Shown: piece by piece, positions 1-64,000 of the stretch
Position numbering within the stretch: position 1 is the stretch's first letter
How the letters are laid out: each line of letters begins with the position of its first letter
The notes under the pieces: model-generated
What the model saw: the letters and a program-made list of their open reading frames with translations, nothing else
The model's database searches: none
Told to the model about the DNA's origin: nothing
DNA from: Myxococcales bacterium
Lineage (GTDB): Bacteria > Myxococcota_A > Polyangia > Polyangiales > Polyangiaceae
DNA: 64,000 nt
NCBI GenBank assembly: GCA_947473045.1
Contig: CANJCO010000015.1
Coordinates: 1-64,000 of the forward strand
Reading direction: 5' to 3'
Position numbers and translations under genes: made by a program

Positions 1-219
1 GATGCTGTACGGAGGCCTCGCGCAGTACAGCAACGCCAGATGACGTCTCGATGGCTGACGAGCCGCGTTGCGGCGAGCGTTCAGCAGAGGTGCCCAGAGA
101 CGGAATCGCTCGATGCTGTACGGAGGCCTTGCGCAGTACAGCAACGCCAGATGACGTCTCGATGGCTGACGAGCCGCGTTGCGGCGAGCGTTCAGCAGAG
201 GTGCCCAGAGACGGAATCG
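1..219. repeat. 111-bp tandem repeat carrying the 3' end of tRNA-Phe
   Basis: Bases 1-108 and 112-219 are near-identical; the only difference I see is C19 against T130. The period is 111 bp. Each unit ends with the same 18 bp, which in the second copy (202-219) are the 3' terminal bases of the tRNA-Phe gene. Each unit also has an 8-bp perfect inverted repeat with a 14-nt loop (3-10/25-32 and 114-121/136-143). The window opens exactly on a repeat unit, so more copies may lie upstream. The arrangement resembles the E. coli tyrT (rtT) repeats, tandem units downstream of a tRNA that each repeat its last 19 bp. That comparison is inference. Confidence 0.9.
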
Positions 220-274
220 AACCGCCGACACGGGGATTTTCAATCCCCTGCTCTACCAACTGAGCTATCTGGGC
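202..274 (-). tRNA. tRNA-Phe (anticodon GAA)
   Basis: Read on the reverse strand, this 73-nt segment folds into a full cloverleaf: 7-bp acceptor GCCCAGA/TCTGGGC, D arm GCTC/GAGC, anticodon stem GGGGA/TCCCC around a loop with GAA, and a T arm with TTCGATT. The discriminator base is A. CCA is not encoded, since the next genomic bases read CCT, so CCA would be added after transcription. The last 18 nt recur 111 bp downstream in the neighbouring repeat unit. Confidence 0.96.
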
Positions 275-309
275 CCCGGCGCGCCTTTTACCGCCGCCTG
301 AGGGGCCGG

Positions 310-338
310 AAAGTCGCCCAATTTCGGCCGACTGTCAA
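310..338 (-). promoter_or_regulatory. candidate sigma70-type promoter of tRNA-Phe
   Basis: On the reverse strand there is a perfect TTGACA at 338-333. After 17 bp comes GACTTT at 315-310, a poor -10 match, followed by GC-rich sequence of the kind found at stable-RNA promoters. Transcription would begin about 30 nt before the tRNA. The -35 is convincing and the -10 is not. Confidence 0.4.
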
Positions 339-376
339 GCGTGCGATTGCACCACGCATTGCACGCTGCGGCATCG

Positions 377-382
377 TATAGT
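377..382 (+). promoter_or_regulatory. candidate -10 box upstream of the kinase gene
   Basis: TATAGT lies 61 bp before the ATG of the kinase gene and is the only AT-rich hexamer of promoter type in this intergenic region. No clear -35 is present at 16-18 bp. Two direct ATTGCAC heptamers sit at 346-352 and 358-364, just upstream, and could be a regulator site. Weak prediction. Confidence 0.3.
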
Positions 383-443
383 CGCCGTTTCCGAGCGCAC
401 CCGAAAACCGGCGCCAACTGGCTGCCGTAGCTCAAGATGAACC

Positions 444-2546
444 ATGGAAGATCCCCTCGGCCTCGTAGGCACTGTCATCGACGACAAGTATCAAGTCGAG
501 TCGCTTGTCGGCGAGGGCGGGTTCGCCATCGTTTACAAAGCCACGCATATTCTTTTCAAAAGACCGGTCGCCATCAAGGCGTTTCGCGCGCTGAGCGACT
601 TCGGCCTCGAGTCCCGCGATCGGCTGATGAGCGAGTTTGTGCAGGAGGGGCGGCTTCTCGCCGAGCTTTCGGAGCGCAGCGCGGCCATCGTGCAGGCGCG
701 CGACATCGGCACGCTCATCACGCGCAAGGGCGACTGGATCCCCTACATGGTGCTCGAGTGGCTCGAGGGCGCCTCGCTCGAGCAGGTTTTCGAGCGAGAG
801 AACGCGTCGAGGCTCCCGCCCCGCACGACGGCCGAAGCGATCGACTTGCTCGAGCCCATCGCCGAAGCCCTGTCGCTCGCGCATAAAATCGGCATCGCGC
901 ATCGCGACGTGAAGCCCGCGAACATGTTCATCATCGGCGATCCGAGAGGCGACGACGCTGTCGTGAAGCTGCTCGACTTCGGCATCGCGAAGGTCGTGCA
1001 GGACGTTCAAAAGCTCGGCGGTTCGTTTCAGAAGACGTCGGGGGTGATCACTTCGTTTACGCCCGGCTACGCTGCGCCGGAGCAATTCTCACGCACCCAC
1101 GGGTCGACCGGCCCGTGGACCGACGTGTTTGCCTTCGCGCTTGTGGTCACCGAGGCCGTCGCCGGCCGGCAGGCGCTCAGCGGCGATACGCTCGTTCAAG
1201 TCGGCTACGCGTCCTCCGACCCGTACGCGCGACCTACGCCGCGCGCGTGCGGCGCGATTGTCTCCGACCAGGTCGAGGCGGTGTTCGCGAAGGCGCTCGC
1301 GGTCGCCATCGCCGATCGCCATCAAACTGCGGCGGAATTCTGGGTCGCGCTCCGCGAAGCCGCAGGGCTCGCCGCGCCGCGGGCGCCCGCATTTGGCGGA
1401 CTCACGCGTCCGGGCGCTACATCGCCCCCGCACTCGGTCGCCTCAGTGCGCGGCGTCGATCTCGAAAAAACGCAGGCCGTCGCCGCCTCCGAGCGGGAGG
1501 CTCCCGCCCTTGGCACGACTGGCACGACGGTGACGCCTTCCGCGTTCCCCCAGCCGAATTCACCCGCAGGCCGCTCCCGGGCGGTCCTCGCAGTCGCCGC
1601 GCTCGTTGCCCTCGCTGCCGCCGCCGCCGCCGGCGTCGCGCTGGTCGGCCGGCAACCGGCGTCTGGGCCGAGCGCGCAACCGGCTCCGAGCGCGCCTCCG
1701 GTCGCCGCAGCCGCGCCTGCCAAGCTCTCGTGCCCCAAGGGCATGGCGCTCGTCGAGGGTGGCGATTTTTATATGGGCTCGAGCGATCTCAAGGCCCTCG
1801 ATAATGAAAAGCCCTCCCATTCGGTGTCCATAGGTACTTACTGCATCGACCTGACCGAAGTCACCGTCGAGGCTTACAAAGCGTGCAGCGACGTGGGCAA
1901 GTGCCCGCCGGCGGGTCGCGAGAACGCATTCGACGGTCTCGACGAGCCCCTCAAGAAGATCACCGATCCGCTCTGCAATATTCGCGAGCCGTCGGCCAAA
2001 GCGAGTCATCCCATCAACTGCGTCGACTGGGAGATGGCGGCCAATTATTGCGCCAAGGCGGGCGGGCACCTCCCAACTGAGGCCGAGTGGGAGTACGCCG
2101 CTCGGGGGCCCGATGGCCGCGCTTATCCGTGGGGCGACGACGCACCCGGCGCGCACTTTCTCAACGCGTGCGGCAGCGAGTGCATGGCGTGGGGCAAGAA
2201 GAACCGGGCGGCGGGGCAGGTGACCTTCGCCGCGATGTATCCCGGCGATGACGGGTTCGCCAACACGGCCCCTGTGGGCTCGTTTCCCGAGGGCCGCTCC
2301 CGCTTCGGCCTGTCTGACGTCGTCGGCAACGTGTGGGAGTGGACCGGTGACTTCTATGCGCAATACACAAAAGACGCGCAGAAAGACCCAACTGGCCCGA
2401 AGTCCGGCGAGGAGGGGCGGGTGGCTCGGGGCGGCGCGTGGAACGGCGGCGATCCGTCGTGGGTCCGCCCCACGTTCCGCTTTCATTTCGCGCCCGGAAG
2501 CCGCAGCTACGGCGTGGGCTTCCGCTGCGCGCACGCGCCGCAGTGA
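444..2546 (+). CDS. Ser/Thr protein kinase with membrane anchor and C-terminal FGE-like domain
   Basis: A 700-residue protein. Residues about 16-290 form a Hanks-type kinase: glycine loop GEGGF, catalytic Lys45 in VAIK, HRD at 153-155, Asp178 of DFG, so it looks catalytically intact. A Pro/Ala-rich linker leads to one hydrophobic segment (about 381-403), and from about 430 there is a sulfatase-modifying-factor (FGE/SUMF1) fold with the GNVWEW and GFRC motifs. The topology puts the kinase in the cytoplasm and the FGE-like domain outside. The CxxxxC pair used by true formylglycine-generating enzymes is not visible (the region reads WVRPTFRF), so the outer domain is more likely a ligand-binding or sensor module than an FGE. 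The gene is monocistronic, converging on the next gene 10 bp away. Confidence 0.93.
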   Translation: MEDPLGLVGTVIDDKYQVESLVGEGGFAIVYKATHILFKRPVAIKAFRALSDFGLESRDRLMSEFVQEGRLLAELSERSAAIVQARDIGTLITRKGDWIPYMVLEWLEGASLEQVFERENASRLPPRTTAEAIDLLEPIAEALSLAHKIGIAHRDVKPANMFIIGDPRGDDAVVKLLDFGIAKVVQDVQKLGGSFQKTSGVITSFTPGYAAPEQFSRTHGSTGPWTDVFAFALVVTEAVAGRQALSGDTLVQVGYASSDPYARPTPRACGAIVSDQVEAVFAKALAVAIADRHQTAAEFWVALREAAGLAAPRAPAFGGLTRPGATSPPHSVASVRGVDLEKTQAVAASEREAPALGTTGTTVTPSAFPQPNSPAGRSRAVLAVAALVALAAAAAAGVALVGRQPASGPSAQPAPSAPPVAAAAPAKLSCPKGMALVEGGDFYMGSSDLKALDNEKPSHSVSIGTYCIDLTEVTVEAYKACSDVGKCPPAGRENAFDGLDEPLKKITDPLCNIREPSAKASHPINCVDWEMAANYCAKAGGHLPTEAEWEYAARGPDGRAYPWGDDAPGAHFLNACGSECMAWGKKNRAAGQVTFAAMYPGDDGFANTAPVGSFPEGRSRFGLSDVVGNVWEWTGDFYAQYTKDAQKDPTGPKSGEEGRVARGGAWNGGDPSWVRPTFRFHFAPGSRSYGVGFRCAHAPQ

Positions 2547-2556
2547 GGGCGGCGCG

Positions 2557-2817
2557 CTACTTCGCCTTGAGCACGCGCGCGCCGGGAATTTTCGCCGCGT
2601 CGAGCTGCTCGGCGCCCTTGGTGTAGAGCTCGGTAAACCCGCATTTTCGGCAGATATAAGCCTGCAGGCGCCCGTACTCCTGATCGTCCCGCCAGTCGAA
2701 CTCAACCACGTGAACCACGAGGGGCTTCACGTTCAGGTCATCGTCGCGATCGGCGATTTGAGGTACGAACAAAATCTCGTCGTGACTGCACTTGGGACAG
2801 CGGCTGGTTTGACGCAC
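2557..2817 (-). CDS. small zinc-ribbon protein
   Basis: An 86-residue protein with two knuckles, CPKC near residue 7 and CRKC near residue 56, giving a four-Cys zinc ribbon. A mixed charged and hydrophobic strand region (DDDLNVKPLVVHVVEFDW) lies between them. It resembles predicted nucleic-acid-binding zinc-ribbon proteins, but nothing shows what it binds. It is transcribed divergently from the lipoprotein gene at 2841 with only 23 bp between start codons, so any promoters must overlap the coding ends. Function unknown. Confidence 0.8.
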   Translation of the reverse strand: MRQTSRCPKCSHDEILFVPQIADRDDDLNVKPLVVHVVEFDWRDDQEYGRLQAYICRKCGFTELYTKGAEQLDAAKIPGARVLKAK

Positions 2818-2840
2818 GCATTTACGTTATCAGAGCGCTC

Positions 2841-3416
2841 GTGAAGCGCGCACGACTCCTCGCGTTTGCTCTGGTGCTGGGCGGCTGCACTTGCGGTAAG
2901 GCGCAGCCCGCGCCCGACGGCGGGGTGGCCGAGTCGCCCGAAGCCGCGGCGCAGGCCGAAATCATCGGGCGCCCGCCCGAGGTCGAGCAGCTGTGGAGCG
3001 ACGCGCGCGAAGGCGATGAGACTGAGCTCGCACGTCTCGCCGATCGCGAGGGCGCGGCCGGGCTCGTCGAACGCGCGACCGACCCGCGGTTTCGGGTCAC
3101 CGCGCTGCAGGCGATGGGCTCGTCGCGCGGCTTCGCGGCGCTTCCGACGCTCGGCCTCGCGGCCAGAAATGGCGCCGAGAGTGAAGCGCTGATGGCCGTC
3201 GACAGCGCCGCTCAGCTCGCCGCGGCCAAGCGCAGGCAAGTCGAGCCCGACGAGGCCGATGAGCTCCGCGAAGGTTGCGCGGCGCTGCTCGCGTCTGCGA
3301 AAGACGCTTCGCGTCCGCGCCTCGTGCGCGTGGGCGCCGTACGCACGTTGCGCATGCTCGTCGACCGCTGCGGCGTCAAAGCGGGCGACATCCCTACGGA
3401 CGTTGACGTAAAATAG
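2841..3416 (+). CDS. lipoprotein with HEAT-like helical repeats
   Basis: It starts with GTG. The N-terminus is a lipoprotein signal: MKRAR, a hydrophobic run, then the lipobox LGGC at about residues 13-16, followed by an Asp/Gly-rich tether. The mature part, about 170 residues, is almost all alpha-helical with Ala/Leu/Arg-rich helices and phrases such as FRVTALQAMGS that are typical of HEAT/armadillo-type scaffolds. It lies 7 bp upstream of the PilT/PilU-type ATPase and is probably cotranscribed. A role in pilus function is possible but rests only on that spacing. Confidence 0.78.
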   Translation: MKRARLLAFALVLGGCTCGKAQPAPDGGVAESPEAAAQAEIIGRPPEVEQLWSDAREGDETELARLADREGAAGLVERATDPRFRVTALQAMGSSRGFAALPTLGLAARNGAESEALMAVDSAAQLAAAKRRQVEPDEADELREGCAALLASAKDASRPRLVRVGAVRTLRMLVDRCGVKAGDIPTDVDVK

Positions 3417-3423
3417 TCCGTTT

Positions 3424-4494
3424 ATGAGCGACAGCCCCTACGAGCACGAGAGCTTCCTGGTCCAACTGCTCGCCAAGGCGGTGGCCGCGAAGGCGAGCGA
3501 CGTGCATCTCAAGGTGGGGCAGCCTCCTGGCGCGCGGGTGCGCGGCGGGATGGTCTATTTTCGCTCCGATCCGCTGAAGCCGGCCGATACCGAGGCGTTG
3601 GCGCGGCATCTCATCAAAGATCCGGCGATCTCCGCGCAGCTGTCCACCTTGCGCGAGCATGACACGGCGTACGCGGCGTCGGGGGTGGGGCGTTTTCGAG
3701 TCAACGTCTACCGGCAGCGCGGCACGCTCGCCATCGTCATGCGCGCCATTCCGCTGCAAATCCCGACGTTCGAAGAGCTCGGAGCGCCGGCTGCGTCTGT
3801 CGGCCTCGCCGAAAAAGACCGCGGGCTCGTGCTCGTGGTCGGAGCCGCCGGCAACGGCAAGAGCTCGACCCTCGCGGCGATGATCGGGCACCTCAATCAC
3901 ACGCAGTCGCTTCACGTGGTCACCATCGAAGACCCGATCGAGTTCCTTCACTCCGACGACAAATCGAGCGTAAGCCAGCGCGAGATCGGCATCGACACGA
4001 GCAGCTTCGCCGACGCCCTGCGCGCGGCGCTGCGTCAGGATCCCGACGTGATTCTCGTCGGCGAGATTCGCGACGAGCTCACCATGGAAATCGCGCTGAA
4101 GGCAGCTGAAACAGGGCACCTCGTGCTCTCAACGCTCCACACGCCCGACGTGGCCCGAACGGTCGGGCGCATGCTCTCGCTCGCGCCAAAGGGGCAGCCC
4201 GGATCGACCGACGAGCTGCGGGAGCGCATCGGCGACGCGCTGCAAGGCATCATCGCGCAGCGGCTCATTCCGCGCAAAGACGGGCAGGGGCTCGTGCTCG
4301 CGGCCGAAGTGCTGGTGGCGACCGGCACTGTGCGCGAGACCATCAAGCGCCCCGAGCACAACCCGCCGCTGAAGGACCTCATGGAAAAGGGCGCGCACCC
4401 TTACGGCATGCAGACCTTCGAGATGCACCTCAAGCAGCTCGCCGCAGCCGGCATCGTCGACAAAGACGTCGCGCGCGCCGCCGCGGGATTTTAG
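3424..4494 (+). CDS. PilT/PilU-family type IV pilus retraction ATPase
   Basis: A 356-residue hexameric secretion ATPase of the PilT/PilU group. These proteins depolymerise type IV pili at the inner membrane and power twitching. Visible motifs are an N-terminal PAS-like region with SDVHL, the Walker A loop GAAGNGKSS (about 140-148), the Asp box IEDPIEF, the Walker B/His-box region ending VILVGEIRD (about 209-217), and STLHT. The usual Walker A is GPTGSGKST. The variant here, with Asn before GKS and Ser instead of Thr, suggests a PilU-like or second PilT copy rather than the main retraction motor. No other pil gene is in the window. The 3' end converges on the receiver gene. Confidence 0.9.
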
Positions 4495-4504
4495 CAGGGC
4501 TTCG

Positions 4505-4870
4505 CTACGCGACCTGCTGAGCGCCGACCCACGCCAGCAGCGCGTCGATGCCGTCGTCTTTGCTGAACACGCGCCCCAGCGCGGCGGCGCGGGCGAGGGC
4601 GGGAGGCTTGTTGCTGCTCGAGAAGAACGCCACGCGCAGCGCGCGATTGCCCGCGAGCAGGCGCCCAGCGCTCACTGTGCCGCAGGCGTCGCCGAGCTCC
4701 AAATCGAAGACGGCGAAGTTGAGCGAAGCGCCCTCGACGGCGCCGCACTGCGCTTCGGTCGACGCCTCGATGACTTCGAATCCGAGCCTTTCGAGCTTGC
4801 GCCGGAGCACGCGCAGCACGATGGGGCTGTCGTCGGCGATGAGGATTTTGAAAGGGCGAACGCTGGCCAT
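4505..4870 (-). CDS. stand-alone receiver-domain response regulator
   Basis: 121 residues, start chosen at the ATG followed by [12 protein letters not shown]. The CheY fold is complete: acidic pair in IADDSP, phospho-acceptor Asp in FAVFDLE, conserved Ser in VAFFSSS and Lys in VFSKDD. There is no output domain, so it would act by protein-protein contact like CheY or a phosphorelay intermediate. It is divergent from the MBL hydrolase gene across a 216-bp region that holds two inverted repeats. Confidence 0.9.
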
Positions 4871-5086
4871 GGTTCTGGCCCCCCCGCGGTTACTGTGCCT
4901 CCACGGTTGGGTTGTCAGGCAACAATCTCCGGCGCGCTCCATTTCAGCGCGGGGCTGATCCGAAATGGATCGCACGGCTCGCCGTGCAGCTGCGAAAACA
5001 GACAAAATACGCGCGGCACGCGGATTGAAGGCAGTGGCCTTCGAAGGTCCGCGGACGGTCGCGGCCCCAGCGAGAGGAGCCGGCTC
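4871..5086. promoter_or_regulatory. divergent intergenic region with two inverted repeats
   Basis: This region separates the receiver gene (reverse) from the MBL hydrolase gene (forward). It contains the 7-bp inverted repeat CCATTTC/GAAATGG at 4939-4945 and 4962-4968, and the 7-bp repeat GCACGGC/GCCGTGC separated by 2 bp at 4972-4987. The second reads as a 16-bp near-palindrome. Either could bind a dimeric regulator shared by the two genes. A clear Shine-Dalgarno, GAGAGGAG, precedes the forward gene. No good -35/-10 pair was found. Confidence 0.5.
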
Positions 5087-5935
5087 ATGAAAGTTCGATT
5101 TTGGGGTGTTCGCGGCAGCATTGCATCGCCCGGACCGGAGACGGCGGGCGTCGGAGGCAACACGAGCTGCGTCGAGATTGTTGCCGGAAGCGAGCGGATC
5201 ATCCTCGATGCCGGCACCGGCCTTCGGCGGCTCGGAGACGAGATGTTGCGGCAAGGCGCGCACAAGGCGACGCTGCTGCTGTCGCACTTTCACTGGGATC
5301 ACATTCAGGGCCTACCGTTCTTCGCGCCGGCCTATCTACCTGCAACTGAGTTGCATATCGTTGGCGGCTCCGACGGGCGGCACACCCTGCGCGAAAAGCT
5401 CGGCCGGCAGATGACCGAGCCGCACTTTCCGGTGCAGCTCGACGATCTGCCCGCGACCTTGAGCATGCGGGAGGTCAAGCCCGGGCAGACGTTCGCGATC
5501 GGCGAAGCGAGGGTGACCGTCGCGCGGCTCAACCATCCCGGCGGCGTCTACGCGTATCGCATCGAGCACGAGGGCAGCGTCGTCGTGTTCGCGACCGACA
5601 CCGAGCACTACGCCTGCCTCGACCCTGTGCTCCGCAAGCTGGCCAAAGGCGCGGACGTGCTCATCTATGACGCCCAGTACACTCCCGAGGAGTACGCAGG
5701 CTCGGCGGGGCGATCGAAGGTCGGCTGGGGGCACTCGACTTACGTCGCCGGGGCGGAGCTCGCGAGCGCCGCCGACGTCGGAAAGCTCGTGCTGTTCCAC
5801 CACGATCCGCAGCGCACCGATGCGGGCGTGGTCGACATCGAGGCCCGCGCCCGCGCGCTGTTCGGCGATTCGGTGGCGGCGCGCGAGGGCATGGCGATCG
5901 ACCTCGGTCCGGCGGTCAGTGAACGCGCGGCGTAG
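5087..5935 (+). CDS. MBL-fold metallo-hydrolase (PhnP/RNase Z-like superfamily)
   Basis: 282 residues. The ATG at 5087 is chosen because GAGAGGAG lies at the right distance and the family begins with a [11 protein letters not shown]-type strand. The zinc site HFHWDH (HxHxDH) and the later metal ligands in LNHPGG, FATDTE and GHST are present. The layout matches COG1235-type beta-lactamase-fold hydrolases, which include cyclic phosphodiesterases and phosphoribosyl cyclic phosphodiesterases; the substrate cannot be told from sequence. It lies 74 bp upstream of the sigma-54 activator on the same strand. Confidence 0.9.
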
Positions 5936-6009
5936 CGGCAGCGGGGCGAGCGGCTACTATGCTGGAGCATGCGCTGGCGCCACGGTCGGGCGGCGCTCCA
6001 GGCAACGCC

Positions 6010-7482
6010 ATGTCCACGCGCCTCTCCCTTCTGGTTGATCTCGCCTCGATGCTCTCGCGCGAGATCGATCTCGACGCGCTGCTGCACGTGGCCGGCGAGC
6101 GCCTCGCGAGCGCGCTGTCAGCCGATCGCGCGACCATCTGGCTGATCGACGCCGGTCGCGGCGAGCTCGTGGCGCGCGTGGCGATGCTGCCCGAGCTGTC
6201 GGAGCTGCGGCAGCCGATGTCACGAGGGGTCGCGGGGCACGTGGCGCGCACCGGCGAAGTGGTGCGCCTGAGCGACGCCGCGCGTGATCCGCGCTTCGAT
6301 CCGTCGGCCGACAAAGCCACAGGCTACGTCTCGCGCTCGATGCTCGTGGCGCCCATTCGCGACGACGTCGCAGGGCCCGTGCGCGGGGTGGTGCAAGTGC
6401 TCAACAAGCACGAAGGCGTGTTCGACGAGCAGGACGAAGCCTACCTCGCGGCGCTCGCCACGCAGCTCGGTCGCGCGCTGTCGCTCACTACGCTTCGCGC
6501 TGAAAATAGCCGTGATCCGGGCGTTACCCTGCGCGGCCCGTTCAACCGGATCGTGGGCACGAGCCCCGCGCTGCGCGAGGCCTACGAGCGCGTGACGCTC
6601 GCTGCGCAGACCGACGCGACGGTGCTTTTTCGAGGCGCCACGGGCACAGGCAAGGGGCTGTTCGCGAGGGCAGTGCACGTCAACTCGAAGCGCCAGGCCG
6701 GCCCGATGGTCGTCGTCGACTGCACGACGCTCCCCGCGCAGCTCGTGGAGAGCGAGCTGTTTGGGCACGAGCGCGGCGCGTTTACCGGCGCCGATCGGCG
6801 CGTGCTCGGCAAGGTTGAATCGGCACAGTCGGGCACTTTGTTCATCGACGAAATCGGCGATCTCCCGCCCGAGCTTCAGGGCAAGCTGCTTCGCCTGCTA
6901 CAGGACCGCGCGTTCGAGCGCGTGGGCGGGCGCCAGACGCTCGACGCCGATGTTCGCATCGTGTGCGCGACGCACCGCGATCTCGGCGCGCTGGTCGCCG
7001 CCGGTCGCTTCCGCGAAGACTTGTATTACCGCGTGAAAGTCGTTGAAATCACGCTGCCCACGCTTCGCGAGCGCGGCCCGGGCGAGATCGAGGCCCTCGC
7101 GCGGCATTTCGCTTCAATGTACTCCGCGCGCCACGCAAGGCCCGCTGCGACCTTCACTGCGCGCGCCATGCAAGGCCTCGTCGATCACGGCTGGCCGGGC
7201 AACGTGCGCGAGCTGGAGCACTTCATCGAGAGCGCGATCGTGCTCTCGCCGTCGGGCGTGATCGACGTCGCGCCTGCGCACGCCGCCCGCCACGCGGCCG
7301 TAAATCAGGCCGATCACGCGTCGCTTCCGCTCGACTTGCCGCTGGGCGAAGCCAGCCGGCGCTACGCCGAGCGCGTCGTAGCGCGCCACCATGGCAACAA
7401 GTCGCTCGCGGCGAAGTCGCTCGGCATCGGACGCAACACCCTGGCGCGACTGCTCGGTCTGCCTTCGCTCGAAGAGAAATAG
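6010..7482 (+). CDS. GAF-domain sigma-54-dependent transcriptional activator
   Basis: About 490 residues from this ATG; an in-frame ATG at 5959 would add 17. The order is GAF sensor (about 10-160), AAA+ domain (about 180-400), then a C-terminal Fis-type helix-turn-helix ([18 protein letters not shown]). Walker A GATGTGKG (about 209-216), the sigma-54 contact loop GAFTGA (about 256-261), Walker B FIDEIGD and the arginine-finger region are all intact, so it should open sigma-54 promoters. The GAF domain suggests control by a small ligand rather than by phosphorylation. A candidate target within the window is the -24/-12 site at 59488, though no link is shown. Confidence 0.93.
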
Positions 7483-7493
7483 CCCGCCCCCGA

Positions 7494-7522
7494 TTGGCCC
7501 GCGCACGCGTTTTTGCTAACTT
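7494..7522 (+). promoter_or_regulatory. candidate promoter of bioB, near-leaderless
   Basis: TTGGCC (7494-7499), a 17-bp spacer and TAACTT (7517-7522) form a reasonable sigma70-type promoter. The predicted start of transcription falls only 3-4 nt before the ATG at 7533, so the transcript would have almost no leader. This also argues against the in-frame TTG at 7494 as the bioB start. Confidence 0.45.
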
Positions 7523-7532
7523 GGCGACCCTC

Positions 7533-8474
7533 ATGCCGACGTTGAAAGAAGTCCGGGCCCTTTACGATTTGCCCCTGCTCACGCTGCTCGACCGCGCGAG
7601 AGCCGCGCACCGCGAGACATTCGAAGACAACGAGGTGCAGCTGTGCACGTTGCTCAGCGTCAAAACGGGTGGCTGCGCCGAAGACTGCAGCTACTGCCCG
7701 CAGTCGAGCCACCACGACACGTTCGTCGAGCCCGAAAAAACAGTGTCGGTCAGCGACGTCATCGCCTCGGCGCGTCGCGCCAAAGAGCTCGGCTCCACCC
7801 GCTTTTGCATGGGCTGGGCGTGGCGCGAAATCAAGGACGGCCCCGCGTTCGACCACATGCTCGACATGGTCAAGGGCGTAAAGTCGGTTGGCGTCGAAGC
7901 GTGCGTCACGGCCGGAATGATCACCGAAGGGCAGGCGGCGCGCTTGAAAGACGCCGGCCTCGACTCTTACAACCACAACCTCGACACCAGCCGCGACAAC
8001 TACAAATCGATCATCAAGACCCGCACCTTCGACGATCGACTCGCCACGCTCGAGCGCGTCAATCAAGCGGGTATCTCGGTGTGCTCGGGCGGCATCATCG
8101 GCATGGGCGAGTCGGTCGACGATCGCTGCAGCATGCTCGCCACGCTCGCGAGCCTGTCTCCGCAGCCGGGCAGCGTTCCCATCAACGCGCTGGTGGCTGT
8201 AGCTGGAACGCCGCTCGAGCACATGCCTCCGGTCGATCCGCTCGACATGGTGCGAATGATCGCCGTGGCCCGCCTGCTGATGCCGAAAGCGCGCGTTCGT
8301 TTGTCGGCCGGTCGCTCGGCGCTGTCGCGCGAGGCGCAGCTGATGTGCATGTACGCCGGCGCCAATTCGATTTTCTACGGCGACACCCTGCTCACGACGC
8401 CCAACCCTGAAGAGGCCGACGATCTCGCGCTCATTCGCGAGGCGGGGCTGTCGCCGATGGCGCCGGCTCCCTGA
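7533..8474 (+). CDS. bioB: biotin synthase
   Basis: 313 residues. BioB is a radical-SAM enzyme that inserts sulfur into dethiobiotin. The CxxxCxxC cluster ligands (CAEDCSYC, near residue 50) are present. The Cys ligands of the auxiliary 2Fe-2S cluster lie in the regions around FCMG, EACVTAG and VCSGG, and the late Arg is in RLSAGRS. Length and spacing are normal for the family. The ATG at 7533 is preferred over TTG 7494. No other bio gene is adjacent. The gene converges on the GT39-like gene 6 bp away. Confidence 0.97.
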   Translation: MPTLKEVRALYDLPLLTLLDRARAAHRETFEDNEVQLCTLLSVKTGGCAEDCSYCPQSSHHDTFVEPEKTVSVSDVIASARRAKELGSTRFCMGWAWREIKDGPAFDHMLDMVKGVKSVGVEACVTAGMITEGQAARLKDAGLDSYNHNLDTSRDNYKSIIKTRTFDDRLATLERVNQAGISVCSGGIIGMGESVDDRCSMLATLASLSPQPGSVPINALVAVAGTPLEHMPPVDPLDMVRMIAVARLLMPKARVRLSAGRSALSREAQLMCMYAGANSIFYGDTLLTTPNPEEADDLALIREAGLSPMAPAP

Positions 8475-8480
8475 CTGCGG

Positions 8481-10067
8481 CTACGCGCCCGGCCTTCGGT
8501 CGAGCACCAGCACGCGAAACGCGCGCGCCGTCCGTCCAGCGCGCATGACGGTGACGCGTCGTGAGCCTGCGCGCGCGAACGCTGGGAACAAGGCGCTGGC
8601 GTCGAACTCAGGCCCGTCGAAGCGCGCGTCGGTGACGAAGACGATCGCGTCGGCCTGCTCCCACTGGGCGCGCGGCCCCCACGTGTCGAAGTCGGTGCGG
8701 TCTTGCGTGCAGCCGACGTGCGCTTCGGGAAGGCCCGCCTGCAGCTGCGCACAGATCACCCAGTGAGGCCCCACGAACCACACGTTCTTCGCCTTGTTGG
8801 CGTCTCCCACGCGAAGCTCCTGTGCCGCCTCGTCGGCGACGCGCAGCACGTCGGGCCAGCCGTAGAGCTCGCTCGCGATGTCGGCGCGCGCGTCGATCGA
8901 CTCGGGGCGCAGGCGCGCGGACTGCGGCACGAGCACGTACGCGTGCACGATCGCGGTGAACACTGCGGCCGACCCGATCGCGGCGATGATCAGCTTGCGC
9001 GGCCACGGGGCGCCGGTCGAGGCGCGACGCGCGCCGTGCAGCACGAGCCCGAGGAGCGGCGGCGCCAGCCAGTGCGGCTCGGCGACGCGGCTCCAGAGGC
9101 AGAACGTGAGGAGCGCCGCGACCGGCAGCGCAAACGTCGTGAACAGGAGGCTCGAAATGGCATCGTCGCGCCTTCGCTTGAAGAGATCGCGCGCGACAAG
9201 GGCGGCGACCACAAAAACGACGGGCGAGAGGTAGGCGAACTGACCGCCCACCGTGGCGCCGAGATTTCGCAGTGAAAACCCCGCTGCGGCTTGCGTGTGC
9301 ACGAAGCGGTGGGCGATCATTGGCCATCCGTTCTTCGCTTCAAACGAAATAATAGGCGTCATGATCACGCTCGCGGCGAGCAGCCCGAGCCAGGGCCACA
9401 CGGTCTTTCTATGCGCGCGCGCTTCGCCCGGCGCAGTCGCGTAGGCCACTGCCAGCGCCACCAGCAGCAGCAAGCCCGTGGCCTTCGCCGACACCGCGAC
9501 GCCCGCGAGCAGGCCGGCCGACAGAAACATCCACGCCGCGCGCCCGCTCGAGGGCTTCGACTCGAACCCCGCCGCCGCAAAGCCCACCACGGCGAGCCAC
9601 GCGAGCGCCAGCGGCAGATCGGGCGTGAGCGCGAACAGACCGACTGCGATCTCGGGCACGACGGCGAAGAGCAGCCCGGCCACTGCCGATGCGCGATCGC
9701 TGGCCCCGAGGCGTCGCGAGATGCCGACCACGAGCCACGGCAGCGCAGTCGCGAGCAGCGCAGTCACCGTGTGCGTGCCGTAAGGCGTGGGCGGACCATC
9801 GCCTGCGATCGAGCGCGCCAGCTGCCCCACAAGCCCCGGATGATCGAGATACGCCGGGGCAGGGTGAAGCGCGTAGCTGGCATACAGCGCTTCGCTGTCG
9901 CCGAACCCCACGTGGCGCGCGGCGTACCAACGCACGGCGAGCAGCACGACCGACACGCCCAGCAACGCGAGCAGGGCAGGCTCGGTGCCGGGCGGCTTCG
10001 GCGGCGCCCCGGCCTCGGCAGATGGCTTGTTTTCAGGGCGTTTGGCGCTCTTGCGGGGCTTTGCCAT
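8481..10067 (-). CDS. GT39/ArnT-like integral membrane glycosyltransferase
   Basis: 528 residues with about 10-11 hydrophobic segments after a basic, Pro-rich cytoplasmic N-terminus. The first periplasmic loop has the acidic pattern GFGDSEALYASY with a following DHPG, as in PMT/ArnT-type (PMT_2) transferases that use polyprenyl-phosphate sugars. The C-terminal 150 residues form a soluble periplasmic domain. It lies 18 bp downstream of lpxB on the same strand, consistent with modification of lipid A or another envelope glycan, which is inference from context. The acceptor is unknown. Confidence 0.82.
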   Translation of the reverse strand: MAKPRKSAKRPENKPSAEAGAPPKPPGTEPALLALLGVSVVLLAVRWYAARHVGFGDSEALYASYALHPAPAYLDHPGLVGQLARSIAGDGPPTPYGTHTVTALLATALPWLVVGISRRLGASDRASAVAGLLFAVVPEIAVGLFALTPDLPLALAWLAVVGFAAAGFESKPSSGRAAWMFLSAGLLAGVAVSAKATGLLLLVALAVAYATAPGEARAHRKTVWPWLGLLAASVIMTPIISFEAKNGWPMIAHRFVHTQAAAGFSLRNLGATVGGQFAYLSPVVFVVAALVARDLFKRRRDDAISSLLFTTFALPVAALLTFCLWSRVAEPHWLAPPLLGLVLHGARRASTGAPWPRKLIIAAIGSAAVFTAIVHAYVLVPQSARLRPESIDARADIASELYGWPDVLRVADEAAQELRVGDANKAKNVWFVGPHWVICAQLQAGLPEAHVGCTQDRTDFDTWGPRAQWEQADAIVFVTDARFDGPEFDASALFPAFARAGSRRVTVMRAGRTARAFRVLVLDRRPGA

Positions 10068-10085
10068 CGTGGTCCCGTGGCAGTA

Positions 10086-11213
10086 CTACAGCCAGGGCTC
10101 GAGCATCGCGGCGACTTCGAACGACGCGCGCCTTCGGTCCCCGAACAGCGGCAGCAGCTCCGCGCACGCGGCGACCATCGCAGACCGCTCCTTGCCGAGC
10201 GCAGACTCGAGCGCGCGCACCAGCTGTGAGGTGCGCACTTTGCGCTGTAGCAGCTCGGGAAAGGCGCGCCGACCCAGCAGCACGTTGGGCAGCGCGATGT
10301 GCGGCGTCGTGATGAGCGGCCGCACGATCAGCTCGGTCGCGAGCCCTACCCGGTAGGCCACGATCGGCGTAGCCCCCGCCAGCGCGGCCTCGAGCGATGC
10401 CGTGCCCGACGCGCAGAGCGCAGCGTCGAACGCGGCGAGGTGCTCATAGGCGCCGCGCGTGGCGTCGACGGCCGTGACCCCGATGTGCCGGCTTCGCGCC
10501 TGCTCTTGAGCCCACGCGCGCGTGCCCGGGTCGAGGCTGCTGGCAACCATGAGCCTCGCGTCGAGGCTCGCGTGATCGCGGCGCACGATTTCGTAGGCCT
10601 CGAGCATCGGCGTGAGCAGGCGACGCACTTCGTGCGGACGACTGCCCGGCAGGATCGCCACCGCGCGCGCCAGCTGCGTCAGCCCGAGTTTTTCGCGCGA
10701 CTCGGTGCGCGGGCGAGGCGCGTCCTCGAGCGCAGGGTGGCCGACGTACCGGGCGTCGACTCCGTGGGCGCGCCAAAGCGCCTCTTCGAACGGCAAAATG
10801 ACGGCGACGCGATCGACGATTTTGGCGAGCGACGACGCCCGACCGGGCCGCCACGCCCAAATCTGCGGGGCCACGTACCAGAGCACGCGCACGCCTCGGG
10901 GCTTGAGCGTTCGCGCGACGGTTGTGTTAAATTCTGTGTAATCTACAAGCAGTGCCGCGGCGGGCTTCCGACGTCGCGCTTCGAGCTCGATCTTTGTCCG
11001 CGCCGAGGCGATCGAAAACGCCCGCCGGGCGACTTCGCCAACGCCGACCGCGGTCGTATCTTCGAGCCGCGCGACGAGGTCGGCTCCGGCAGCCAGCATC
11101 GCGCGCCCGCCCATGCCAAAGACGTCGACGCCGCGGGCGACGAGGCGCGCGACCACGGGGGCCGCTGCGCGATCGCCGGACGCCTCTCCCGCGACGACGA
11201 GGACGCTCGTCAT
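10086..11213 (-). CDS. lpxB: lipid-A-disaccharide synthase
   Basis: 375 residues. LpxB (family GT19) joins UDP-2,3-diacylglucosamine to lipid X at the inner membrane. The N-terminal AGEASGD motif, the VDYTEFN segment (IDAPDFN in most relatives), the YVAPQIWAWRPGR block and the GHPALED region are characteristic. The ATG at 11213 overlaps the stop of the upstream protease gene by four bases (ATGA), so translation is probably coupled. The other early lpx genes are not in the window. Confidence 0.95.
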   Translation of the reverse strand: MTSVLVVAGEASGDRAAAPVVARLVARGVDVFGMGGRAMLAAGADLVARLEDTTAVGVGEVARRAFSIASARTKIELEARRRKPAAALLVDYTEFNTTVARTLKPRGVRVLWYVAPQIWAWRPGRASSLAKIVDRVAVILPFEEALWRAHGVDARYVGHPALEDAPRPRTESREKLGLTQLARAVAILPGSRPHEVRRLLTPMLEAYEIVRRDHASLDARLMVASSLDPGTRAWAQEQARSRHIGVTAVDATRGAYEHLAAFDAALCASGTASLEAALAGATPIVAYRVGLATELIVRPLITTPHIALPNVLLGRRAFPELLQRKVRTSQLVRALESALGKERSAMVAACAELLPLFGDRRRASFEVAAMLEPWL

Positions 11214-12133
11214 GGCTTCGCGGCGCGCCGCGCACGCACCCGCGCTGCAGCGATTGCCGCGGCGGCCACGCCGAGCAGCCACGGACCAGGCGCGCGGTCG
11301 GTGGGCGCTGCCGTGCATCCGGAGCTCACGGGAACTCCGCACGCCGACGCGAAGCCGTGTCTGGGGGTCGGATCACATGCGCTCGCTTCGATGACGCCGC
11401 TTCCCGTCGAACGCGTGGCGTCCGGGCCATACGCCGAGCAGATCCCCGCGACGTCGTCGCTGGCCAAATTGCGCATGGTCGTGGCGCCGGGTGCGTAGCG
11501 CGCGAACATCGTGGCGTGCTCGTCGACCGAATGCGCGAGCCCCAAAAAGTGCCCGGCCTCGTGCGTGATCGCGCTGCCGAAGTCGACGCCGTCCGCGGGG
11601 ACCGGATCGCTCACGGTGAACTTGTGCTCCTTCGTGTTGATCTCCATGTCGGCGTCGTAGAGCTCACCCGTCGCGGGGTTGTACGTCACCGTGGTGAGCG
11701 CCAGCGTGTTGTTCGGATCGTCGTGCGGCCAGTCGTCGTCGCGAAAAATGATAACGTTGGCGTTCCCGATGCGGGTGTCGTTGTTGTACTCGACCTTGTC
11801 GCAGGTAACAGGGCCCAGGTAGCGCACCTCGACGCTCACGGCCGACGCGCCCGCCACCGCCGGGCAGCTCGCCCCCCGCCAGCGCGCGAAGCCTGCGGTC
11901 AGCGCCTGCACCGCTCCGTCGAATGAAATCTGGCGGCTCCCGGCCTGCTGCATCGTGAAGCCGACGCACGCGCTCTTCCAGTAGAGCGGCAGGCCTGCGG
12001 TGAAGCACGGAGCGTCGGGCGTGGGCGAAAAATCGGCTGGCGCAGCCTTCGTCGTTGTTCGACAAAAAGCTGCTGCAGGACCGGCCAAAAACAGGGCGAT
12101 CGCGAGGGCCGAGCCAGCCTCAGCGAGGCGCAT
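11210..12133 (-). CDS. secreted matrixin-type zinc metalloprotease with MYXO-CTERM-like tail
   Basis: About 307 residues from the ATG at 12133; an alternative ATG at 12172 adds 13 without improving the signal peptide. A signal sequence (about 1-22) precedes a metzincin domain with HEAGHFLGLAHS (His191, Glu192, His195, His201), the full HExxHxxGxxH zinc site, and an upstream EINT region typical of matrixins. The C-terminus has a Cys-containing linker (SSGCT), one hydrophobic segment and an Arg-rich tail, the tripartite pattern of MYXO-CTERM surface sorting. It overlaps lpxB by 4 nt at its 3' end and the upstream secreted-protein gene by 14 nt at its 5' end. Confidence 0.9.
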   Translation of the reverse strand: MRLAEAGSALAIALFLAGPAAAFCRTTTKAAPADFSPTPDAPCFTAGLPLYWKSACVGFTMQQAGSRQISFDGAVQALTAGFARWRGASCPAVAGASAVSVEVRYLGPVTCDKVEYNNDTRIGNANVIIFRDDDWPHDDPNNTLALTTVTYNPATGELYDADMEINTKEHKFTVSDPVPADGVDFGSAITHEAGHFLGLAHSVDEHATMFARYAPGATTMRNLASDDVAGICSAYGPDATRSTGSGVIEASACDPTPRHGFASACGVPVSSGCTAAPTDRAPGPWLLGVAAAAIAAARVRARRAAKP

Positions 12134-12713
12134 GCGTCCTGGCCCACGCGCCTTGAATGAGAACGCGTGCATCTTGCATCGATTGGCCTGCGAGCACCGT
12201 CGCCGCGGGCATGGCCGCCTGCGCGATCTCGGGGGCGCGCTGCCGGGCGCGAGCGACTGCGTCGGCGCGCGGGGGGAGCGGGAGCGGTCTGAGCCGCGCG
12301 ACGATGCGCGAAGCGTTCGCCTCGAGCGGAAACTCGCCCTGGGCCCGCGACACCACGCTCAGCGAGCCGGCGATCTGCGGTTTGACGAAGACGACGTAGC
12401 GGCGTCCCGACTCGAACGTCGCCTCGCCTTCGACTTGCTGACCGACGTCTCCGATCTCGCCTCCGAGCGTTCGCAGCCAGGCGTCTGCGCCGATGGCTCC
12501 CGCGAGCGTCTCGTCGACGCGAACGTGGGTGTAGGTCACGATGCGGCCTGCTTCCCAGACCGAGCGGGCCGCGATCGGTGTGACCACTGCGGCGGCGGTG
12601 CTCTCCTCGACGAGCGCGTCGAAGACGACCGTGAGCGAGACGGAGGCGCGCGCCGGTGGCGAGGACGCAGCCCAGGCCGCAGCGAAAGCGAACGCTGAAA
12701 CTGCCCGCCTCAT
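12120..12713 (-). CDS. secreted protein of unknown function
   Basis: 197 residues beginning with a clear signal peptide (MRRAV, then an Ala/Phe-rich core, cleavage near ARAS at about residue 24). The mature part is rich in beta-type segments (VTYTHVRVDETL, GRRYVVFVKPQ) and ends in a basic Arg/Ala region. I recognise no catalytic motif. It overlaps the start of the metalloprotease gene by 14 nt and may be its partner, inhibitor or chaperone; only adjacency supports this. The gene starts 13 nt after the fabH stop. Confidence 0.75.
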   Translation of the reverse strand: MRRAVSAFAFAAAWAASSPPARASVSLTVVFDALVEESTAAAVVTPIAARSVWEAGRIVTYTHVRVDETLAGAIGADAWLRTLGGEIGDVGQQVEGEATFESGRRYVVFVKPQIAGSLSVVSRAQGEFPLEANASRIVARLRPLPLPPRADAVARARQRAPEIAQAAMPAATVLAGQSMQDARVLIQGAWARTHAPR

Positions 12714-12726
12714 GCTGCTCAGCCTA

Positions 12727-13779
12727 CTACCATTTCACCAGCGCGCAGCCCCAGTGAATGCCAGCTCCGAGCGCGAGCAGCATGTTTAGCTCGCCGCGCT
12801 TGAGCTTTCCGGCGCGGGTGAGCTCGTCGATGAGAATCGGCAGGGTGCCGGCGCTCGTGTTGCCGAAGCGCTCGATGTTCATCGGCATCTTCTCTGCGGG
12901 CACATGCAGCACGTCACGAATGTAGTCGTTGATGCGCGTGTTGGCCTGATGGGCCAAAAACCAGCTGATGTCGTCGATCGACGTGCCGGTCGCCGCGCAA
13001 ATCTCCCGGGCGGTCTCGGGCAGCTTGGTGACGGCGTATTTGAAGATTTCCTTGCCGTCCATTTTCGGGATGTAGGCGCGGCGATCGAGCTGGTCCTGGT
13101 TCCAGTACGGACGCGAACGAAAGCCGCCAGCCTCGACATACAGCAGCTTGCCGCCGCTGCCGTCGGTGCGAACGCGGCACGCCTTGAGGCCCGCGTCGCG
13201 GTCGGTCTTGCGAAAGATCAGCGCCCCGGCACCGTCGCCGAACAAGATGGCGAGCGCGCGGTGTTCGTCGGTCTTCGCCTTCTCTTCGGCGGAGGCCTCG
13301 CGCGTGCAGCCGGGCTCGAGCAGGCTCCAGTCGCCGTAAGGCATGAAGCCCGCGTGCGCTTCGGCGCCCACAAAGAGAATCGTCTTTGCGGCGCCAGTGG
13401 CGATGAGTCCGTCAATCACCTGCAAGCCGAAGATCATGGCGGCGCACTGCTGCCGAAGGTCGAGGGCGGGTACGCAGTCGAGGCCGAGCTTCGACGCGAG
13501 CAGCGCGCCCGGGCCGGGGAAAATGTGGTCGGGCGTCATCGTCGCGAAGACGACGTAATCGATCTCGCTCTTGTCGATGCCGGCGCTGTCGATGGCGCGC
13601 TTCGCGGCCTCAACGGCGAGATCGCTCGCGCCAACGCCGTCGGGAGCGTAGTGCCGCTGACGAATGCCGCTGCGCTTGTAAATCCACTCGTCGTTCGTGT
13701 TCATCACGCGCGCGAGGTCGTGGTTGGTAACCGGTGCGCCCGGAACGTAGTGACCGGTGCCAATCAGCTCGAAGCCCAT
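12727..13779 (-). CDS. fabH: 3-oxoacyl-ACP synthase III (KAS III)
   Basis: 350 residues with the thiolase fold. The Cys-His-Asn triad is present: Cys in LRQQCAAM (about residue 112), His in FLAHQANTRI, Asn in GNTSAGT. FabH condenses acetyl- or branched-acyl-CoA with malonyl-ACP to start fatty acid chains. It is about 20-25 residues longer than E. coli FabH, with an Asp/Glu/Lys-rich insertion near 180-195 (REASAEEKAKTDE). The lone copy away from other fab genes, and that insertion, leave open a specialised role such as branched-chain priming. Confidence 0.92.
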   Translation of the reverse strand: MGFELIGTGHYVPGAPVTNHDLARVMNTNDEWIYKRSGIRQRHYAPDGVGASDLAVEAAKRAIDSAGIDKSEIDYVVFATMTPDHIFPGPGALLASKLGLDCVPALDLRQQCAAMIFGLQVIDGLIATGAAKTILFVGAEAHAGFMPYGDWSLLEPGCTREASAEEKAKTDEHRALAILFGDGAGALIFRKTDRDAGLKACRVRTDGSGGKLLYVEAGGFRSRPYWNQDQLDRRAYIPKMDGKEIFKYAVTKLPETAREICAATGTSIDDISWFLAHQANTRINDYIRDVLHVPAEKMPMNIERFGNTSAGTLPILIDELTRAGKLKRGELNMLLALGAGIHWGCALVKW

Positions 13780-13823
13780 GGATACAGGCTGTTAGTGCGG
13801 ATACCGGTCCGCCGCCACCCCGG

Positions 13824-14528
13824 TCAGCACTTGCAGCCGAACGACTGTCCGCTCGGCTTGCAGCTCTCTCCGTGAAACGTAAACAGGCCGCAGGCCGGAT
13901 AGCCTGAGCAACTTCGTCCGCATGCGCCGCAGTTCGGCTCGGACGCCAGCGAAGTCTCGCAGCCGTCGCCGGAGCTGTTGTTGCAGTCGGCCCACCCGTC
14001 GTCGCACCCTCCGCAAGTGCCCCCCGCGCACGTCTGGTGTTGCGGACAGTCGGCGCTCGAGCAGCACGCGGCGCAGGTTCCGTCGTTGCAATCGATGAGC
14101 CCCGCCTGGCACGCGCAGCCTGCATCGGCTTTGTCCCACGTGGCGTTGCAGTCGAAGTCGCACTGCCCTTGCGGCGAGCACTTTGCCGTCGCGTTCGCAG
14201 GCGCCGCGCACGGGCTGCCGCAGCCGCTGGTGCACCCGGCGTCGGGCTGGTTGGGATGATCCGCGGCGCAGGTGCTGCCCGGACACGCGTGAAACCCGCC
14301 TGCGCACTGCGAGCAGCTCGGTCCGGTTTTTCCGGTAGGACAGCCGGCGCCGCCGTCGGATCGAGCTGCGTCTGCGGTGCGGCCGCCGTCGGCCGCTTCG
14401 CCGCCCGCGTCGTCGTCAGCCGCGCCTGCAGTGGCGCAGCCAGCGAGCAGCGCGCACAACCCCGAGCTGGCGATAGCGCGAGAGAGGTTCAAGCCTGAGA
14501 GTTTATCGCGAAGACGGTCTGGTCGCAA
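13824..14528 (-). CDS. cysteine-rich lipoprotein
   Basis: 234 residues. A basic N-region leads to the lipobox LLAGC (Cys31), then an Asp/Gly/Ala-rich low-complexity tether. The rest is packed with cysteines (more than 25) in short CxxC and CxxxC groups that resemble the EGF-like repeats common on myxobacterial surface lipoproteins. The ATG used overlaps the 3' end of nadK by 26 nt; no better start lies between it and the lipobox. The function is unknown. It is likely to sit on the outer membrane. Confidence 0.8.
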   Translation of the reverse strand: MRPDRLRDKLSGLNLSRAIASSGLCALLAGCATAGAADDDAGGEAADGGRTADAARSDGGAGCPTGKTGPSCSQCAGGFHACPGSTCAADHPNQPDAGCTSGCGSPCAAPANATAKCSPQGQCDFDCNATWDKADAGCACQAGLIDCNDGTCAACCSSADCPQHQTCAGGTCGGCDDGWADCNNSSGDGCETSLASEPNCGACGRSCSGYPACGLFTFHGESCKPSGQSFGCKC

Positions 14529-15453
14529 AGCCCGCGCGCATGGCGCGATCGGGAAGCCCGAGCACGTCGAGGGGATCGGCCGAGCGCGCGAACGTGAGCA
14601 CGTCTCCGAGGCGACACCGGATCATCGTGTGGTCGCCATCGAGAAACAGCCTCGCGTCGCGCATCTTGCAGCGCACGACGAGGCGCTCGTCGCCGGACAG
14701 CAGCGCGCGCGCGAGGTGCAGCGGCACGCCCCGCGGCGTGTACGGCTCGCGCACCACGAGCTGCAGTTGCTTCGACGAGAGCCGCAAAATACGGCCTCCG
14801 GCGCTGCGCTGCGCCGCCGTCGACCCGGCCGCGGGACCGATCCAGAACCCGCTCGATTTCTGCTCCTCCTGCCGCGGACCTTCTCGCGCGTCGTCGCCTT
14901 CGAGTTGAAGCAGGTAGCGGCTCGTGGCTGCCGGCGAAGCGTGGCAAAAGAGCGCCTCGTTGAGCACTCTGTTGTGCACTTTGCGTCCGTTTCGGACCAC
15001 CTGCATGCGCGAGAGCGTGACCGCGCGCATTTCGCCGCGCAGCGCCAGGGTGAGCGCGTCGCTTGCGTCGCTTCGCGTGGCCGCGCAAAAGAAGCCGACG
15101 GAGTCCGCCGGAGCGCTGTTAATGCCGAGGATCGGCGTGCCCGAGGCCACGTGGTGCGATGCCGCGAGCAGCGTGCCGTCGCCGCCGACCGTCACGACGA
15201 GATCGAAGGCGCCATCGGGAAACCATGCGCCGCCGGCGCGAGAGGCTCGTACGAAGCGCGTGCGGGCTCCCAGCGCTGCCAGGCAGGCGCGCACCGCGGC
15301 GAGGGTGGCGACGTGCTCCTCGTGGGCGGGAACGATGCGCGCGACGGTCGGATCGCGCTCGGCGAGCAGCCGCTTCGCGAGCGCGGCCCGCTGTCCGTAC
15401 GACTCGTACGCTGAGCGCTTGGCGACGACGAGCACCCGAGGCTTGACCGTCAT
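14503..15453 (-). CDS. nadK: NAD kinase
   Basis: 316 residues. NAD kinase phosphorylates NAD to NADP. The diagnostic GGDGT motif (VVTVGGDGTLL, about residues 88-98) and a later GSTAA segment matching the family's TPTGSTAY are present. The ATG at 15453 overlaps the Nudix stop by 4 nt (ATGA). The domain is somewhat longer than usual because of a charged insertion around EGDDAREGPRQEEQ. Pairing with a Nudix hydrolase suggests a small NAD-metabolism unit at the head of this reverse-strand operon. Confidence 0.93.
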   Translation of the reverse strand: MTVKPRVLVVAKRSAYESYGQRAALAKRLLAERDPTVARIVPAHEEHVATLAAVRACLAALGARTRFVRASRAGGAWFPDGAFDLVVTVGGDGTLLAASHHVASGTPILGINSAPADSVGFFCAATRSDASDALTLALRGEMRAVTLSRMQVVRNGRKVHNRVLNEALFCHASPAATSRYLLQLEGDDAREGPRQEEQKSSGFWIGPAAGSTAAQRSAGGRILRLSSKQLQLVVREPYTPRGVPLHLARALLSGDERLVVRCKMRDARLFLDGDHTMIRCRLGDVLTFARSADPLDVLGLPDRAMRAGFATRPSSR

Positions 15454-16124
15454 GGAACCTCCGCGAGCCTTCGCAGCCCGAGCTCTGTCTTCGCGTCGGC
15501 CACTTCGCCGGCCGCGCAGGCCGCGAGCGCAAGCTCGAGCGCGACTGCGATCACGACGCCGCCCGCTTCGAGCGGCGATCCGTCGCCGCGCGGCGGCAGG
15601 CGATCGGCGGGACTCACCTCGACGCGAAACATGAACTGGCGCTCGCCAATCAGCGCGGGCGCAGGCGCGACGGCAGGCCCGAGCGCGAACAGCGCCGCCT
15701 CGGGGACGGCAAACCCGAGCTCTTCGGCCAGCTCGCGCGCGGCAGCGGCGACGGGGGACTCGCCCGCTTCGACAAGGCCGGCGGGTAGCTCCCAGAGCAC
15801 CGCGTGCTCGGGCGCGCCGGCGGTGCGGAGCGCGAGCGGAGGGCGCACGCAAGACCGCAAGTAGACGAAGCGCGCCCCTTGATGCGTGTAATATGCACAT
15901 ATCACCGCGGCGTCGAGCGCGCGTCGTTCGATGCAGGTGTACACGCACGCTCCGGCCTGTCGCCCGGCCACCGTCACGTGCAACCTGTGCTGGCTCAGCG
16001 ACACAAACGGCGCGTCGGTCGGCAGCGCGTCCGTGCGGGTAAGCGTCACGCGGGGCGGAGCGGGAAGCAGAGGCACGCGCGCAGCGTAGATTGCCGGCCC
16101 GCGTCCTGCGGACAAAAAGCGCAA
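15450..16124 (-). CDS. Nudix hydrolase (ADP-ribose pyrophosphatase-like)
   Basis: 224 residues. The Nudix box is complete: the Gly of GLVEAGE, then RELAEELGF. A following Pro-rich loop (GPAVAPAPALIGE) in the ADP-ribose pyrophosphatase style suggests a nucleoside-diphosphate-sugar substrate such as ADP-ribose. The first 50 residues are less conserved, so a downstream start is possible. It is the first gene of the reverse-strand run and is separated from the forward GQ-repeat gene by 186 bp. It is joined to nadK by a 4-nt overlap. Confidence 0.85.
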   Translation of the reverse strand: MRFLSAGRGPAIYAARVPLLPAPPRVTLTRTDALPTDAPFVSLSQHRLHVTVAGRQAGACVYTCIERRALDAAVICAYYTHQGARFVYLRSCVRPPLALRTAGAPEHAVLWELPAGLVEAGESPVAAAARELAEELGFAVPEAALFALGPAVAPAPALIGERQFMFRVEVSPADRLPPRGDGSPLEAGGVVIAVALELALAACAAGEVADAKTELGLRRLAEVP

Positions 16125-16267
16125 AAGTAACCGCCCTCAGGGAATGAAACCCGCCGCGGCATACGTATTTGGCGTCGTGTGGCCTGGCTACTGCGAGCCC
16201 GACGTCTGCTAGTCTACCGTTGTTCACTTCGCGGAAACTTTGCGCGGGCTGAAGCGTCGAAGCTGAT

Positions 16268-16297
16268 CGCAGGCCCTGCGGGCGCAGGCGATTTTTT
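16268..16297 (+). promoter_or_regulatory. attenuator-like pair of competing hairpins with T-tract
   Basis: Two overlapping stems compete. CGCAG/CTGCG (16268-16272 with 16276-16280) excludes CCTGC/GCAGG (16275-16279 with 16284-16288). The second is followed after three bases by TTTTTT (16292-16297), as in an intrinsic terminator. The element ends 13 nt before the ATG of the first gene of the MoxR operon. A 14-bp palindrome, TTTTTCTAGAAAAA at 16293-16306, overlaps the T-tract and the weak Shine-Dalgarno (AAGG). Regulation by attenuation or start-site occlusion is inferred. Confidence 0.4.
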
Positions 16298-16310
16298 CTA
16301 GAAAAAGGCC

Positions 16311-18368
16311 ATGACCGAGGCTGATCAACAGCGGATAAACGCACAACCGTCGGGCTCGCAGCAGGCGGCGCCCCGCGATCTGGGCGTCGGTCTTGGGCAG
16401 GTCACGCGCGCAGCGCTCGCCACCGAACGCCGAATGCGGCTGGTTCGCGCGCTCGCGTGGTCGGTGGCAGCCGCTTGCGCGGCCGTCAGCGCGGCCGTCG
16501 TCACGCTCGCGCTGCGCAAGACCGACGTCATCGCTGAGCGCACCGCGCGCATTGCGCTGATCGCGGAGGCCGGGTCGGTCGTCGCCGCCCTGATCGCCGG
16601 CTATCTGCGCGGCCTGTCGCCCCGGGCCGGCGCAGTCGCGCTCGATCGCCACCACAACCTCTCCGACCGCCTTTCGTCGGCGCTGTCGTTCGCCGCGCTG
16701 GCTGACTCGGAGCGCACCGCGTTCATGGACGTCGCGATCGAAGACGCCGTCGCAGTCGTTGGGTCTGTGCGTCCGGCGGCCGCCGCGCCGATTCGCGTCC
16801 CGCCCGGCGCGCCCCTTGTGGGTGTGCTGAGCGTGCTGCTGGTCGCCGTCGCGCTCTTCGAGGTTCGCGAGCACCATTTCGTCGCGCAGCGCACCATCGA
16901 CGCCGTCGAGGTCACCGCCGACGATCTCGACGCGATGCGCGAATTCCTCAAGGAGCAGCAGCTCACGCAGCAGAGCGACGAGGCGAAAGACGCCACCCGC
17001 GAGTTTAACCAGTTGGTCGAAGATCTCGCGGCCAAGCGGCTCGATCGCACTGAGGCCTTTCGCAAGATGCAGGCGCTCGAAGACAAGCTTTTGCAAGGCA
17101 GCGCGGCCGACCACAAGGCGCTCGAGGCCGCCATGAAGAAGGTAGGCGAGGAGCTGAAAAAAGCCGAGCTGACCAAGCCTGTTGGCGACGCGCTCGACAA
17201 CAAAAACCTCGTCGACGCTGACAAACAGCTCAAAGAGCTCGCGAAAAAGCTGCGCGAGCAGGGCAGCAAAATGGACAAAGCGCAGCTCGAAAAGATGCGA
17301 AAGGCGCTGCAAGCGGCGTCGCACGACACCGAGAGTCGCAAGGCCGAGCTCGACAAAAAACGCGACGAGCTGAAGCAGGAGCTCGACCTGCTCAAGAAAA
17401 AGCAGGAGGCCGCGCGCGACGGCGGCCCGCAAACTGAAGAGGAGCGCAATTTGCTCCAGAAAAAAGAGCGCGAGCTCGACCGACTCGGCGAAGAGGCCCG
17501 CGCTGCCGAGGCCGCGCAGCGCTCGCTCGACAAGCTCGACCACGATCTGCAGCAGGCAGCCGAAGACCTCATGAAAGATCTCGGCATGTCGGCCAGCGAT
17601 CTCGACGAGAGCGCCGAAGACATCAACCGCATGGCGCAGGAGCAAATGTCGCAGCAGGAAAAGGAGCAGCTGCGCCAAAAGCTTCAGGAGCTGCGCGAGA
17701 TGCTACGGCAGCAGGGGCAGGGCGGTCAGGGGCAGCAGGTCCGACTGCGCAAGTTCCAGCAGCGCGCACGCGGTCAGGGCGGTCAACCGGGACAGGGTCA
17801 GGGACAAGGCGGTCAGCAACCCGGCGAAGGTCAGGAAGGCCAGGGGCAAGGCCAGGGCCAAGGTCAGGGGCAAGGCCAGGGCCAGGGCCAAGGTCAGGGG
17901 CAGGGGCAAGGCCAGGGCCAGGGTCAGGGGCAAGGCCAGGGCCAGGGTCAGGGGCAAGGAGAGACCTGGGTGGTCGGGCCGAACGGTGAGAAGATCCTCA
18001 TGCTCAGCCGCGGTCAGGGTCAGGGTCAGGGTCAAGGTCAAGGGCAAGGGCAAGGGCAAGGCGGCCACGGCGCCGGCACCGGACACGACAGCAACGTTCA
18101 GGGCAAAGCCACCGCCCCCCAAATGGGCACGCAGGACACGCAGGTCGCCGGTCAGGACACCGGGCAGGGCGCCTCGCGCAGCGAAGTCATCGAAGGCGCC
18201 GCCGAACGCGGCTTTGCCGGCCGCGGGTACACCAAGGTCTACCGCGAGTATCACACTGTGGCCGAGGAGGCGCTCGGCAAGGACGAGATCCCCGGCGGTT
18301 ACCGATCTTACGTGCGCAGGTATTTTCAGCTGATTCGGCCGCGCGACGGAGCGCCGTCGGGCCAATGA
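16311..18368 (+). CDS. membrane-anchored coiled-coil protein with Gly-Gln repeat tail
   Basis: 685 residues. There are two or three hydrophobic segments: about 46-66, a weaker one near 85-103, and 165-185. A long charged coiled coil (about 205-455, Lys/Glu/Gln/Leu heptads) follows. Residues about 465-585 are a low-complexity Gly-Gln run, interrupted by a short non-repeat sequence (WVVGPNGEKILMLSR). The C-terminal 85 residues are globular and end in YRSYVRRYFQLIRP. It resembles the large membrane proteins (DUF4175-like) that travel with MoxR/DUF58/VWA genes. It is the first gene of that operon, 10 bp upstream of moxR. It probably forms an inner-membrane complex reaching into the envelope; the target is unknown. 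Confidence 0.85.
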   Translation: MTEADQQRINAQPSGSQQAAPRDLGVGLGQVTRAALATERRMRLVRALAWSVAAACAAVSAAVVTLALRKTDVIAERTARIALIAEAGSVVAALIAGYLRGLSPRAGAVALDRHHNLSDRLSSALSFAALADSERTAFMDVAIEDAVAVVGSVRPAAAAPIRVPPGAPLVGVLSVLLVAVALFEVREHHFVAQRTIDAVEVTADDLDAMREFLKEQQLTQQSDEAKDATREFNQLVEDLAAKRLDRTEAFRKMQALEDKLLQGSAADHKALEAAMKKVGEELKKAELTKPVGDALDNKNLVDADKQLKELAKKLREQGSKMDKAQLEKMRKALQAASHDTESRKAELDKKRDELKQELDLLKKKQEAARDGGPQTEEERNLLQKKERELDRLGEEARAAEAAQRSLDKLDHDLQQAAEDLMKDLGMSASDLDESAEDINRMAQEQMSQQEKEQLRQKLQELREMLRQQGQGGQGQQVRLRKFQQRARGQGGQPGQGQGQGGQQPGEGQEGQGQGQGQGQGQGQGQGQGQGQGQGQGQGQGQGQGQGQGQGETWVVGPNGEKILMLSRGQGQGQGQGQGQGQGQGGHGAGTGHDSNVQGKATAPQMGTQDTQVAGQDTGQGASRSEVIEGAAERGFAGRGYTKVYREYHTVAEEALGKDEIPGGYRSYVRRYFQLIRPRDGAPSGQ
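17704..18063 (+). repeat. in-frame hexanucleotide repeat tract coding (Gly-Gln)n
   Basis: Dense blocks of six-base units of the form GG(T/C/G)CA(G/A), best at about 17840-17959 and 18010-18063, encode consecutive Gly-Gln pairs. Within the first block a longer repeat of about 30-36 bp recurs several times. All units keep the reading frame. Such tracts slip easily in replication, so copy number probably varies between strains, changing tail length without breaking the protein. Confidence 0.9.
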
Positions 18369-18378
18369 GGGAGACAGC

Positions 18379-19431
18379 ATGAGCGAGCAGGATGCAGGCG
18401 CGGTGCGCGAAGAGGTCGAGCTGTTTCGCAAGCGCATCGGCGCCGTGCGCAACGAAATCGGCAAGGCGATTGTAGGCAATCAGGGCGTCGTCGACGGGGT
18501 GCTCACGTGCCTGCTCGCGGGCGGTCACGCGCTGCTCGAGGGGGTGCCGGGGCTCGGAAAGACGATGCTCGTTCGGGCGCTGAGCGAGGTGCTCTCGCTG
18601 CAGTTCTCGCGCGTGCAGTTTACACCTGATCTGATGCCTGCCGATATTCTCGGCACCACCGTCATCGACGACAAGCAGTCGGGCGGGAAGGCCTTCTACT
18701 TTCGCAAGGGGCCGGTATTTACCAACATTCTGCTCGCCGACGAGATCAACCGCGCCACTCCCAAGACGCAGAGCGCGCTGCTCGAAGCGATGGCCGAGCA
18801 CCGCGTCTCGGTCGCCAATACGACGCACACCCTCGACGAGCCGTTCGTGGTCCTGGCCACGCAAAATCCCCTCGAAATGGAGGGCACCTATCCGCTCCCC
18901 GAGGCGCAGCTCGATCGCTTCCTGTTCAAGCTCAACGTGCCGTTTCCCAATCGCGACGAGCTGCACGCCATTCTCGATCTCACCACGGGAGCGACGCCCG
19001 AGCGGCCCAGGGCCGTGCTCGATCAGGCGGCGATCCTCGAGATGCGGCGGCTCGTGCGCCGCGTTCCGGTCGCGCGCCACGTGCAGGATTACGCCATTCG
19101 CGTGATTCAGGCCACGCACCCCGATGGCCCCGACGCTCCTGAGCTGTGCAAGCGCTTCGGCCGAGTCGGAGCCTCGCCGCGTGGCGCTCAGGCGCTGCTG
19201 CTGGCCGCGAAAATTCGGGCGCTCATCGAAGGTCGTTTTGCCGCGAGCGTCGACGACGTGCGCGCGGTCGCGCATTCGGCGCTCCGGCACCGCATCCTGC
19301 TCAACTTCGAGGGCGAGGCCGAGGGCATCAAGACCGATCAGGTCATCGACGCCGTGATCGGCGGCATCGCCGAGGGCAAGGCGGGCGTCGTCGAAAAGAA
19401 GAAGCCAGGGGCTGCCGTTGGGGCTCCTTGA
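18379..19431 (+). CDS. MoxR-family AAA+ ATPase
   Basis: 350 residues. Walker A is GVPGLGKT (about 55-62), Walker B LLADEINRATPKTQSALLEAM, followed by the sensor-1 region ATQNP. The C-terminal lid domain ends in a Lys-rich tail. MoxR ATPases act as chaperones that mature or activate partner proteins, usually with VWA-domain partners, as here. The last 14 nt overlap the DUF58 gene. Confidence 0.94.
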   Translation: MSEQDAGAVREEVELFRKRIGAVRNEIGKAIVGNQGVVDGVLTCLLAGGHALLEGVPGLGKTMLVRALSEVLSLQFSRVQFTPDLMPADILGTTVIDDKQSGGKAFYFRKGPVFTNILLADEINRATPKTQSALLEAMAEHRVSVANTTHTLDEPFVVLATQNPLEMEGTYPLPEAQLDRFLFKLNVPFPNRDELHAILDLTTGATPERPRAVLDQAAILEMRRLVRRVPVARHVQDYAIRVIQATHPDGPDAPELCKRFGRVGASPRGAQALLLAAKIRALIEGRFAASVDDVRAVAHSALRHRILLNFEGEAEGIKTDQVIDAVIGGIAEGKAGVVEKKKPGAAVGAP

Positions 19432-20359
19432 CTTCTTTCGCGGTCAGAGCGGCGCGAGCAGCGCGCGGGTAGCGGGCGCCGGCGACGACCTGTTCGACGA
19501 CGACTTTCAGCGCAAGCTCGATTACCTCGCGCTGGTCAGTCGCAAGGTGTTCGCCGGTCGCATGCGCGCCGAGCGACGCACCAAAAAAAGCGGCTCGGGC
19601 GTCGAGTTCGCAGACCACCGCGAATACCAGCCCGGCGACGACTTTCGCTACCTCGACTGGAACGTCTACCAGAAGTTCGACAAGCTCCTGCTGCGCCTCT
19701 ACGAGGAAGAAGAAGACCTCGCGATTTACTTCATCGTCGACGTGAGCGCGTCGATGGCGTTCGGCGAGGGCGACAAGCTCAAATACGCCAAGAAGCTCTG
19801 CGCTGCGCTCGCGTACGTCGGGCTCGCCAACCTCGATCGCGTGGTCATCGTCTCGACTGCCGACAAGGTCACCTTTCGAATGCCCGAGACGCGCGGCAAG
19901 GCGCGCATTTTCAAGGTGTTTCGCTTTTTGCGCGGGCTTGAGCCGGCCGGGGTGACCAACCTCGGTGACGCCATGAAGGCCTTCGTTGCGCAGCACAAGC
20001 GCCGCGGCCTCGCCGTGCTCATCAGCGATCTCTATGATCCGGCGGGCTTCGAGAAGGGCATCAACGTTCTTCGCTACAACAAGTTCGATACGTTCGTCGT
20101 CCACGTGACCGATCAGCGCGAGCAGAGCCCTAAGCTCAGCGGCGACGTGCTGCTCTACGACTGCGAGACCGGCGACGAGCGCGAGGTGACCGTCACGCCG
20201 AGGCTCCTCGAGAAGTTTGCCGAGGTGCATGCACAATACACGCGTGAGATCGAGCGCTTCTGCTCCACCCACCAGGTGCCGATCATCGCGGCGGATGTGT
20301 CGACGCCGTTCGATGAGCTCATTCTGCGCGTGTTCCGAAGGGGCGGGTTTCTGCGTTGA
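19418..20359 (+). CDS. DUF58-domain protein
   Basis: 313 residues starting at TTG, preceded by AGGGG at a 6-nt spacing, so the unusual start is supported. The DUF58 signature is clear (REYQPGDDFRYLDWN), with a VWA-like fold carrying the DVSAS metal site (DxSxS). DUF58 proteins accompany MoxR in nearly all such operons and are thought to adapt it to the membrane VWA proteins. The gene overlaps moxR by 14 nt and the next gene by 4 nt (TTGA). Confidence 0.93.
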   Translation: MGLLDFFRGQSGASSARVAGAGDDLFDDDFQRKLDYLALVSRKVFAGRMRAERRTKKSGSGVEFADHREYQPGDDFRYLDWNVYQKFDKLLLRLYEEEEDLAIYFIVDVSASMAFGEGDKLKYAKKLCAALAYVGLANLDRVVIVSTADKVTFRMPETRGKARIFKVFRFLRGLEPAGVTNLGDAMKAFVAQHKRRGLAVLISDLYDPAGFEKGINVLRYNKFDTFVVHVTDQREQSPKLSGDVLLYDCETGDEREVTVTPRLLEKFAEVHAQYTREIERFCSTHQVPIIAADVSTPFDELILRVFRRGGFLR

Positions 20360-22248
20360 TTTTCGCCGGACTACCGCTGGCCGCCCTCGCCACCGTCTTC
20401 GCCGTTGCCGGCGCGGCGATGGTCGCGCTCTACATTTTGAAGCTGCGCCGTCGCACGGTGGCGGTGCCGTTTTCGGCGCTCTGGCAGCGCATCTTGAAAG
20501 ACAAGGAGGCCACGAGCCTCTTTTCGAAGCTCAAGCGGCTGCTGTCGCTGCTGCTTCAACTCGCGCTGCTCGCGCTCCTCGTTCTGGCGCTCGGCGATCC
20601 GAGGGCGGCGGCCTCGCTCATCAAGGGGCGCAACCTGGTGGTGCTCATCGACGCGAGCGCCTCGATGCAGGCGCGCGATGTTGCTCCCGACCGCCTTGGC
20701 GCCGCGAAAGACGCAGTCAAGACCCTCATCCGCGGCATGGGCGGCAGCGATCACATGCTGATCGCGCAGATGGACGCAGCCGTGACTCCCCTTGGCCCGA
20801 TGAGCGGCGACACGAGCGAGCTGGAGCGCGACCTCGAGCTCGTGCGCCCCACCGAGTCCCGTGCCGATTTCGCGCGCGCACTGCGCTTCGCGACCGACAC
20901 GCTCGCGGGCGTCGACGGCGCTGAGATCGTGGTGGTGTCCGACGGCGATTTGGGCCCCGCCAGCGACGCCGCAGGCCCCGTCCGCACCGGCTCCGCGAAG
21001 GTGAGCTACGTGCCGATCGGCGTTGCCCGCAGCAACGTCGGAATTACGCAGTTTTCGGTGCGCCGCTACCCGCTCGACAAAAGCCGCTACGAAGTGATGC
21101 TCGAGATCACCAACGCGAGCGAGACGCCCTCTGACGTCGAGCTGTCGCTCCTCGGTGACGGCCAGCTCGTAGACCTCACGAAGCTTCGCCTGCAGCCCGG
21201 CGAGCGCCTTCCGCGTTTTTATCCGAACCTCTCGGGCGCCAGCCGCACCCTTGAGGCGAAGCTGGCCGCGATCGGCGACACGCGCGACGCGCTGCCCGCC
21301 GACGATCACGCCTTCGCGCTGCTGCCGGCCCGCCGCCGCGCCAAAGTGCTCGTCGTCTCGCAGGGCAACACCTATCTCGAGGCCGCGCTCCTGCTCGACG
21401 AATACCTCGAGGTCACCCAGGCGACCGCCGCCGACTACGCGCGCCTTTACGCCTCCGGCCAGACTAAATTCGATGCGATCGTCTTCGATCAGATCACCCC
21501 GTCGACGCCGCCGAAAACGCATGCACTCTACATTGATCCGCGCGGGCCAGGGTCGCCGGTCAAGGTCGCCGAGGAGCTCAAGAGCCCGGGGTTCGACAAG
21601 ATCGACCGCAAGCACCCGATCGTGGCGTTCACGGCGCTCGATTCGGTGAACATCGCGCGCGGGCACAAACTCACAGCCGAGCGCGGCGACAAAATCGTGG
21701 GCGCATCCGAGGGCGCGCCCATCTTGATCGCCGGTCAGCGCGGCGGCTTCAAGTTCGTGGCGATGGGCTTCGACGTGCGCGAAAGCGACCTGCCTTTGCG
21801 CGTGGCGTGGCCGGTGCTGCTGCTCAACACGCTCAACTGGTTCACCGACGAAGACGCGACGTACCTCTCGTCGCTGCGCACCGGTGAAGTGTGGCGGGTG
21901 GCGGTGGCCGGGCAGGCCACGAGCGCGACCTTGACCTTGCCCGGCGGCGACAAGCTCGGCGTTCCGGTGCACGAGGGGCGCGCGGTATTTCTCGGCCAGC
22001 GCGCCGGATTTTATGACCTTTCGACTGACGCCGAGTCGCCGCCCGCGGCCTTTGCGGCCAACCTGCTCGACCGCGACGAGAGCGCGATCGCGCCGGCCGA
22101 CAAACTCGTGGTCGACGGAAAAGAGGCCGGCTCCGTCAGCGGTTTCCACATCGGCGTGCGCCGCGAAGTGTGGATCTACCTGCTGCTCGCGGCCGTCATC
22201 CTCACGCTGATCGAGTGGGCGACCTACCACCGGAGGCTCACCGTCTAA
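20356..22248 (+). CDS. BatA-like membrane protein with VWA domain
   Basis: 630 residues starting at a TTG that overlaps the DUF58 stop (TTGA). Two N-terminal membrane helices enclose a basic loop (LYILKLRRRTV), the pattern of the aerotolerance-regulator BatA N-terminal domain. A VWA domain with DASAS (DxSxS) near residue 97 follows, then a beta-rich region and a C-terminal membrane helix ending RRLTV. The bulk should be periplasmic. The 1-nt overlap (TAATG) with the next gene points to strict co-translation. Likely a structural partner of the second VWA protein. Confidence 0.9.
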   Translation: MIFAGLPLAALATVFAVAGAAMVALYILKLRRRTVAVPFSALWQRILKDKEATSLFSKLKRLLSLLLQLALLALLVLALGDPRAAASLIKGRNLVVLIDASASMQARDVAPDRLGAAKDAVKTLIRGMGGSDHMLIAQMDAAVTPLGPMSGDTSELERDLELVRPTESRADFARALRFATDTLAGVDGAEIVVVSDGDLGPASDAAGPVRTGSAKVSYVPIGVARSNVGITQFSVRRYPLDKSRYEVMLEITNASETPSDVELSLLGDGQLVDLTKLRLQPGERLPRFYPNLSGASRTLEAKLAAIGDTRDALPADDHAFALLPARRRAKVLVVSQGNTYLEAALLLDEYLEVTQATAADYARLYASGQTKFDAIVFDQITPSTPPKTHALYIDPRGPGSPVKVAEELKSPGFDKIDRKHPIVAFTALDSVNIARGHKLTAERGDKIVGASEGAPILIAGQRGGFKFVAMGFDVRESDLPLRVAWPVLLLNTLNWFTDEDATYLSSLRTGEVWRVAVAGQATSATLTLPGGDKLGVPVHEGRAVFLGQRAGFYDLSTDAESPPAAFAANLLDRDESAIAPADKLVVDGKEAGSVSGFHIGVRREVWIYLLLAAVILTLIEWATYHRRLTV

Positions 22249-25073
22249 TGGCAACTCCTCTCTGGAAGCGCCTCGCGTTTGGCGCGCTCGTGGCCGCCGT
22301 GGGCGCCGCCGGCCTGTGGGCCTATCTTCACTATGTTTGGTTTGCCGGCCCCACCATTGCGTGGAAGCGCGGCGGGCAGGACTACGAGCTTCTCGCGCCG
22401 CGCATGCTCGGGATCGCGCTGCTGGCCCCCTATTTTTTGTGGATGATCGGGCGATCCCTGGCCGATCTGCCGTGGCCGCAGCGCGTGCTGTCGGTGCTCA
22501 TGCGCATCGCGTTCGTAGGCCTGCTCGCCCTCGGCCTCGCGCGCCTCGCGCGCACCGCGACCACGCAGAAGGTGTGCACGGTCTACCTCGTCGACGTCTC
22601 CGAGTCGGTGCCCGACGCCGCCATCGAAGACGCGCGCCAGGAGATCGGCCGGGCCCTCGCAGCGAAGCCTGCGGACGCGCTGGTTCGGATCATCACGTTT
22701 TCGCAGCGCCCGCGCGTAGTGCCGCTTGGTGATCAGGCCACGACGCCGCCCGAGCTGCAGCGCCATGACGCGCTCGAACAGCCTATGGGCGCGCAGCCCT
22801 CGACCAAAAAGCTCGGTCACGACGCTGCCACCGACGTGCAGAGCGCGCTTCAGCTCGCGTACGGCCTGTATCCGGCCGGTTATCTCAGGCGAGCCGTGCT
22901 CATGTCCGACGGCGTGCAGACCGACGGCGATCTGCTGGCCGAGGCGAACCGCGCGCGGCAGTTCGGGGTGAAACTCTTCAGCGTGCCCTACGTTCGTCCG
23001 GTGCCCGGCGAGGTCGCCCTGAGGGACTTGAAAGTGCCCGACAAAGTGCACGTCGGCGAGCCGTTCGAGCTGCACGCCGACATCTTCGCGAGCCGGGCCC
23101 AGAAGGCGCGCGCCGTGCTCAAGCAGGGCGAGGCGATCAACGGACTCGACGGCGTGCGCACGCTCGACCTCAAGGCCGGCTCCAACGACGTCACGTTCAA
23201 GAGCGTGGTTCGCGTCGCGGGCGAGGTCACCTACGCGCTCGATCTGTCTGAAATTGGTGAAGATCGCTTCGCCGAGAACAACCGCTATCAGGTCACCGTC
23301 GCGGTTCCCGGCAAGCCCAGCGTGCTCTACGTCGAGGGCACGCCGGCGCACGCGAGCTACTTGTCCAGCGCGCTCGCGGCGCAGGAGTTCGACGTCGAGG
23401 TGCGCAGCCCGCGTGAGCTTCCGAGCAGCCTCCGCGAGCTCGAACGCTACGATTTTCTCATTCTCTCCGACACGCCCGCGGAGGCCGTGTCGCTCACGCA
23501 GCAAGACGCCATCGAGGCTTACGTGCGCGATCTCGGCGGCGGCTTTTTGTTCGCCGGGGGCGAGAGCGGCTACGGGCTCGGCGGCTGGTACCACAGCACC
23601 GTCGAGCGAATTCTCCCCGTGAAAATGGACTCCGAGAAGCGCAAGGACGAGCCCGGCGTGGCGATGGTCCTCGTGATCGATCGCTCCGGCTCGATGAGCG
23701 GGCAGCCACTCGAAATGGCCAAAGCCGCAGCCAAGGCCACCGCCGATACGCTCTCGGGCGAAGACCTGCTCGAAGTCATCGGCTTCGACTCGTCGCCCAC
23801 GCGCGTGGTGAAAATGACGAGCGCCAAGTACCGCGCGCGCATCCAAAACGACATCGCGCGCATTCAGCCCGGCGGCGGCACTGAAATCTTCGGCGCCCTC
23901 GACGCGGCATATCAAGATCTCGTCGTCACGCGGGCTCGCAAAAAGCACATCATTTTGCTGACCGACGGGCAGGCGCCCCAAGGCGGCATTCGCGATCTCA
24001 CCCAGTCGATGGTCGCCGAGGGCATGACGGTCACCAGCGTGGGGCTCGGCGCGGGCATCGACGAGACGCTGCTGCGCATGATCAGCGATCTCGGCGGCGG
24101 CCGTTTTTACAAGGTCGCCGACCCCACGCAGCTGCCGCGCGTGTTCACCCGCGAGACCGAGCTGGTTAGCCGCTCGGCTGCGGTCGAGGAGTATTTTCAG
24201 CCGCGCGTGGTGGCTCCCGCCGATTTTTTGCGTGGCATCGACATGAGCTCCGCGCCCTATCTGCACGGCTACGTCGCGACAAAAATGAAGCCGGCTCCCG
24301 CCCAGGAAATCCTTCAGAGCGAGATCGGCGAGCCCATCCTGGCCCGCTGGCACGTGGGGCTCGGGTGGTCGATCGCGTGGACGAGCGACGTAAAAAACCT
24401 GTGGGCTGTTGAGTGGCTGAAATGGCCTGGATACGGCCAATTTTGGGGCCAGCTGGTGCGCGAGAGCATGCGTCAGAAGAAGCGGCAGCAGTTCGACATG
24501 CGGGCCGAGATCGACCCTGCCACCGGGCGACTGAAGGCGACGATCGACGCCATCGGCGGCGACGACAAGTTTCAAAACGGGCTGGAATCGAAGGTCGAGC
24601 TGCGTGCGGCATCGCCCGCGGGCGGCGCAGCAGGCGACGTCAAAAAGCTCTTCATGAAGCAGACTGCGCCGGGCCGCTACGAGCTCGACTACGCGCTCGA
24701 TCGCTATGGGTCATTTTCGCTCCACGCCTCGCTCGAGCGCCAGGTCGACGACGGGAACGGCAACTTCAAGAGCGTCACGGTGGCCGAGAGCTACGGCCAC
24801 GTCACCAATCCGTACCCGCGCGAGTACCTCGCGCTCGCTCCCGACACCGCCACGCTCACGCGCGCCGCCGAAATCACCGGCGGCAAGGCGAACGCGGGCC
24901 CGAAAGAAGTCTTCGACCCCGCGGGCGAGACCGTCACCTTCCACGAAGATCTGTGGAGTCGTTTCATCGGCGCCGCCATCGGCGTCTACTTGCTCGACCT
25001 GCTGCTTCGCCGCTTGCGGTTGTTCGACCGAAAGAAGACGGCGCGTCCGAGCCTCGCTCGCGCGGCCGGGTAG
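22248..25073 (+). CDS. large membrane protein with two VWA-like regions
   Basis: 941 residues; the ATG overlaps the previous stop (TAATG). Three hydrophobic segments lie near the N-terminus and one at the C-terminus. A first VWA-like segment has DVSES (about 114-118). A middle region (about 360-460) resembles the glutamine-amidotransferase-like fold common in these proteins (VLYVEGTPAH, GGGFLFAGGESGYG). A full VWA domain with DRSGS (about 481-485) and LLTDG follows. Related proteins occur at the end of MoxR/Bat operons. It probably forms the periplasmic sensing or assembly core of the five-gene system. The role is unproven. Confidence 0.9.
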   Translation: MATPLWKRLAFGALVAAVGAAGLWAYLHYVWFAGPTIAWKRGGQDYELLAPRMLGIALLAPYFLWMIGRSLADLPWPQRVLSVLMRIAFVGLLALGLARLARTATTQKVCTVYLVDVSESVPDAAIEDARQEIGRALAAKPADALVRIITFSQRPRVVPLGDQATTPPELQRHDALEQPMGAQPSTKKLGHDAATDVQSALQLAYGLYPAGYLRRAVLMSDGVQTDGDLLAEANRARQFGVKLFSVPYVRPVPGEVALRDLKVPDKVHVGEPFELHADIFASRAQKARAVLKQGEAINGLDGVRTLDLKAGSNDVTFKSVVRVAGEVTYALDLSEIGEDRFAENNRYQVTVAVPGKPSVLYVEGTPAHASYLSSALAAQEFDVEVRSPRELPSSLRELERYDFLILSDTPAEAVSLTQQDAIEAYVRDLGGGFLFAGGESGYGLGGWYHSTVERILPVKMDSEKRKDEPGVAMVLVIDRSGSMSGQPLEMAKAAAKATADTLSGEDLLEVIGFDSSPTRVVKMTSAKYRARIQNDIARIQPGGGTEIFGALDAAYQDLVVTRARKKHIILLTDGQAPQGGIRDLTQSMVAEGMTVTSVGLGAGIDETLLRMISDLGGGRFYKVADPTQLPRVFTRETELVSRSAAVEEYFQPRVVAPADFLRGIDMSSAPYLHGYVATKMKPAPAQEILQSEIGEPILARWHVGLGWSIAWTSDVKNLWAVEWLKWPGYGQFWGQLVRESMRQKKRQQFDMRAEIDPATGRLKATIDAIGGDDKFQNGLESKVELRAASPAGGAAGDVKKLFMKQTAPGRYELDYALDRYGSFSLHASLERQVDDGNGNFKSVTVAESYGHVTNPYPREYLALAPDTATLTRAAEITGGKANAGPKEVFDPAGETVTFHEDLWSRFIGAAIGVYLLDLLLRRLRLFDRKKTARPSLARAAG

Positions 25074-25166
25074 CCCGCGGGCGCCTGCGGAAATAGTTCG
25101 GTGACGCGCGAGGGGGCCGGTGTAGGTTAGCGGCAACTCCTCGCATCGCGCGAGCATCTCAAGCGA

Positions 25167-26528
25167 GTGAAAACAGCCTTGGCGACCCCCAGCGACGACG
25201 ATCTCCTCCGCACGCGCGACGACCTGTCGGCCTTCTTTCACGAGGCCATCCAGCTCGATCCGGCCCGACACCTCGTCGGCCCTGAGCTCGAAAAGTTCGG
25301 AGTCACGGCTGACGGCAAGCCCCTCGGCTACGAAATCGGCGTCGCCCGCGTGCTCGACACGCTGGTCGCGGGTTACGGGTGGGAGCCCGAATACGAAAAG
25401 CCCGGCGGTCCCCGCATCGCGCTCAAGCGCCGCGCGGCCAGTGTCACGCTCGAGCCGGGGGGGCAGCTCGAGCTGTCCGGGGCCGCCGTCGCCGACGTGC
25501 ACGCCATCGCCGACGAGGCCGAAGAGCACATGCGCGAAATCGAGCCTGCCTCGCGCGAGCTCGGGGTGCGTTGGCTCGGCGTAGGGTTTCATCCGTTCGC
25601 CGCGCTCTCCGATTTTTCGTGGGTGCCCAAGGCGCGCTACACTGTCATGCGTCAGTATCTGCAGACGCGCGGCAGTCACGGCCTCGACATGATGCACCGC
25701 ACCTGCACCGTGCAGGGTAACTACGACTTCACGAGCGAGCGCGACGCCATGCGCAAGGTGCGCCTCGGCATGAAGCTCGCGCCGCTGGTCGCGGCCACGT
25801 TCGCCAACAGCCCCTGGCTCGAAGGCAAGGAGCACGGCGGCGTTTCGCTTCGAGCGAAAGTGTGGCTCGACGTCGATCCCGATCGCACCGGCCTCGTCCC
25901 CGCGATCTGGCACGAAAATGCTGGATTCGACGCGTACATCGACTGGGCGCTCGACGCGCCGATGTTTCTCTTCAAGCGAAATTATGAGGTCATCGCCAAC
26001 ACCGGGCAGACCTTCCGAAGCTTCATGCAAAGTGGCTTCGAGGGGCACGCGGCCACGCGCGGCGACTGGGTGCTCCACCTCAATACGCTCTTTCCCGAAG
26101 TGCGGCTCAAGCGCACCATCGAGATCCGCAGCGCCGACTCGCAGGGCAGGGAGCTCGGCAACGCGCTCCCCGCCATGTACGCGGGCCTTTACTACGACGC
26201 GGCGGCGCTCGAGGCCGCCGAGGCGCTCACCGAATCGTGGACGTACGCCGAGGTCGAGGCCCTGCGGCAGGTCGTTTGGCGCGAGGGGCTGCGGGCCGAG
26301 TTCAAAGGACGCAAGCTCGCTTCGCACGCGGAGGCGATCCTCGATATCGCGCGTGGCGGTCTGGCCCGGCGCGCTCGGAAAAACGCGGCGGGTCGCGATG
26401 AGACCATTTACCTCGAGGCGCTGTGCGCCCTCGTCGCCCGCGGACAGACTCCCGCCGACGCGCTGCTCGAAAAGACGCGCGGCGAGGCCGATCTGCGCGC
26501 GGCGATCATTCGCGAAACCGCGATCTGA
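25167..26528 (+). CDS. gshA: glutamate-cysteine ligase (plant/alphaproteobacterial type)
   Basis: 453 residues starting at GTG. It catalyses the first step of glutathione synthesis. The sequence follows the GCS2/plant-type family: GPELEKFGV near the start, the LEPGGQLELSG strand, the MMHRTCTVQGNYDF block, and RTIEIRSAD. A possible promoter, GTGACG/TAGGTT (25101-25106, 25123-25128), gives a leader of about 30 nt. No gshB is in the window. Convergent with the TrpF-like gene, the two overlapping by 23 bp. Confidence 0.92.
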   Translation: MKTALATPSDDDLLRTRDDLSAFFHEAIQLDPARHLVGPELEKFGVTADGKPLGYEIGVARVLDTLVAGYGWEPEYEKPGGPRIALKRRAASVTLEPGGQLELSGAAVADVHAIADEAEEHMREIEPASRELGVRWLGVGFHPFAALSDFSWVPKARYTVMRQYLQTRGSHGLDMMHRTCTVQGNYDFTSERDAMRKVRLGMKLAPLVAATFANSPWLEGKEHGGVSLRAKVWLDVDPDRTGLVPAIWHENAGFDAYIDWALDAPMFLFKRNYEVIANTGQTFRSFMQSGFEGHAATRGDWVLHLNTLFPEVRLKRTIEIRSADSQGRELGNALPAMYAGLYYDAAALEAAEALTESWTYAEVEALRQVVWREGLRAEFKGRKLASHAEAILDIARGGLARRARKNAAGRDETIYLEALCALVARGQTPADALLEKTRGEADLRAAIIRETAI

Positions 26529-27117
26529 CCGCACCCCGCGCGGCTTCGAGCAGCGCCGCGATCTTGTCGGGATCGTGTTCGCGCGGATCGTCGTCGCGGC
26601 AGGCGGCGACGTCGAGGTTCACGCAGTACGGTCCAACCGTCGCGATCGCGGCTGCCAGGTTGCGCTCAGTGAGCCGGCCCGCGAGCGTCAGCTTTTTTCG
26701 CGCGGCGAGCGCGCGCAGCCGCGGCCACACGGACGGGTCGATCACTTCGGTCAGCACGTAGTCGCCAGCGTAGCGCTCGGCCCGCGCCAGATCGTCGGCC
26801 CCGTTGATGCGTAGGGCGGGGTAGGCGTGCGGCAGCAGCGCCTGCAGCGTGTCGGGCAGCACCTCCCCGCCGAGCTGCAGGCAGCCGAGCTCGCCGTCGC
26901 GCCAAAGGGCTCGCAGCGCGTCGACATCGAGACCGCTCGCGACGCCGACGACGAGTGTGCGGCCTCGCACCGCGCGCGAGATGTCACGCGCGCGGGCGAC
27001 GTCGACGTACGCCGGGCTCTCTGCGCCCAAATGAAGCCCGATCGCGCTCACTCCCAGTTTCGCGCACGCAAGCGCGCTGCGCACGCTCGTGACGCCGCAT
27101 ATCTTGACGACAGCCAC
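26506..27117 (-). CDS. TrpF-like protein (phosphoribosylanthranilate isomerase family), divergent
   Basis: 203 residues with the TIM-barrel outline of TrpF: KICGVTS at the start (Cys7, the usual catalytic base), ESPAYVD for SPRYV, LQLGGE for LQLHG, LAGRLT for LAGGLT and VNLDVAACRDDDP for VDVSSGVE. The usual general-acid segment LLD...GGTG is replaced by VLTEVIDPSVW, so the catalytic Asp and one phosphate-binding loop are not evident. No other trp gene is near. It may be a slow or repurposed TrpF, so I give no gene symbol. It lies 12 bp downstream of the receiver gene. Confidence 0.78.
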   Translation of the reverse strand: MAVVKICGVTSVRSALACAKLGVSAIGLHLGAESPAYVDVARARDISRAVRGRTLVVGVASGLDVDALRALWRDGELGCLQLGGEVLPDTLQALLPHAYPALRINGADDLARAERYAGDYVLTEVIDPSVWPRLRALAARKKLTLAGRLTERNLAAAIATVGPYCVNLDVAACRDDDPREHDPDKIAALLEAARGAVRSRFRE

Positions 27118-27129
27118 AGCGACCGCGGA

Positions 27130-27516
27130 TCAGGCGTCGAGCTTGAGCAGCAGCTTGACTTGCGCGATGACCTGCGGCGCTTGAATCGGCTTCGTGATGT
27201 AGGCGTTGGCCCCGAGCGCGAGGGCGCGCTGCCGGTCTTCTTTGGCGCCTTCGGTCGTGATGATGACAATCGGCGTGTCCTGATGCGCGGGATCGCTGCG
27301 GACCCGCTTCACCAACTTCAGGCCGTCCATGATCGGCATATTGATGTCGGTCACGATGATGTCGAACTTCTGCGCCGCCAGCTTTCGCAGTCCGTCGAAG
27401 CCGTCGTCGGCCTCGACAACGCGCAGGTTTTTGATGCGCGCCAGCGCAAACACGAGAAGCTGTCGCATCATCGGCGAGTCTTCGACGACCAAACAGGTTA
27501 GCTCGGCGGCGCTCAT
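27130..27516 (-). CDS. CheY-like response regulator
   Basis: 128 residues, a single receiver domain: VVEDSPMMR (acidic pocket and an activation-type start), phospho-Asp in IIVTDINMP (near residue 56), Thr in IITTEG and Lys in YITKPIQ. The sequence is close to classic chemotaxis CheY/PatA-type proteins. It is separated from the upstream GAF gene by 19 bp on the same strand, and the two are likely cotranscribed and functionally linked. Confidence 0.94.
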   Translation of the reverse strand: MSAAELTCLVVEDSPMMRQLLVFALARIKNLRVVEADDGFDGLRKLAAQKFDIIVTDINMPIMDGLKLVKRVRSDPAHQDTPIVIITTEGAKEDRQRALALGANAYITKPIQAPQVIAQVKLLLKLDA

Positions 27517-27535
27517 CGTGAATGCTCACCTAACT

Positions 27536-28246
27536 TCATATCGTCTCGCGCCGGTCAGCGGAAGCGATTGTCGCGTTGACGTAGGCCAGCAGGTCGGCCG
27601 GCTTCGGAAACGCACCGCCGCCGGCTCCGAAGAGAAACGCGCCGGCGAGCGCACCTGCCGCGCGTGACGACAGCAGCTCAAAGAGCGCTCGGTCGGTCGC
27701 CGTGAACGCGAGCTTCTGCTCGAACACGCACAGCACGGAGATGACGCCCACGACGTTGCCGGCGAGCCTGAGGGGCAACACGGCTGCAGGCTCCAGAGGG
27801 CCCGCGAGGGCGAGCGATCCTTCGCGAATTTCGGCTTCGCCGCGGGCAAACACGCGCAGCAGCGCCTCGGCTCCGGGGCCCGCAGTTGCCGACAAACTCA
27901 GGCTGGGAAAGCGGGTCGGCTCAACGTTGTCGTGAACAACCGGCTGCAGCTCCTGAGCCTGCGGATCGACGAGATAGACGACGAACTGTCGGGCGCCGAC
28001 GAGCTGCTGCAACAGCTCGCGAAGCAAACCAAGCACGCGGGTCAAGTCGAGCGTCGCGTGGAGCTGCTCGCCCGCGACGCATACGTTCGCGAGGGCGGCG
28101 ACTTCGTCTTCGAGCCGATCGGAGCGCTCGGTCAGCGAACGGTTTTCACGCTCCAACACGGCTACGCGCTCGCGCAGTGCGGCCAGCGGCTCGCCGGCGC
28201 CTTGGGGCGAACGCGAATCAGGCGGCGGATGGGGGGGATGCGACAT
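27536..28246 (-). CDS. coiled-coil GAF-domain protein
   Basis: 236 residues. A Pro-rich N-terminus is followed by a short coiled coil (about 20-55, ERVAVLERENRSLTE) and a GAF-like domain (about 60-215) with strands such as QFVVYLVD and NVVGVISVLC. No kinase, cyclase or helix-turn-helix is attached, so it may pass a signal by contact, perhaps to the CheY-like protein made from the next gene. The ligand is unknown. The gene lies between that receiver and fni. Confidence 0.8.
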   Translation of the reverse strand: MSHPPHPPPDSRSPQGAGEPLAALRERVAVLERENRSLTERSDRLEDEVAALANVCVAGEQLHATLDLTRVLGLLRELLQQLVGARQFVVYLVDPQAQELQPVVHDNVEPTRFPSLSLSATAGPGAEALLRVFARGEAEIREGSLALAGPLEPAAVLPLRLAGNVVGVISVLCVFEQKLAFTATDRALFELLSSRAAGALAGAFLFGAGGGAFPKPADLLAYVNATIASADRRETI

Positions 28247-28306
28247 GGAGGCGCCGGAGCTTCGTGCAAAAATAGCACAACGGCGGGCGCCCGCGCCATT
28301 TCCCGC

Positions 28307-29371
28307 TCAGCCCCCGAGCTGCGCCATCCAGGTCGACAGCTCTCCGGTGATGATTCGGGGCGCGCGACGAAGCGCCGTGAGGTCGCGACTGCCCGTAAGC
28401 AGCATCACCGCGCGCAGCTCGTTTTCGAGGCCGTCAAAGAAGGCCATCGCGCCGGCGCGGCCTCCCTCATGAAGCGCCTTCAGCGCCGGTCTCGCGATCC
28501 CTGCGGCGCGGGCGCCGAGGGCGATCGCTCGCGCGACATCTACGCCGCTGCCGATTCCGCCCGTCGCGATCACGTGAAGGCCGAGGGGCGCAAGCAGCGC
28601 TACGCTCGCGGCCGTGGGAACGCCCCAGTCCCAGAGCGCCTCGCCGAGGGCACGCTGCGCGCGATCGCCCTGCTCTTCGGCGCGCTTCGTTTCCACGCCC
28701 ACCCACGACGTTCCGCCTGCGCCCGACACGTCCACCCATCGTACGCCCGCATCGCGCACTCGGCGACCGACAGAGGGCGCCAACCCGCAGCCGGTCTCCT
28801 TGACCACGACCGGCACAGTCAGCGTTTGCGCGAGGCGCGCGATCGTCTCGAGGCCGCGGGAAAAGTCGCGGTCGCCTCCAGGCTGTACGAGCTCCATGGC
28901 GGGGTTGAGGTGAATGCAAAGCGCGTCGGCGCCGACCTCGTCGACGAGCGCCTGCACGTCGCTCGTGGTCATCTCGCGCGCCTGCACCACCCCGACGTTG
29001 CCGAGCACCGCGGTCGTCGGCGCTACCTCCCGCACGAGGTACGACGGTGTCGAGCCCGGGCGCACGTGCATCGCGCGCTGGCTGCCGAGTCCGAAGCCGT
29101 AGCCGCGCTCCTCGGCGACCGCTGCGAGCTCGCGGTTGATGCGACCGGCCTCGTCGTTGCCCCCGGTCATAGCGGCGATGATGAGCGGCGCGCGCAGGCG
29201 CTTGCCAAAGAGCTCACACGACAGGTCGAGGTCGCCGGTCGCGAAGTCGGGCAGCGCGTCGTGCACGAGGCGCACGCCTTCGAGCAGCGTGGTTTGTGCG
29301 CGAAAACCGACGTCGCCGGTGGCGCACAGCGCGATGTGATCGGTCTTTCGCTGCGAAATGGATCCGCTCAT
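28307..29371 (-). CDS. fni: type 2 isopentenyl-diphosphate delta-isomerase
   Basis: 354 residues. This FMN/NADPH-dependent enzyme interconverts IPP and DMAPP. The family signature is visible: RKTDHI near the N-terminus, AMTGG, GLGSQR, LCIHLNP, VVVKETGCG, the flavin-binding VSGAGGTSW and ATGGIGSG. It is divergent from the mevalonate cluster across 288 bp and completes the IPP/DMAPP branch, supplying the DMAPP needed by the adjacent prenyl synthase. Confidence 0.96.
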   Translation of the reverse strand: MSGSISQRKTDHIALCATGDVGFRAQTTLLEGVRLVHDALPDFATGDLDLSCELFGKRLRAPLIIAAMTGGNDEAGRINRELAAVAEERGYGFGLGSQRAMHVRPGSTPSYLVREVAPTTAVLGNVGVVQAREMTTSDVQALVDEVGADALCIHLNPAMELVQPGGDRDFSRGLETIARLAQTLTVPVVVKETGCGLAPSVGRRVRDAGVRWVDVSGAGGTSWVGVETKRAEEQGDRAQRALGEALWDWGVPTAASVALLAPLGLHVIATGGIGSGVDVARAIALGARAAGIARPALKALHEGGRAGAMAFFDGLENELRAVMLLTGSRDLTALRRAPRIITGELSTWMAQLGG

Positions 29372-29501
29372 GAGTGCTCCCAGTATGTTCCCCGGCCATC
29401 AGATGCTGTCAGATTCGGTTTGGATGGCCGCGGCCCGCCAGCGGTTTCAAAAATATTTGAAAGACAGCGAAAACACTCAGCTAATAGCCAAAGCCGCCGG
29501 T

Positions 29502-29529
29502 TGACAAACAACAGGTGTGACCCTAGCCT
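29502..29529 (+). promoter_or_regulatory. candidate promoter of the mevalonate/prenyl synthase operon
   Basis: A perfect TTGACA (29502-29507), a 16-bp spacer and TAGCCT (29524-29529) lie in the 288-bp divergent region between fni and the polyprenyl synthase gene. The local sequence is AT-richer than elsewhere in the window. The transcript would have a leader of about 125 nt before the ATG at 29660, long enough for regulation. No clear operator or riboswitch was recognised in the leader. Confidence 0.5.
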
Positions 29530-29659
29530 CCCAAGTAGGTATGCGTCCACGCTCGCGCGATCCTGCCATATGCCGGTCGTCCTCGAACGTTTCTCTTCCG
29601 TCAGCAGCCCGATACAGGGCTTACGCCGCGGGCCTCCTGGAAGCCAGTCCCCACCTGCC

Positions 29660-30751
29660 ATGAACCCCGACCCCAACGCCTCGACCCTCAGCCGCGACCG
29701 GCGAGTCATCCCCAACGATGCCTTCGTCGAGTACTCAAACCGCGTGCGCGTCGCGCTCGAGCGTGAGCTGTCGAGCTGGCTGACCGAGCGGCAGACGGTA
29801 GCCGCTTCGTTGCATCCCGAAGTGGGCGCCGTCGTCGAGGCGCTCCGGGGGCTGTCGACGCGTGGCGGAAAGCGTTTTCGCGCCGTGCTCGTGGCCGTCG
29901 CGTACGAGGCTTGCGGAGGGCAGGGAGGCGCCGCGCGCACGTTGTGGGCGGGCGTCTCGATGGAGGTGCTGCAAGCCTATTTGCTTATCCACGATGACTG
30001 GATGGACGGTGACGAAGTGCGCAGGGGCGGACCGAGCGTTCACGCTGCGCTGCGCGCACGGTTTGGCGATGTTGCCGGCGGCGATGCCGCGGCGATTCTG
30101 GCGGGCGATTTCGGATCGGCGCTCGCGCTCGAGGCACTGACGCGCGTCGACGCTCCGGCGGCGTGTCTGGTCGAAGCCATGCGCGAGTTCGCGCGCATGC
30201 AGTGCGACGTCGTACTCGGGCAGCTCCTCGACATTCGCGGGGTGGTGTCTACCGCCCGCGAAATGGAGCAGATGCACGCGCTCAAGACGGCGAGCTATAC
30301 GGCGAGGGGGCCGCTGCTAATGGGGGCCGCGCTCGCGGGCGCGACGGCCGATCAGCGCGCAGCGCTCGAGGCGTACGCCGCTCCGGTGGGCGTTGCGTTT
30401 CAGCTTCGCGACGATCTCCTCGGCGTGTTCGGCAACCCCGAAAAGACGGGAAAACCCCTCGGTGGCGACCTCACGCAAGGCAAGCGCAGCGCAGTCGTGA
30501 TCGAGGCCGAGCAAGACGCGTCGATCCAACACGAACTGTCGGGTGTCATCGGCAATGCCGGGGCCTCCGACGCCGCCATCGCGGGCGCGCTTGAAGCCTT
30601 GCGCGGCTCGGGCGTGAAGCAGCGCGTCGAAGCGAGACTCGAGGTGCTGCTGGCAGAGGCCACCGACGCCGCGTCGCGCGGACCGTTCACCGACCTCGGC
30701 AGGAGCCTTCTCGTCGGCGCGGTCGACGCGCTGGGCGTGCGCGAGGACTAA
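29660..30751 (+). CDS. polyprenyl (farnesyl/geranylgeranyl) diphosphate synthase
   Basis: 363 residues. The first Asp-rich motif is in LIHDDWMDGD (near residue 112) and the second is LRDDLLG, with GGKRFR in the N-terminal third, as in all-trans short-chain prenyl synthases. Two small residues lie before the first motif (EVLQAYLLIHDD; Ala and Leu rather than paired bulky aromatics), which is compatible with C15-C20 products. Chain length cannot be fixed by eye. It is the first gene of the forward mevalonate operon, 3 bp before mevalonate kinase. Confidence 0.93.
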   Translation: MNPDPNASTLSRDRRVIPNDAFVEYSNRVRVALERELSSWLTERQTVAASLHPEVGAVVEALRGLSTRGGKRFRAVLVAVAYEACGGQGGAARTLWAGVSMEVLQAYLLIHDDWMDGDEVRRGGPSVHAALRARFGDVAGGDAAAILAGDFGSALALEALTRVDAPAACLVEAMREFARMQCDVVLGQLLDIRGVVSTAREMEQMHALKTASYTARGPLLMGAALAGATADQRAALEAYAAPVGVAFQLRDDLLGVFGNPEKTGKPLGGDLTQGKRSAVVIEAEQDASIQHELSGVIGNAGASDAAIAGALEALRGSGVKQRVEARLEVLLAEATDAASRGPFTDLGRSLLVGAVDALGVRED

Positions 30752-30754
30752 GCC

Positions 30755-31717
30755 ATGATCGAACGAACCGGACGCGCTTGCGGAAAGGTGATTCTGCTCG
30801 GAGAGCATGCAGTCGTGTACGGCATTCCGGCGATCGCGGTAGGCATCGACCGCGGTGCATCGGCCGTGGCGCGAGCGTCGCTTGAAGGCCGCAGCCGGCT
30901 CGATGTGCGCGCATGGAACGTCAGCGTTCACGCGGGCGATCCCGAGCGCGATCTGGCGCGGGCGTTCGCGGCGGTGCTCGAAGCTTCGGGCGCTGCCGGT
31001 CAGGGGCCGATCGTCGTCGATGCGAGCGCCGACCTGCCTCCGGGCGCGGGGCTCGGCTGCTCGGCCGCCCTCGGCGTCGCGGTCGCGCGCGCGGTCGACC
31101 CCGACGCCGGTGCGCCGCAGGTGCTCGAGCGCGCGATGGCTTGGGAGCGGGTGTTTCACGGCAACCCCTCCGGTGTCGATGCAGCGGTCGCTGCGATGGG
31201 CGGGCCAGTGCTTTTTACGAAAAACGTAGGCGTAGAAGCGCTCGGCACGCGCGGCACGATCTCGCTTGCGATCGGCCACTCGGGAAGCGCCTCGAGCACG
31301 CGCTCGATGGTCGAGTCGGTGGCGCGCCAACTCGAACGCCGCCCGGAGGTCGTCAATCGCACGTTCGAGGCCATCCGCGCGCTCGTGGCGAACGCGCGCC
31401 TCGCCCTCGAGGCTCACGATCTCACGTCGCTCGGCAAGCTGATGGACATGAACCAGATGCTCCTGTCGGGTCTGATGCTCTCGACTCCCGAGATCGAGCA
31501 GCTTTGCCGGGTTGCGCGTGAGGCCGGCGGGCTCGGGGCTAAACTTACCGGCGCGGGAGGCGGGGGCTGCGTTGTGGCGCTCGCCTCGGGGCAGGCGCAC
31601 GCAGAGCGTATCGTCGACGGGTGGAAGGCGGCAAACTTCGAAGGTTTCGTGACCCGCGTGGGAACTCCCGACCGCGCGGCGAGTGTCTTCGCCGATCGCA
31701 GCCTGGTGACCCCGTGA
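30755..31717 (+). CDS. mvk: mevalonate kinase
   Basis: 320 residues of the GHMP kinase fold. It phosphorylates mevalonate. Motifs: GKVILLGEHAVVYG at the start, the phosphate loop LPPGAGLGCSAAL (about 91-103), the GNPSGVDAA block with the catalytic Asp, and the C-terminal LTGAGGGGCV. The gene sits 3 bp after the prenyl synthase and overlaps the decarboxylase gene by 4 nt (GTGA), so expression is likely coordinated. Confidence 0.95.
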   Translation: MIERTGRACGKVILLGEHAVVYGIPAIAVGIDRGASAVARASLEGRSRLDVRAWNVSVHAGDPERDLARAFAAVLEASGAAGQGPIVVDASADLPPGAGLGCSAALGVAVARAVDPDAGAPQVLERAMAWERVFHGNPSGVDAAVAAMGGPVLFTKNVGVEALGTRGTISLAIGHSGSASSTRSMVESVARQLERRPEVVNRTFEAIRALVANARLALEAHDLTSLGKLMDMNQMLLSGLMLSTPEIEQLCRVAREAGGLGAKLTGAGGGGCVVALASGQAHAERIVDGWKAANFEGFVTRVGTPDRAASVFADRSLVTP

Positions 31718-32700
31718 CGCGCCGATCGGTCGCGCAGACGCACGCCAACATTGCGCTCGCAAAGTACTGGGGCAAGCGTGATGTCGCCGCGAACGTTCCT
31801 GCTGTTCCGAGCCTGTCGGTCACGCTCGAAGGCATGCGAACCATCACCTCGATCGAGCTCGCGCCGGACCTCACGGCCGACACGTTCGAGCTCAACGGCG
31901 AGCCTGCTCCGGCGCTTGCGCTGGAGCGCACCGTCACGCTCCTCGATCGCGTTCGCGCCGCTGCCGGTTCGGCAGACAAAGCCCGCGTGGTGTCGCATAA
32001 TGATTTTCCCACTTCGAGCGGGCTCGCGTCGAGCGCCTCCGGCTTCGCGGCGCTCGCGGTCGCCGCTGCCCATGTCTATGCGCTCGACTGGTCGCTTGAG
32101 CGCGTGAGCGACCTCGCGCGTCGAAGCTCGGCGAGCGCGGCGCGCAGCGTTTTCGGCGGTTTTGTAGAGCTGGGATGCGATCTGCCCGCGTCCGGCGTGC
32201 TCGGCGCCTCGGTGGTGGCGCCTGCCGATCACCTCGACGTACGCGTGCTCGTGTGCGTTACGAGCGAGGGCGCGAAGGCCGTTGCGTCGACCGATGGCAT
32301 GCGACGAACGGCGGAGCGGAGCCCCTACTACGCGGCGTGGGTGGAGCGCGCGCCGGTGATGTTTTCGAGCCTGAAGGCTGCGTTGCTCGCCCGCGATCTG
32401 GAGCAAGTGGGCGAGCTCACCGAAGCCAGCGCTCTCGCGATGCATGCTTCCGCCATGGCGGCCGCGGTCGTGTACGTCACCGGCGCGACCCTGCAGGCGC
32501 TCGCGCAGGTGCGTGAGCTTCGCGCGCGGGGTTATGCCGCGTGGGCGACGATGGACGCCGGCCCTCACGTCAAGGTGCTGGTATCGGCCGCAGACGCCGC
32601 TGCCGTACGTGCGGCCATGGTCGAAGTGCCGGGCGTGCTGCGCGTGCTCGAAGCAAGACCGGGCCACGGCGCTACAGTGGTGGCCGACGACGCATCATGA
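31714..32700 (+). CDS. mvaD: diphosphomevalonate decarboxylase
   Basis: 328 residues, GTG start overlapping the mvk stop. It makes IPP from mevalonate diphosphate. Diagnostic segments are THANIALAKYWGKRD near the start, NDFPTSSGLASSASGFAAL (the phosphate loop), SSASAARSVFGGF and TMDAGPHVK (catalytic Asp). The gene overlaps phosphomevalonate kinase by 4 nt (ATGA). Confidence 0.95.
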   Translation: MTRRSVAQTHANIALAKYWGKRDVAANVPAVPSLSVTLEGMRTITSIELAPDLTADTFELNGEPAPALALERTVTLLDRVRAAAGSADKARVVSHNDFPTSSGLASSASGFAALAVAAAHVYALDWSLERVSDLARRSSASAARSVFGGFVELGCDLPASGVLGASVVAPADHLDVRVLVCVTSEGAKAVASTDGMRRTAERSPYYAAWVERAPVMFSSLKAALLARDLEQVGELTEASALAMHASAMAAAVVYVTGATLQALAQVRELRARGYAAWATMDAGPHVKVLVSAADAAAVRAAMVEVPGVLRVLEARPGHGATVVADDAS

Positions 32701-33581
32701 GAGTCCGCGCCCCCGGAAAGCTGCTCCTTAGCGGCGCGTATGCCGTGCTCGAGGGGGCCCCTGCGCTCGTGCTCGCGGTCGATCGGTATGCCGTTGCAGA
32801 TTGCATGCAATTCGACAGCGCTCCCGCGCCCGAGGTCGCCGCGGCCATCGTTCCTTCTCCCCGCGTCGACGTCTCTGCAATGCGCGAAGGCGACGAAAAA
32901 CTCGGGCTCGGATCGAGCGCAGCCGCGGTCGTCGCGGCGCTTGGAACGAGCTGCGCGTTGCGAGGCGAAGCTCTGGGAGACCGCGATGTTCGCGCGCGGC
33001 TCGCGCACGCGGCCTGGAGCGCGCACGCGCAGGTGCAGAGCGGTGGCAGCGGCGTCGACGTGGCCGCGAGCGTCTACGGCGGCGCGCTTTCTTTCTCGAT
33101 GGGGCAGCTCCCCGCGTCGGTCTCGTTGCCGGTCACCGTTCGCTGGACTGCCTTTTTTTCAGGTGCGGGCGCGCGAACCAGCTCGCTGCGTGCCACGGTG
33201 AACGCCCTGCGCCTTCGCAGCGCCGACGCGTTCGGCGCGTGCATCAACGCCCTCGGCGACGCCTCGCACGACGCGACCTTGGCGATTTCCGCGGGCGACG
33301 TGCAGGGTCTGATCGCGGCACTTCAACGAACGCGGCGCGGTCTCGAGCAGCTCGGTCGCGCCAGCGGCGCTCCCATCGTATCCGGCCAGGTGAGCGCTCT
33401 CGCCGATCTCGCCGAAGCGGAAGGCTCGGCATTTTTCCCGTCCGGCGCGGGCGGAGGCGACTGCTGCCTCTTCGTCGGTACGACGGAGCCGTCAGAGGCG
33501 TTTGTCGATCACGCGTCGCGCGCCTCACAACGCCGAATTGCACTGTCGCTCGACACCGTCGGTGTCTGCCTCGCCGCTTAG
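32697..33581 (+). CDS. phosphomevalonate kinase (GHMP type)
   Basis: 294 residues, start ATG overlapping the mvaD stop. N-terminal APGKLLLSGAYAVLEG is typical of GHMP phosphomevalonate kinases. The phosphate loop is LGLGSSAAAVVAAL (about 64-77), then SGGSGVDVAASVYGG and the C-terminal PSGAGGGDCC. It converts mevalonate 5-phosphate to the diphosphate. It is shorter than the eukaryotic enzyme, as in other bacteria. It completes the kinase-kinase-decarboxylase series. Confidence 0.92.
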   Translation: MRVRAPGKLLLSGAYAVLEGAPALVLAVDRYAVADCMQFDSAPAPEVAAAIVPSPRVDVSAMREGDEKLGLGSSAAAVVAALGTSCALRGEALGDRDVRARLAHAAWSAHAQVQSGGSGVDVAASVYGGALSFSMGQLPASVSLPVTVRWTAFFSGAGARTSSLRATVNALRLRSADAFGACINALGDASHDATLAISAGDVQGLIAALQRTRRGLEQLGRASGAPIVSGQVSALADLAEAEGSAFFPSGAGGGDCCLFVGTTEPSEAFVDHASRASQRRIALSLDTVGVCLAA

Positions 33582-33600
33582 TCTCAGGAGTTTTTTCGTC

Positions 33601-34899
<1,299 letters not shown>

Positions 34900-34955
34900 C
34901 TGCGGCCGTCCGACACGAAGGTGACGGCTCGCGCGTAGTCACCTATTCTCCGCCC

Positions 34956-36017
34956 GTGGAGCGCAAAACGCCGGACGCGGACGATCCGCATCGAAGTCTC
35001 GAGGGGGCCCTTCACGAGGTCTCCAACGCGCTGACCGTTCTGCTGGGCTGGGTCAACGAGGCTCGCGCGTCGGGCGCCGATCCGCAAGCAGTCGCCTACG
35101 CGCTCGGCATCGTCGAGCATCGCGCCCGGGCCGCCCGCGATCTCGCCCGCCGCGCGATCGGCGCGCCGGTTCCGCCCTCGGGCGATGCTCCGCTGGCGGC
35201 TGTCGTCTCCGATGTGTGCGAGACGCTCCGCCTCGAAGCAGCCAGGCGCGGGCACTTGGTCGTGTGCAGCGGCGACGCTGGCGGACTCGCCGTTCCGCTC
35301 GCCGAAGACGTCGCGCATATTCTCACGAACCTGATCCTCAACGCCGTTGCGTATGCCCCCGACGGCAGCGCGATCGGGGTCGCGGTCGCGTCACGCCCGG
35401 GCGCGTCGGCGATTGAAATTGAGGTGCGCGATGGTGGCCCCGGGGTCGAGCCGTCGCGTCGCGAACGCCTCTTCGAGGGTGACTCCACGCGCGCGGGCGG
35501 GGCGGGGGTGGGCCTGCGCCACTCTCGGGCGCTCGCGCGCTGCGCCGGGGGTGACTTGCAGCTCGTTACCACTGAAGCAGGGGCTGTCTTCAGGCTCACG
35601 TGGCCCGTTGCCGAGCCCGAGCCGATCGCGATGCCGGTGCGCTCAGCGCCGAGGCTCGCGGTGTTGGCGGGCACGAAGATTCTCGTGCTCGACGATGATC
35701 CCGATGTGACCGATCTCCTTCACGCGGCGCTGTCCGCGCGCGGCGCCGACGTGACGATCGCGTGCTCGCGGCGCGAACTCGACGAGCGCATCGACGTCTC
35801 GCACGACGCAATTCTCGTCGATCTTTCGCCCATTGCGGCCGACGTGCTCGGCGCGATGGCGTTTGTGCGAAGTCGCGCCCCGGACGTCGCCGTCGTGTTC
35901 ATCACGGGGAGCGCGGAGTCGCTTCCAGAGGGGCTCGTCGGCGCGTGGGTGCGAAAGCCGTTCGAGATCAGCGAGCTGGTCGCCGCCGTGCTTGGGGAGT
36001 CTGCGGCCCGAGGGTGA
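34956..36017 (+). CDS. soluble hybrid histidine kinase with C-terminal receiver
   Basis: 353 residues starting at GTG. No membrane segment. The dimerisation region is short with the phospho-His in LHEVSNAL (about residue 20), and the ATP-binding domain has NLILNAVAYAP (N box), DGGPGV (G1) and GGAGVGL (G2). Residues about 240-353 are a receiver with LDDDPD, phospho-Asp in ILVDLSP, ITGS and VRKPF. No sensor domain is visible, so the input probably comes from another protein. It follows mvaA by 56 bp but may have its own promoter. Confidence 0.9.
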   Translation: MERKTPDADDPHRSLEGALHEVSNALTVLLGWVNEARASGADPQAVAYALGIVEHRARAARDLARRAIGAPVPPSGDAPLAAVVSDVCETLRLEAARRGHLVVCSGDAGGLAVPLAEDVAHILTNLILNAVAYAPDGSAIGVAVASRPGASAIEIEVRDGGPGVEPSRRERLFEGDSTRAGGAGVGLRHSRALARCAGGDLQLVTTEAGAVFRLTWPVAEPEPIAMPVRSAPRLAVLAGTKILVLDDDPDVTDLLHAALSARGADVTIACSRRELDERIDVSHDAILVDLSPIAADVLGAMAFVRSRAPDVAVVFITGSAESLPEGLVGAWVRKPFEISELVAAVLGESAARG

Positions 36018-36099
36018 GCGTGCCGCAAAAAAGTCGCACGCCAAATGTCACTCAGTGCTTGACCAAGTGAGCGTGATTATAGTTTATTCCGCCTCCCAC

Positions 36100-36181
36100 G
36101 CGAAGGTGGCGGAATTGGCAGACGCACTAGCTTGAGGTGCTAGCGGGTAACACCGTAGGGGTTCAAGTCCCCTCCTTCGCA
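36100..36181 (+). tRNA. tRNA-Leu (anticodon GAG)
   Basis: 82 nt with a long variable arm, as expected for tRNA-Leu. Acceptor GCGAAGG/CCTTCGC, anticodon stem CTAGC/GCTAG around TTGAGGT (anticodon GAG, reading CUC/CUU), T arm with GGTTCAAGTCC. Discriminator A. The following bases are CCG, so CCA is not fully encoded. A TTGACC at 36059-36064 could be the -35 of its promoter, with no convincing -10. Confidence 0.95.
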
Positions 36182-36183
36182 CC

Positions 36184-36249
36184 GAGCCTCGTAGACTACG
36201 AGGGCTCATCCCCGGCGGATGTTTCGACTTAGGTCGAGGCCTCCGCCGG
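36184..36249 (+). terminator. two hairpins downstream of tRNA-Leu
   Basis: Immediately after the tRNA are a stem of about 10 bp with one bulge (36184-36207, GAGCCTCGTAG against CTACGAGGGCTC) and a second stem CCGGCGGA/TCCGCCGG (36212-36219 with 36242-36249), followed by TAGCCTTTTG. Together they look like a processing and termination region for the tRNA. The T-tract is short, so intrinsic termination is only moderately supported. Confidence 0.5.
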
Positions 36250-36376
36250 TAGCCTTTTGTAGGCCTGCGCTGCCTTCCCCAAAGCATGACGCGGCCGCGT
36301 GCCTCCCCGACGCGCAAGCGCGGCGAGCGCCGGGCGATCGCGACGGAGCGCCAGCGAACCGCAGGTCGCGCCGCGT

Positions 36377-36856
36377 TCAGCTGCCGGAATCGGCGCCTGC
36401 GTCCGGAGCGGGCGGCGTGCGCGCGGGCAGCTTCGGCGGATCGCCGTATTCCTGCCGCATCTTGCGCGCCAGCGTGTCGAGGATGACCTGCTCGTGGTAG
36501 CGGGGCTGCTCGGCCAGCTGCACCATCACCTGCACCGGCTGCGAAGCCTCTCTGCTCCGCACGAGCTCGATCGAGCCGCTGGTCAGCTTGCCGCCGGTGT
36601 CGGGCGATTTGTATTCGAAAATGAGGTAGCCGTTTTGCTCGTCTTTTTCGGTCACCTTGAGGCCGAGATCGACGCGCACGAGACGCAGCGCCGCGTTCCA
36701 CGTGCGCTCGTAGCCGTAGGTCGATTCGAAGCTCGACTTCGCGGCGGCGTCCCCGCCACAAAACGCGATGGCTGTCGCGAGGGCGACGCCAGCCGCAGCA
36801 GCCACCGACGGCCTTGGCGCGAGGCGCACGAGGCAGGCAAACAACGCGTGACGCAT
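36377..36856 (-). CDS. exported protein of unknown function
   Basis: 159 residues. A long signal peptide (about 1-39, ending DAAAKS) precedes a compact mixed alpha/beta domain. Patterns such as YGYERTWNAALRLVRVDLGLKVTEKDEQNGYLIF recall the small BamC-like or secretion-associated folds in which a Tyr-rich strand follows a helix, but I cannot assign a family. The tail is Pro/Asp/Ala-rich and disordered. It is downstream of the flippase-like gene on the same strand, 60 bp away. Confidence 0.7.
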   Translation of the reverse strand: MRHALFACLVRLAPRPSVAAAAGVALATAIAFCGGDAAAKSSFESTYGYERTWNAALRLVRVDLGLKVTEKDEQNGYLIFEYKSPDTGGKLTSGSIELVRSREASQPVQVMVQLAEQPRYHEQVILDTLARKMRQEYGDPPKLPARTPPAPDAGADSGS

Positions 36857-36916
36857 GGCTTCAACGCATACGCGGTCACGCTGCCGAGGGCCAACTCTTA
36901 TCGAAGTGTCGCCGGC

Positions 36917-38032
36917 TCATCCCGCCGGATCGGCGGCCGCGTCGTCTTCGGCCTCCGAGATCTGGGCGAGGCTTCCGCGGCCCGAAAGAAGCGCGATCGC
37001 GCCTGCAACCACGGTGAACGTGACCTGAACGCCGAACAGCAGGCATGCATAGACGGCGCCGCGGCTCTCGACGAGCGTCGCCGGAAAATACATCGTCATT
37101 CCGCAGAACATCCCGGCCTGGAAGATGCCGAGAAGTCCCGGAGGGCCCGGAATCAATATCGTCACTCCGAGCATGCCCATCATCGAGCAGGCTTCCCAGT
37201 AGGTGATCGCCGAACCGTCGGCGTGCTGCAGGCCGCAACCCCACGCGAGCAGCCACATGCCTGCAGCGTTGATGCCCCAGTACAGCGTGCTTTCGAGCAT
37301 AAAGCCCCATGCGTCTTTCGGGCTCTGAAGCACGTGAAGGCCGTCTGCGAGGCGCTCGGCCTCGTGCGCGAGGCGCTCGGCGAGCTTCTTGGAGACGAGC
37401 CCGAACACGGCAAGCGTGGCCCGTCGCGCGAAGCCTCGGGCGAAGAAATAAACGGCGATCGTCGCGAGGGCGCACGCGAAGCCCGCGAGCGTAAAAAACG
37501 CGTACCCGCGCACCTGCGCGACGGTGACCGGTAGTCCGACGACCTTCTCAGGAAGCGGGTCGATCGTAGGAACCGCCAGCAAGGCGATGGCGAGCACCAC
37601 CGAGAGGTAGAGGCCGTCGACGATGCGCTCGGCGATGATTGAACCGGTGACCGCGGAGAACGAAATCTTCCCTTTTTCGCGGAGCATCGCGGGCCTGACG
37701 AACTCCCCGAGGCGAAAGGGCAGCAGCAGGATGGCCGCGAATCCAACGAACGACACCGAAAGTATCTTGCTCGCGGAGACCTCGCCGACCTTGCGCAGCA
37801 GAAAGCGCCAGCGCACCGCGCGGAAGTAGGACATCGCGATGACGAGCACGAGATAGACGGGAACCGTCCACCACCGCACGCCCGCGAACGCCGCTGCGGG
37901 CGGCACGAGCTTGAGCCCGGAGTGCTGCAGTCCCCAAAGCACGCAGACCGTCAGCACGACCGACGCACCAAAGCGCCCGGCGTGTTTGCGCAGGAAGCCG
38001 TGTTTTCGCGGGCTCGAGTCGACCTGGGCCAT
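36917..38032 (-). CDS. UPF0104/LPG-synthase TM-like flippase-family membrane protein
   Basis: 371 residues, ATG at 38032. Eight or so hydrophobic segments. The family's landmarks are visible: a helix then FRAVRWRFLL, LLPFRLGEF(V)RP, and the late IPGPPGLLGIFQ and GPPG-type loop. This domain corresponds to the membrane half of MprF-type lysyl-phosphatidylglycerol synthases and is commonly called flippase-like. There is no transferase half here. Cargo is unknown, plausibly a lipid. Upstream is the PHP phosphatase gene. Confidence 0.85.
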   Translation of the reverse strand: MAQVDSSPRKHGFLRKHAGRFGASVVLTVCVLWGLQHSGLKLVPPAAAFAGVRWWTVPVYLVLVIAMSYFRAVRWRFLLRKVGEVSASKILSVSFVGFAAILLLPFRLGEFVRPAMLREKGKISFSAVTGSIIAERIVDGLYLSVVLAIALLAVPTIDPLPEKVVGLPVTVAQVRGYAFFTLAGFACALATIAVYFFARGFARRATLAVFGLVSKKLAERLAHEAERLADGLHVLQSPKDAWGFMLESTLYWGINAAGMWLLAWGCGLQHADGSAITYWEACSMMGMLGVTILIPGPPGLLGIFQAGMFCGMTMYFPATLVESRGAVYACLLFGVQVTFTVVAGAIALLSGRGSLAQISEAEDDAAADPAG

Positions 38033-38076
38033 GAGTCGCGGCGTCTTAGCACGCCCCGGCGAGCGATGGGCGGCCG

Positions 38077-38790
38077 CTACGTGATCTGTCCAGCGAGGAT
38101 GCCTTGCGGACCCGCCGTCATGAGCCTGTCGCGCTCTTGCGGCCCGACGAGGTCTTCGAGCTTGCGCAGGGCGCGCTCGATATCGGCCAGGTCGTCCGGC
38201 CGGTGAATGTCGGTGCAAGCGGCCTCGTACGCGTCGTCTTCGAGCAGCTTGAGCGCGGCCTTCTGCGCGGAGCGGCCGTATTTCCCGACGATCGAGCATA
38301 CGTCGAGCAACAGGCACGCGCCGACATCGAGCCACGGGTCGACGCAGGCGTCGTCGTCCCACACGGGCTGGTAGCGCTCCGGGTGCGCGACGACGGGTAC
38401 GATTCCCTTGCGCCTCACGTCAAACAGCCGCGCTTCGATTCGCAGCGGCAGCGCTTCCGGCGTCCATTCGATGAGCGCGGCGCGCCCTCCGGGATAGGGA
38501 AGGGCGAGCCCATTTGTCAGCCGCTTGAAGACCACGTCGTCGAGCCAGTGTTCGCTCGACAGGTGCACCTCGGGACAGCCTTCGGTCACGTGCGGCAGCA
38601 TGCGGGCGAACGCGGCTTCCAAGGCCTCTTTCGTGTTGTCGAACATGCTCGGGCGCATGTGCGGGGTGGCGACGACCGTCGAAAATCCGAGCGATTTGAG
38701 TCCGCGCAGCATGGCCACGCCGGCCTCGATCGACTTCGCCCCGTCGTCGATCCCGGCGATCCAGTGCGAATGCAAATCGATGAAGCCCAT
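38077..38790 (-). CDS. PHP-type tyrosine-protein phosphatase (CpsB/YwqE-like)
   Basis: 237 residues, ATG at 38790. The metal ligands of the CpsB/YwqE family are in order: DLHSHWIAGIDDGAKS, ATPHMRPS, SSEHWLDD, VVAHPERY and TDIHRP. These Mn-dependent phosphatases remove phosphate from bacterial tyrosine kinases controlling exopolysaccharide length. No BY-kinase or wza-like gene is adjacent, so the substrate here is uncertain. It is divergent from glycogen synthase. Confidence 0.9.
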   Translation of the reverse strand: MGFIDLHSHWIAGIDDGAKSIEAGVAMLRGLKSLGFSTVVATPHMRPSMFDNTKEALEAAFARMLPHVTEGCPEVHLSSEHWLDDVVFKRLTNGLALPYPGGRAALIEWTPEALPLRIEARLFDVRRKGIVPVVAHPERYQPVWDDDACVDPWLDVGACLLLDVCSIVGKYGRSAQKAALKLLEDDAYEAACTDIHRPDDLADIERALRKLEDLVGPQERDRLMTAGPQGILAGQIT

Positions 38791-38886
38791 CGCCCGGGTT
38801 TGTAGCACCTGCGAGCGTTTCGAAGCGCAGCAAGTCGATAGCGCTTTCCGACGGCGTCGGCCGTCGGCTATCAATGAAGGTTGCCG

Positions 38887-40350
38887 ATGCGCATCCTCAT
38901 GGTCTCCGCCGAGGTCGAGACGTTCGCGCGCTCAGGAGGCCTGGGCGACGTCGTCTTCGGCCTCTCCCGTGCGCTCGCAAAGCTCGGCCACGAGGTCTGC
39001 GTCGTCACGCCGCTCTACGGCAACACGCCGCTCGATCGTGAGCACCGCTACTGGCTCGGCAGCATTCAGGTTCGCGTCGGCTGGGGCGCGCGTGACGTGC
39101 GCGAAATGGGCGTCTGCGAGATCGACGAGGGCAACCTCAAGTTCTGCCTTCTGGCCGAAAACCAGCTCTTTCGAAGCCGAAAAGGCATTTATGGCGACGC
39201 GGGCGGCACGTTCGGCGACAACGAGCTGCGCTTCGCCGCGCTGTCGCGAGGGGCGCTCGAAATCGCGGCGCGTCTGTGGCCCGACGGCTTCGACGTCATC
39301 CACGCGCACGACTGGCACGCCGCGCTCGCGCCGATTTATGCCCGCACCGCGATGGGCGAGACGTGGGCGCGCATGGCCTCTGTGTTCACCATCCACAACA
39401 TGGCCTACCAGGGCACCCTCGGTTTCGAGGCTCTCGACCGGCTCGGGATCCCGCGCGAGCTGTTCAGCTGGCGCGGCCTTGAGCATGAGGGCAACGTCAA
39501 CCTCATGAAGGGCGCGATCGCGTGCGCGAACGTCGTCACCACGGTGAGCCCCCGCTACGCGCGTGAAATTCTGCGCAAGGCCGACGGCTTCGGGCTCGAC
39601 TGGTATTTGCGAATGCACGAACGCAGGCTGCTGGGCCTCGTCAACGGCATCGACGCCGACCGCCTCGACCCGAGCGTCGACCCGCGCATCGCGCACCGGT
39701 TCGGCAGCGAAGACGTGGCGGAGGGCAAGTGGGAAAACAAGCGGGCGCTGCTCGCCGAGGTTGGCCTCGAGCCCACCGACGCGCCGGTGTTCGGCTGCGT
39801 CACGCGTCTCACTGAGCAAAAAGGCATCGACCTGTTTCTCGAGACGCTGCCGGCGCTCGTCGACCGGGGCGCGCGCGTCATCCTCGTTGGCACCGGAGAC
39901 GCGGCGCTCGAGCGCGGCCTGCGCGCAGCACAGTCGCGGTTTCCAGGGCGCGTGGCCTCGCGCGTGGCCTTCGACGGAGCGCTCGCGCAGCGCGTCTATG
40001 CGGGCAGCGACTTCGTCGTCGTCCCGTCGCGCTTCGAACCCTGTGGCCTGACCCAGCTCTACGCGATGCGCTACGGCTCGATTCCGGTCGTCACCGACGT
40101 CGGAGGGCTCCACGACACCGTCGAACCCGCGAACATCGCCAGGGGCACTGGAACCGGCTTCGTGGCCATGCGCCCGAGCGTGTTCGACCTGCTCGTCGCA
40201 CTCGAAGACGCGATCGACGCCTACGCCGATCGCGACGCGTTTCATCGGCTGCGCCTGCGCGCCATGCGCCGCGACAGCTCGTGGACGCTCAGCGCCAAGG
40301 CCTACGTGACCGACGTCTACCAGCGCGCGATCACTGCGGCTGCGCGTTAG
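38887..40350 (+). CDS. glgA: glycogen (starch) synthase, ADP-glucose type
   Basis: 487 residues, GT5 family. The N-terminal sugar-nucleotide loop, normally KxGGL, reads RSGGLGDV here (about residue 15), with DWHAAL, the VSPRYA block, and the C-terminal VPSRFEPCGLTQLYAMRYG containing the Glu ligand. It extends alpha-1,4-glucan from ADP-glucose. Replacing the usual Lys by Arg in the loop is a conservative change. The ATG at 38887 is used; TTG at 38881 is possible. No other glg gene is near. Confidence 0.94.
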   Translation: MRILMVSAEVETFARSGGLGDVVFGLSRALAKLGHEVCVVTPLYGNTPLDREHRYWLGSIQVRVGWGARDVREMGVCEIDEGNLKFCLLAENQLFRSRKGIYGDAGGTFGDNELRFAALSRGALEIAARLWPDGFDVIHAHDWHAALAPIYARTAMGETWARMASVFTIHNMAYQGTLGFEALDRLGIPRELFSWRGLEHEGNVNLMKGAIACANVVTTVSPRYAREILRKADGFGLDWYLRMHERRLLGLVNGIDADRLDPSVDPRIAHRFGSEDVAEGKWENKRALLAEVGLEPTDAPVFGCVTRLTEQKGIDLFLETLPALVDRGARVILVGTGDAALERGLRAAQSRFPGRVASRVAFDGALAQRVYAGSDFVVVPSRFEPCGLTQLYAMRYGSIPVVTDVGGLHDTVEPANIARGTGTGFVAMRPSVFDLLVALEDAIDAYADRDAFHRLRLRAMRRDSSWTLSAKAYVTDVYQRAITAAAR

Positions 40351-40818
40351 TCAGGCGCTGCGTTTCGACAGCCTCGCCGCGCGCCGCGCTTCTCCGGCGG
40401 CCTGCGAGCTGCGCGTGGCTTCGGAGTCGATCGCGAGGGCGGGCACGGGCGTGGGCTTGCTCGCGTCGTCGATCGCCACGAACGTGGCCAGCGCGCTCAC
40501 GCAAGGCCACCGTCGTCCGCTGCGCGACTCCTCGCCTTCAACGATGATCTCGATTTCCATCGACGATCGAAACGTCGCCGTGATGCGCGCTTCGAGCCGC
40601 ACGACTTCGCCCACCTTCACCGGTTGCTGAAACGCGAGGTCGTCGATGAACGCGGTGACTGCGACGCGCCCCGAGTGGCGCTGGGCGCAGATGGCCGCGC
40701 ACAAGTCGACCCACGCCATGATCTGGCCGCCGAAGACGTTGCCCAGAGCATTGGCATGCTGAGGCAGGACGTATTCTGTCATCGTGGTGAGCGAGGCCGA
40801 CTGAGCGCGCGGGAGCAT
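40351..40818 (-). CDS. acyl-CoA thioesterase (YciA/BACH-like hotdog)
   Basis: 155 residues, ATG at 40818. A single hotdog domain with the family's EYVLPQHANALGNVFGGQIMAWVD core and a following DDLAFQQPV strand. Such enzymes hydrolyse medium to long acyl-CoA in the cytoplasm. The C-terminal 30 residues are basic and poorly conserved. Divergent from ileS with about 96 bp between starts. The very long reverse reading frame that continues through ileS is an artefact; only this end is real. Confidence 0.9.
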   Translation of the reverse strand: MLPRAQSASLTTMTEYVLPQHANALGNVFGGQIMAWVDLCAAICAQRHSGRVAVTAFIDDLAFQQPVKVGEVVRLEARITATFRSSMEIEIIVEGEESRSGRRWPCVSALATFVAIDDASKPTPVPALAIDSEATRSSQAAGEARRAARLSKRSA

Positions 40819-40914
40819 CCTGCCCGACCTTAGCCCAGACGCCGCAATGCGCGCACGCGAAGGGTGCATCCGGGGTCGTTCGCGCCCCGGCCAAGTGTGG
40901 TACGAGATGCGGTC

Positions 40915-43900
40915 ATGCCCACGTTCGACAAGGTCGATTCCGAGCTGAATTTCCCCGCCGAAGAGGCCCGAACGCGCGCCTTCTGGAAAGACCACGGCAT
41001 CTTCCAGAAATCGCTTGAGCTGCGCAAATCGGGCAGTCAGGGCAACTTCGTGTTCTACGAGGGGCCGCCCACGGCCAACGGCCTTCCGCACAACGGGCAC
41101 GTGCTCACCCGCGTGCTCAAAGATCTCTTCCCCCGCTACAAGACCATGCGCGGGTACTACGTCGGTCGGAAGGCCGGCTGGGACACCCACGGACTGCCGG
41201 TCGAGGTCGAGGTCGAGAAGGAGCTTCGCATCCACGGCAAGGCGGCCATCGAGCAATATGGGGTGGAACCATTCATTGCAAAATGCATTGAATCGGTCTT
41301 TCGCTACACCCGCGAGTGGGAAGACCTCACGGAGCGAATCGGCTTCTGGGTCGACCTGAGCGAGGCCTACGTCACCTACCACAAAAGCTACGTGGAAAGT
41401 GTGTGGTGGGCTCTCTCCCAGTTGTTCGAAAAGGGCCTGCTCTACCAGGGGCACAAAGTCGTGTGGTGGTGGGCTCAGGGCGGCACGGCGCTCAGCGCCG
41501 CCGAGGTCGGGCAGGGCTACAAAACCGTCGATGACCCGAGCGTCTACGTCGCGTTTCCGCTCGAGGGCGAGCCCGAAACGAGCCTGCTCGTGTGGACGAC
41601 CACGCCGTGGACGCTGCCGTCGAACTCCTACGCCGCGGTGCGCGCAGACTTCGACTACGTCGCCGTAGAGCACAACGGCAAGCGGCTCATCGTTGCGAGC
41701 GCGCTGCGCGAAGGGCTCGCAAAAAAGCTCAAGAGCGATTTGCCGGTCGTCGCCGAGATGAAGGGCAGCGACCTGATCGGCAAGCGCTACGTGCCGCCGT
41801 TCGATTGGTACCGCGAGCACGCCGCGCACTACTTCCGCGTCATCGACGCAGCGTTCGTCACGCTCGACAGCGGCACCGGCATCGTGCACATCGCGCCCGC
41901 GTTCGGCGAAGACGACTTCAACGCCCACAAGCGCGAAATCGCGGGCAAACCCGAAGCGCCCACGCTGCTGTGCGCGGTCGGGCCAGACGGCGCGTTTCTG
42001 CCCGAAATGGGCTCGTACGCCGGTCGATGGGTGAAGGACTGCGACAAGGACCTCGCCCACGAGCTCAAGGAGCGGCACCTCCTCGTTCTGTCCGAGCAGT
42101 ACCGGCACGAGTATCCGTTCTGTCCGCGCGCCGATCAGGACGCCCTGATCCAGTTTGCCCGCCCCGCCTGGTACATCAAGACCACCCAGGAGATCGCAAA
42201 AACGATCGACAACAATCAGGCCGTCAAATGGCTCCCCGAGCACATCAAAGACGGCAGGATGGGCGACTTTCTGCGCAACAACGTCGACTGGGCGCTGTCT
42301 CGCGAGCGGTTCTGGGGCACGCCCCTCAACGTGTGGGTGTGCGACGTCGACCCCGAGCACAAGAAGGCGCCGAGCTCGGTCGCGGAAATCGAAAAGCACA
42401 ACCCGCGCGCGTTCGATCATTTTCACGCGGCAAAAAAGGCCGATCCGACGCTGAGCGATCACCTCATCGTGCACAAGCCGTGGATCGACGCCGTGACCTT
42501 CCCGTGCGCGTGCGGGGGCACCATGCGCCGCGTGACCGAGGTCATCGACTGCTGGTTCGATTCGGGTTGCATGCCGTTCGCGCAGTGGGGCTTCCCGCAC
42601 GCAGCCGGCAGTGAAGCGCAGTTTCAGGCGAGCTTTCCCGCGAACTTTATCAGCGAGGCGATCGACCAAACGCGCGGCTGGTTCTACTCGCTGCTGATGA
42701 TCTCGACGATGGTCTTCGACGCGCCGACGCGTGAGCGCTTCGGGCTGGCTGCGCTCACCCTGCCGCATCCGTTCCAGACGTGCATCGTGCTGGGTCACGT
42801 GTGCGACAAAGAGGGTAAAAAAGAGAGCAAATCGAAGGGAAACTACACGCCTCCCGACGTCGTCTTCAGCGAAGTGAAGATGGACTTTGCGGTGCTCGAC
42901 GGTGCGGTCGCGCGCGGCAAAGTGCTCGTGGCCCCGGAGGACCTCGACGGCCTCGACATGGTCGCCGGCGCGACTATCGAAGCGCGCGGCGCAGCCGGTC
43001 AGCGCGTCACCCTCGAAGTGCAACCGCAGAAGGGCTTGCGGCGTCGCGTGGCGATCGTTCACGCCGAAGATCAGGTCGCGCTCGGTGTCGTCGCCACGTC
43101 CAAGAAGAATCCGATGGCCGCCGAGGTTCCGCGCCTGCCCGAGGCGGAGCGCTTCGCGATTTGCGATCCGAAGACGCCCGCCCCCGGCGCCGACGCGTTC
43201 CGCTGGTTTTTCTACGCCTCGAGCCCTCCCTGGTCGAACACGAGGCATGCGCTCTCGAACGTGCGCGCGCTTCAAAAGGAGTTCATCGTCAAACTCCGCA
43301 ACACCTATTCGTTCTTCACGATTTACGCGAACATCGACGGCTTCGACCCGGCCGCACCTCGGGGCGAAGCCGCGGCGCGCACCGAGCTCGACCGCTGGAT
43401 TCTCAGCGAGCTCGCGCAGCTGACCCGCGGCGTCACCGCCGACCTCGACGCGTTTCTGGTTTACGAGGCGACGCAGCGCCTCTCGGCGTTTGTCGACGCG
43501 CTCTCCAACTGGTACGTGCGCCGCAGCCGCGAGCGCTTCTGGCGCAGCGGGTGGGACGCCGACAAGCGCGCAGCCTACGAGACGCTCTACGCGTGCCTCG
43601 CCACGCTCTCGAAGCTCATCGCGCCGTTTACGCCTTTTTTCGCGGAGTCGATGCACCAAAACCTCGTCCGCAAGCCGCTGGGCGAGGCCGCACCGGAGAG
43701 CGTTCACCTTGCCGACTGGCCGCACGTGAGCGAGACCGACATCGACGAGTCCCTGTCGACGAAGATGAGCGCGCTTCGCGAGCTGGTAAGCCTCGGCCTG
43801 CAAGTTCGCACTCAGGCCAAGCTCAAGGTTCGCCAGCCGCTGCGCCGCGCGCACGTCATTTTGAGCAGCCCGACCCTCGAGGCGGCGCTCGTCGGCGTCG

Positions 43901-44493
43901 TGGGCGCGATGCGCGAAGAGCTCAACGTTCAGTCGATCGAGTTCGTCCCGCACACGCGCGCCGCCGAATTCGTCGTGCACACGTTGAAGCCGAATTTTCG
44001 CACGCTGGGTCAAAAGGCGATGGGCAAAGAGGCGCAGAAGCTCAAGGTCGCCATGGCTGCGTGGTCACCCGAGCGCGCAGCCGCGGTGCATGGCGAGTTG
44101 CTCGCGAACGGCAGCGCGGTCATCGACGGAATCGCGCTCGAGGCCGCCGATGTCGAGGTCTCCTTCTCCACGCGCGGGGGCTTCGCTGCCGCCGGCGACC
44201 GCGTCGGCGTGGTGGTCGTCGAGACCACGCTCGATGACGAGCTGCTCGAGCTCGGCTTTCTGCGCGAGCTTCAGAGCAAAGTGCAAGCCGCCCGAAAAGA
44301 CCAGGGCCTGGAGTTTACCGACCGCATCACGCTCGGCTTGTCCGGGGGAGCGCGCCTCGAAAAAATGCTTGCAAGATACAAGGATGAGCTCGCCCGGGAA
44401 GTGCTCGCCACCTCGGTGGTCGCTGCCGGGGAGGGGGCCATCGAGGCGCTGGTCGAGGGCGAGCCCGTGATGATCTCCGTGAGCCGCGCATAG
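40915..44493 (+). CDS. ileS: isoleucyl-tRNA synthetase with insertion near the KMSKS loop
   Basis: 1192 residues. The HIGH motif reads HNGH (59-62) and the KMSKS loop KESKS (636-640), both with family context (PPTANG before, KGN after). Long length, PTANGLPHNGH and WWWAQGGTALS point to the eukaryote-like IleS2 class, often mupirocin-tolerant. Normally about 12 residues separate SKGN from GADA; here 115 do (643-758), so about 100 extra residues with strong predicted beta character (GQRVTLEVQ, RRVAIVH) are inserted. The editing domain and C-terminal anticodon-binding region are present. It is likely the sole IleS visible and functional. Confidence 0.95.
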   Translation: MPTFDKVDSELNFPAEEARTRAFWKDHGIFQKSLELRKSGSQGNFVFYEGPPTANGLPHNGHVLTRVLKDLFPRYKTMRGYYVGRKAGWDTHGLPVEVEVEKELRIHGKAAIEQYGVEPFIAKCIESVFRYTREWEDLTERIGFWVDLSEAYVTYHKSYVESVWWALSQLFEKGLLYQGHKVVWWWAQGGTALSAAEVGQGYKTVDDPSVYVAFPLEGEPETSLLVWTTTPWTLPSNSYAAVRADFDYVAVEHNGKRLIVASALREGLAKKLKSDLPVVAEMKGSDLIGKRYVPPFDWYREHAAHYFRVIDAAFVTLDSGTGIVHIAPAFGEDDFNAHKREIAGKPEAPTLLCAVGPDGAFLPEMGSYAGRWVKDCDKDLAHELKERHLLVLSEQYRHEYPFCPRADQDALIQFARPAWYIKTTQEIAKTIDNNQAVKWLPEHIKDGRMGDFLRNNVDWALSRERFWGTPLNVWVCDVDPEHKKAPSSVAEIEKHNPRAFDHFHAAKKADPTLSDHLIVHKPWIDAVTFPCACGGTMRRVTEVIDCWFDSGCMPFAQWGFPHAAGSEAQFQASFPANFISEAIDQTRGWFYSLLMISTMVFDAPTRERFGLAALTLPHPFQTCIVLGHVCDKEGKKESKSKGNYTPPDVVFSEVKMDFAVLDGAVARGKVLVAPEDLDGLDMVAGATIEARGAAGQRVTLEVQPQKGLRRRVAIVHAEDQVALGVVATSKKNPMAAEVPRLPEAERFAICDPKTPAPGADAFRWFFYASSPPWSNTRHALSNVRALQKEFIVKLRNTYSFFTIYANIDGFDPAAPRGEAAARTELDRWILSELAQLTRGVTADLDAFLVYEATQRLSAFVDALSNWYVRRSRERFWRSGWDADKRAAYETLYACLATLSKLIAPFTPFFAESMHQNLVRKPLGEAAPESVHLADWPHVSETDIDESLSTKMSALRELVSLGLQVRTQAKLKVRQPLRRAHVILSSPTLEAALVGVVGAMREELNVQSIEFVPHTRAAEFVVHTLKPNFRTLGQKAMGKEAQKLKVAMAAWSPERAAAVHGELLANGSAVIDGIALEAADVEVSFSTRGGFAAAGDRVGVVVVETTLDDELLELGFLRELQSKVQAARKDQGLEFTDRITLGLSGGARLEKMLARYKDELAREVLATSVVAAGEGAIEALVEGEPVMISVSRA

Positions 44494-44529
44494 TCCTGCC
44501 CGGGGCGGGAGGCATGGCATAGTCAAGCC

Positions 44530-44694
44530 ATGCGCCTGCCCCGATTCGCCACCTCCGGCGCGCTCGCGTGCCTCCTCGCGCCGCTGGTTGGCCGTTGCGT
44601 CACGGCCGCTTCGGAGGCGCCCGCCGGCGAGCTGCAGCTGTCGGCAGCCGGCTCGCCCGCCGTCAAGCGCTACTTGCTGCGCGTCCGCTACTAG
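44530..44694 (+). CDS. short exported ORF
   Basis: 54 residues beginning MRLPRFATSGALACLLAPLVGRCVTA, which is split here by description only: a basic start, a hydrophobic core and a Cys near residue 23, i.e. a signal-peptide pattern. The remainder is short and polar, ending in a basic LRVRY. The start codon lies inside a 7-bp inverted repeat (GCATGGC at 44512-44518 with GCCATGC at 44527-44533), which could shut off translation or may simply be the ileS transcript end. Reality of the gene is uncertain. Confidence 0.4.
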   Translation: MRLPRFATSGALACLLAPLVGRCVTAASEAPAGELQLSAAGSPAVKRYLLRVRY

Positions 44695-44775
44695 CGGCTT
44701 TCCGCCCAATTGCGGTCGCGCGCGTGCTTTGCGCGTCCGGCAGCCGCGCGCAGGGTGTATGCTGGGAGGTCGAGG

Positions 44776-46068
44776 TTGGCCGTGGCAAGAGAAGTACGCG
44801 TCGCATCCGATTCAGTGAAAGCGAGGCGCGCTCCATCGGTCGCGCGCGCAGAGCTGCTGAGCAAGATCGCGCGCAGTCGCCTCGAGGACGACCTCGACAA
44901 AGCCATCGAGCGGAGACCGGCGGCTGAGGCGAAGCTCGCGGGGGCCCTGCGCGCGATCGCGCCGCTCAGCCCGCACTTGCGAGCGAGCCTCGCCGAGGCT
45001 GTTTCGATCATGTTGCGGCGCGGATCGCTCTCGCGGGAGCTCTACGCCTCGAGCATGCGCGCGGTGGCCGAAGGCGGAGACGAGCAGGCGTCGTCGCTCA
45101 TCAAGCGGGCGCTCGCGGCCGATCAGGCCGGCGGGACATCCGCGCTGTTTGCCGCTGCGCTCTGCAAAGATCCGTCGCTGGCGCCGCTGCTTGGCAAGGT
45201 GGCTGCGAGTCGTCAGTCGCACGTCGCGTTCGGCGCGGAAACTGCCCGCGTCGTGCGAGGGGAGTCGAACGGCGCCCTCCTGTCGTCGCTCGCGCCGATG
45301 ATCAAAGAGAGTCATCGCATCGCGCTCTGCATCGAGCTGTTTGTGCCGCTCGCGCGCGCCGGCGTGTCCGCTTCGATCGGCGTCGCTCCTGCGCTCTGCG
45401 TGGTCCGAGGGGCCGAACGGCATCTCGGTCGCTGGCTCGCATTGGCTTCGGTTGCTGCGCGCGCAGGAGATCCCGATCCTGTCGCCGAAGCGGCCCGCAA
45501 GGCCCTCGATGGCCCAGCGAGCTCGCGCGCGGCCTGGTCGCTCGTGCACTGGGGTCTCAGCGACACGCTCGCGGCCCACAGTGGTTCGCCGCGACCCGCG
45601 CCGCCCGAAGTGCGCCCGACGGTGGAGGTCATGGCTCGCCTGTCCGACCGCCCCAGCTCTGATCGCGACATGAGCTTCTTGTTTCGCATTGCGGCTGCCC
45701 GCGCGCTGGCCGCGAGGCCGATGCTCGAGTCGCTGGTCCAATCTCCGCAATTGAGCGACGAAAGCGCGATCCGCGCGGCCTCGCTGCTCGCCCGCGACCA
45801 TGGGCGCGACGATCTCCGTGCTGCGTTGGCCGCTGCCGCGACCGGCGCGAGGCGCGAAGAGCTCAAGGGCCTCGCGGTAGCCGCGCTGTGGGACGCCGGT
45901 GCACGCGACGAAGCGCGCGCCTTCGCCGAGGAGCTCGTCGAAGCGCGGCACGTCGGCAATGTCGCTTGGGCGTCGATCGTGCGCGCCGCGGCAGCCGGTG
46001 CCGGCCGGGACGAGATGCTTGTTTCTGAGACGCGGTTTCGGTGGATCCAGCTCGGCTGGCTCGAGTAA
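44776..46068 (+). CDS. alpha-helical repeat protein (HEAT-like), unknown function
   Basis: About 430 residues from TTG 44776, chosen because GGGAGG sits 6 nt upstream; an ATG start at 44710 lacks this. The sequence is nearly all Ala/Leu/Arg-rich helices with recurring patterns (AAALCKDPSLAPLLG, RAASLLARDHGRDDLRAAL, AVAALWDAGARDEARAF) that fit HEAT or other scaffold repeats. No signal peptide. The 3' end overlaps the next gene by 28 nt. Probably a cytoplasmic scaffold linked to that gene's product, but this is inferred from overlap. Confidence 0.72.
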   Translation: MAVAREVRVASDSVKARRAPSVARAELLSKIARSRLEDDLDKAIERRPAAEAKLAGALRAIAPLSPHLRASLAEAVSIMLRRGSLSRELYASSMRAVAEGGDEQASSLIKRALAADQAGGTSALFAAALCKDPSLAPLLGKVAASRQSHVAFGAETARVVRGESNGALLSSLAPMIKESHRIALCIELFVPLARAGVSASIGVAPALCVVRGAERHLGRWLALASVAARAGDPDPVAEAARKALDGPASSRAAWSLVHWGLSDTLAAHSGSPRPAPPEVRPTVEVMARLSDRPSSDRDMSFLFRIAAARALAARPMLESLVQSPQLSDESAIRAASLLARDHGRDDLRAALAAAATGARREELKGLAVAALWDAGARDEARAFAEELVEARHVGNVAWASIVRAAAAGAGRDEMLVSETRFRWIQLGWLE

Positions 46069-47852
46069 CGCTCGCAGCGCTCGCATTGGCGACGGCAACG
46101 CGCTCCGCACGGTCGGGGCGCCCGGAGCCGCTCGTGGTGCTCGTCGCCGATCGCGATGACGACGACGTCAACGGCGTTGCCGACGCGCTGGATGCGCCGC
46201 TGTCCGCGACTGCGCGTCGCGATGCCGTAGCGCTGCCCGCGGCGCTGCGGGGGGCTTCGCTGCGCGTCGTGTCGGGCTCTGCGCAGGTGCGCGTGGTCGA
46301 CGCCGGGAGCGCGCTCGCGGCGGACCGCTCGGCGTCCTCGTTTCCTGCGCTGCAAGGTCTCTCCGCCGGCGTTGCCGCGATCGAAGCGCGCCAGCCTGGC
46401 CGCCCACCCGTGAGCGTTAGGGTCGAAGCGTGGGCGTTTGACTTCGCCGACGCCGCGGGCAGCATCATCGACGCCGCGCGCGATCACCTCGCGCTGTCGC
46501 GCTTGCCCCCTCCACGAGACGCCGCGTCGGACCCCGAAGCGTTTCGCGTCACGATCACGCCTCCTGAAGCCGGCCGAGGCGTGCCCGACGTCACAGTCGA
46601 GTCTCTGAGCGCGACGGGCGCGCGCCTCGATGCGCTCGAACACCTGCGGCTCACCGCTTGCGAAGTGGGCGGCTGCTTCGCGTCGCCGCCGCTGCGTCTG
46701 GTCGTCGACGAGGCCGATCGGGGTCACGATCTCGCCCGAGGACGCGCGCTGCGTGCCGAAGTCGGCGGCGCCGTGCTGATACGCGGGCTCGGCCAAAAAC
46801 AGATGATTCGCGTACTCGGCCCCCGCCGCGGACCGCTCGCCGCCGTCGGTAGGTTGAAGCTGACTGTGCGTCCGTTCGTCGTGCGCATCGGACCCGGCGG
46901 TGCTCCCGCGATCGGCGGCAACGACGCAGCGGCAACGGCGATCGTTCAGAGCGATCTGGCGCTCGCCTCCGCGCTTTTCGGTCAGTGCGGCTTGTCGCTG
47001 GGCGACACTTCGAAACTAAGTGTGCGCGTCGTCGATCCGCCGACCTCGCATCTTCTGTCGCTCGGCGATCGCGCCGGCCTTCCTGCCTCCGGCGGCATTT
47101 TGAAAATGCGCGTCGACGGCAAGCCGCTCGCCGTCACCTTCGCGAAGGGAACCTCGATCGACCGCGCCGCGCGGCAAGTCTCCGACGCCCTGACCGCGGC
47201 CGGATTTGTCGTCGTCACGTCGGTCAACGCGCGCGCGACCTCTGCGGCTGCGGCGAGCGCGGATCTGTCGGTCCGCCGCCGCGACGGGAGCCTGGCCACG
47301 CTGGCGATGCAACCCGACGCGCCGCTCACCACCGATGCCACGCTGAGCGCCGCCATCGGGACGTTGGGGCTGTCGGCCGGCCTCGATCACTTCGTCGACG
47401 ACGACTCTCCTGCGGGGACGCTCGCCGAGCGCACGCTCATCAAAGCGTTCGATGACCACGATCCGCGCACCATCGAGCTCTTCGTCGTGCCTTATTTTGC
47501 GGGCTTCGGGCGCATCGGCGAGTCCTTCATTTCGGGAGAGTCTCCGAGCATGCGCAACGTAGTCATCCTCGATCGCGCGGGGGTGCGCGCGCGCCGCACG
47601 AGCTTCACCGCGGCGCACGAGCTCGGACATGTGCTGCTGGGGATGCCGGGGCACCCCGATGACTTCGGCGTCGACACGCCGACGCAGCTGCTCGACTCGG
47701 ACGCAGCGGATGCCTCGGCGTTCGGACCGAGGCGCATCACCTTGGAGCAGTGCGAACGCGCGCTGCGGGTCAGCGGCCTGTTGTCAGCGTCGCCGCTGCT
47801 GTCGCCGTGGCCCGTCGCGCGCCTCGCGGTGCGCCCGGACTCGTCGCCTTAG
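46041..47852 (+). CDS. zincin-like putative exported metalloprotease
   Basis: 603 residues starting at GTG within the previous gene. The N-terminus is signal-like (about 1-24), then an Asp-rich stretch DRDDDDVNGVADALD resembling a calcium-binding type-3 repeat. Near residue 530 is AAHELGHVLLGMPGHP, giving HExxH plus a later His, but the spacing (G at +4, His at +8 after the second His) differs by one from the metzincin consensus. Surrounding regions look beta-rich. A protease role is likely but not proven, and the large middle part has no recognised domain. Convergent with the surface lipoprotein gene, overlapping 4 nt. Confidence 0.7.
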   Translation: MDPARLARVTLAALALATATRSARSGRPEPLVVLVADRDDDDVNGVADALDAPLSATARRDAVALPAALRGASLRVVSGSAQVRVVDAGSALAADRSASSFPALQGLSAGVAAIEARQPGRPPVSVRVEAWAFDFADAAGSIIDAARDHLALSRLPPPRDAASDPEAFRVTITPPEAGRGVPDVTVESLSATGARLDALEHLRLTACEVGGCFASPPLRLVVDEADRGHDLARGRALRAEVGGAVLIRGLGQKQMIRVLGPRRGPLAAVGRLKLTVRPFVVRIGPGGAPAIGGNDAAATAIVQSDLALASALFGQCGLSLGDTSKLSVRVVDPPTSHLLSLGDRAGLPASGGILKMRVDGKPLAVTFAKGTSIDRAARQVSDALTAAGFVVVTSVNARATSAAAASADLSVRRRDGSLATLAMQPDAPLTTDATLSAAIGTLGLSAGLDHFVDDDSPAGTLAERTLIKAFDDHDPRTIELFVVPYFAGFGRIGESFISGESPSMRNVVILDRAGVRARRTSFTAAHELGHVLLGMPGHPDDFGVDTPTQLLDSDAADASAFGPRRITLEQCERALRVSGLLSASPLLSPWPVARLAVRPDSSP

Positions 47853-49780
47853 TTCGTGTTGATTTCTGTGAGCTGCGTGCCGCCCGCGTAAGCGTAGCTG
47901 ACGTAGCTGTCAAAGCCGTACACGACGACCCCGACGGGCTGGTCGGCCTGCACGCGATGCACGCCGTCGTGCTGCGCGCCCGCCTTCACGTTGTCGGGGG
48001 CGGCCTTGGTGGGATCGATGACCGGGTACGACAACTGGCAACGGTAGGCGACGAAGTTCGGGTTCGCTTTGCCGCGCATCGCCGGCGTGAGTCCGTCGCC
48101 CGGCGCCACGTCGCACAGGCCGTTTGTTGCCGAAATTCCGTCGATGAATACGTGCGATCCGTAGCGCGCGCTAATCACGAGAAAGTCGAAGTTGTATTTG
48201 TCGGGTGTCAGCAGCACGTAATCGTTGCGCCACTGCTCGACGGGCGCCACGAACGTAATGCTCGGATCGCCACCTGGCAGTCCGCGGGGAACGCCGGCGC
48301 TGTCCTGGCTCGCCTGCACGTCTTCTACGAGAACGGGCAGCGTTCCACTCAAAAGAAAATCTTGCTTCGCCGCGAGCACCCGGTCTGCGCCGGGACCCGT
48401 CAAATCGAAGTCGTTGTTGGGGGCGGGCAGGGTTGTCTTCACGTGCGTTACGCCAGGGGCCACGGCGACCACGCGGAAGTACTCGGTCTCGTCGACCGCG
48501 CCGATGTTGCCTCCGGCTGCGAGCACCGCGCGCGACCGGTTCGGCATGCGCGCCAGAGAGTACGATTTTCCGACCGCGCGCAGCGGGGTGAGCTGGTCTT
48601 CGAGATGGTCGGCGCAGCAGTAGCGATCGGCCAGCGTCGAGAAAAACGGCGCGTCGGACGCCTCGCTCCCTGGAAACACCGCGACGGGCTGATCGGCCTT
48701 GATTCGTGAGCCCGTGAAGTCTGCGTTGAAGTCGCCGGTCTCGAGGTTGAGCACGTCGAAGGGCTGCATCAGCACGTCGGCCGACTGACCGACTTCGAGC
48801 CCCTGGGCCAGCGGCCCTCCGGGGACGATGCGCGCCGTCGTATCGAGGTGCACATGCGTGTTCGGGCGCGTGGCGATCACCGCCACGAAGGCGCGCAAAT
48901 CGACGCCGAAATTCTGAGACGGATTGGAGCTCGAAGCGATCGTCTGTGGCCATCCTGCGACCACGTACTCCGGCCCGGCGGGCCCCGACAGCGCGCTCGT
49001 CGGCAGCAGCTGCGACGCATCGTTTGAAAAGACGCTCACGTTCTCGAGCGGGTTGAACTGATAGGCCACCACCGGCATCGTCGCCCGCACGCGAAAGGCG
49101 TGGCGCGTGAGCGCAGTGTGGCTGCCGGTGTTGAATTCACCCTCCGGCGATCCGTCCACTTCGCGCGGACCGAGGCGGAATACTTCGAGGTTTCCTGCGA
49201 GGATCGTGGCCTTCGCGAGCGTGCGCACGGCGGCCGGATCGCCCGGACCCGAGTCGTCCTGCTCGATCGTGACGTCGGTCGCGACGTCGGCCTCTGCGTT
49301 CGACACGACGATCGCGTATTGCTGCGAGGCGGCGTTACCGGTGGCCGACACGACGGCGTTGTCGAGATCGGCGCCCCAGTATTCGCAGCCGATGTTCGAG
49401 TGCGCGAGGTCGGCGTCAGCGCACAGATTTCGGCATGTCCCGTCGCGACAGGCTTCGCCCTTCGCCGGCTCGCACGTGGCTCCGCGCGTCGTGATTTGGC
49501 CGTCGGGTGAACACGCAGTGATCGTCTGGCCATCACAGCCCGACGCGTTTGGTATGCAGGGCGTGCACGCCAGCAGCGTCTGCGCGCACACGAGGCTGCG
49601 TGCGGCGCAGTCGTCGATCACAGCCCATGCATTCTGCACGCACCTGGTGAGCGCGCCGGCCCCGCACGTGATCTCCCCCTCGCGGCATACGATCGGCACA
49701 ACTTCGGCCACGTCACGATACGAGGGGTCGAAACGGCACGCGGCGAGCGCCACGATCGCTGCGGTTTTAAGAGGCTTCAC
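47849..49780 (-). CDS. surface lipoprotein with IgGFc-binding-like domain
   Basis: 643 residues starting at GTG, which overlaps the stop of the IPT/TIG gene (GTGA). Lipobox ALAAC lies at about residues 10-14. A Cys-rich segment (about 30-130) is followed by a beta-rich body with phrases such as VVAYQFNPLENVSVFSNDASQLLP, GDFNADFTGSRIKADQPVAVFPG and the terminal VGVVVYGFDSYVSYAYAGGTQL. These match the IgGFc-binding protein N-terminal domain found in many myxobacterial and Bacteroidetes surface proteins, where the name does not imply antibody binding. It is probably a cell-surface adhesin paired with the IPT/TIG lipoprotein. Confidence 0.85.
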   Translation of the reverse strand: MKPLKTAAIVALAACRFDPSYRDVAEVVPIVCREGEITCGAGALTRCVQNAWAVIDDCAARSLVCAQTLLACTPCIPNASGCDGQTITACSPDGQITTRGATCEPAKGEACRDGTCRNLCADADLAHSNIGCEYWGADLDNAVVSATGNAASQQYAIVVSNAEADVATDVTIEQDDSGPGDPAAVRTLAKATILAGNLEVFRLGPREVDGSPEGEFNTGSHTALTRHAFRVRATMPVVAYQFNPLENVSVFSNDASQLLPTSALSGPAGPEYVVAGWPQTIASSSNPSQNFGVDLRAFVAVIATRPNTHVHLDTTARIVPGGPLAQGLEVGQSADVLMQPFDVLNLETGDFNADFTGSRIKADQPVAVFPGSEASDAPFFSTLADRYCCADHLEDQLTPLRAVGKSYSLARMPNRSRAVLAAGGNIGAVDETEYFRVVAVAPGVTHVKTTLPAPNNDFDLTGPGADRVLAAKQDFLLSGTLPVLVEDVQASQDSAGVPRGLPGGDPSITFVAPVEQWRNDYVLLTPDKYNFDFLVISARYGSHVFIDGISATNGLCDVAPGDGLTPAMRGKANPNFVAYRCQLSYPVIDPTKAAPDNVKAGAQHDGVHRVQADQPVGVVVYGFDSYVSYAYAGGTQLTEINTN

Positions 49781-51831
49781 GGTCCGTATACGCCGCTCGC
49801 GACCTCGGCCGCATAGGCGCTCCAGGCCGAGGGGTAGAGCTGGCCGTAGCGCAGCTTCGCGTACGAAAACGAGTTGATTCGCGCGATCTGCGCTTGCGCC
49901 GAGATGGCGCCCTTGGCGAGGGCGTAGGCGGGCGAGATCGCGGCAAGGTCGGGCAGCGTGAACGCGAGCTTTCCGGGCGACACAATCGTCCATGAAATCC
50001 CCCCGCCCGCGGACGACACCACGAGCTTCACGAGGTCGATCGTCGCGTTGGCCGACAGCGAAATGTGCTGGCCGTCCCACGTACCCTGCGACGGAGCGAC
50101 AAGCACCGGGAGCGGCAAGAAGCCGGTCATCGCGAGCGGTACGTTCGCGTCGGCCGTGCGCACGTGCGTCAGCGCGCTGAGGGGGGGCTGTCCGTACATG
50201 CCCGTCACCGCCGACGAGCTGACGACATACGACTCGTTCGACAGCGCTCCGGCGAGGGCGGGGATGCCCACCATCGACACGAGACCGGGGCTCGGCAGCA
50301 GCTTGGTCTGCGGCGACACCGGAAGCAGCGCGTAGGCGTTTTGTCCGAGCGTCACTGCAAGCCGTGAGATGAGGCGGTCCGGGCCGCGCCCGTTCGACGC
50401 GGGCGGCTTCGCGTCGATCACCATCGCGTGGTCGAGCGGGGTCTCCATCTTGATATCCACGTGGGTCGTGGCGACGTTCGGCGCCAGCGGTACCCCGCGT
50501 TGAACGCCCATGATGTAGGGCTGAAAGCGGCGCGGCGGCGCGCTGTCTTCGATGCCAGCGAGGGCATACAGGGTGATGTTCCCCGGGTAGTAGGCGAGCT
50601 GGTAGCCGTAGCCAAACGTGCCGTCCGAATCCATCGTCGTCGCCGCGCTGGCGTCGGGCAGGTAGAAGTTGCCATCTGCGTTCGACGAAGCCGCAAACAC
50701 GTAGGCCGCTCGACGCTCAGTCGAGCGCAGGGGCAGGGGCACGCCGACCCAGGCGCCGCGCGACTGGAACTCGGTGCCGGTCGGCCACACGAGCTCGCCG
50801 ATCGCGACGCCGAGATCTTTGCCCTTTCCCCCTCCGAGCGGCATGTCGCCCGTGCCGCATGTGGGGTCGAGCACGGGATCGATGTACGCCGTGACTGTGT
50901 CGACGGGCACATCGACGAAAGATGTAGGCTGCAAGCATTTGCCCGCTATCGTGACGGTCACGACACCCTTGAGGCTCGGGTCGGTGAGCAGCGCGACCCC
51001 GCCGGAGTTGGTGGTCGCGATCAGCGCCGACTTCGCGTCGGTGCCGACAATGACCTTCGCGCCGGGCAGCGCGTTGCCCGCATACGAGTCGACGACGATC
51101 ACCTTGAGCGTGCCGCTGAGCGCGCCGCCGGAGAGCCCGCCGCGGTATCCGTCCGCAGAGTCGCTGTACGTAAACGCGTCGCGCGCGATGACCTGCGAGG
51201 TGTCGAGGTTGGTGACGGTGATGTCCTTCGTTCCGAGCGCACCCGGTGGGGTCGTGCATTCGAGGTGCGTGGGGTCCGTCACAGTAACGTCGGCGCACGG
51301 CTTGCCGCCGATCGTCACCGTGGTGCCCGTCGCCCACGCGGTGCCGAGCCCGCGAAGCGCAACGTGGGTGCCGCCCGAGGTTGCGCCGCTCGATGGAGTT
51401 ACGTCAAAGGCGTCGTAGTTAAACGCGCCGGCGAGCGTGCGACTCTTTTTGGTCCCGTCATCGATGATGGTCACGGGCACGGTGCCTGGCGCGCCGCTGG
51501 GCGTAACAATCGCGGCGCGGGTCGGATCGCTCGCAAAGATGTCGGCGGTCGGCACTTCGTTTGCGCCCACGAGCACCCGCAAGCGCGACGAAAATCCGCG
51601 ACCGGCCAGCACCGTGCGTGTGCCGCCCGTCCACGGTCCGTGCGAAGGCTCGAGGCCGACGAGCGCGTAGGGATCGCCCAAATCGACGTCGCTTCTGGGG
51701 CCGGCGTCCGCGTTCAGATCGGTTGACGGCGGAGGCCCCGCGTCGTCGGCCTCGAGCAGCGGGATGGTGCTCGGCAGGCAGGCCACCATGAGCGCGCAGC
51801 AAGCGAGCGTCGAGCGGGCGCGTAAGGTCAT
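49777..51831 (-). CDS. IPT/TIG-domain surface lipoprotein
   Basis: 684 residues. Lipobox LMVAC near residue 18, then an Asp/Gly/Pro tether. Two IPT/TIG immunoglobulin-like domains are seen: GLEPSHGPWTGGTRTVLAGRGF (about 60) and VTPSSGATSGGTHVALRGLG (about 145). After them comes a long beta-rich region including a carboxypeptidase-regulatory-like stretch (VIVVDSYAGNALPGAKVIVG) and no catalytic motif. It is first of a coupled pair with the IgGFc-binding-like lipoprotein, suggesting the two act together at the outer surface. Confidence 0.85.
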   Translation of the reverse strand: MTLRARSTLACCALMVACLPSTIPLLEADDAGPPPSTDLNADAGPRSDVDLGDPYALVGLEPSHGPWTGGTRTVLAGRGFSSRLRVLVGANEVPTADIFASDPTRAAIVTPSGAPGTVPVTIIDDGTKKSRTLAGAFNYDAFDVTPSSGATSGGTHVALRGLGTAWATGTTVTIGGKPCADVTVTDPTHLECTTPPGALGTKDITVTNLDTSQVIARDAFTYSDSADGYRGGLSGGALSGTLKVIVVDSYAGNALPGAKVIVGTDAKSALIATTNSGGVALLTDPSLKGVVTVTIAGKCLQPTSFVDVPVDTVTAYIDPVLDPTCGTGDMPLGGGKGKDLGVAIGELVWPTGTEFQSRGAWVGVPLPLRSTERRAAYVFAASSNADGNFYLPDASAATTMDSDGTFGYGYQLAYYPGNITLYALAGIEDSAPPRRFQPYIMGVQRGVPLAPNVATTHVDIKMETPLDHAMVIDAKPPASNGRGPDRLISRLAVTLGQNAYALLPVSPQTKLLPSPGLVSMVGIPALAGALSNESYVVSSSAVTGMYGQPPLSALTHVRTADANVPLAMTGFLPLPVLVAPSQGTWDGQHISLSANATIDLVKLVVSSAGGGISWTIVSPGKLAFTLPDLAAISPAYALAKGAISAQAQIARINSFSYAKLRYGQLYPSAWSAYAAEVASGVYGP

Positions 51832-51835
51832 GCCG

Positions 51836-52026
51836 TCATTGTATCGCAGCGCGAGCGTCCGCGCGCGTCGTCGTCAGCGACCAGAGCGCGGCCGTCACGT
51901 AAAGCGCAGTCACGACGATCGCGAGCAGCTGGTAGCCAAGGGCCATCGAAAGGTACTCGAGCGCCCCGCCGAGCGCGGTGCCTGCGGGGTCGCGATGGCG
52001 GCGTCTTCGTCGCGGGCGTCAGTCAT
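51836..52026 (-). pseudogene. small membrane protein gene, apparently frameshifted
   Basis: Reading from the ATG at 52026 gives a normal soluble start (MTDARDEDAAIATP) that then runs into nonsense and a stop. One base away, a different frame continues as DPAGTALGGALEYLS, a hydrophobic helix (LLAIVVTALYVTAALWSL) and a charged end, stopping at 51836. Adding one base in the run of four G at 51986-51989 would join the two into one protein of about 63 residues. Either the gene is broken, or this is an indel error in the sequence. It lies between bamA and the IPT/TIG gene, 4 bp before the latter's ATG. Confidence 0.5.
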
Positions 52027-52083
52027 GGCCGCACACGATAGCGCCTTCGCCTCGCGTTCGAACGCAAAGCGACCGCGCCTCGC

Positions 52084-54681
52084 TCAGAAGAAGTTGCCGA
52101 TGGTGAACTCGAACACGTAGGGCTCTTCGTAGGCCTGCGGCATGAGCGGGAAGCCCCACTCGAAGCGCAGCGGGCCGAGCGGAGAAAACCACCGGACGCC
52201 GAAACCGGTCGAGGTGCGCAGGTAGCCGAGGCTCGACGCGTCGAAGCAGGGCGAGACGACGCGGCTGAACTGGGGCCCCGGCGTCGTCTTGCAGAACTGA
52301 TTCTCGGTGTTCCACGAGTTGCCGGCGTCGAAGAACACAACGCCGCGAATGCCGACCTTGTCGATGATCGGAAACTCGAGCTCGAGGTTCTCGTAGGCCT
52401 GGAGATTGCCACCGATGTTCGCACCGTTCGGAATCGGCGGCGCGTTCGGATCGAGCGACGTGTTGAGCGGAAGGCGTGAGCCGATCGTGCGCAGCCTGTA
52501 GCCGCGGACGTCGAGAATTCCGCCCAAAAAGAAGCGCTGGAAGATCGGCACGCCCTGCGAGCTGGGGCTCGTGATGAAGCCCACTTCGGTGTTGAGCTTG
52601 AGCACCACGCCGGTGCCGGGCTGTCCCGTTCCGCCGCCGAAATTGTAGTAAAATCGACCGGTATAGCGGTGTCGTAGAAACTCGATCTCGCTGCCGACGG
52701 CGCTGGTCGCGAGCTCGGTCGACAGCTGCACGTAAACGCCGCTCGACGGAAACAGGCGGTTGTCGCGGGTGTCGTAGACCAGGGCCGGTCGCATCGAGAC
52801 CGTGCGACCGCTGTTGAACAGGTTGGCGAGCGGAAGTCGCTGAAACGTGGAGACGTAGCCCGAGGGCTGCCCGAAGAACGTCGACGTGCCGCTCGTGTCG
52901 ACCTTGTCGTACTGCGCCGTTCCGGTGAGGCTCAGGCGGAGCCAAGGCTGCGCGAGCGCGTAGCCGAAGGTGAGCGAGCCACCGAGCGATCGCCTCGCGA
53001 AGTCGGTGTAAACGTAGAGCTGGTCGTAGAGCTCGGTCGACGCCGACCAGTCCGAGTCGAGAAAGTACGGCTCGAAGAAGCGCACGCTGAGAATCTGCCG
53101 AAGCCCCGAAAGCTGCGCCTGGAAGGCGAGCGACTGGCCGTTGCCAAACAGGTTGGCTTGCTGCACTTGCGCGGTGGCGATGAAATTTTCAACCGAGCTG
53201 AAGCCCGCGCCGACTTGGAAGGTCCCTGTGGGCCGCTCGCCGATCTCGAAGTACACGACGACCTTGTCGGGCGACGAACCTTGCTCGACTGTAACGTCGA
53301 CGCGCTCGAAGTAGCCGAGCGCCATGACGCGGCGCCGCGAGGTCTCCTTGCCGCTCTCCGAGTAGAGCTGGCCTTCCTGAATTTCGAGCTCGCGCCGAAT
53401 CACCTTGTCGCGCGTCTTGGTGTTGCCCTTGACCTCGATGCGCTCGATGCGCACGGGAGGGCCGCGCTTGATGGGGATGATGATGTCGACCTGGCTCGTC
53501 GTCGGATCGACCTCCGTCTCGGGATCGGCCTCGACGGTGTAGAAGCCCGCGTCCTTGTAGAGCGTGCGGACGGCCTCGAGATCCTTGACCACTTCGGCGC
53601 GGTTGAAAAATTCGCCCGAGTGCGCGCGGACCATTTGGCGCAGCGCGCGTCGGCCGCCGAGCGGCTCGAGCTCAACGCCGTCGGGGTCCTTTTCGAAAAT
53701 TTTCAGCTGACGAATCTTGAAGCGCGGGCCTTCGTGAATCACGACCGTGATCTCGATGCCCTCCCGATCGGTCGTGAGCATCACGCGCGGCGTGCCGATC
53801 TGCACGTTCATGTAGCCCTTGTCGTAATAAAGGGCGCTGAGCAGCAGCACGTCGCGTTCGAAAATATCCTGGCGGTACGGGCCGCCCGAACCGAACGACA
53901 GAATGCTCTGCTGACCGGTCTGCATCACCTCGCGGAGCTCGTCGTCGGTGACGTGCTCGTTGCCGATGAACGTGATGCGGCGCACGCTGACTTGCTGCCG
54001 CTCCTTGACCTTGAATCGGACGATAACGTCGTTGTCGCGCTGGTCGTCGACGACAGGCTCGACCTCGGCGAGGAAGTACCCTTTTTCGGAGTACGCGTCC
54101 TTGATCTTCTGGGCGCTGCGACGCACGGCGGGAAGGCTGAGGATCGTGTTCGGCTTGAGCTCGACAGCCTCGGTCAGCTTGTCGTTTTCGATCTCCTCAT
54201 TGCCTTCGAACTCGATGCCCTTGATGTTCGGGCGCTCGGTGACCTTGAACCGCAGCCGCACGCCGCGGTCGGCGTTGGTGAGGTCGACCTGCAGGTCGCT
54301 GAAAAAGCCCGAGTCCCAAAGCGCGCGGACATCGCCGGTCAGGTTGTCGATTTTAAAGAGGTGGCCGACCTTCATGCGAAGGTAGCTCGAGACATCTTCT
54401 TGCGACACGCGGCGGTTGCCGTCGACGTCGATCGATACGATCGCGAGGCCTTCGGCTTTCTCGGCGTCGGAGGGGGCGAGTCGCACGATCGGGCCCGGTT
54501 CGGCCGCTTTTGGCGCTCCGGCCGCTTCGCCCGACCCGGGTTGTGCGGAGCCGGCGTCGCTGTCCTGAGCGTAGCCCGCGCTCTGCCACGTCAGCCCGGC
54601 GAGGGTGATCCACGTGAGCATGAGCCACGCGAGCGGCGAACGTGCTCGCGTGAACGTGGCGGTCGGGAGGAAAATGGGCAT
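52084..54681 (-). CDS. bamA: outer membrane protein assembly factor BamA (Omp85)
   Basis: 865 residues. Signal peptide (cut near SAGYAQ), an acidic/Ala-rich spacer, then five POTRA domains from about residue 75 to 460 (recurring GN-type strands: DVDGNRRVSQED, EFEGNEEIEN, TFIGNEHVTD, KIFEKDPDG, EVKGNTKTRD). A 16-strand Omp85 barrel follows, with the VRGY loop (DVRGYRLRT) and a terminal Phe. It inserts outer-membrane proteins. The extra spacer and long loops are ordinary for the group. Upstream spacing of 154 bp to the MFS gene suggests its own promoter. Confidence 0.95.
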   Translation of the reverse strand: MPIFLPTATFTRARSPLAWLMLTWITLAGLTWQSAGYAQDSDAGSAQPGSGEAAGAPKAAEPGPIVRLAPSDAEKAEGLAIVSIDVDGNRRVSQEDVSSYLRMKVGHLFKIDNLTGDVRALWDSGFFSDLQVDLTNADRGVRLRFKVTERPNIKGIEFEGNEEIENDKLTEAVELKPNTILSLPAVRRSAQKIKDAYSEKGYFLAEVEPVVDDQRDNDVIVRFKVKERQQVSVRRITFIGNEHVTDDELREVMQTGQQSILSFGSGGPYRQDIFERDVLLLSALYYDKGYMNVQIGTPRVMLTTDREGIEITVVIHEGPRFKIRQLKIFEKDPDGVELEPLGGRRALRQMVRAHSGEFFNRAEVVKDLEAVRTLYKDAGFYTVEADPETEVDPTTSQVDIIIPIKRGPPVRIERIEVKGNTKTRDKVIRRELEIQEGQLYSESGKETSRRRVMALGYFERVDVTVEQGSSPDKVVVYFEIGERPTGTFQVGAGFSSVENFIATAQVQQANLFGNGQSLAFQAQLSGLRQILSVRFFEPYFLDSDWSASTELYDQLYVYTDFARRSLGGSLTFGYALAQPWLRLSLTGTAQYDKVDTSGTSTFFGQPSGYVSTFQRLPLANLFNSGRTVSMRPALVYDTRDNRLFPSSGVYVQLSTELATSAVGSEIEFLRHRYTGRFYYNFGGGTGQPGTGVVLKLNTEVGFITSPSSQGVPIFQRFFLGGILDVRGYRLRTIGSRLPLNTSLDPNAPPIPNGANIGGNLQAYENLELEFPIIDKVGIRGVVFFDAGNSWNTENQFCKTTPGPQFSRVVSPCFDASSLGYLRTSTGFGVRWFSPLGPLRFEWGFPLMPQAYEEPYVFEFTIGNFF

Positions 54682-54785
54682 CTCTTGGCGGCGCGTTCGC
54701 GCGCGAAAAATCGATCGCGGCGAGCGCCCCTCGTAGCGCACCCTTTGGGGCGGGGTCAACGTCGTTCGGCCCCCAACCCCTGCAT

Positions 54786-54810
54786 AAAAAGCTTGTAAAT
54801 AGCCCTTTTT
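54786..54810 (-). terminator. weak terminator after the MFS transporter gene
   Basis: On the reverse strand AAAAAG pairs with CTTTTT, continuing with CT/AG across a GG bulge, and the T-rich arm forms the tail. It lies about 26 nt past the MFS stop and ahead of bamA. The stem is AT-rich and short, so this is a low-confidence call. Confidence 0.3.
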
Positions 54811-54835
54811 CGCGACGACGCGGGCGGCGGGCGGT

Positions 54836-56098
54836 TCATGCAGCAGCGCGCGGCGTGCGGGGTAGCCACCACGCGAGCGCCGAGAGCGCGATCGCGGCGG
54901 GCAGTAGAAGCATCGCGAGCTGCATGGGCGCGTGGTCGGCGATGAGGCCGACGAGGGGAGGGCTCCAGAGGTCGCCGAAGAGGTGAATCGCGAAGATGCT
55001 GAGCGCCATCGCACTGCCGCGGACGCCCGCGGGAACGCTCGACAGCAGCGCGGCGTTGATAGGCGAGGTGGTCAGAAAGAGCGCCACGATCGCGACGAAA
55101 ATGAGCGAGAAAAATGCCGTCGAGGTCGGCGAGAGAAAGCACGCAGCCGCAAACGGCGCGCCCAGGGCGCTGGCGACGGCGCAGACGCGGAGGTGCGCGC
55201 GTGCGCCCGGGTGGTCGCCGGCGGCCTCGCCGCTTGTGGTGGCGCGCTTCGCCGCCCGGTCGCCCCAGGCCCCGCCGATGCCTGTCCCGATGATTCCGCC
55301 CGCGACGAGAATCAGCCCGAACGCGTAGTTGGCCTTGTCGAGATCGGTTTTGTACTGGTGGTGAATGTACTTCGGCGCCCAGTGCGCGAAGCCTCCGAGG
55401 GCGAACGTGAAAAGGCAGTAGCCCGCCACGGCGCGCGCATAAACGCGCTCTTTGAGAAGCGGTGCGAGGCTCGCGCGCAGGCTCAGTGCGCGGGCCGCGG
55501 CGGCGCGATTGGGCTCAGCGATCAGCAGGCACAGCAGCGCGAAGACCGCCCCGGGCAGGCCCGCTGCGTAGAACGCCTCGCGCCATCCGTAGTGCTTTTG
55601 CACGAAGCCGCCGAGCAGGTAGCCGATCGCCGACCCTACGGGCACGGCGAGGTAGAACACGCTCAGCCACTTGCCCTTGCGGTCCGGCGGCGCGAGGTCG
55701 TCGATGATGGTCGGCGCGACCGCGGCGTAGCTGGCTTCGCCGGCGCCGACGAGGGCGCGCGCTGCGATCATCGAATAAAACGAGTGCGTATGGCCGGTTG
55801 CGATCGTCGAGGCGCTCCACACGATCACGCCCAGCGTCATGAGTCCGCGGCGCGTCTGCCAAACCTTCCAGGGTGCATCCGGCGTCGCGCGGGCCCTGTC
55901 TCCGAGGTAGCCAAACAGGGGGCTTAGCGCGAAGTATCCAACGAGGAACGCGGTGGCGAGCAGGCCTCCCTGCGTCTGCGTGAGGTCGAGGTCGACCTGC
56001 ACGCGCGCGAGCACCGCCGCAAGCACGGTGCGATCGACGTAATTGACGAAATTGAGCGCGGTAAGCAGCGCGAGAATGAGCTCGGGGCGTCGGATCAC
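54836..56098 (-). CDS. MFS transporter (spinster-like)
   Basis: 420 residues with about 12 membrane helices. The start NFVNYVDRTVLAAVL is characteristic of the spinster branch of the major facilitator superfamily, and the loop after helix 2 has GDRARA, a variant of the usual GxLaDrxGr motif A. Spinster homologues move lipids or small organic molecules in eukaryotes; bacterial substrates are mostly unknown. It is divergent from the topoisomerase VI genes (107 bp between starts). Confidence 0.88.
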   Translation of the reverse strand: MIRRPELILALLTALNFVNYVDRTVLAAVLARVQVDLDLTQTQGGLLATAFLVGYFALSPLFGYLGDRARATPDAPWKVWQTRRGLMTLGVIVWSASTIATGHTHSFYSMIAARALVGAGEASYAAVAPTIIDDLAPPDRKGKWLSVFYLAVPVGSAIGYLLGGFVQKHYGWREAFYAAGLPGAVFALLCLLIAEPNRAAAARALSLRASLAPLLKERVYARAVAGYCLFTFALGGFAHWAPKYIHHQYKTDLDKANYAFGLILVAGGIIGTGIGGAWGDRAAKRATTSGEAAGDHPGARAHLRVCAVASALGAPFAAACFLSPTSTAFFSLIFVAIVALFLTTSPINAALLSSVPAGVRGSAMALSIFAIHLFGDLWSPPLVGLIADHAPMQLAMLLLPAAIALSALAWWLPRTPRAAA

Positions 56099-56168
56099 GC
56101 AGGCGACGCTAGCACGCGAATTTCGCGTCTCGACCGCGGATGCGTTCGTTCCAAACGATGCGCAAAGC

Positions 56169-56198
56169 TTGACATCTGTTCACCCAAGCGTTTAGGCC
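56169..56198 (+). promoter_or_regulatory. candidate promoter of the topoisomerase VI operon, leaderless
   Basis: A perfect TTGACA (56169-56174), 18-bp spacer and TAGGCC (56193-56198). The predicted start of transcription is at or one base before the ATG at 56206, and no Shine-Dalgarno sequence precedes that ATG. This suggests a leaderless transcript. The -10 is only moderate, with TAG as in the mevalonate promoter candidate. Confidence 0.45.
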
Positions 56199-56205
56199 AT
56201 GCGCC

Positions 56206-58164
56206 ATGGCGAAGAAGGCTGCCAAGAAAATCCCTCCGAAGGTCACGCCCAGGGTGGCGCGGCCCGCGAGGCCGGTCGTTGCTCCAGACAAGCCGCTGCG
56301 GCCTGCCGCAAAGGCGCCCGTCGCCGTCGCGTCGAAGACGAAAGCGGTCACAGTGGCCGATACGCTGCCACCCCGGAGCGTCGCGGCGCCGCCTCCGCCC
56401 GCGGTCGCGTCCGCCGAAATCGTTCCCGACGCTTCTACTGAAAAGAAGCCCGCTCGCCGCTCTACGGCGGAAGCCATGGGGCAGAAGCAGCGCGACATCT
56501 CGGTCAGCGAATTTTTCACCAAAAATCGCCACCTCCTGGGCTTCGACAACCCGGCCAAGGCGCTGCTCACCACCGTGAAGGAGGCCGTAGACAACTCGCT
56601 CGACGCTTGCGAAGAGGCTGGCATTCTTCCCGAGCTTCGCGTCGAGATTCGCGAGGTCGCCGAAGGGCGTTTCCGCGTCGCCGTCGAAGACAACGGCCCG
56701 GGCATCGTCAAGGCGCAGATCCCCAAGATCTTCGCCAAGCTGCTCTACGGGTCCAAGTTCCACCGCCTCCGTCAGTCGCGCGGGCAGCAGGGCATCGGCA
56801 TCAGCGCAGCCGGCCTGTACGCGCAGCTCACCACAGGCAAGCCCGTCGTCATCATTTCGAAGACGGGCAAGGGCAAGCCGGCGCATCGAATCGAGCTGCG
56901 CATCGACACCAAGCACAACCAGCCTGACGTCGTAAAAGACGTCTTTGAGCCGCAGTGGGCGCCTGAACACGGCACGCGGGTCGAGCTCGAGCTCGTCGCG
57001 GCCTACCGCGGGGGCCGCACGGGGGTCGATTCATACCTCGAACAGACTGTCGTCGCCAACCCGCATCTGGGACTGACCTATGTACCTCCCAAAGGCGAGC
57101 CCGTGGTTTATCCGCGCGTGTCGAACGAGCTGCCGCGGGAGCCTCAGGAGATCAAGCCGCACCCCCATGGCGTCGAGCTGGGCATGCTCCTCAACATGCT
57201 GCACGACGCCGACGATTCGACCGTAAAACAGGTGCTGTCCAGCTCGTTTTCAAGGGTCAGCGCGAGCGTCGCCGAAGACATCTGCCGCAAGGCGAAGGTC
57301 GACTCGAAGGCGAAATCGACCAGCATTCACGGCGACGACGTTGACCGGCTTCACAAGGCGCTGGGTGAGGTGAAGCTGATGGCGCCGCCGACCAGCAGCG
57401 TCGTTCCGATCGGCGAAGACCTCCTCAAGGCGGGCCTCGCGCGCCGCTTCCCGAACGCCGAGTTCATGGTCTCGGCCACGCGCCCGCCGAGCGTCTATCG
57501 CGGCAACCCGTTCGTGGTCGAAGTGGGGCTTGCCTATGGCGGCGATCTGCCCCGCGACGAGCCCGCCGAAATCATGCGGTTCGCCAACCGCGTCCCGCTT
57601 CAATACCAGCCCAAATCGTGCGCGATCAGCGAGAGCATCTACCAGACCAACTGGAAGGCCTACGAGCTCCAGCAGCCCAAAGGCTCGCTGCCGGTTGGGC
57701 CGATCGCGATCGCAGTGCACCTCGCGAGCGTGTGGGTTCCGTTCACCAGCGAGGCAAAAGAGGCCGTCGCGCACTACGACGACCTGCTCAAGGAGATGCG
57801 CCTCGCCGTGCAGGAGTGCGGCCGCAAGCTGGGGGCGCATCTGCGCGCGCGGGATCGCGCGGCGAGCGAGCAAAAGCGTCTGTCGATTTTTCAGCGCTAC
57901 ATCCCCGAGGTGTCCGCGGCGATCGCCAACATTATCAAGGGCGACAAGGCCGCCATCGCGCAGTCGTTTCACCAGGCGCTGCCGAACTACGTCAAGATCA
58001 CGCCGGAGGAGCCTGAGAGCGGAGCGCCGCCTGCCGCCGATGGGGCGTCGTCCGCGGTTGCCGGAGGCGGTCCCGCGTCGCCGGCGCTGCCTCCCGCACC
58101 CAAGGTGAAGCCGGGCGGCAAACCCGCCCCGAAGTCGCGCAAGGACCAGCTCTCTTTAATCTGA
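56206..58164 (+). CDS. top6B: DNA topoisomerase VI subunit B
   Basis: 652 residues. The first 90 are basic, Pro/Ala-rich and disordered. The GHKL ATPase domain follows: [14 protein letters not shown] (Bergerat N box), EDNGPGI, and [16 protein letters not shown] transducer domain with a later Lys (QPKGSLP region) completes it. Topo VI is an archaeal and plant type IIB enzyme that passes one duplex through another. The C-terminus carries a Gly/Pro/Ala-rich tail ending KDQLSLI. It is followed 12 bp later by subunit A, forming a complete A/B operon. Known in a few bacteria and likely acquired by transfer; no local composition shift is visible. Confidence 0.95.
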
Positions 58165-58176
58165 GGAACCCCCCCC

Positions 58177-59319
58177 ATGGCCGCCAAGAAAGCCGCTCCG
58201 TCCGCAGCCTCCGCAAAAGCCGCCGCCTCCAAGCGCGACGCCGTCACCCTCGCCAAGATCGAAAAGCTCGCTCAGGCGGCGCTCAAGACCGTGAAGGCCG
58301 GCGACAATCCCGCCCTCGAACTGCCGGTTCGCGCGCTGTCGAACGTGTCGTTCAACGCGAAAAAACGCATTATCGAGCTCGGCGGCAAAACGCAGACGCG
58401 CGAGTTTTTCAACACCTCGATGGCGCGTAAATTCATGCAGACGTTTCTCGTGGCCGACAAGTGCCGCGAGCTTGTGCTGGCCGACAAGACGGTCACGATT
58501 CGTCAGATGTATTACCTGAGCAAGCACACGGTCGCGGGCTCGAACGAAAATACGTTTGAAGATCAGGGCGAGAGCGATCCGATCATCGAAGACCTCGAGG
58601 TCGGCATCGACGCGCTGCGTGAAGAGCTTCACCTCTATGCGAACAAGCGCGGACTGGTCGCGGGGCCGCTCGTGGTCAACGACACGGGAGACGAGATTGA
58701 CCTCGCGCGCATGGGCCGCGGCGGCTGGGGAATTCCCAGCATCTGCGAGTCGGACGTTCTCAAGTTCGTGCGCAACAAGGCCAAGTTCGTGCTCCTCGTA
58801 GAGAAAGTCGCCGTGTGGCAGCGACTCAACGAGGACGGCTTCTGGCAAAAAAACGAATGCATCCTCATGACGAGCGAAGGGCAGGCGGCCCGCGGCGTGC
58901 GGCGCATTCTGCAGCGCTTCGCAACCGAGCTGAATCTGCCGGTTTACGTGCTCGTCGATAACGACCCCTGGGGGCTGTACATCTACTCGGTTCTCAAACA
59001 GGGGAGCATCAACCTCGCCTACGAATCGATGCGCATGGCCGTACCGAACGTGCGCTTTTTGGGCATGAGCTCGTTCGACTACAAGAAGTTCAACCTCACC
59101 GCGGCGGTCGAGATCAAGCTGAACGACGACGACATCAAGCGCGCGCAGCAGATGAAGGCCTACCCCTGGTTTCACGACAAGAAATGGCAGCGCGAGATCG
59201 ACGAGCTCCTCCACAACAAGTTCAAGATGGAGGTCGACGGCTTCCTCACGAAGAGCGTCACGTTCATCGCTGAGGAGTACATTCCGAAGAAGCTCCGCGA
59301 CCGCGACTATCTGCAATAG
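58177..59319 (+). CDS. top6A: DNA topoisomerase VI subunit A (Spo11 family)
   Basis: 380 residues. The Spo11/Top6A domain carries the catalytic Tyr in TIRQMYYLSKH (near residue 112), and the Toprim domain has its Glu in VLLVEKVAVW and the acidic pair in VDNDPWG. The basic Ala/Lys-rich N-terminus resembles that of subunit B, suggesting a shared lineage-specific extension. Both active-site parts look intact, so the A2B2 enzyme should be functional. Two GC-rich hairpins lie downstream before the next gene (59322-59356 and 59374-59393). Confidence 0.95.
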   Translation: MAAKKAAPSAASAKAAASKRDAVTLAKIEKLAQAALKTVKAGDNPALELPVRALSNVSFNAKKRIIELGGKTQTREFFNTSMARKFMQTFLVADKCRELVLADKTVTIRQMYYLSKHTVAGSNENTFEDQGESDPIIEDLEVGIDALREELHLYANKRGLVAGPLVVNDTGDEIDLARMGRGGWGIPSICESDVLKFVRNKAKFVLLVEKVAVWQRLNEDGFWQKNECILMTSEGQAARGVRRILQRFATELNLPVYVLVDNDPWGLYIYSVLKQGSINLAYESMRMAVPNVRFLGMSSFDYKKFNLTAAVEIKLNDDDIKRAQQMKAYPWFHDKKWQREIDELLHNKFKMEVDGFLTKSVTFIAEEYIPKKLRDRDYLQ

Positions 59320-59487
59320 CGGCCCGTTTGCGGCGTGCCGAGTTGTGCCGCGCGGGCAAACAAATCCGCCCGGGCGCGACGCGCATGTCGCGCAGGGCGC
59401 GAGCTTTACGCTTCTTGCCGCGATGTTTGCGCGGAATGTCGCCTTCTTTTACGTTACAGTTTCCCGAGCGGTTCCAGTAGGCGCGCG

Positions 59488-59503
59488 TTGGCACGGCGTC
59501 TGC
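59488..59503 (+). promoter_or_regulatory. sigma-54 (-24/-12) promoter of the first choice-of-anchor-L gene
   Basis: The sequence TTGGCACGGCGTCTGC has the GG doublet (59490-59491) and GC doublet (59502-59503) separated by exactly 10 bp, with CAC after the GG, matching the sigma-54 consensus TGGCAC-N5-TTGC except for one T. Transcription would start near 59514, about 24 nt ahead of the ATG at 59538, leaving room for its Shine-Dalgarno. This supports 59538 over 59520 as start. Confidence 0.6.
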
Positions 59504-59537
59504 TCAGCAATCCAGCTCAATGGCCAAGAGGTTCACC

Positions 59538-60707
59538 ATGCGTCGTTCGCTACTGATGATTGCTCCCCTGCTTGTCTGGTCGGCCGCGGCTTGCAGCAGC
59601 AACGACAAAAGCCTTTTCGATGCCGACGCCGGGTCCAACACCGACGCGGAAGTCGATCCGTTTGGCAACGGCACCGACGCGGGCTTCAAGGGCGGTGAAA
59701 CCGGAACCGGCGGCGGCTGCAAGTCTGACCCGGGCAACTACGACATCCCCGGCAACATGTGCGACGACGATGGCGACGGCACGGTCGACAACCCCCCGAA
59801 CTGCGACGTCGGGCTGCCTCAGGGCGGAGACGCGCTGGCCTTCGCGAAGGCGATCGGCCTTTGCCAGCAGGCCGGCGGCGGCAAGTGGGGGGTCGTCTCT
59901 GCGGCCTACACACAAGGCTACAACCGCAAAGACGCGCCCGACGCCAAGCAGCACGGCATCCTCGCAAAGTTCGGAAGCGCGGTGAAGCCGCGGCAGGGCG
60001 GCCGACTCGGCGTGCTCTCGTCCGGCGAAGGACAGGAGCTCGACACTTGCAACTTCCTCGACGGTCAGTCCTTCAAGGGGGGCTGCCCCATGACGGGCGC
60101 GGGCGCTGCGCCTCCGGGCTATCCCAAACCGGCGGCGGGCTGCCCGGTCGACAGCACGGTCAACGACGTCGCGACGGTGAAGCTGACCGTCAAGGTTCCC
60201 AACAACGCCAAGGGCTTCGCGTTCGACTTCGATTTCTACAGCGGCGAGTGGCCTGAGTACGTGTGCACGAAGTTCAACGACGCCTTTATCGCCTATCTCA
60301 CCAGCCAGGCCTTCAACGGCGGAAAGCCCGATAACGTCTCGTTCGACGCGAAGAACAACCCCGTTAGCGTGAACAACGGCTTCTTCGACCGCTGCTCGCC
60401 CGCCAACGCTACTGTCGGTTGCGTGGGCACCAAGCCGTCGAAAGCTGCCTGTACGAGCGGCAACGGAGAGCTGCAGGGAACGGGCTTCTACCAGCCCGGC
60501 ATGCAGAATTGCGGACAGAACGACTCCGGCGGCGGCGCGACAGGCTGGCTTACCACCAAGGCCCCCGTGCAGCCGGGAGAGACGATCACCATCGAGTTCA
60601 TGGTGTGGGACACCGGCGATCAGGCCTACGATTCGAGCGTGTTGCTCGACAACTGGGCGTGGCAGCCTTCCGACGTCACCGTCGGCACGGACCGTCCGCC
60701 CAACTGA
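59538..60707 (+). CDS. lipoprotein with choice-of-anchor-L-like domain (copy 1)
   Basis: 389 residues from ATG 59538, which has AAGAGG 7 nt upstream; the paralogue at 60759 has the same spacing and the same first codons. Lipobox SAAAC near residue 19, then an Asp/Gly/Thr tether. A calcium-type motif DDDGDGTVDN follows (about 73-82). The rest is a beta-rich domain with paired Cys and the end WDTGDQAYDSSVLLDNW, which matches the choice-of-anchor-L fold of surface proteins. About 60-65% like the next gene by eye, so a tandem duplicate. Likely an exported adhesin. Confidence 0.85.
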   Translation: MRRSLLMIAPLLVWSAAACSSNDKSLFDADAGSNTDAEVDPFGNGTDAGFKGGETGTGGGCKSDPGNYDIPGNMCDDDGDGTVDNPPNCDVGLPQGGDALAFAKAIGLCQQAGGGKWGVVSAAYTQGYNRKDAPDAKQHGILAKFGSAVKPRQGGRLGVLSSGEGQELDTCNFLDGQSFKGGCPMTGAGAAPPGYPKPAAGCPVDSTVNDVATVKLTVKVPNNAKGFAFDFDFYSGEWPEYVCTKFNDAFIAYLTSQAFNGGKPDNVSFDAKNNPVSVNNGFFDRCSPANATVGCVGTKPSKAACTSGNGELQGTGFYQPGMQNCGQNDSGGGATGWLTTKAPVQPGETITIEFMVWDTGDQAYDSSVLLDNWAWQPSDVTVGTDRPPN

Positions 60708-60758
60708 CTCCGGTCTCCGCGCCGAGTTCTTCTTTCTTCGTTTGCCGAGAGGTTGCCC

Positions 60759-61967
60759 ATGCGTCGCTTTGTCTTCCCCGCGCTCGTTGTTGTGGTCTCC
60801 GCCTGCGGCACCACGCCTGTTTCCACGTTTGGGGCAGACGGCGGCGACGTCGACAGCGGCGTAGCCAACCCGAACGGCGACGACGGGGGCAACCCCTTCG
60901 GGCAGGTCGACGCGAGCGCGCCCGATTCGGCCGTTAGCGCGTGCGTTCCCGATCCGGCCAATTTCGACATCCCCAAAAACGGCTGCGACGACGACGGCGA
61001 CGGCGTCGTCGACAACGCTCCGGCCTGCGACACGGGGCTCCCGCTCACCGGCGACGCGATGCAGTTCGCCAAGGCGCTCGGGCTTTGCCAGATGGCGAGC
61101 GCCGGCAAATGGGGCATCGTGTCGGCCGTCTATACTGACAGCTTCGGCTCGTCGATGGCTCCGGTCGCCGAGCAGCACGGCATCTTGTCGAAGTTCGGAA
61201 ACGTGCTCAAGCCGCGGGAGGGCGCTTCGCTGGGCGTCATTTCTTCGGGCTATGCGCGTGAATACGATGAGTGCGGCGCGCCTCAGTCGCCCTTCAAGGG
61301 AGGGTGCCCGATGAACGTGCAGACGAACGCCAGCGCGCCGCAGGGATATCCGAAGGATTCTCCGAACTGCCTCGGCGTCGTCACCGACCAGTCCGTGAAT
61401 GACATGATCACCGTCAAGCTGACGATCAAGGTGCCGCACAACGCAAAGGGCCTCGCGTTCGACTTCAACTTCGGTTCGGGCGAGTGGCCCGAGTTCGTGT
61501 GCACCACCTTCAACGACGCCTTCATCGCCTACCTCACGAGCAAGGCGTTCAACAGCGGCAAACCCGATAACATCTCGTTCGACTCAAAGAACAACCCGGT
61601 GAGCGTCAACAACGGCTTCTTCGACCGATGCTCTCCCAAAGGTGCCGAGGGCATTTGCAGCGGGGTCGCCCAGGCGATGGGCGGGAAGAAGGGCGCATGC
61701 GCGGGCGGCGATTCGGAGCTGCGCGGCACGGGCTTTTACAACCCGGACTACAACTGCGACTTCAACATGTCGACGCAAGACTCTGGCGGCGGCATGACCG
61801 GCTGGCTCACGACGAAGGCGCCCGTGGCAGCCGACGAAACCATCACGATCGAGTTCATGGTGTGGGACACGGGCGATCACTCCTACGACTCAAGCGTGCT
61901 GCTCGACAACTGGCAGTGGCAGGGCGATCCGACGGCGATCGGAACCGACCGCCCGCCCGTTAACTGA
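60759..61967 (+). CDS. lipoprotein with choice-of-anchor-L-like domain (copy 2)
   Basis: 402 residues. It has the same architecture as its upstream neighbour: lipobox VSAC, Asp/Gly tether, DDDGDGVVDN, a two-lobed beta domain and the WDTGDHSYDSSVLLDNW end. It differs by an insertion in the Cys-rich middle (GAEGICSGVAQAMGGKKGAC). GAGAGG lies 8 nt upstream of the ATG. Only 51 bp separate the two copies, and no second promoter is obvious, so both probably share the -24/-12 promoter. Confidence 0.85.
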   Translation: MRRFVFPALVVVVSACGTTPVSTFGADGGDVDSGVANPNGDDGGNPFGQVDASAPDSAVSACVPDPANFDIPKNGCDDDGDGVVDNAPACDTGLPLTGDAMQFAKALGLCQMASAGKWGIVSAVYTDSFGSSMAPVAEQHGILSKFGNVLKPREGASLGVISSGYAREYDECGAPQSPFKGGCPMNVQTNASAPQGYPKDSPNCLGVVTDQSVNDMITVKLTIKVPHNAKGLAFDFNFGSGEWPEFVCTTFNDAFIAYLTSKAFNSGKPDNISFDSKNNPVSVNNGFFDRCSPKGAEGICSGVAQAMGGKKGACAGGDSELRGTGFYNPDYNCDFNMSTQDSGGGMTGWLTTKAPVAADETITIEFMVWDTGDHSYDSSVLLDNWQWQGDPTAIGTDRPPVN

Positions 61968-61979
61968 CGGTCGGCGCGC

Positions 61980-62041
61980 TGTTCACACGCCTGAACACGC
62001 ATGTTCAGACGTCTGAACACGGGTGTTCACACGCCTGAACA
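61980..62041. repeat. three 18-bp palindromes at a 22-bp period
   Basis: Three sites of the form TGTTCA-N6-TGAACA lie at 61980-61997, 62002-62019 and 62024-62041, each 22 bp from the next. The central one is a perfect 18-bp palindrome; the outer two are identical to each other and slightly imperfect in the middle. A 22-bp period is close to two helical turns, so bound proteins would sit on one face. The array lies between two convergent genes, where an operator is not expected. Confidence 0.9.
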
Positions 62042-62053
62042 CGGCGCGCCGGT

Positions 62054-63790
62054 CTACTGGTAGACCACGAGGTACGACGAGAGCACGATGTTGCCCGAGT
62101 CGTCGGGCGGCGGGGCCGACTTCTGGAACAGCCCCTGGTAGCTGATCGTCGCGGTCTGGCCGGGGGTCACGTCCTTCGTGACGTCGACCACCCAGGGAGC
62201 GACGGGTGCCCCCGGGCACCAGCCTCCGCGACCGAGCCACCATGTGCCGGCCTGATTGGGCGTCATGCCCTCGGTCATCATGGCCTTCATGCAGCCGTCG
62301 TTGGTCGAGGCCATGGTGAACTCGCGCAGGTACGACTTGGCGTTGACCTGAAACTGGTGCTGATGATTGCAAAACTCAGCGCAGTTGTTGTTGGAGCCGC
62401 CGTGGCCGGTGAGGATCGCCCAGAGCTCCACGCGCTTCGCCGCTGCGGGAATGGGGACCTTTACCGGGGCGCGACCGTCGTTGTATTTCGAGTTGAAAGC
62501 GCCGCCTTCGTAGAGAAACGTCGCCTGGGCGGGCGCGTAGCCCTTCTTCTTGTTCGATAGCCGCAGCGTCAGCTTGGTGCCGGTCGGCTGCTTGTTCCAC
62601 GGCGTCGAGAAATACCAGCGGAAGTGCTGCATTCCGCCGTCTTTGAGGTGCACGAGCATCGGCGTGGCGTCGACCACCCAGTGCGTCTCGCGGTGATAGC
62701 TCGTGATGAAGCGCGCGATTTCCACGTCTTTCGTGGCGGGGCCGCCGTCCGGTGGCCCGGCGTCGCTGCCGTCGGGCCGCCTCACGAACAAGTAGGCGAG
62801 GTAGTCCCACGCGCCGCAGTTGTTGTCCTCCTCGGCCTTGTCGGGGTTGGGACACATTTGCGTGACCTCCACCTCGAGCGTGTCGAAACCCGCCATTTGC
62901 TGGGCCGTCGGCAGCTGCACGTCGGTCTCGGCGAACTCGCTGAGCACTTCGCCTTTCCACAGGTCGATCAGGGTCGCTCCCTCGGCGTCGAGCTTCACCT
63001 GGCGATCGGCCTCGGCGTTCATGTACACGACCTCGTTGGTCGCGTAGGCCAGGTTGGCTTTCCACGGCCATTGCGCGGTCGCGTCGTAGCGCTTGATGTC
63101 GGCTAGATTGCCGACGCCGCGAATGCGCTGGGCGCGGTCGATCGCGAACCCTCGAAACAGGTGCGCCGTGAACGGCTTCGACATCCACGCGTCGATCTCC
63201 TGCGCGTGGTGAGCGACGACGTGGAGGCGCCCGCCCCAGTGCGCGGCGTCGGCCTCCGGGAGCTTGGCCAGGAGGTTCGTCACCCGCGCTTGCATCGCGG
63301 CGACGCTGGCGTCCGCGACCGACGCGGAGGTGCGGTTCGAAAGAAAAAAGTAGTGCGCGTTCTTCGGCGATTGCTTCACCAGCTGCGCGAGATCGGCGTC
63401 GCTCGCCCAGACGCTTGTAGCGTCGACGCTGCTCACGAGAAGGCTGTCAGGAATAAAGACGTAGGAGTCGCAGCCTGAAAACTGCTGCTTGAAGTTGAAC
63501 GAGGTTCCATCGGCCAACGGAAGCGTGAAGTCGTCGGCGAGGTCGCCGCGATGCACGCCGTACGGGCCCGCCGAAAAAGCCGCAGCGGTGAGATTCTGCG
63601 ACTGGCAAAAGGTGGGCTCCGCGTCGACGTCTGCTTCCGGCGCGACGCTGACATCGGGCGTCGAGGCGTCGATGCCGGTCGCGGCCACCGGATCGCTCGA
63701 ACACGAGGCGAGCGCGAACCCTGAGCCACCCGCCGCGACAACTCCGAGAGTGAGCCAACGAGCTACGCCGACAAGGGAAGAATTGCGCAC
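62054..63790 (-). CDS. lipoprotein with PNGase F-like C-terminal domain
   Basis: 578 residues. GTG start at 63790 with GGAGG 5-6 nt upstream. Lipobox ALASC, Asp/Ala tether, then an N-terminal region (about 70-230) that looks like a redoxin-type start (GDLADDFTLPLADG) but lacks a clear CxxC. From about residue 300 the sequence resembles peptide-N-glycosidase F: CGAWDYLAYLFV, GHGGSNNNCAEFCNHQHQFQVN and the WCPG block. PNGase F removes N-linked glycans from glycoproteins. Catalytic Asp/Glu residues cannot be placed with certainty by eye. It should be on the cell surface. Predation or nutrient use is a possible role, as inference. Confidence 0.8.
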   Translation of the reverse strand: MRNSSLVGVARWLTLGVVAAGGSGFALASCSSDPVAATGIDASTPDVSVAPEADVDAEPTFCQSQNLTAAAFSAGPYGVHRGDLADDFTLPLADGTSFNFKQQFSGCDSYVFIPDSLLVSSVDATSVWASDADLAQLVKQSPKNAHYFFLSNRTSASVADASVAAMQARVTNLLAKLPEADAAHWGGRLHVVAHHAQEIDAWMSKPFTAHLFRGFAIDRAQRIRGVGNLADIKRYDATAQWPWKANLAYATNEVVYMNAEADRQVKLDAEGATLIDLWKGEVLSEFAETDVQLPTAQQMAGFDTLEVEVTQMCPNPDKAEEDNNCGAWDYLAYLFVRRPDGSDAGPPDGGPATKDVEIARFITSYHRETHWVVDATPMLVHLKDGGMQHFRWYFSTPWNKQPTGTKLTLRLSNKKKGYAPAQATFLYEGGAFNSKYNDGRAPVKVPIPAAAKRVELWAILTGHGGSNNNCAEFCNHQHQFQVNAKSYLREFTMASTNDGCMKAMMTEGMTPNQAGTWWLGRGGWCPGAPVAPWVVDVTKDVTPGQTATISYQGLFQKSAPPPDDSGNIVLSSYLVVYQ

Positions 63791-64000
63791 GGTAACCTCC
63801 GCCCTGATCTGTATCGACCTCTGCGCGCCGGCGCAAGCAAGGGGACGGTCGTGGGGCAATGTGGCGCAGCGCGAACCTCCTGCGGCGCCATGGTGCGACA
63901 CAAGGTCCGATGCGCGGCTCGAATGGGCCGCTTTCGCTGCGCGTTTAGGCTCTGCTCGTTTTGGTGCATTCCTTGCGTGCGCGAGCCCGTGCGATTTGCC

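Follow-up and report, generated by a model that had tools for sequence, protein, structure and literature searches.

Hairpin units that copy the ends of tRNA and tmRNA genes in a myxobacterial order suggest the T-loop as an attachment point

The tandem array that lies behind tRNA-Phe at the start of the 64,000-nt stretch of DNA analysed here (the window) is part of a family of hairpin units that, in this order, sit on the 3' side of tRNA and tmRNA genes. A unit consists of the tail of the adjoining gene from C56 onward, the gene's own trailer, a four-nucleotide foot, and a conserved hairpin, with the next tail copy following at the 3' base of that hairpin. Compared across genes and genera, the units suggest an undescribed hairpin element for which the tRNA T-loop serves as attachment point. 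Mobile DNA favours the 3' ends of tRNA and tmRNA genes for docking. If the suggestion is true, a very small mobile unit would exist that has no genes and finds the T-loop by base complementarity, under a targeting rule that can be read, and it would provide a testable origin for the tyrT/rtT repeats of Escherichia coli. No description of these units was found in the open-access literature searched.

The tRNA-Phe array of the window

The window is the start of contig G000:C15, and its first features are listed in Table 1. A sequence-only reading of this DNA had described two near-identical 111-bp units, each with the last 18 nt of tRNA-Phe and each with a hairpin of 8-bp stem, and both descriptions are confirmed: TRF and a repeat search find two 111-nt units that are 99% alike, with one A/G as the sole difference, and both contain the stem TGCTGTAC/GTACAGCA. 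In the direction of the tRNA, the 18-mer CGATTCCGTCTCTGGGCA opens each unit (219-202 and 108-91), and since the longest piece of it elsewhere in the window is 10 nt, the copy is not a chance match. The array does stand beside tRNA-Phe, as had been proposed, but on its 3' (downstream) side and with the second unit cut by the contig end.

Table 1. Features of the tRNA-Phe locus at the start of the window
Feature	Position	Strand	Remarks
tRNA-Phe(GAA) gene	274->202	minus	Rfam tRNA 70.9 bits; C56 of T-loop = 219, T54/T55 = 221-220
Gene tail C56-A73, CGATTCCGTCTCTGGGCA	202..219	minus	Doubles as first 18 nt of unit 1
Unit 1, complete, 111 nt	109..219	minus	Tail, trailer with first hairpin, foot, conserved hairpin, GAG
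Unit 2, 108 nt, cut by contig end	1..108	minus	Last 90 nt = G000:C41:1-90
First trailer hairpin, GCTGAACGCTCGCCGCAACGCGGCTCGTCAGC	165..196	minus	Second copy 54-85; sequence not kept between loci
Foot, ACGTCATCTG	148..157	minus	Second copy 37-46
Conserved hairpin, GCGTTGCTGTAC / TGCGCAAGGCCTCC / GTACAGCATCGAG	109..147	minus	R1 match 157-99, 59.1 bits
Conserved hairpin, second copy, truncated	1-36	minus	R1 match 46-1, 39.9 bits
Tail copy after conserved hairpin, start of unit 2	91..108	minus	18/18 identical to tRNA

A genome-wide search of the 5.15-Mb assembly found the unit nowhere else except at the start of contig C41, which opens with 90 nt identical to unit 2 and then enters unique DNA. After the shared 90 nt, two paths are available, one into a further unit (GAGCGATTCC) and one out of the array (CCTGCC). 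Because the exact overlap ends at this choice between re-entering and leaving, it looks like an unresolved assembly branch, and the array likely holds at least three units, in keeping with the earlier expectation that more units would be present. At tRNA genes, arrays of this kind may cause breaks in short-read assemblies, as has apparently happened here. Directly after the last unit of the array (G000:C41 91-160) lies a long imperfect palindrome, GGTCGGGCAAGCGCGTTCTGGCGCCAGAACGCTCGCTTGATCGACC.

A family of units behind tRNA and tmRNA genes

The wider distribution of the unit was surveyed with R1, a covariance model built from 13 hairpins (alignment A1). Within the same order, R1 matches 33 of the 184 genomes scanned, and among 379 genomes sampled from the phylum under strict filters none was found outside that order, all six matching genomes belonging to it. 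The hairpin occurs 3' of tRNA-Phe, Met, Pro, Gly, Ser, Leu, Glu, His, Gln, or Lys or of tmRNA, in a total of 29 loci and 44 units; loci newly found by R1 include tRNA-Met, Gly, Ser, Leu, Glu, and Phe and the tmRNA gene in several genera. The first 7 nt of the copy of the unit's own gene tail are exact in 38 of the 44 units from these 29 loci, and at least 15 of 18 nt agree in 34, figures to be read with the fact that R1 includes about nine tail columns, so that a CRANNCC-like stretch is partly built in; the gene-specific tail letters, the length of the copy, and the adjoining gene are not. A tRNA scan of five genomes found the hairpin together with at least 7 nt of the gene's own tail in 12 cases, versus 0 of 1555 mismatched gene/tail pairs. 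The proposal that the repeats copy the tRNA 3' end is supported by the C56-A73 copies, and instead of a single duplication without relatives, a unit type is seen that recurs at many tRNA and tmRNA genes.

Some R1 matches lack a tRNA tail. Those in genome G047 and most of those in G086 are dispersed, were not linked to any tRNA tail, and are left out of the tRNA units. The genome of the window itself has three weaker matches of this kind (G000:C80 949-1014 and 4560-4610, G000:C121 183-247), which have GTTGACTGCG or GTTGACTCCG ahead of them and represent a dispersed, longer form of the hairpin that is also found in G086.

A unit search of the family located the core in genomes G108 and G109 beside tRNA-His, Gln, Pro, and Lys, where the hairpins are followed by the tail of their own tRNA (CGATCCCCGTCGGTCACCCCA behind His, CAAATCCCCCCTCCCCGACC behind Pro, and CGAGTCCCTCTCA behind Lys). 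At tRNA-His of G109 there are five units of 105 nt each, and the number of copies at the same gene differs between two congeneric genomes, one versus five at tmRNA and one versus five at tRNA-His. Across loci, units range from 86 to 203 bp in length, and among sister species their presence is sporadic. In G034, the same kinase gene flanks tRNA-Phe, behind which stands a single homologous unit whose tail copy, CGATTCCGTACCGGCGCA, has decayed; downstream of tRNA-Phe in the other relatives inspected, the sequence is unrelated. The tRNA-Gln copy of G109 still reads CGAATCCCTGC, a fossil of the sequence seen in the G108 tRNA, and the tRNA-Pro array of G109 lies about 3.4 kb from its gene, from which inserted DNA has apparently displaced it.

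Much of this variation could be accounted for by ordinary tandem duplication, whereby the hairpin stalls replication near a T-loop-like sequence and slippage or unequal crossing-over copies the segment from tail to hairpin, with no dedicated enzyme or function. Near-identical tandem units such as the two in the window, homogenised units in general, freely variable copy number, and tail decay in old single copies are all in keeping with such a process, which the boundary and foot evidence given below nevertheless leads us to regard as unlikely.

Units were searched for in phages and plasmids with no match, and a T-loop hairpin pattern gave none in IMG/VR. A strict core pattern had four matches in GTDB r220 contigs and two in IMG/VR, none near a tRNA, and these were judged to be chance matches.

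Junction, foot, and hairpin

In nearly all units the tail copy starts at C56, and the bases that precede it vary (GAG, GGT, GCT, AAG, GCG); T54-T55 of the gene are not copied together. The foot, comprising the four bases 5' of the hairpin, reads N-T-C-G or, with a bulge, N-T-C-T-G, and is the reverse complement of C56 R57 A58 N59 of the unit's own gene. In the window, ATC(T)G is thus the reverse complement of C56 G57 A58 T59 of tRNA-Phe. By gene, Phe and tmRNA have the foot ATCG, Met has GTCG, His (G108) and Gln have TTCG, Lys has CTCG, a tRNA-Leu with CAAC has GTTG, and a Pro with CAAA has TTTG, so that the complement of N59 is seen for all four bases (T to A, A to T, C to G, and G to C). Between sister species, the foot pair of tRNA-His has changed on both sides, from T-A59 in G108 to A-T59 in G109 or the reverse.

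When feet were extracted automatically and each combination of genus, gene, and tail was entered once, the foot proved complementary at all four bases in 19 of 24 collapsed loci, versus a mean of 6.6 and a maximum of 15 in 20,000 permutations, relatedness being only partly corrected. A stricter rule for the bulge, with the same partial correction, gives 15 of 24 versus at most 12 in shuffles, and a version with hand-set feet fits in 27 of 35. The candidate that the foot is a copy of the 5' strand of the T-arm was rejected at tmRNA, Met, Lys, and Glu, where no reading but the reverse complement of positions 56-59 fits; such a copy is a possible partial contributor at other genes. One and the same C56 boundary at many genes and in many genera, coupled with a foot that matches the unit's own T-loop, is not expected from random slippage.

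The hairpin retains an inner motif, AC-TNC-G..C-TCC-GT, while its tip varies from three bases to nested hairpins. Likeness between hairpins is 0.749 within a genus across genes, 0.671 across genera, and 0.655 for the same gene in different genera (some long tips were hand-trimmed, and the pairs are not independent); hairpins thus group by genus and not by gene. Likeness within a genus across genes is as expected if hairpins move or are converted between loci while tail and foot adapt to each site, and tandem duplication would require such movement or conversion in addition to explain the hairpins common to different genes of one genome.

Within the stem, 12 pairs have changed on both sides, and there are 154 such cells versus 41.8 in shuffles, in an alignment that was fitted to the model. 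Compensatory changes of this kind, seen also at the same gene in sister species (Pro-cgg, His), are what would be expected if the repeats were transcribed together with the tRNA or tmRNA and had a role in 3' processing or as small RNAs similar to rtT, and the units do share the strand of the gene. A host function could also lie behind changes that preserve structure at orthologous loci. The small-RNA or processing-signal idea, already put forward in the sequence-only reading, is weakened because in several relatives the hairpin lies beyond an apparent intrinsic terminator, namely a T-run at the tmRNA and some tRNA-Pro and Gly loci, and the sporadic presence of units among sister species also counts against it; we consider a structured RNA quite unlikely as the main explanation. 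A T-run resembling an intrinsic terminator stands between gene and hairpin in 9 of the 44 units, and in G108 and G109 this position at the tmRNA gene is taken up by an inverted repeat, GC-rich and with a T-run (GGCCCC..GGGGCCTTTTT), which is repeated in the units. Given this terminator-like sequence ahead of it, the hairpin would mostly not be co-transcribed at the tmRNA loci, which favours a role in DNA there; at other loci a role in RNA is possible.

The hairpin also appears to occur in a second setting. Several T-loops in the tRNA arrays of G021, G108, and G109 are interrupted between T54 and T55 by a 34-nt hairpin, GCACTCCGGCCTTCGGCCTCCGTGGGCCTTCGGC, whose inner motif is similar. Of 10 such places, 6 yield a recognisable tRNA (Glu, Arg, Pro, Ile, or Gln) once the hairpin is removed in silico, and some copies join the halves of different tRNAs, as recombination between copies would. 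We infer that the 34-nt hairpin belongs to the same element family, and the interruption of T-loops by such a hairpin speaks further against a structured RNA. Densely packed tRNA genes, many of them unusual or broken, form arrays in G108 (L207, L216-L219), G109 (L164, L160), G021 (L283), and G034 (L297).

A possible DNA-level element and its closest parallels

The explanation to which we give most weight, at slightly less than an even chance, is a DNA-level hairpin element, probably multiplied at the T-loop by recombination of a folded single strand in the manner of IS200/REP or integron systems; set against slippage, RNA function, and island footprints taken together, recombination stands at about even. 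In its favour are the own-tail copies from C56, the matched foot, the stem covariation, the likeness of hairpins by genus, the variable copy number at one gene, the hairpins inside T-loops, and the T-runs ahead of some hairpins. Under this scheme, units would multiply at the DNA level, with hairpin and foot folding as single-stranded DNA to form a recombination site. A strand would be cut at the T-loop sequence located at the 3' base of the hairpin, and a putative enzyme would duplicate the unit or re-insert it at the T-loop of the same gene, the hairpin occasionally moving to a different tRNA or tmRNA gene. The gene would stay intact because each unit restores C56-A73. The fuller proposal, of gene-less mobile hairpin cassettes that attach at the T-loop, target C56-N59 through the four-base foot, regenerate the gene with their tail, build tandem arrays, and insert directly into T-loops in tRNA-array islands, is held to be doubtful. 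At chromosomal tRNA genes no clean pair of empty and filled sites was seen, neighbouring species differing by decay, inserted DNA, or replaced flanks.

In IS608 and some REPs, a tetranucleotide 5' of the hairpin helps to choose the cleavage site by complementarity (PMC3733652, PMC8266576). The present units resemble REP elements/REPtrons and the ends of IS200/IS605 elements in being short palindromes, and their foot recalls the guide tetranucleotide of these systems (PMC8266576). They differ in that the tetranucleotide varies with the gene, matching its T-loop, and in being tied to tRNA and tmRNA tails; the invariant GTAG or CGTC tag of the IS200/IS605-REP group is not present, and no cognate Y1 transposase gene flanked by the hairpins was found. 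A Y1 transposase (PF01797) is absent from eight unit-carrying genomes, including that of the window, and in other genomes no unit hairpin lies within 1.5 kb of a Y1 gene, so that this enzyme is unsupported as the mobiliser.

In integron arrays each cassette ends 3' in an attC hairpin, the base of which pairs with the start of the next unit. The arrays described here are similarly composed of short units, each ending in a hairpin whose base lies at the junction and is paired with the start of the next unit; unlike integrons, they have no cassette genes, their junction falls at T55|C56 and not at G^TT, and the attC boxes RYYYAAC and G^TTRRRY were not found in the aligned units.

Genomic islands offer a third parallel. 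The ssrA-GIs of Dehalococcoides have tandem boundaries built of copies of the last ~20 bp of the gene (PMC3146451), and the arrays share with them the repeated copies of a gene end, whereas the 86-203-bp units are gene-less, do not extend over kilobases, contain a conserved hairpin, and are too short to hold an integrase gene and cargo between the tail repeats. The units might be read as footprints: nested att remnants would have been left by an integrase whose crossover lies in the T-loop, the hairpin being the arm of its attachment site. T-loops of tRNA and tmRNA genes are known attachment sites, detached 42-48-nt tails of tRNA-Phe occur in many relatives, and the displaced tRNA-Pro array of G109 would also fit. 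The detached tails of the relatives begin near the anticodon, however, and not at C56, units of this size are too small for an integrase, and the foot follows the gene and not an integrase; we regard island footprints as decidedly unlikely. Apart from the arrays, these detached 3' halves of about 42-48 nt make it look as though islands in this order often attach at tRNA-Phe, and on contig G000:C96 a tRNA-Ser(TGA) is followed by a duplicate of its own 3' half from the anticodon stem on, resembling an att duplication.

The parallel with E. coli tyrT drawn in the earlier reading holds for layout and fails for homology to rtT. At tyrT/tyrV (rttR, rtT), as in the window, tandem units lie 3' of a tRNA, each with a copy of that tRNA's 3' end starting inside the T-loop, an arrangement that would also suit a structured RNA; in strain MG1655 there are three tail copies of 19 nt, placed 178 nt apart and starting at A58. 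The junction is A58 in E. coli versus C56 here, and one E. coli locus is compared with many tRNA and tmRNA genes. Rfam gave nothing above its cut-off at the window locus except the tRNA, and R1 found no match in the MG1655 tyrT repeats, its best score (9.7 bits) falling on the tRNA itself. The tyrT repeats may represent an independent case of the same T-loop logic and are not relatives by the tests made here. By eye, the rttR units in the MG1655 region NC_000913 1285500-1288500 contain AAGGTTCGA, from the T-arm of tRNA-Tyr, followed by a hairpin-rich stretch and then the tail from A58, and the unit can be viewed as a T-arm whose T-loop carries an insertion.

Away from the array, the window contains short tandem repeats at 17836-17959 and 61980-62044, respectively of a 6/12-bp GGCCAG type and of a 22-bp unit, TGTTCACACGCCTGAACACGGA.
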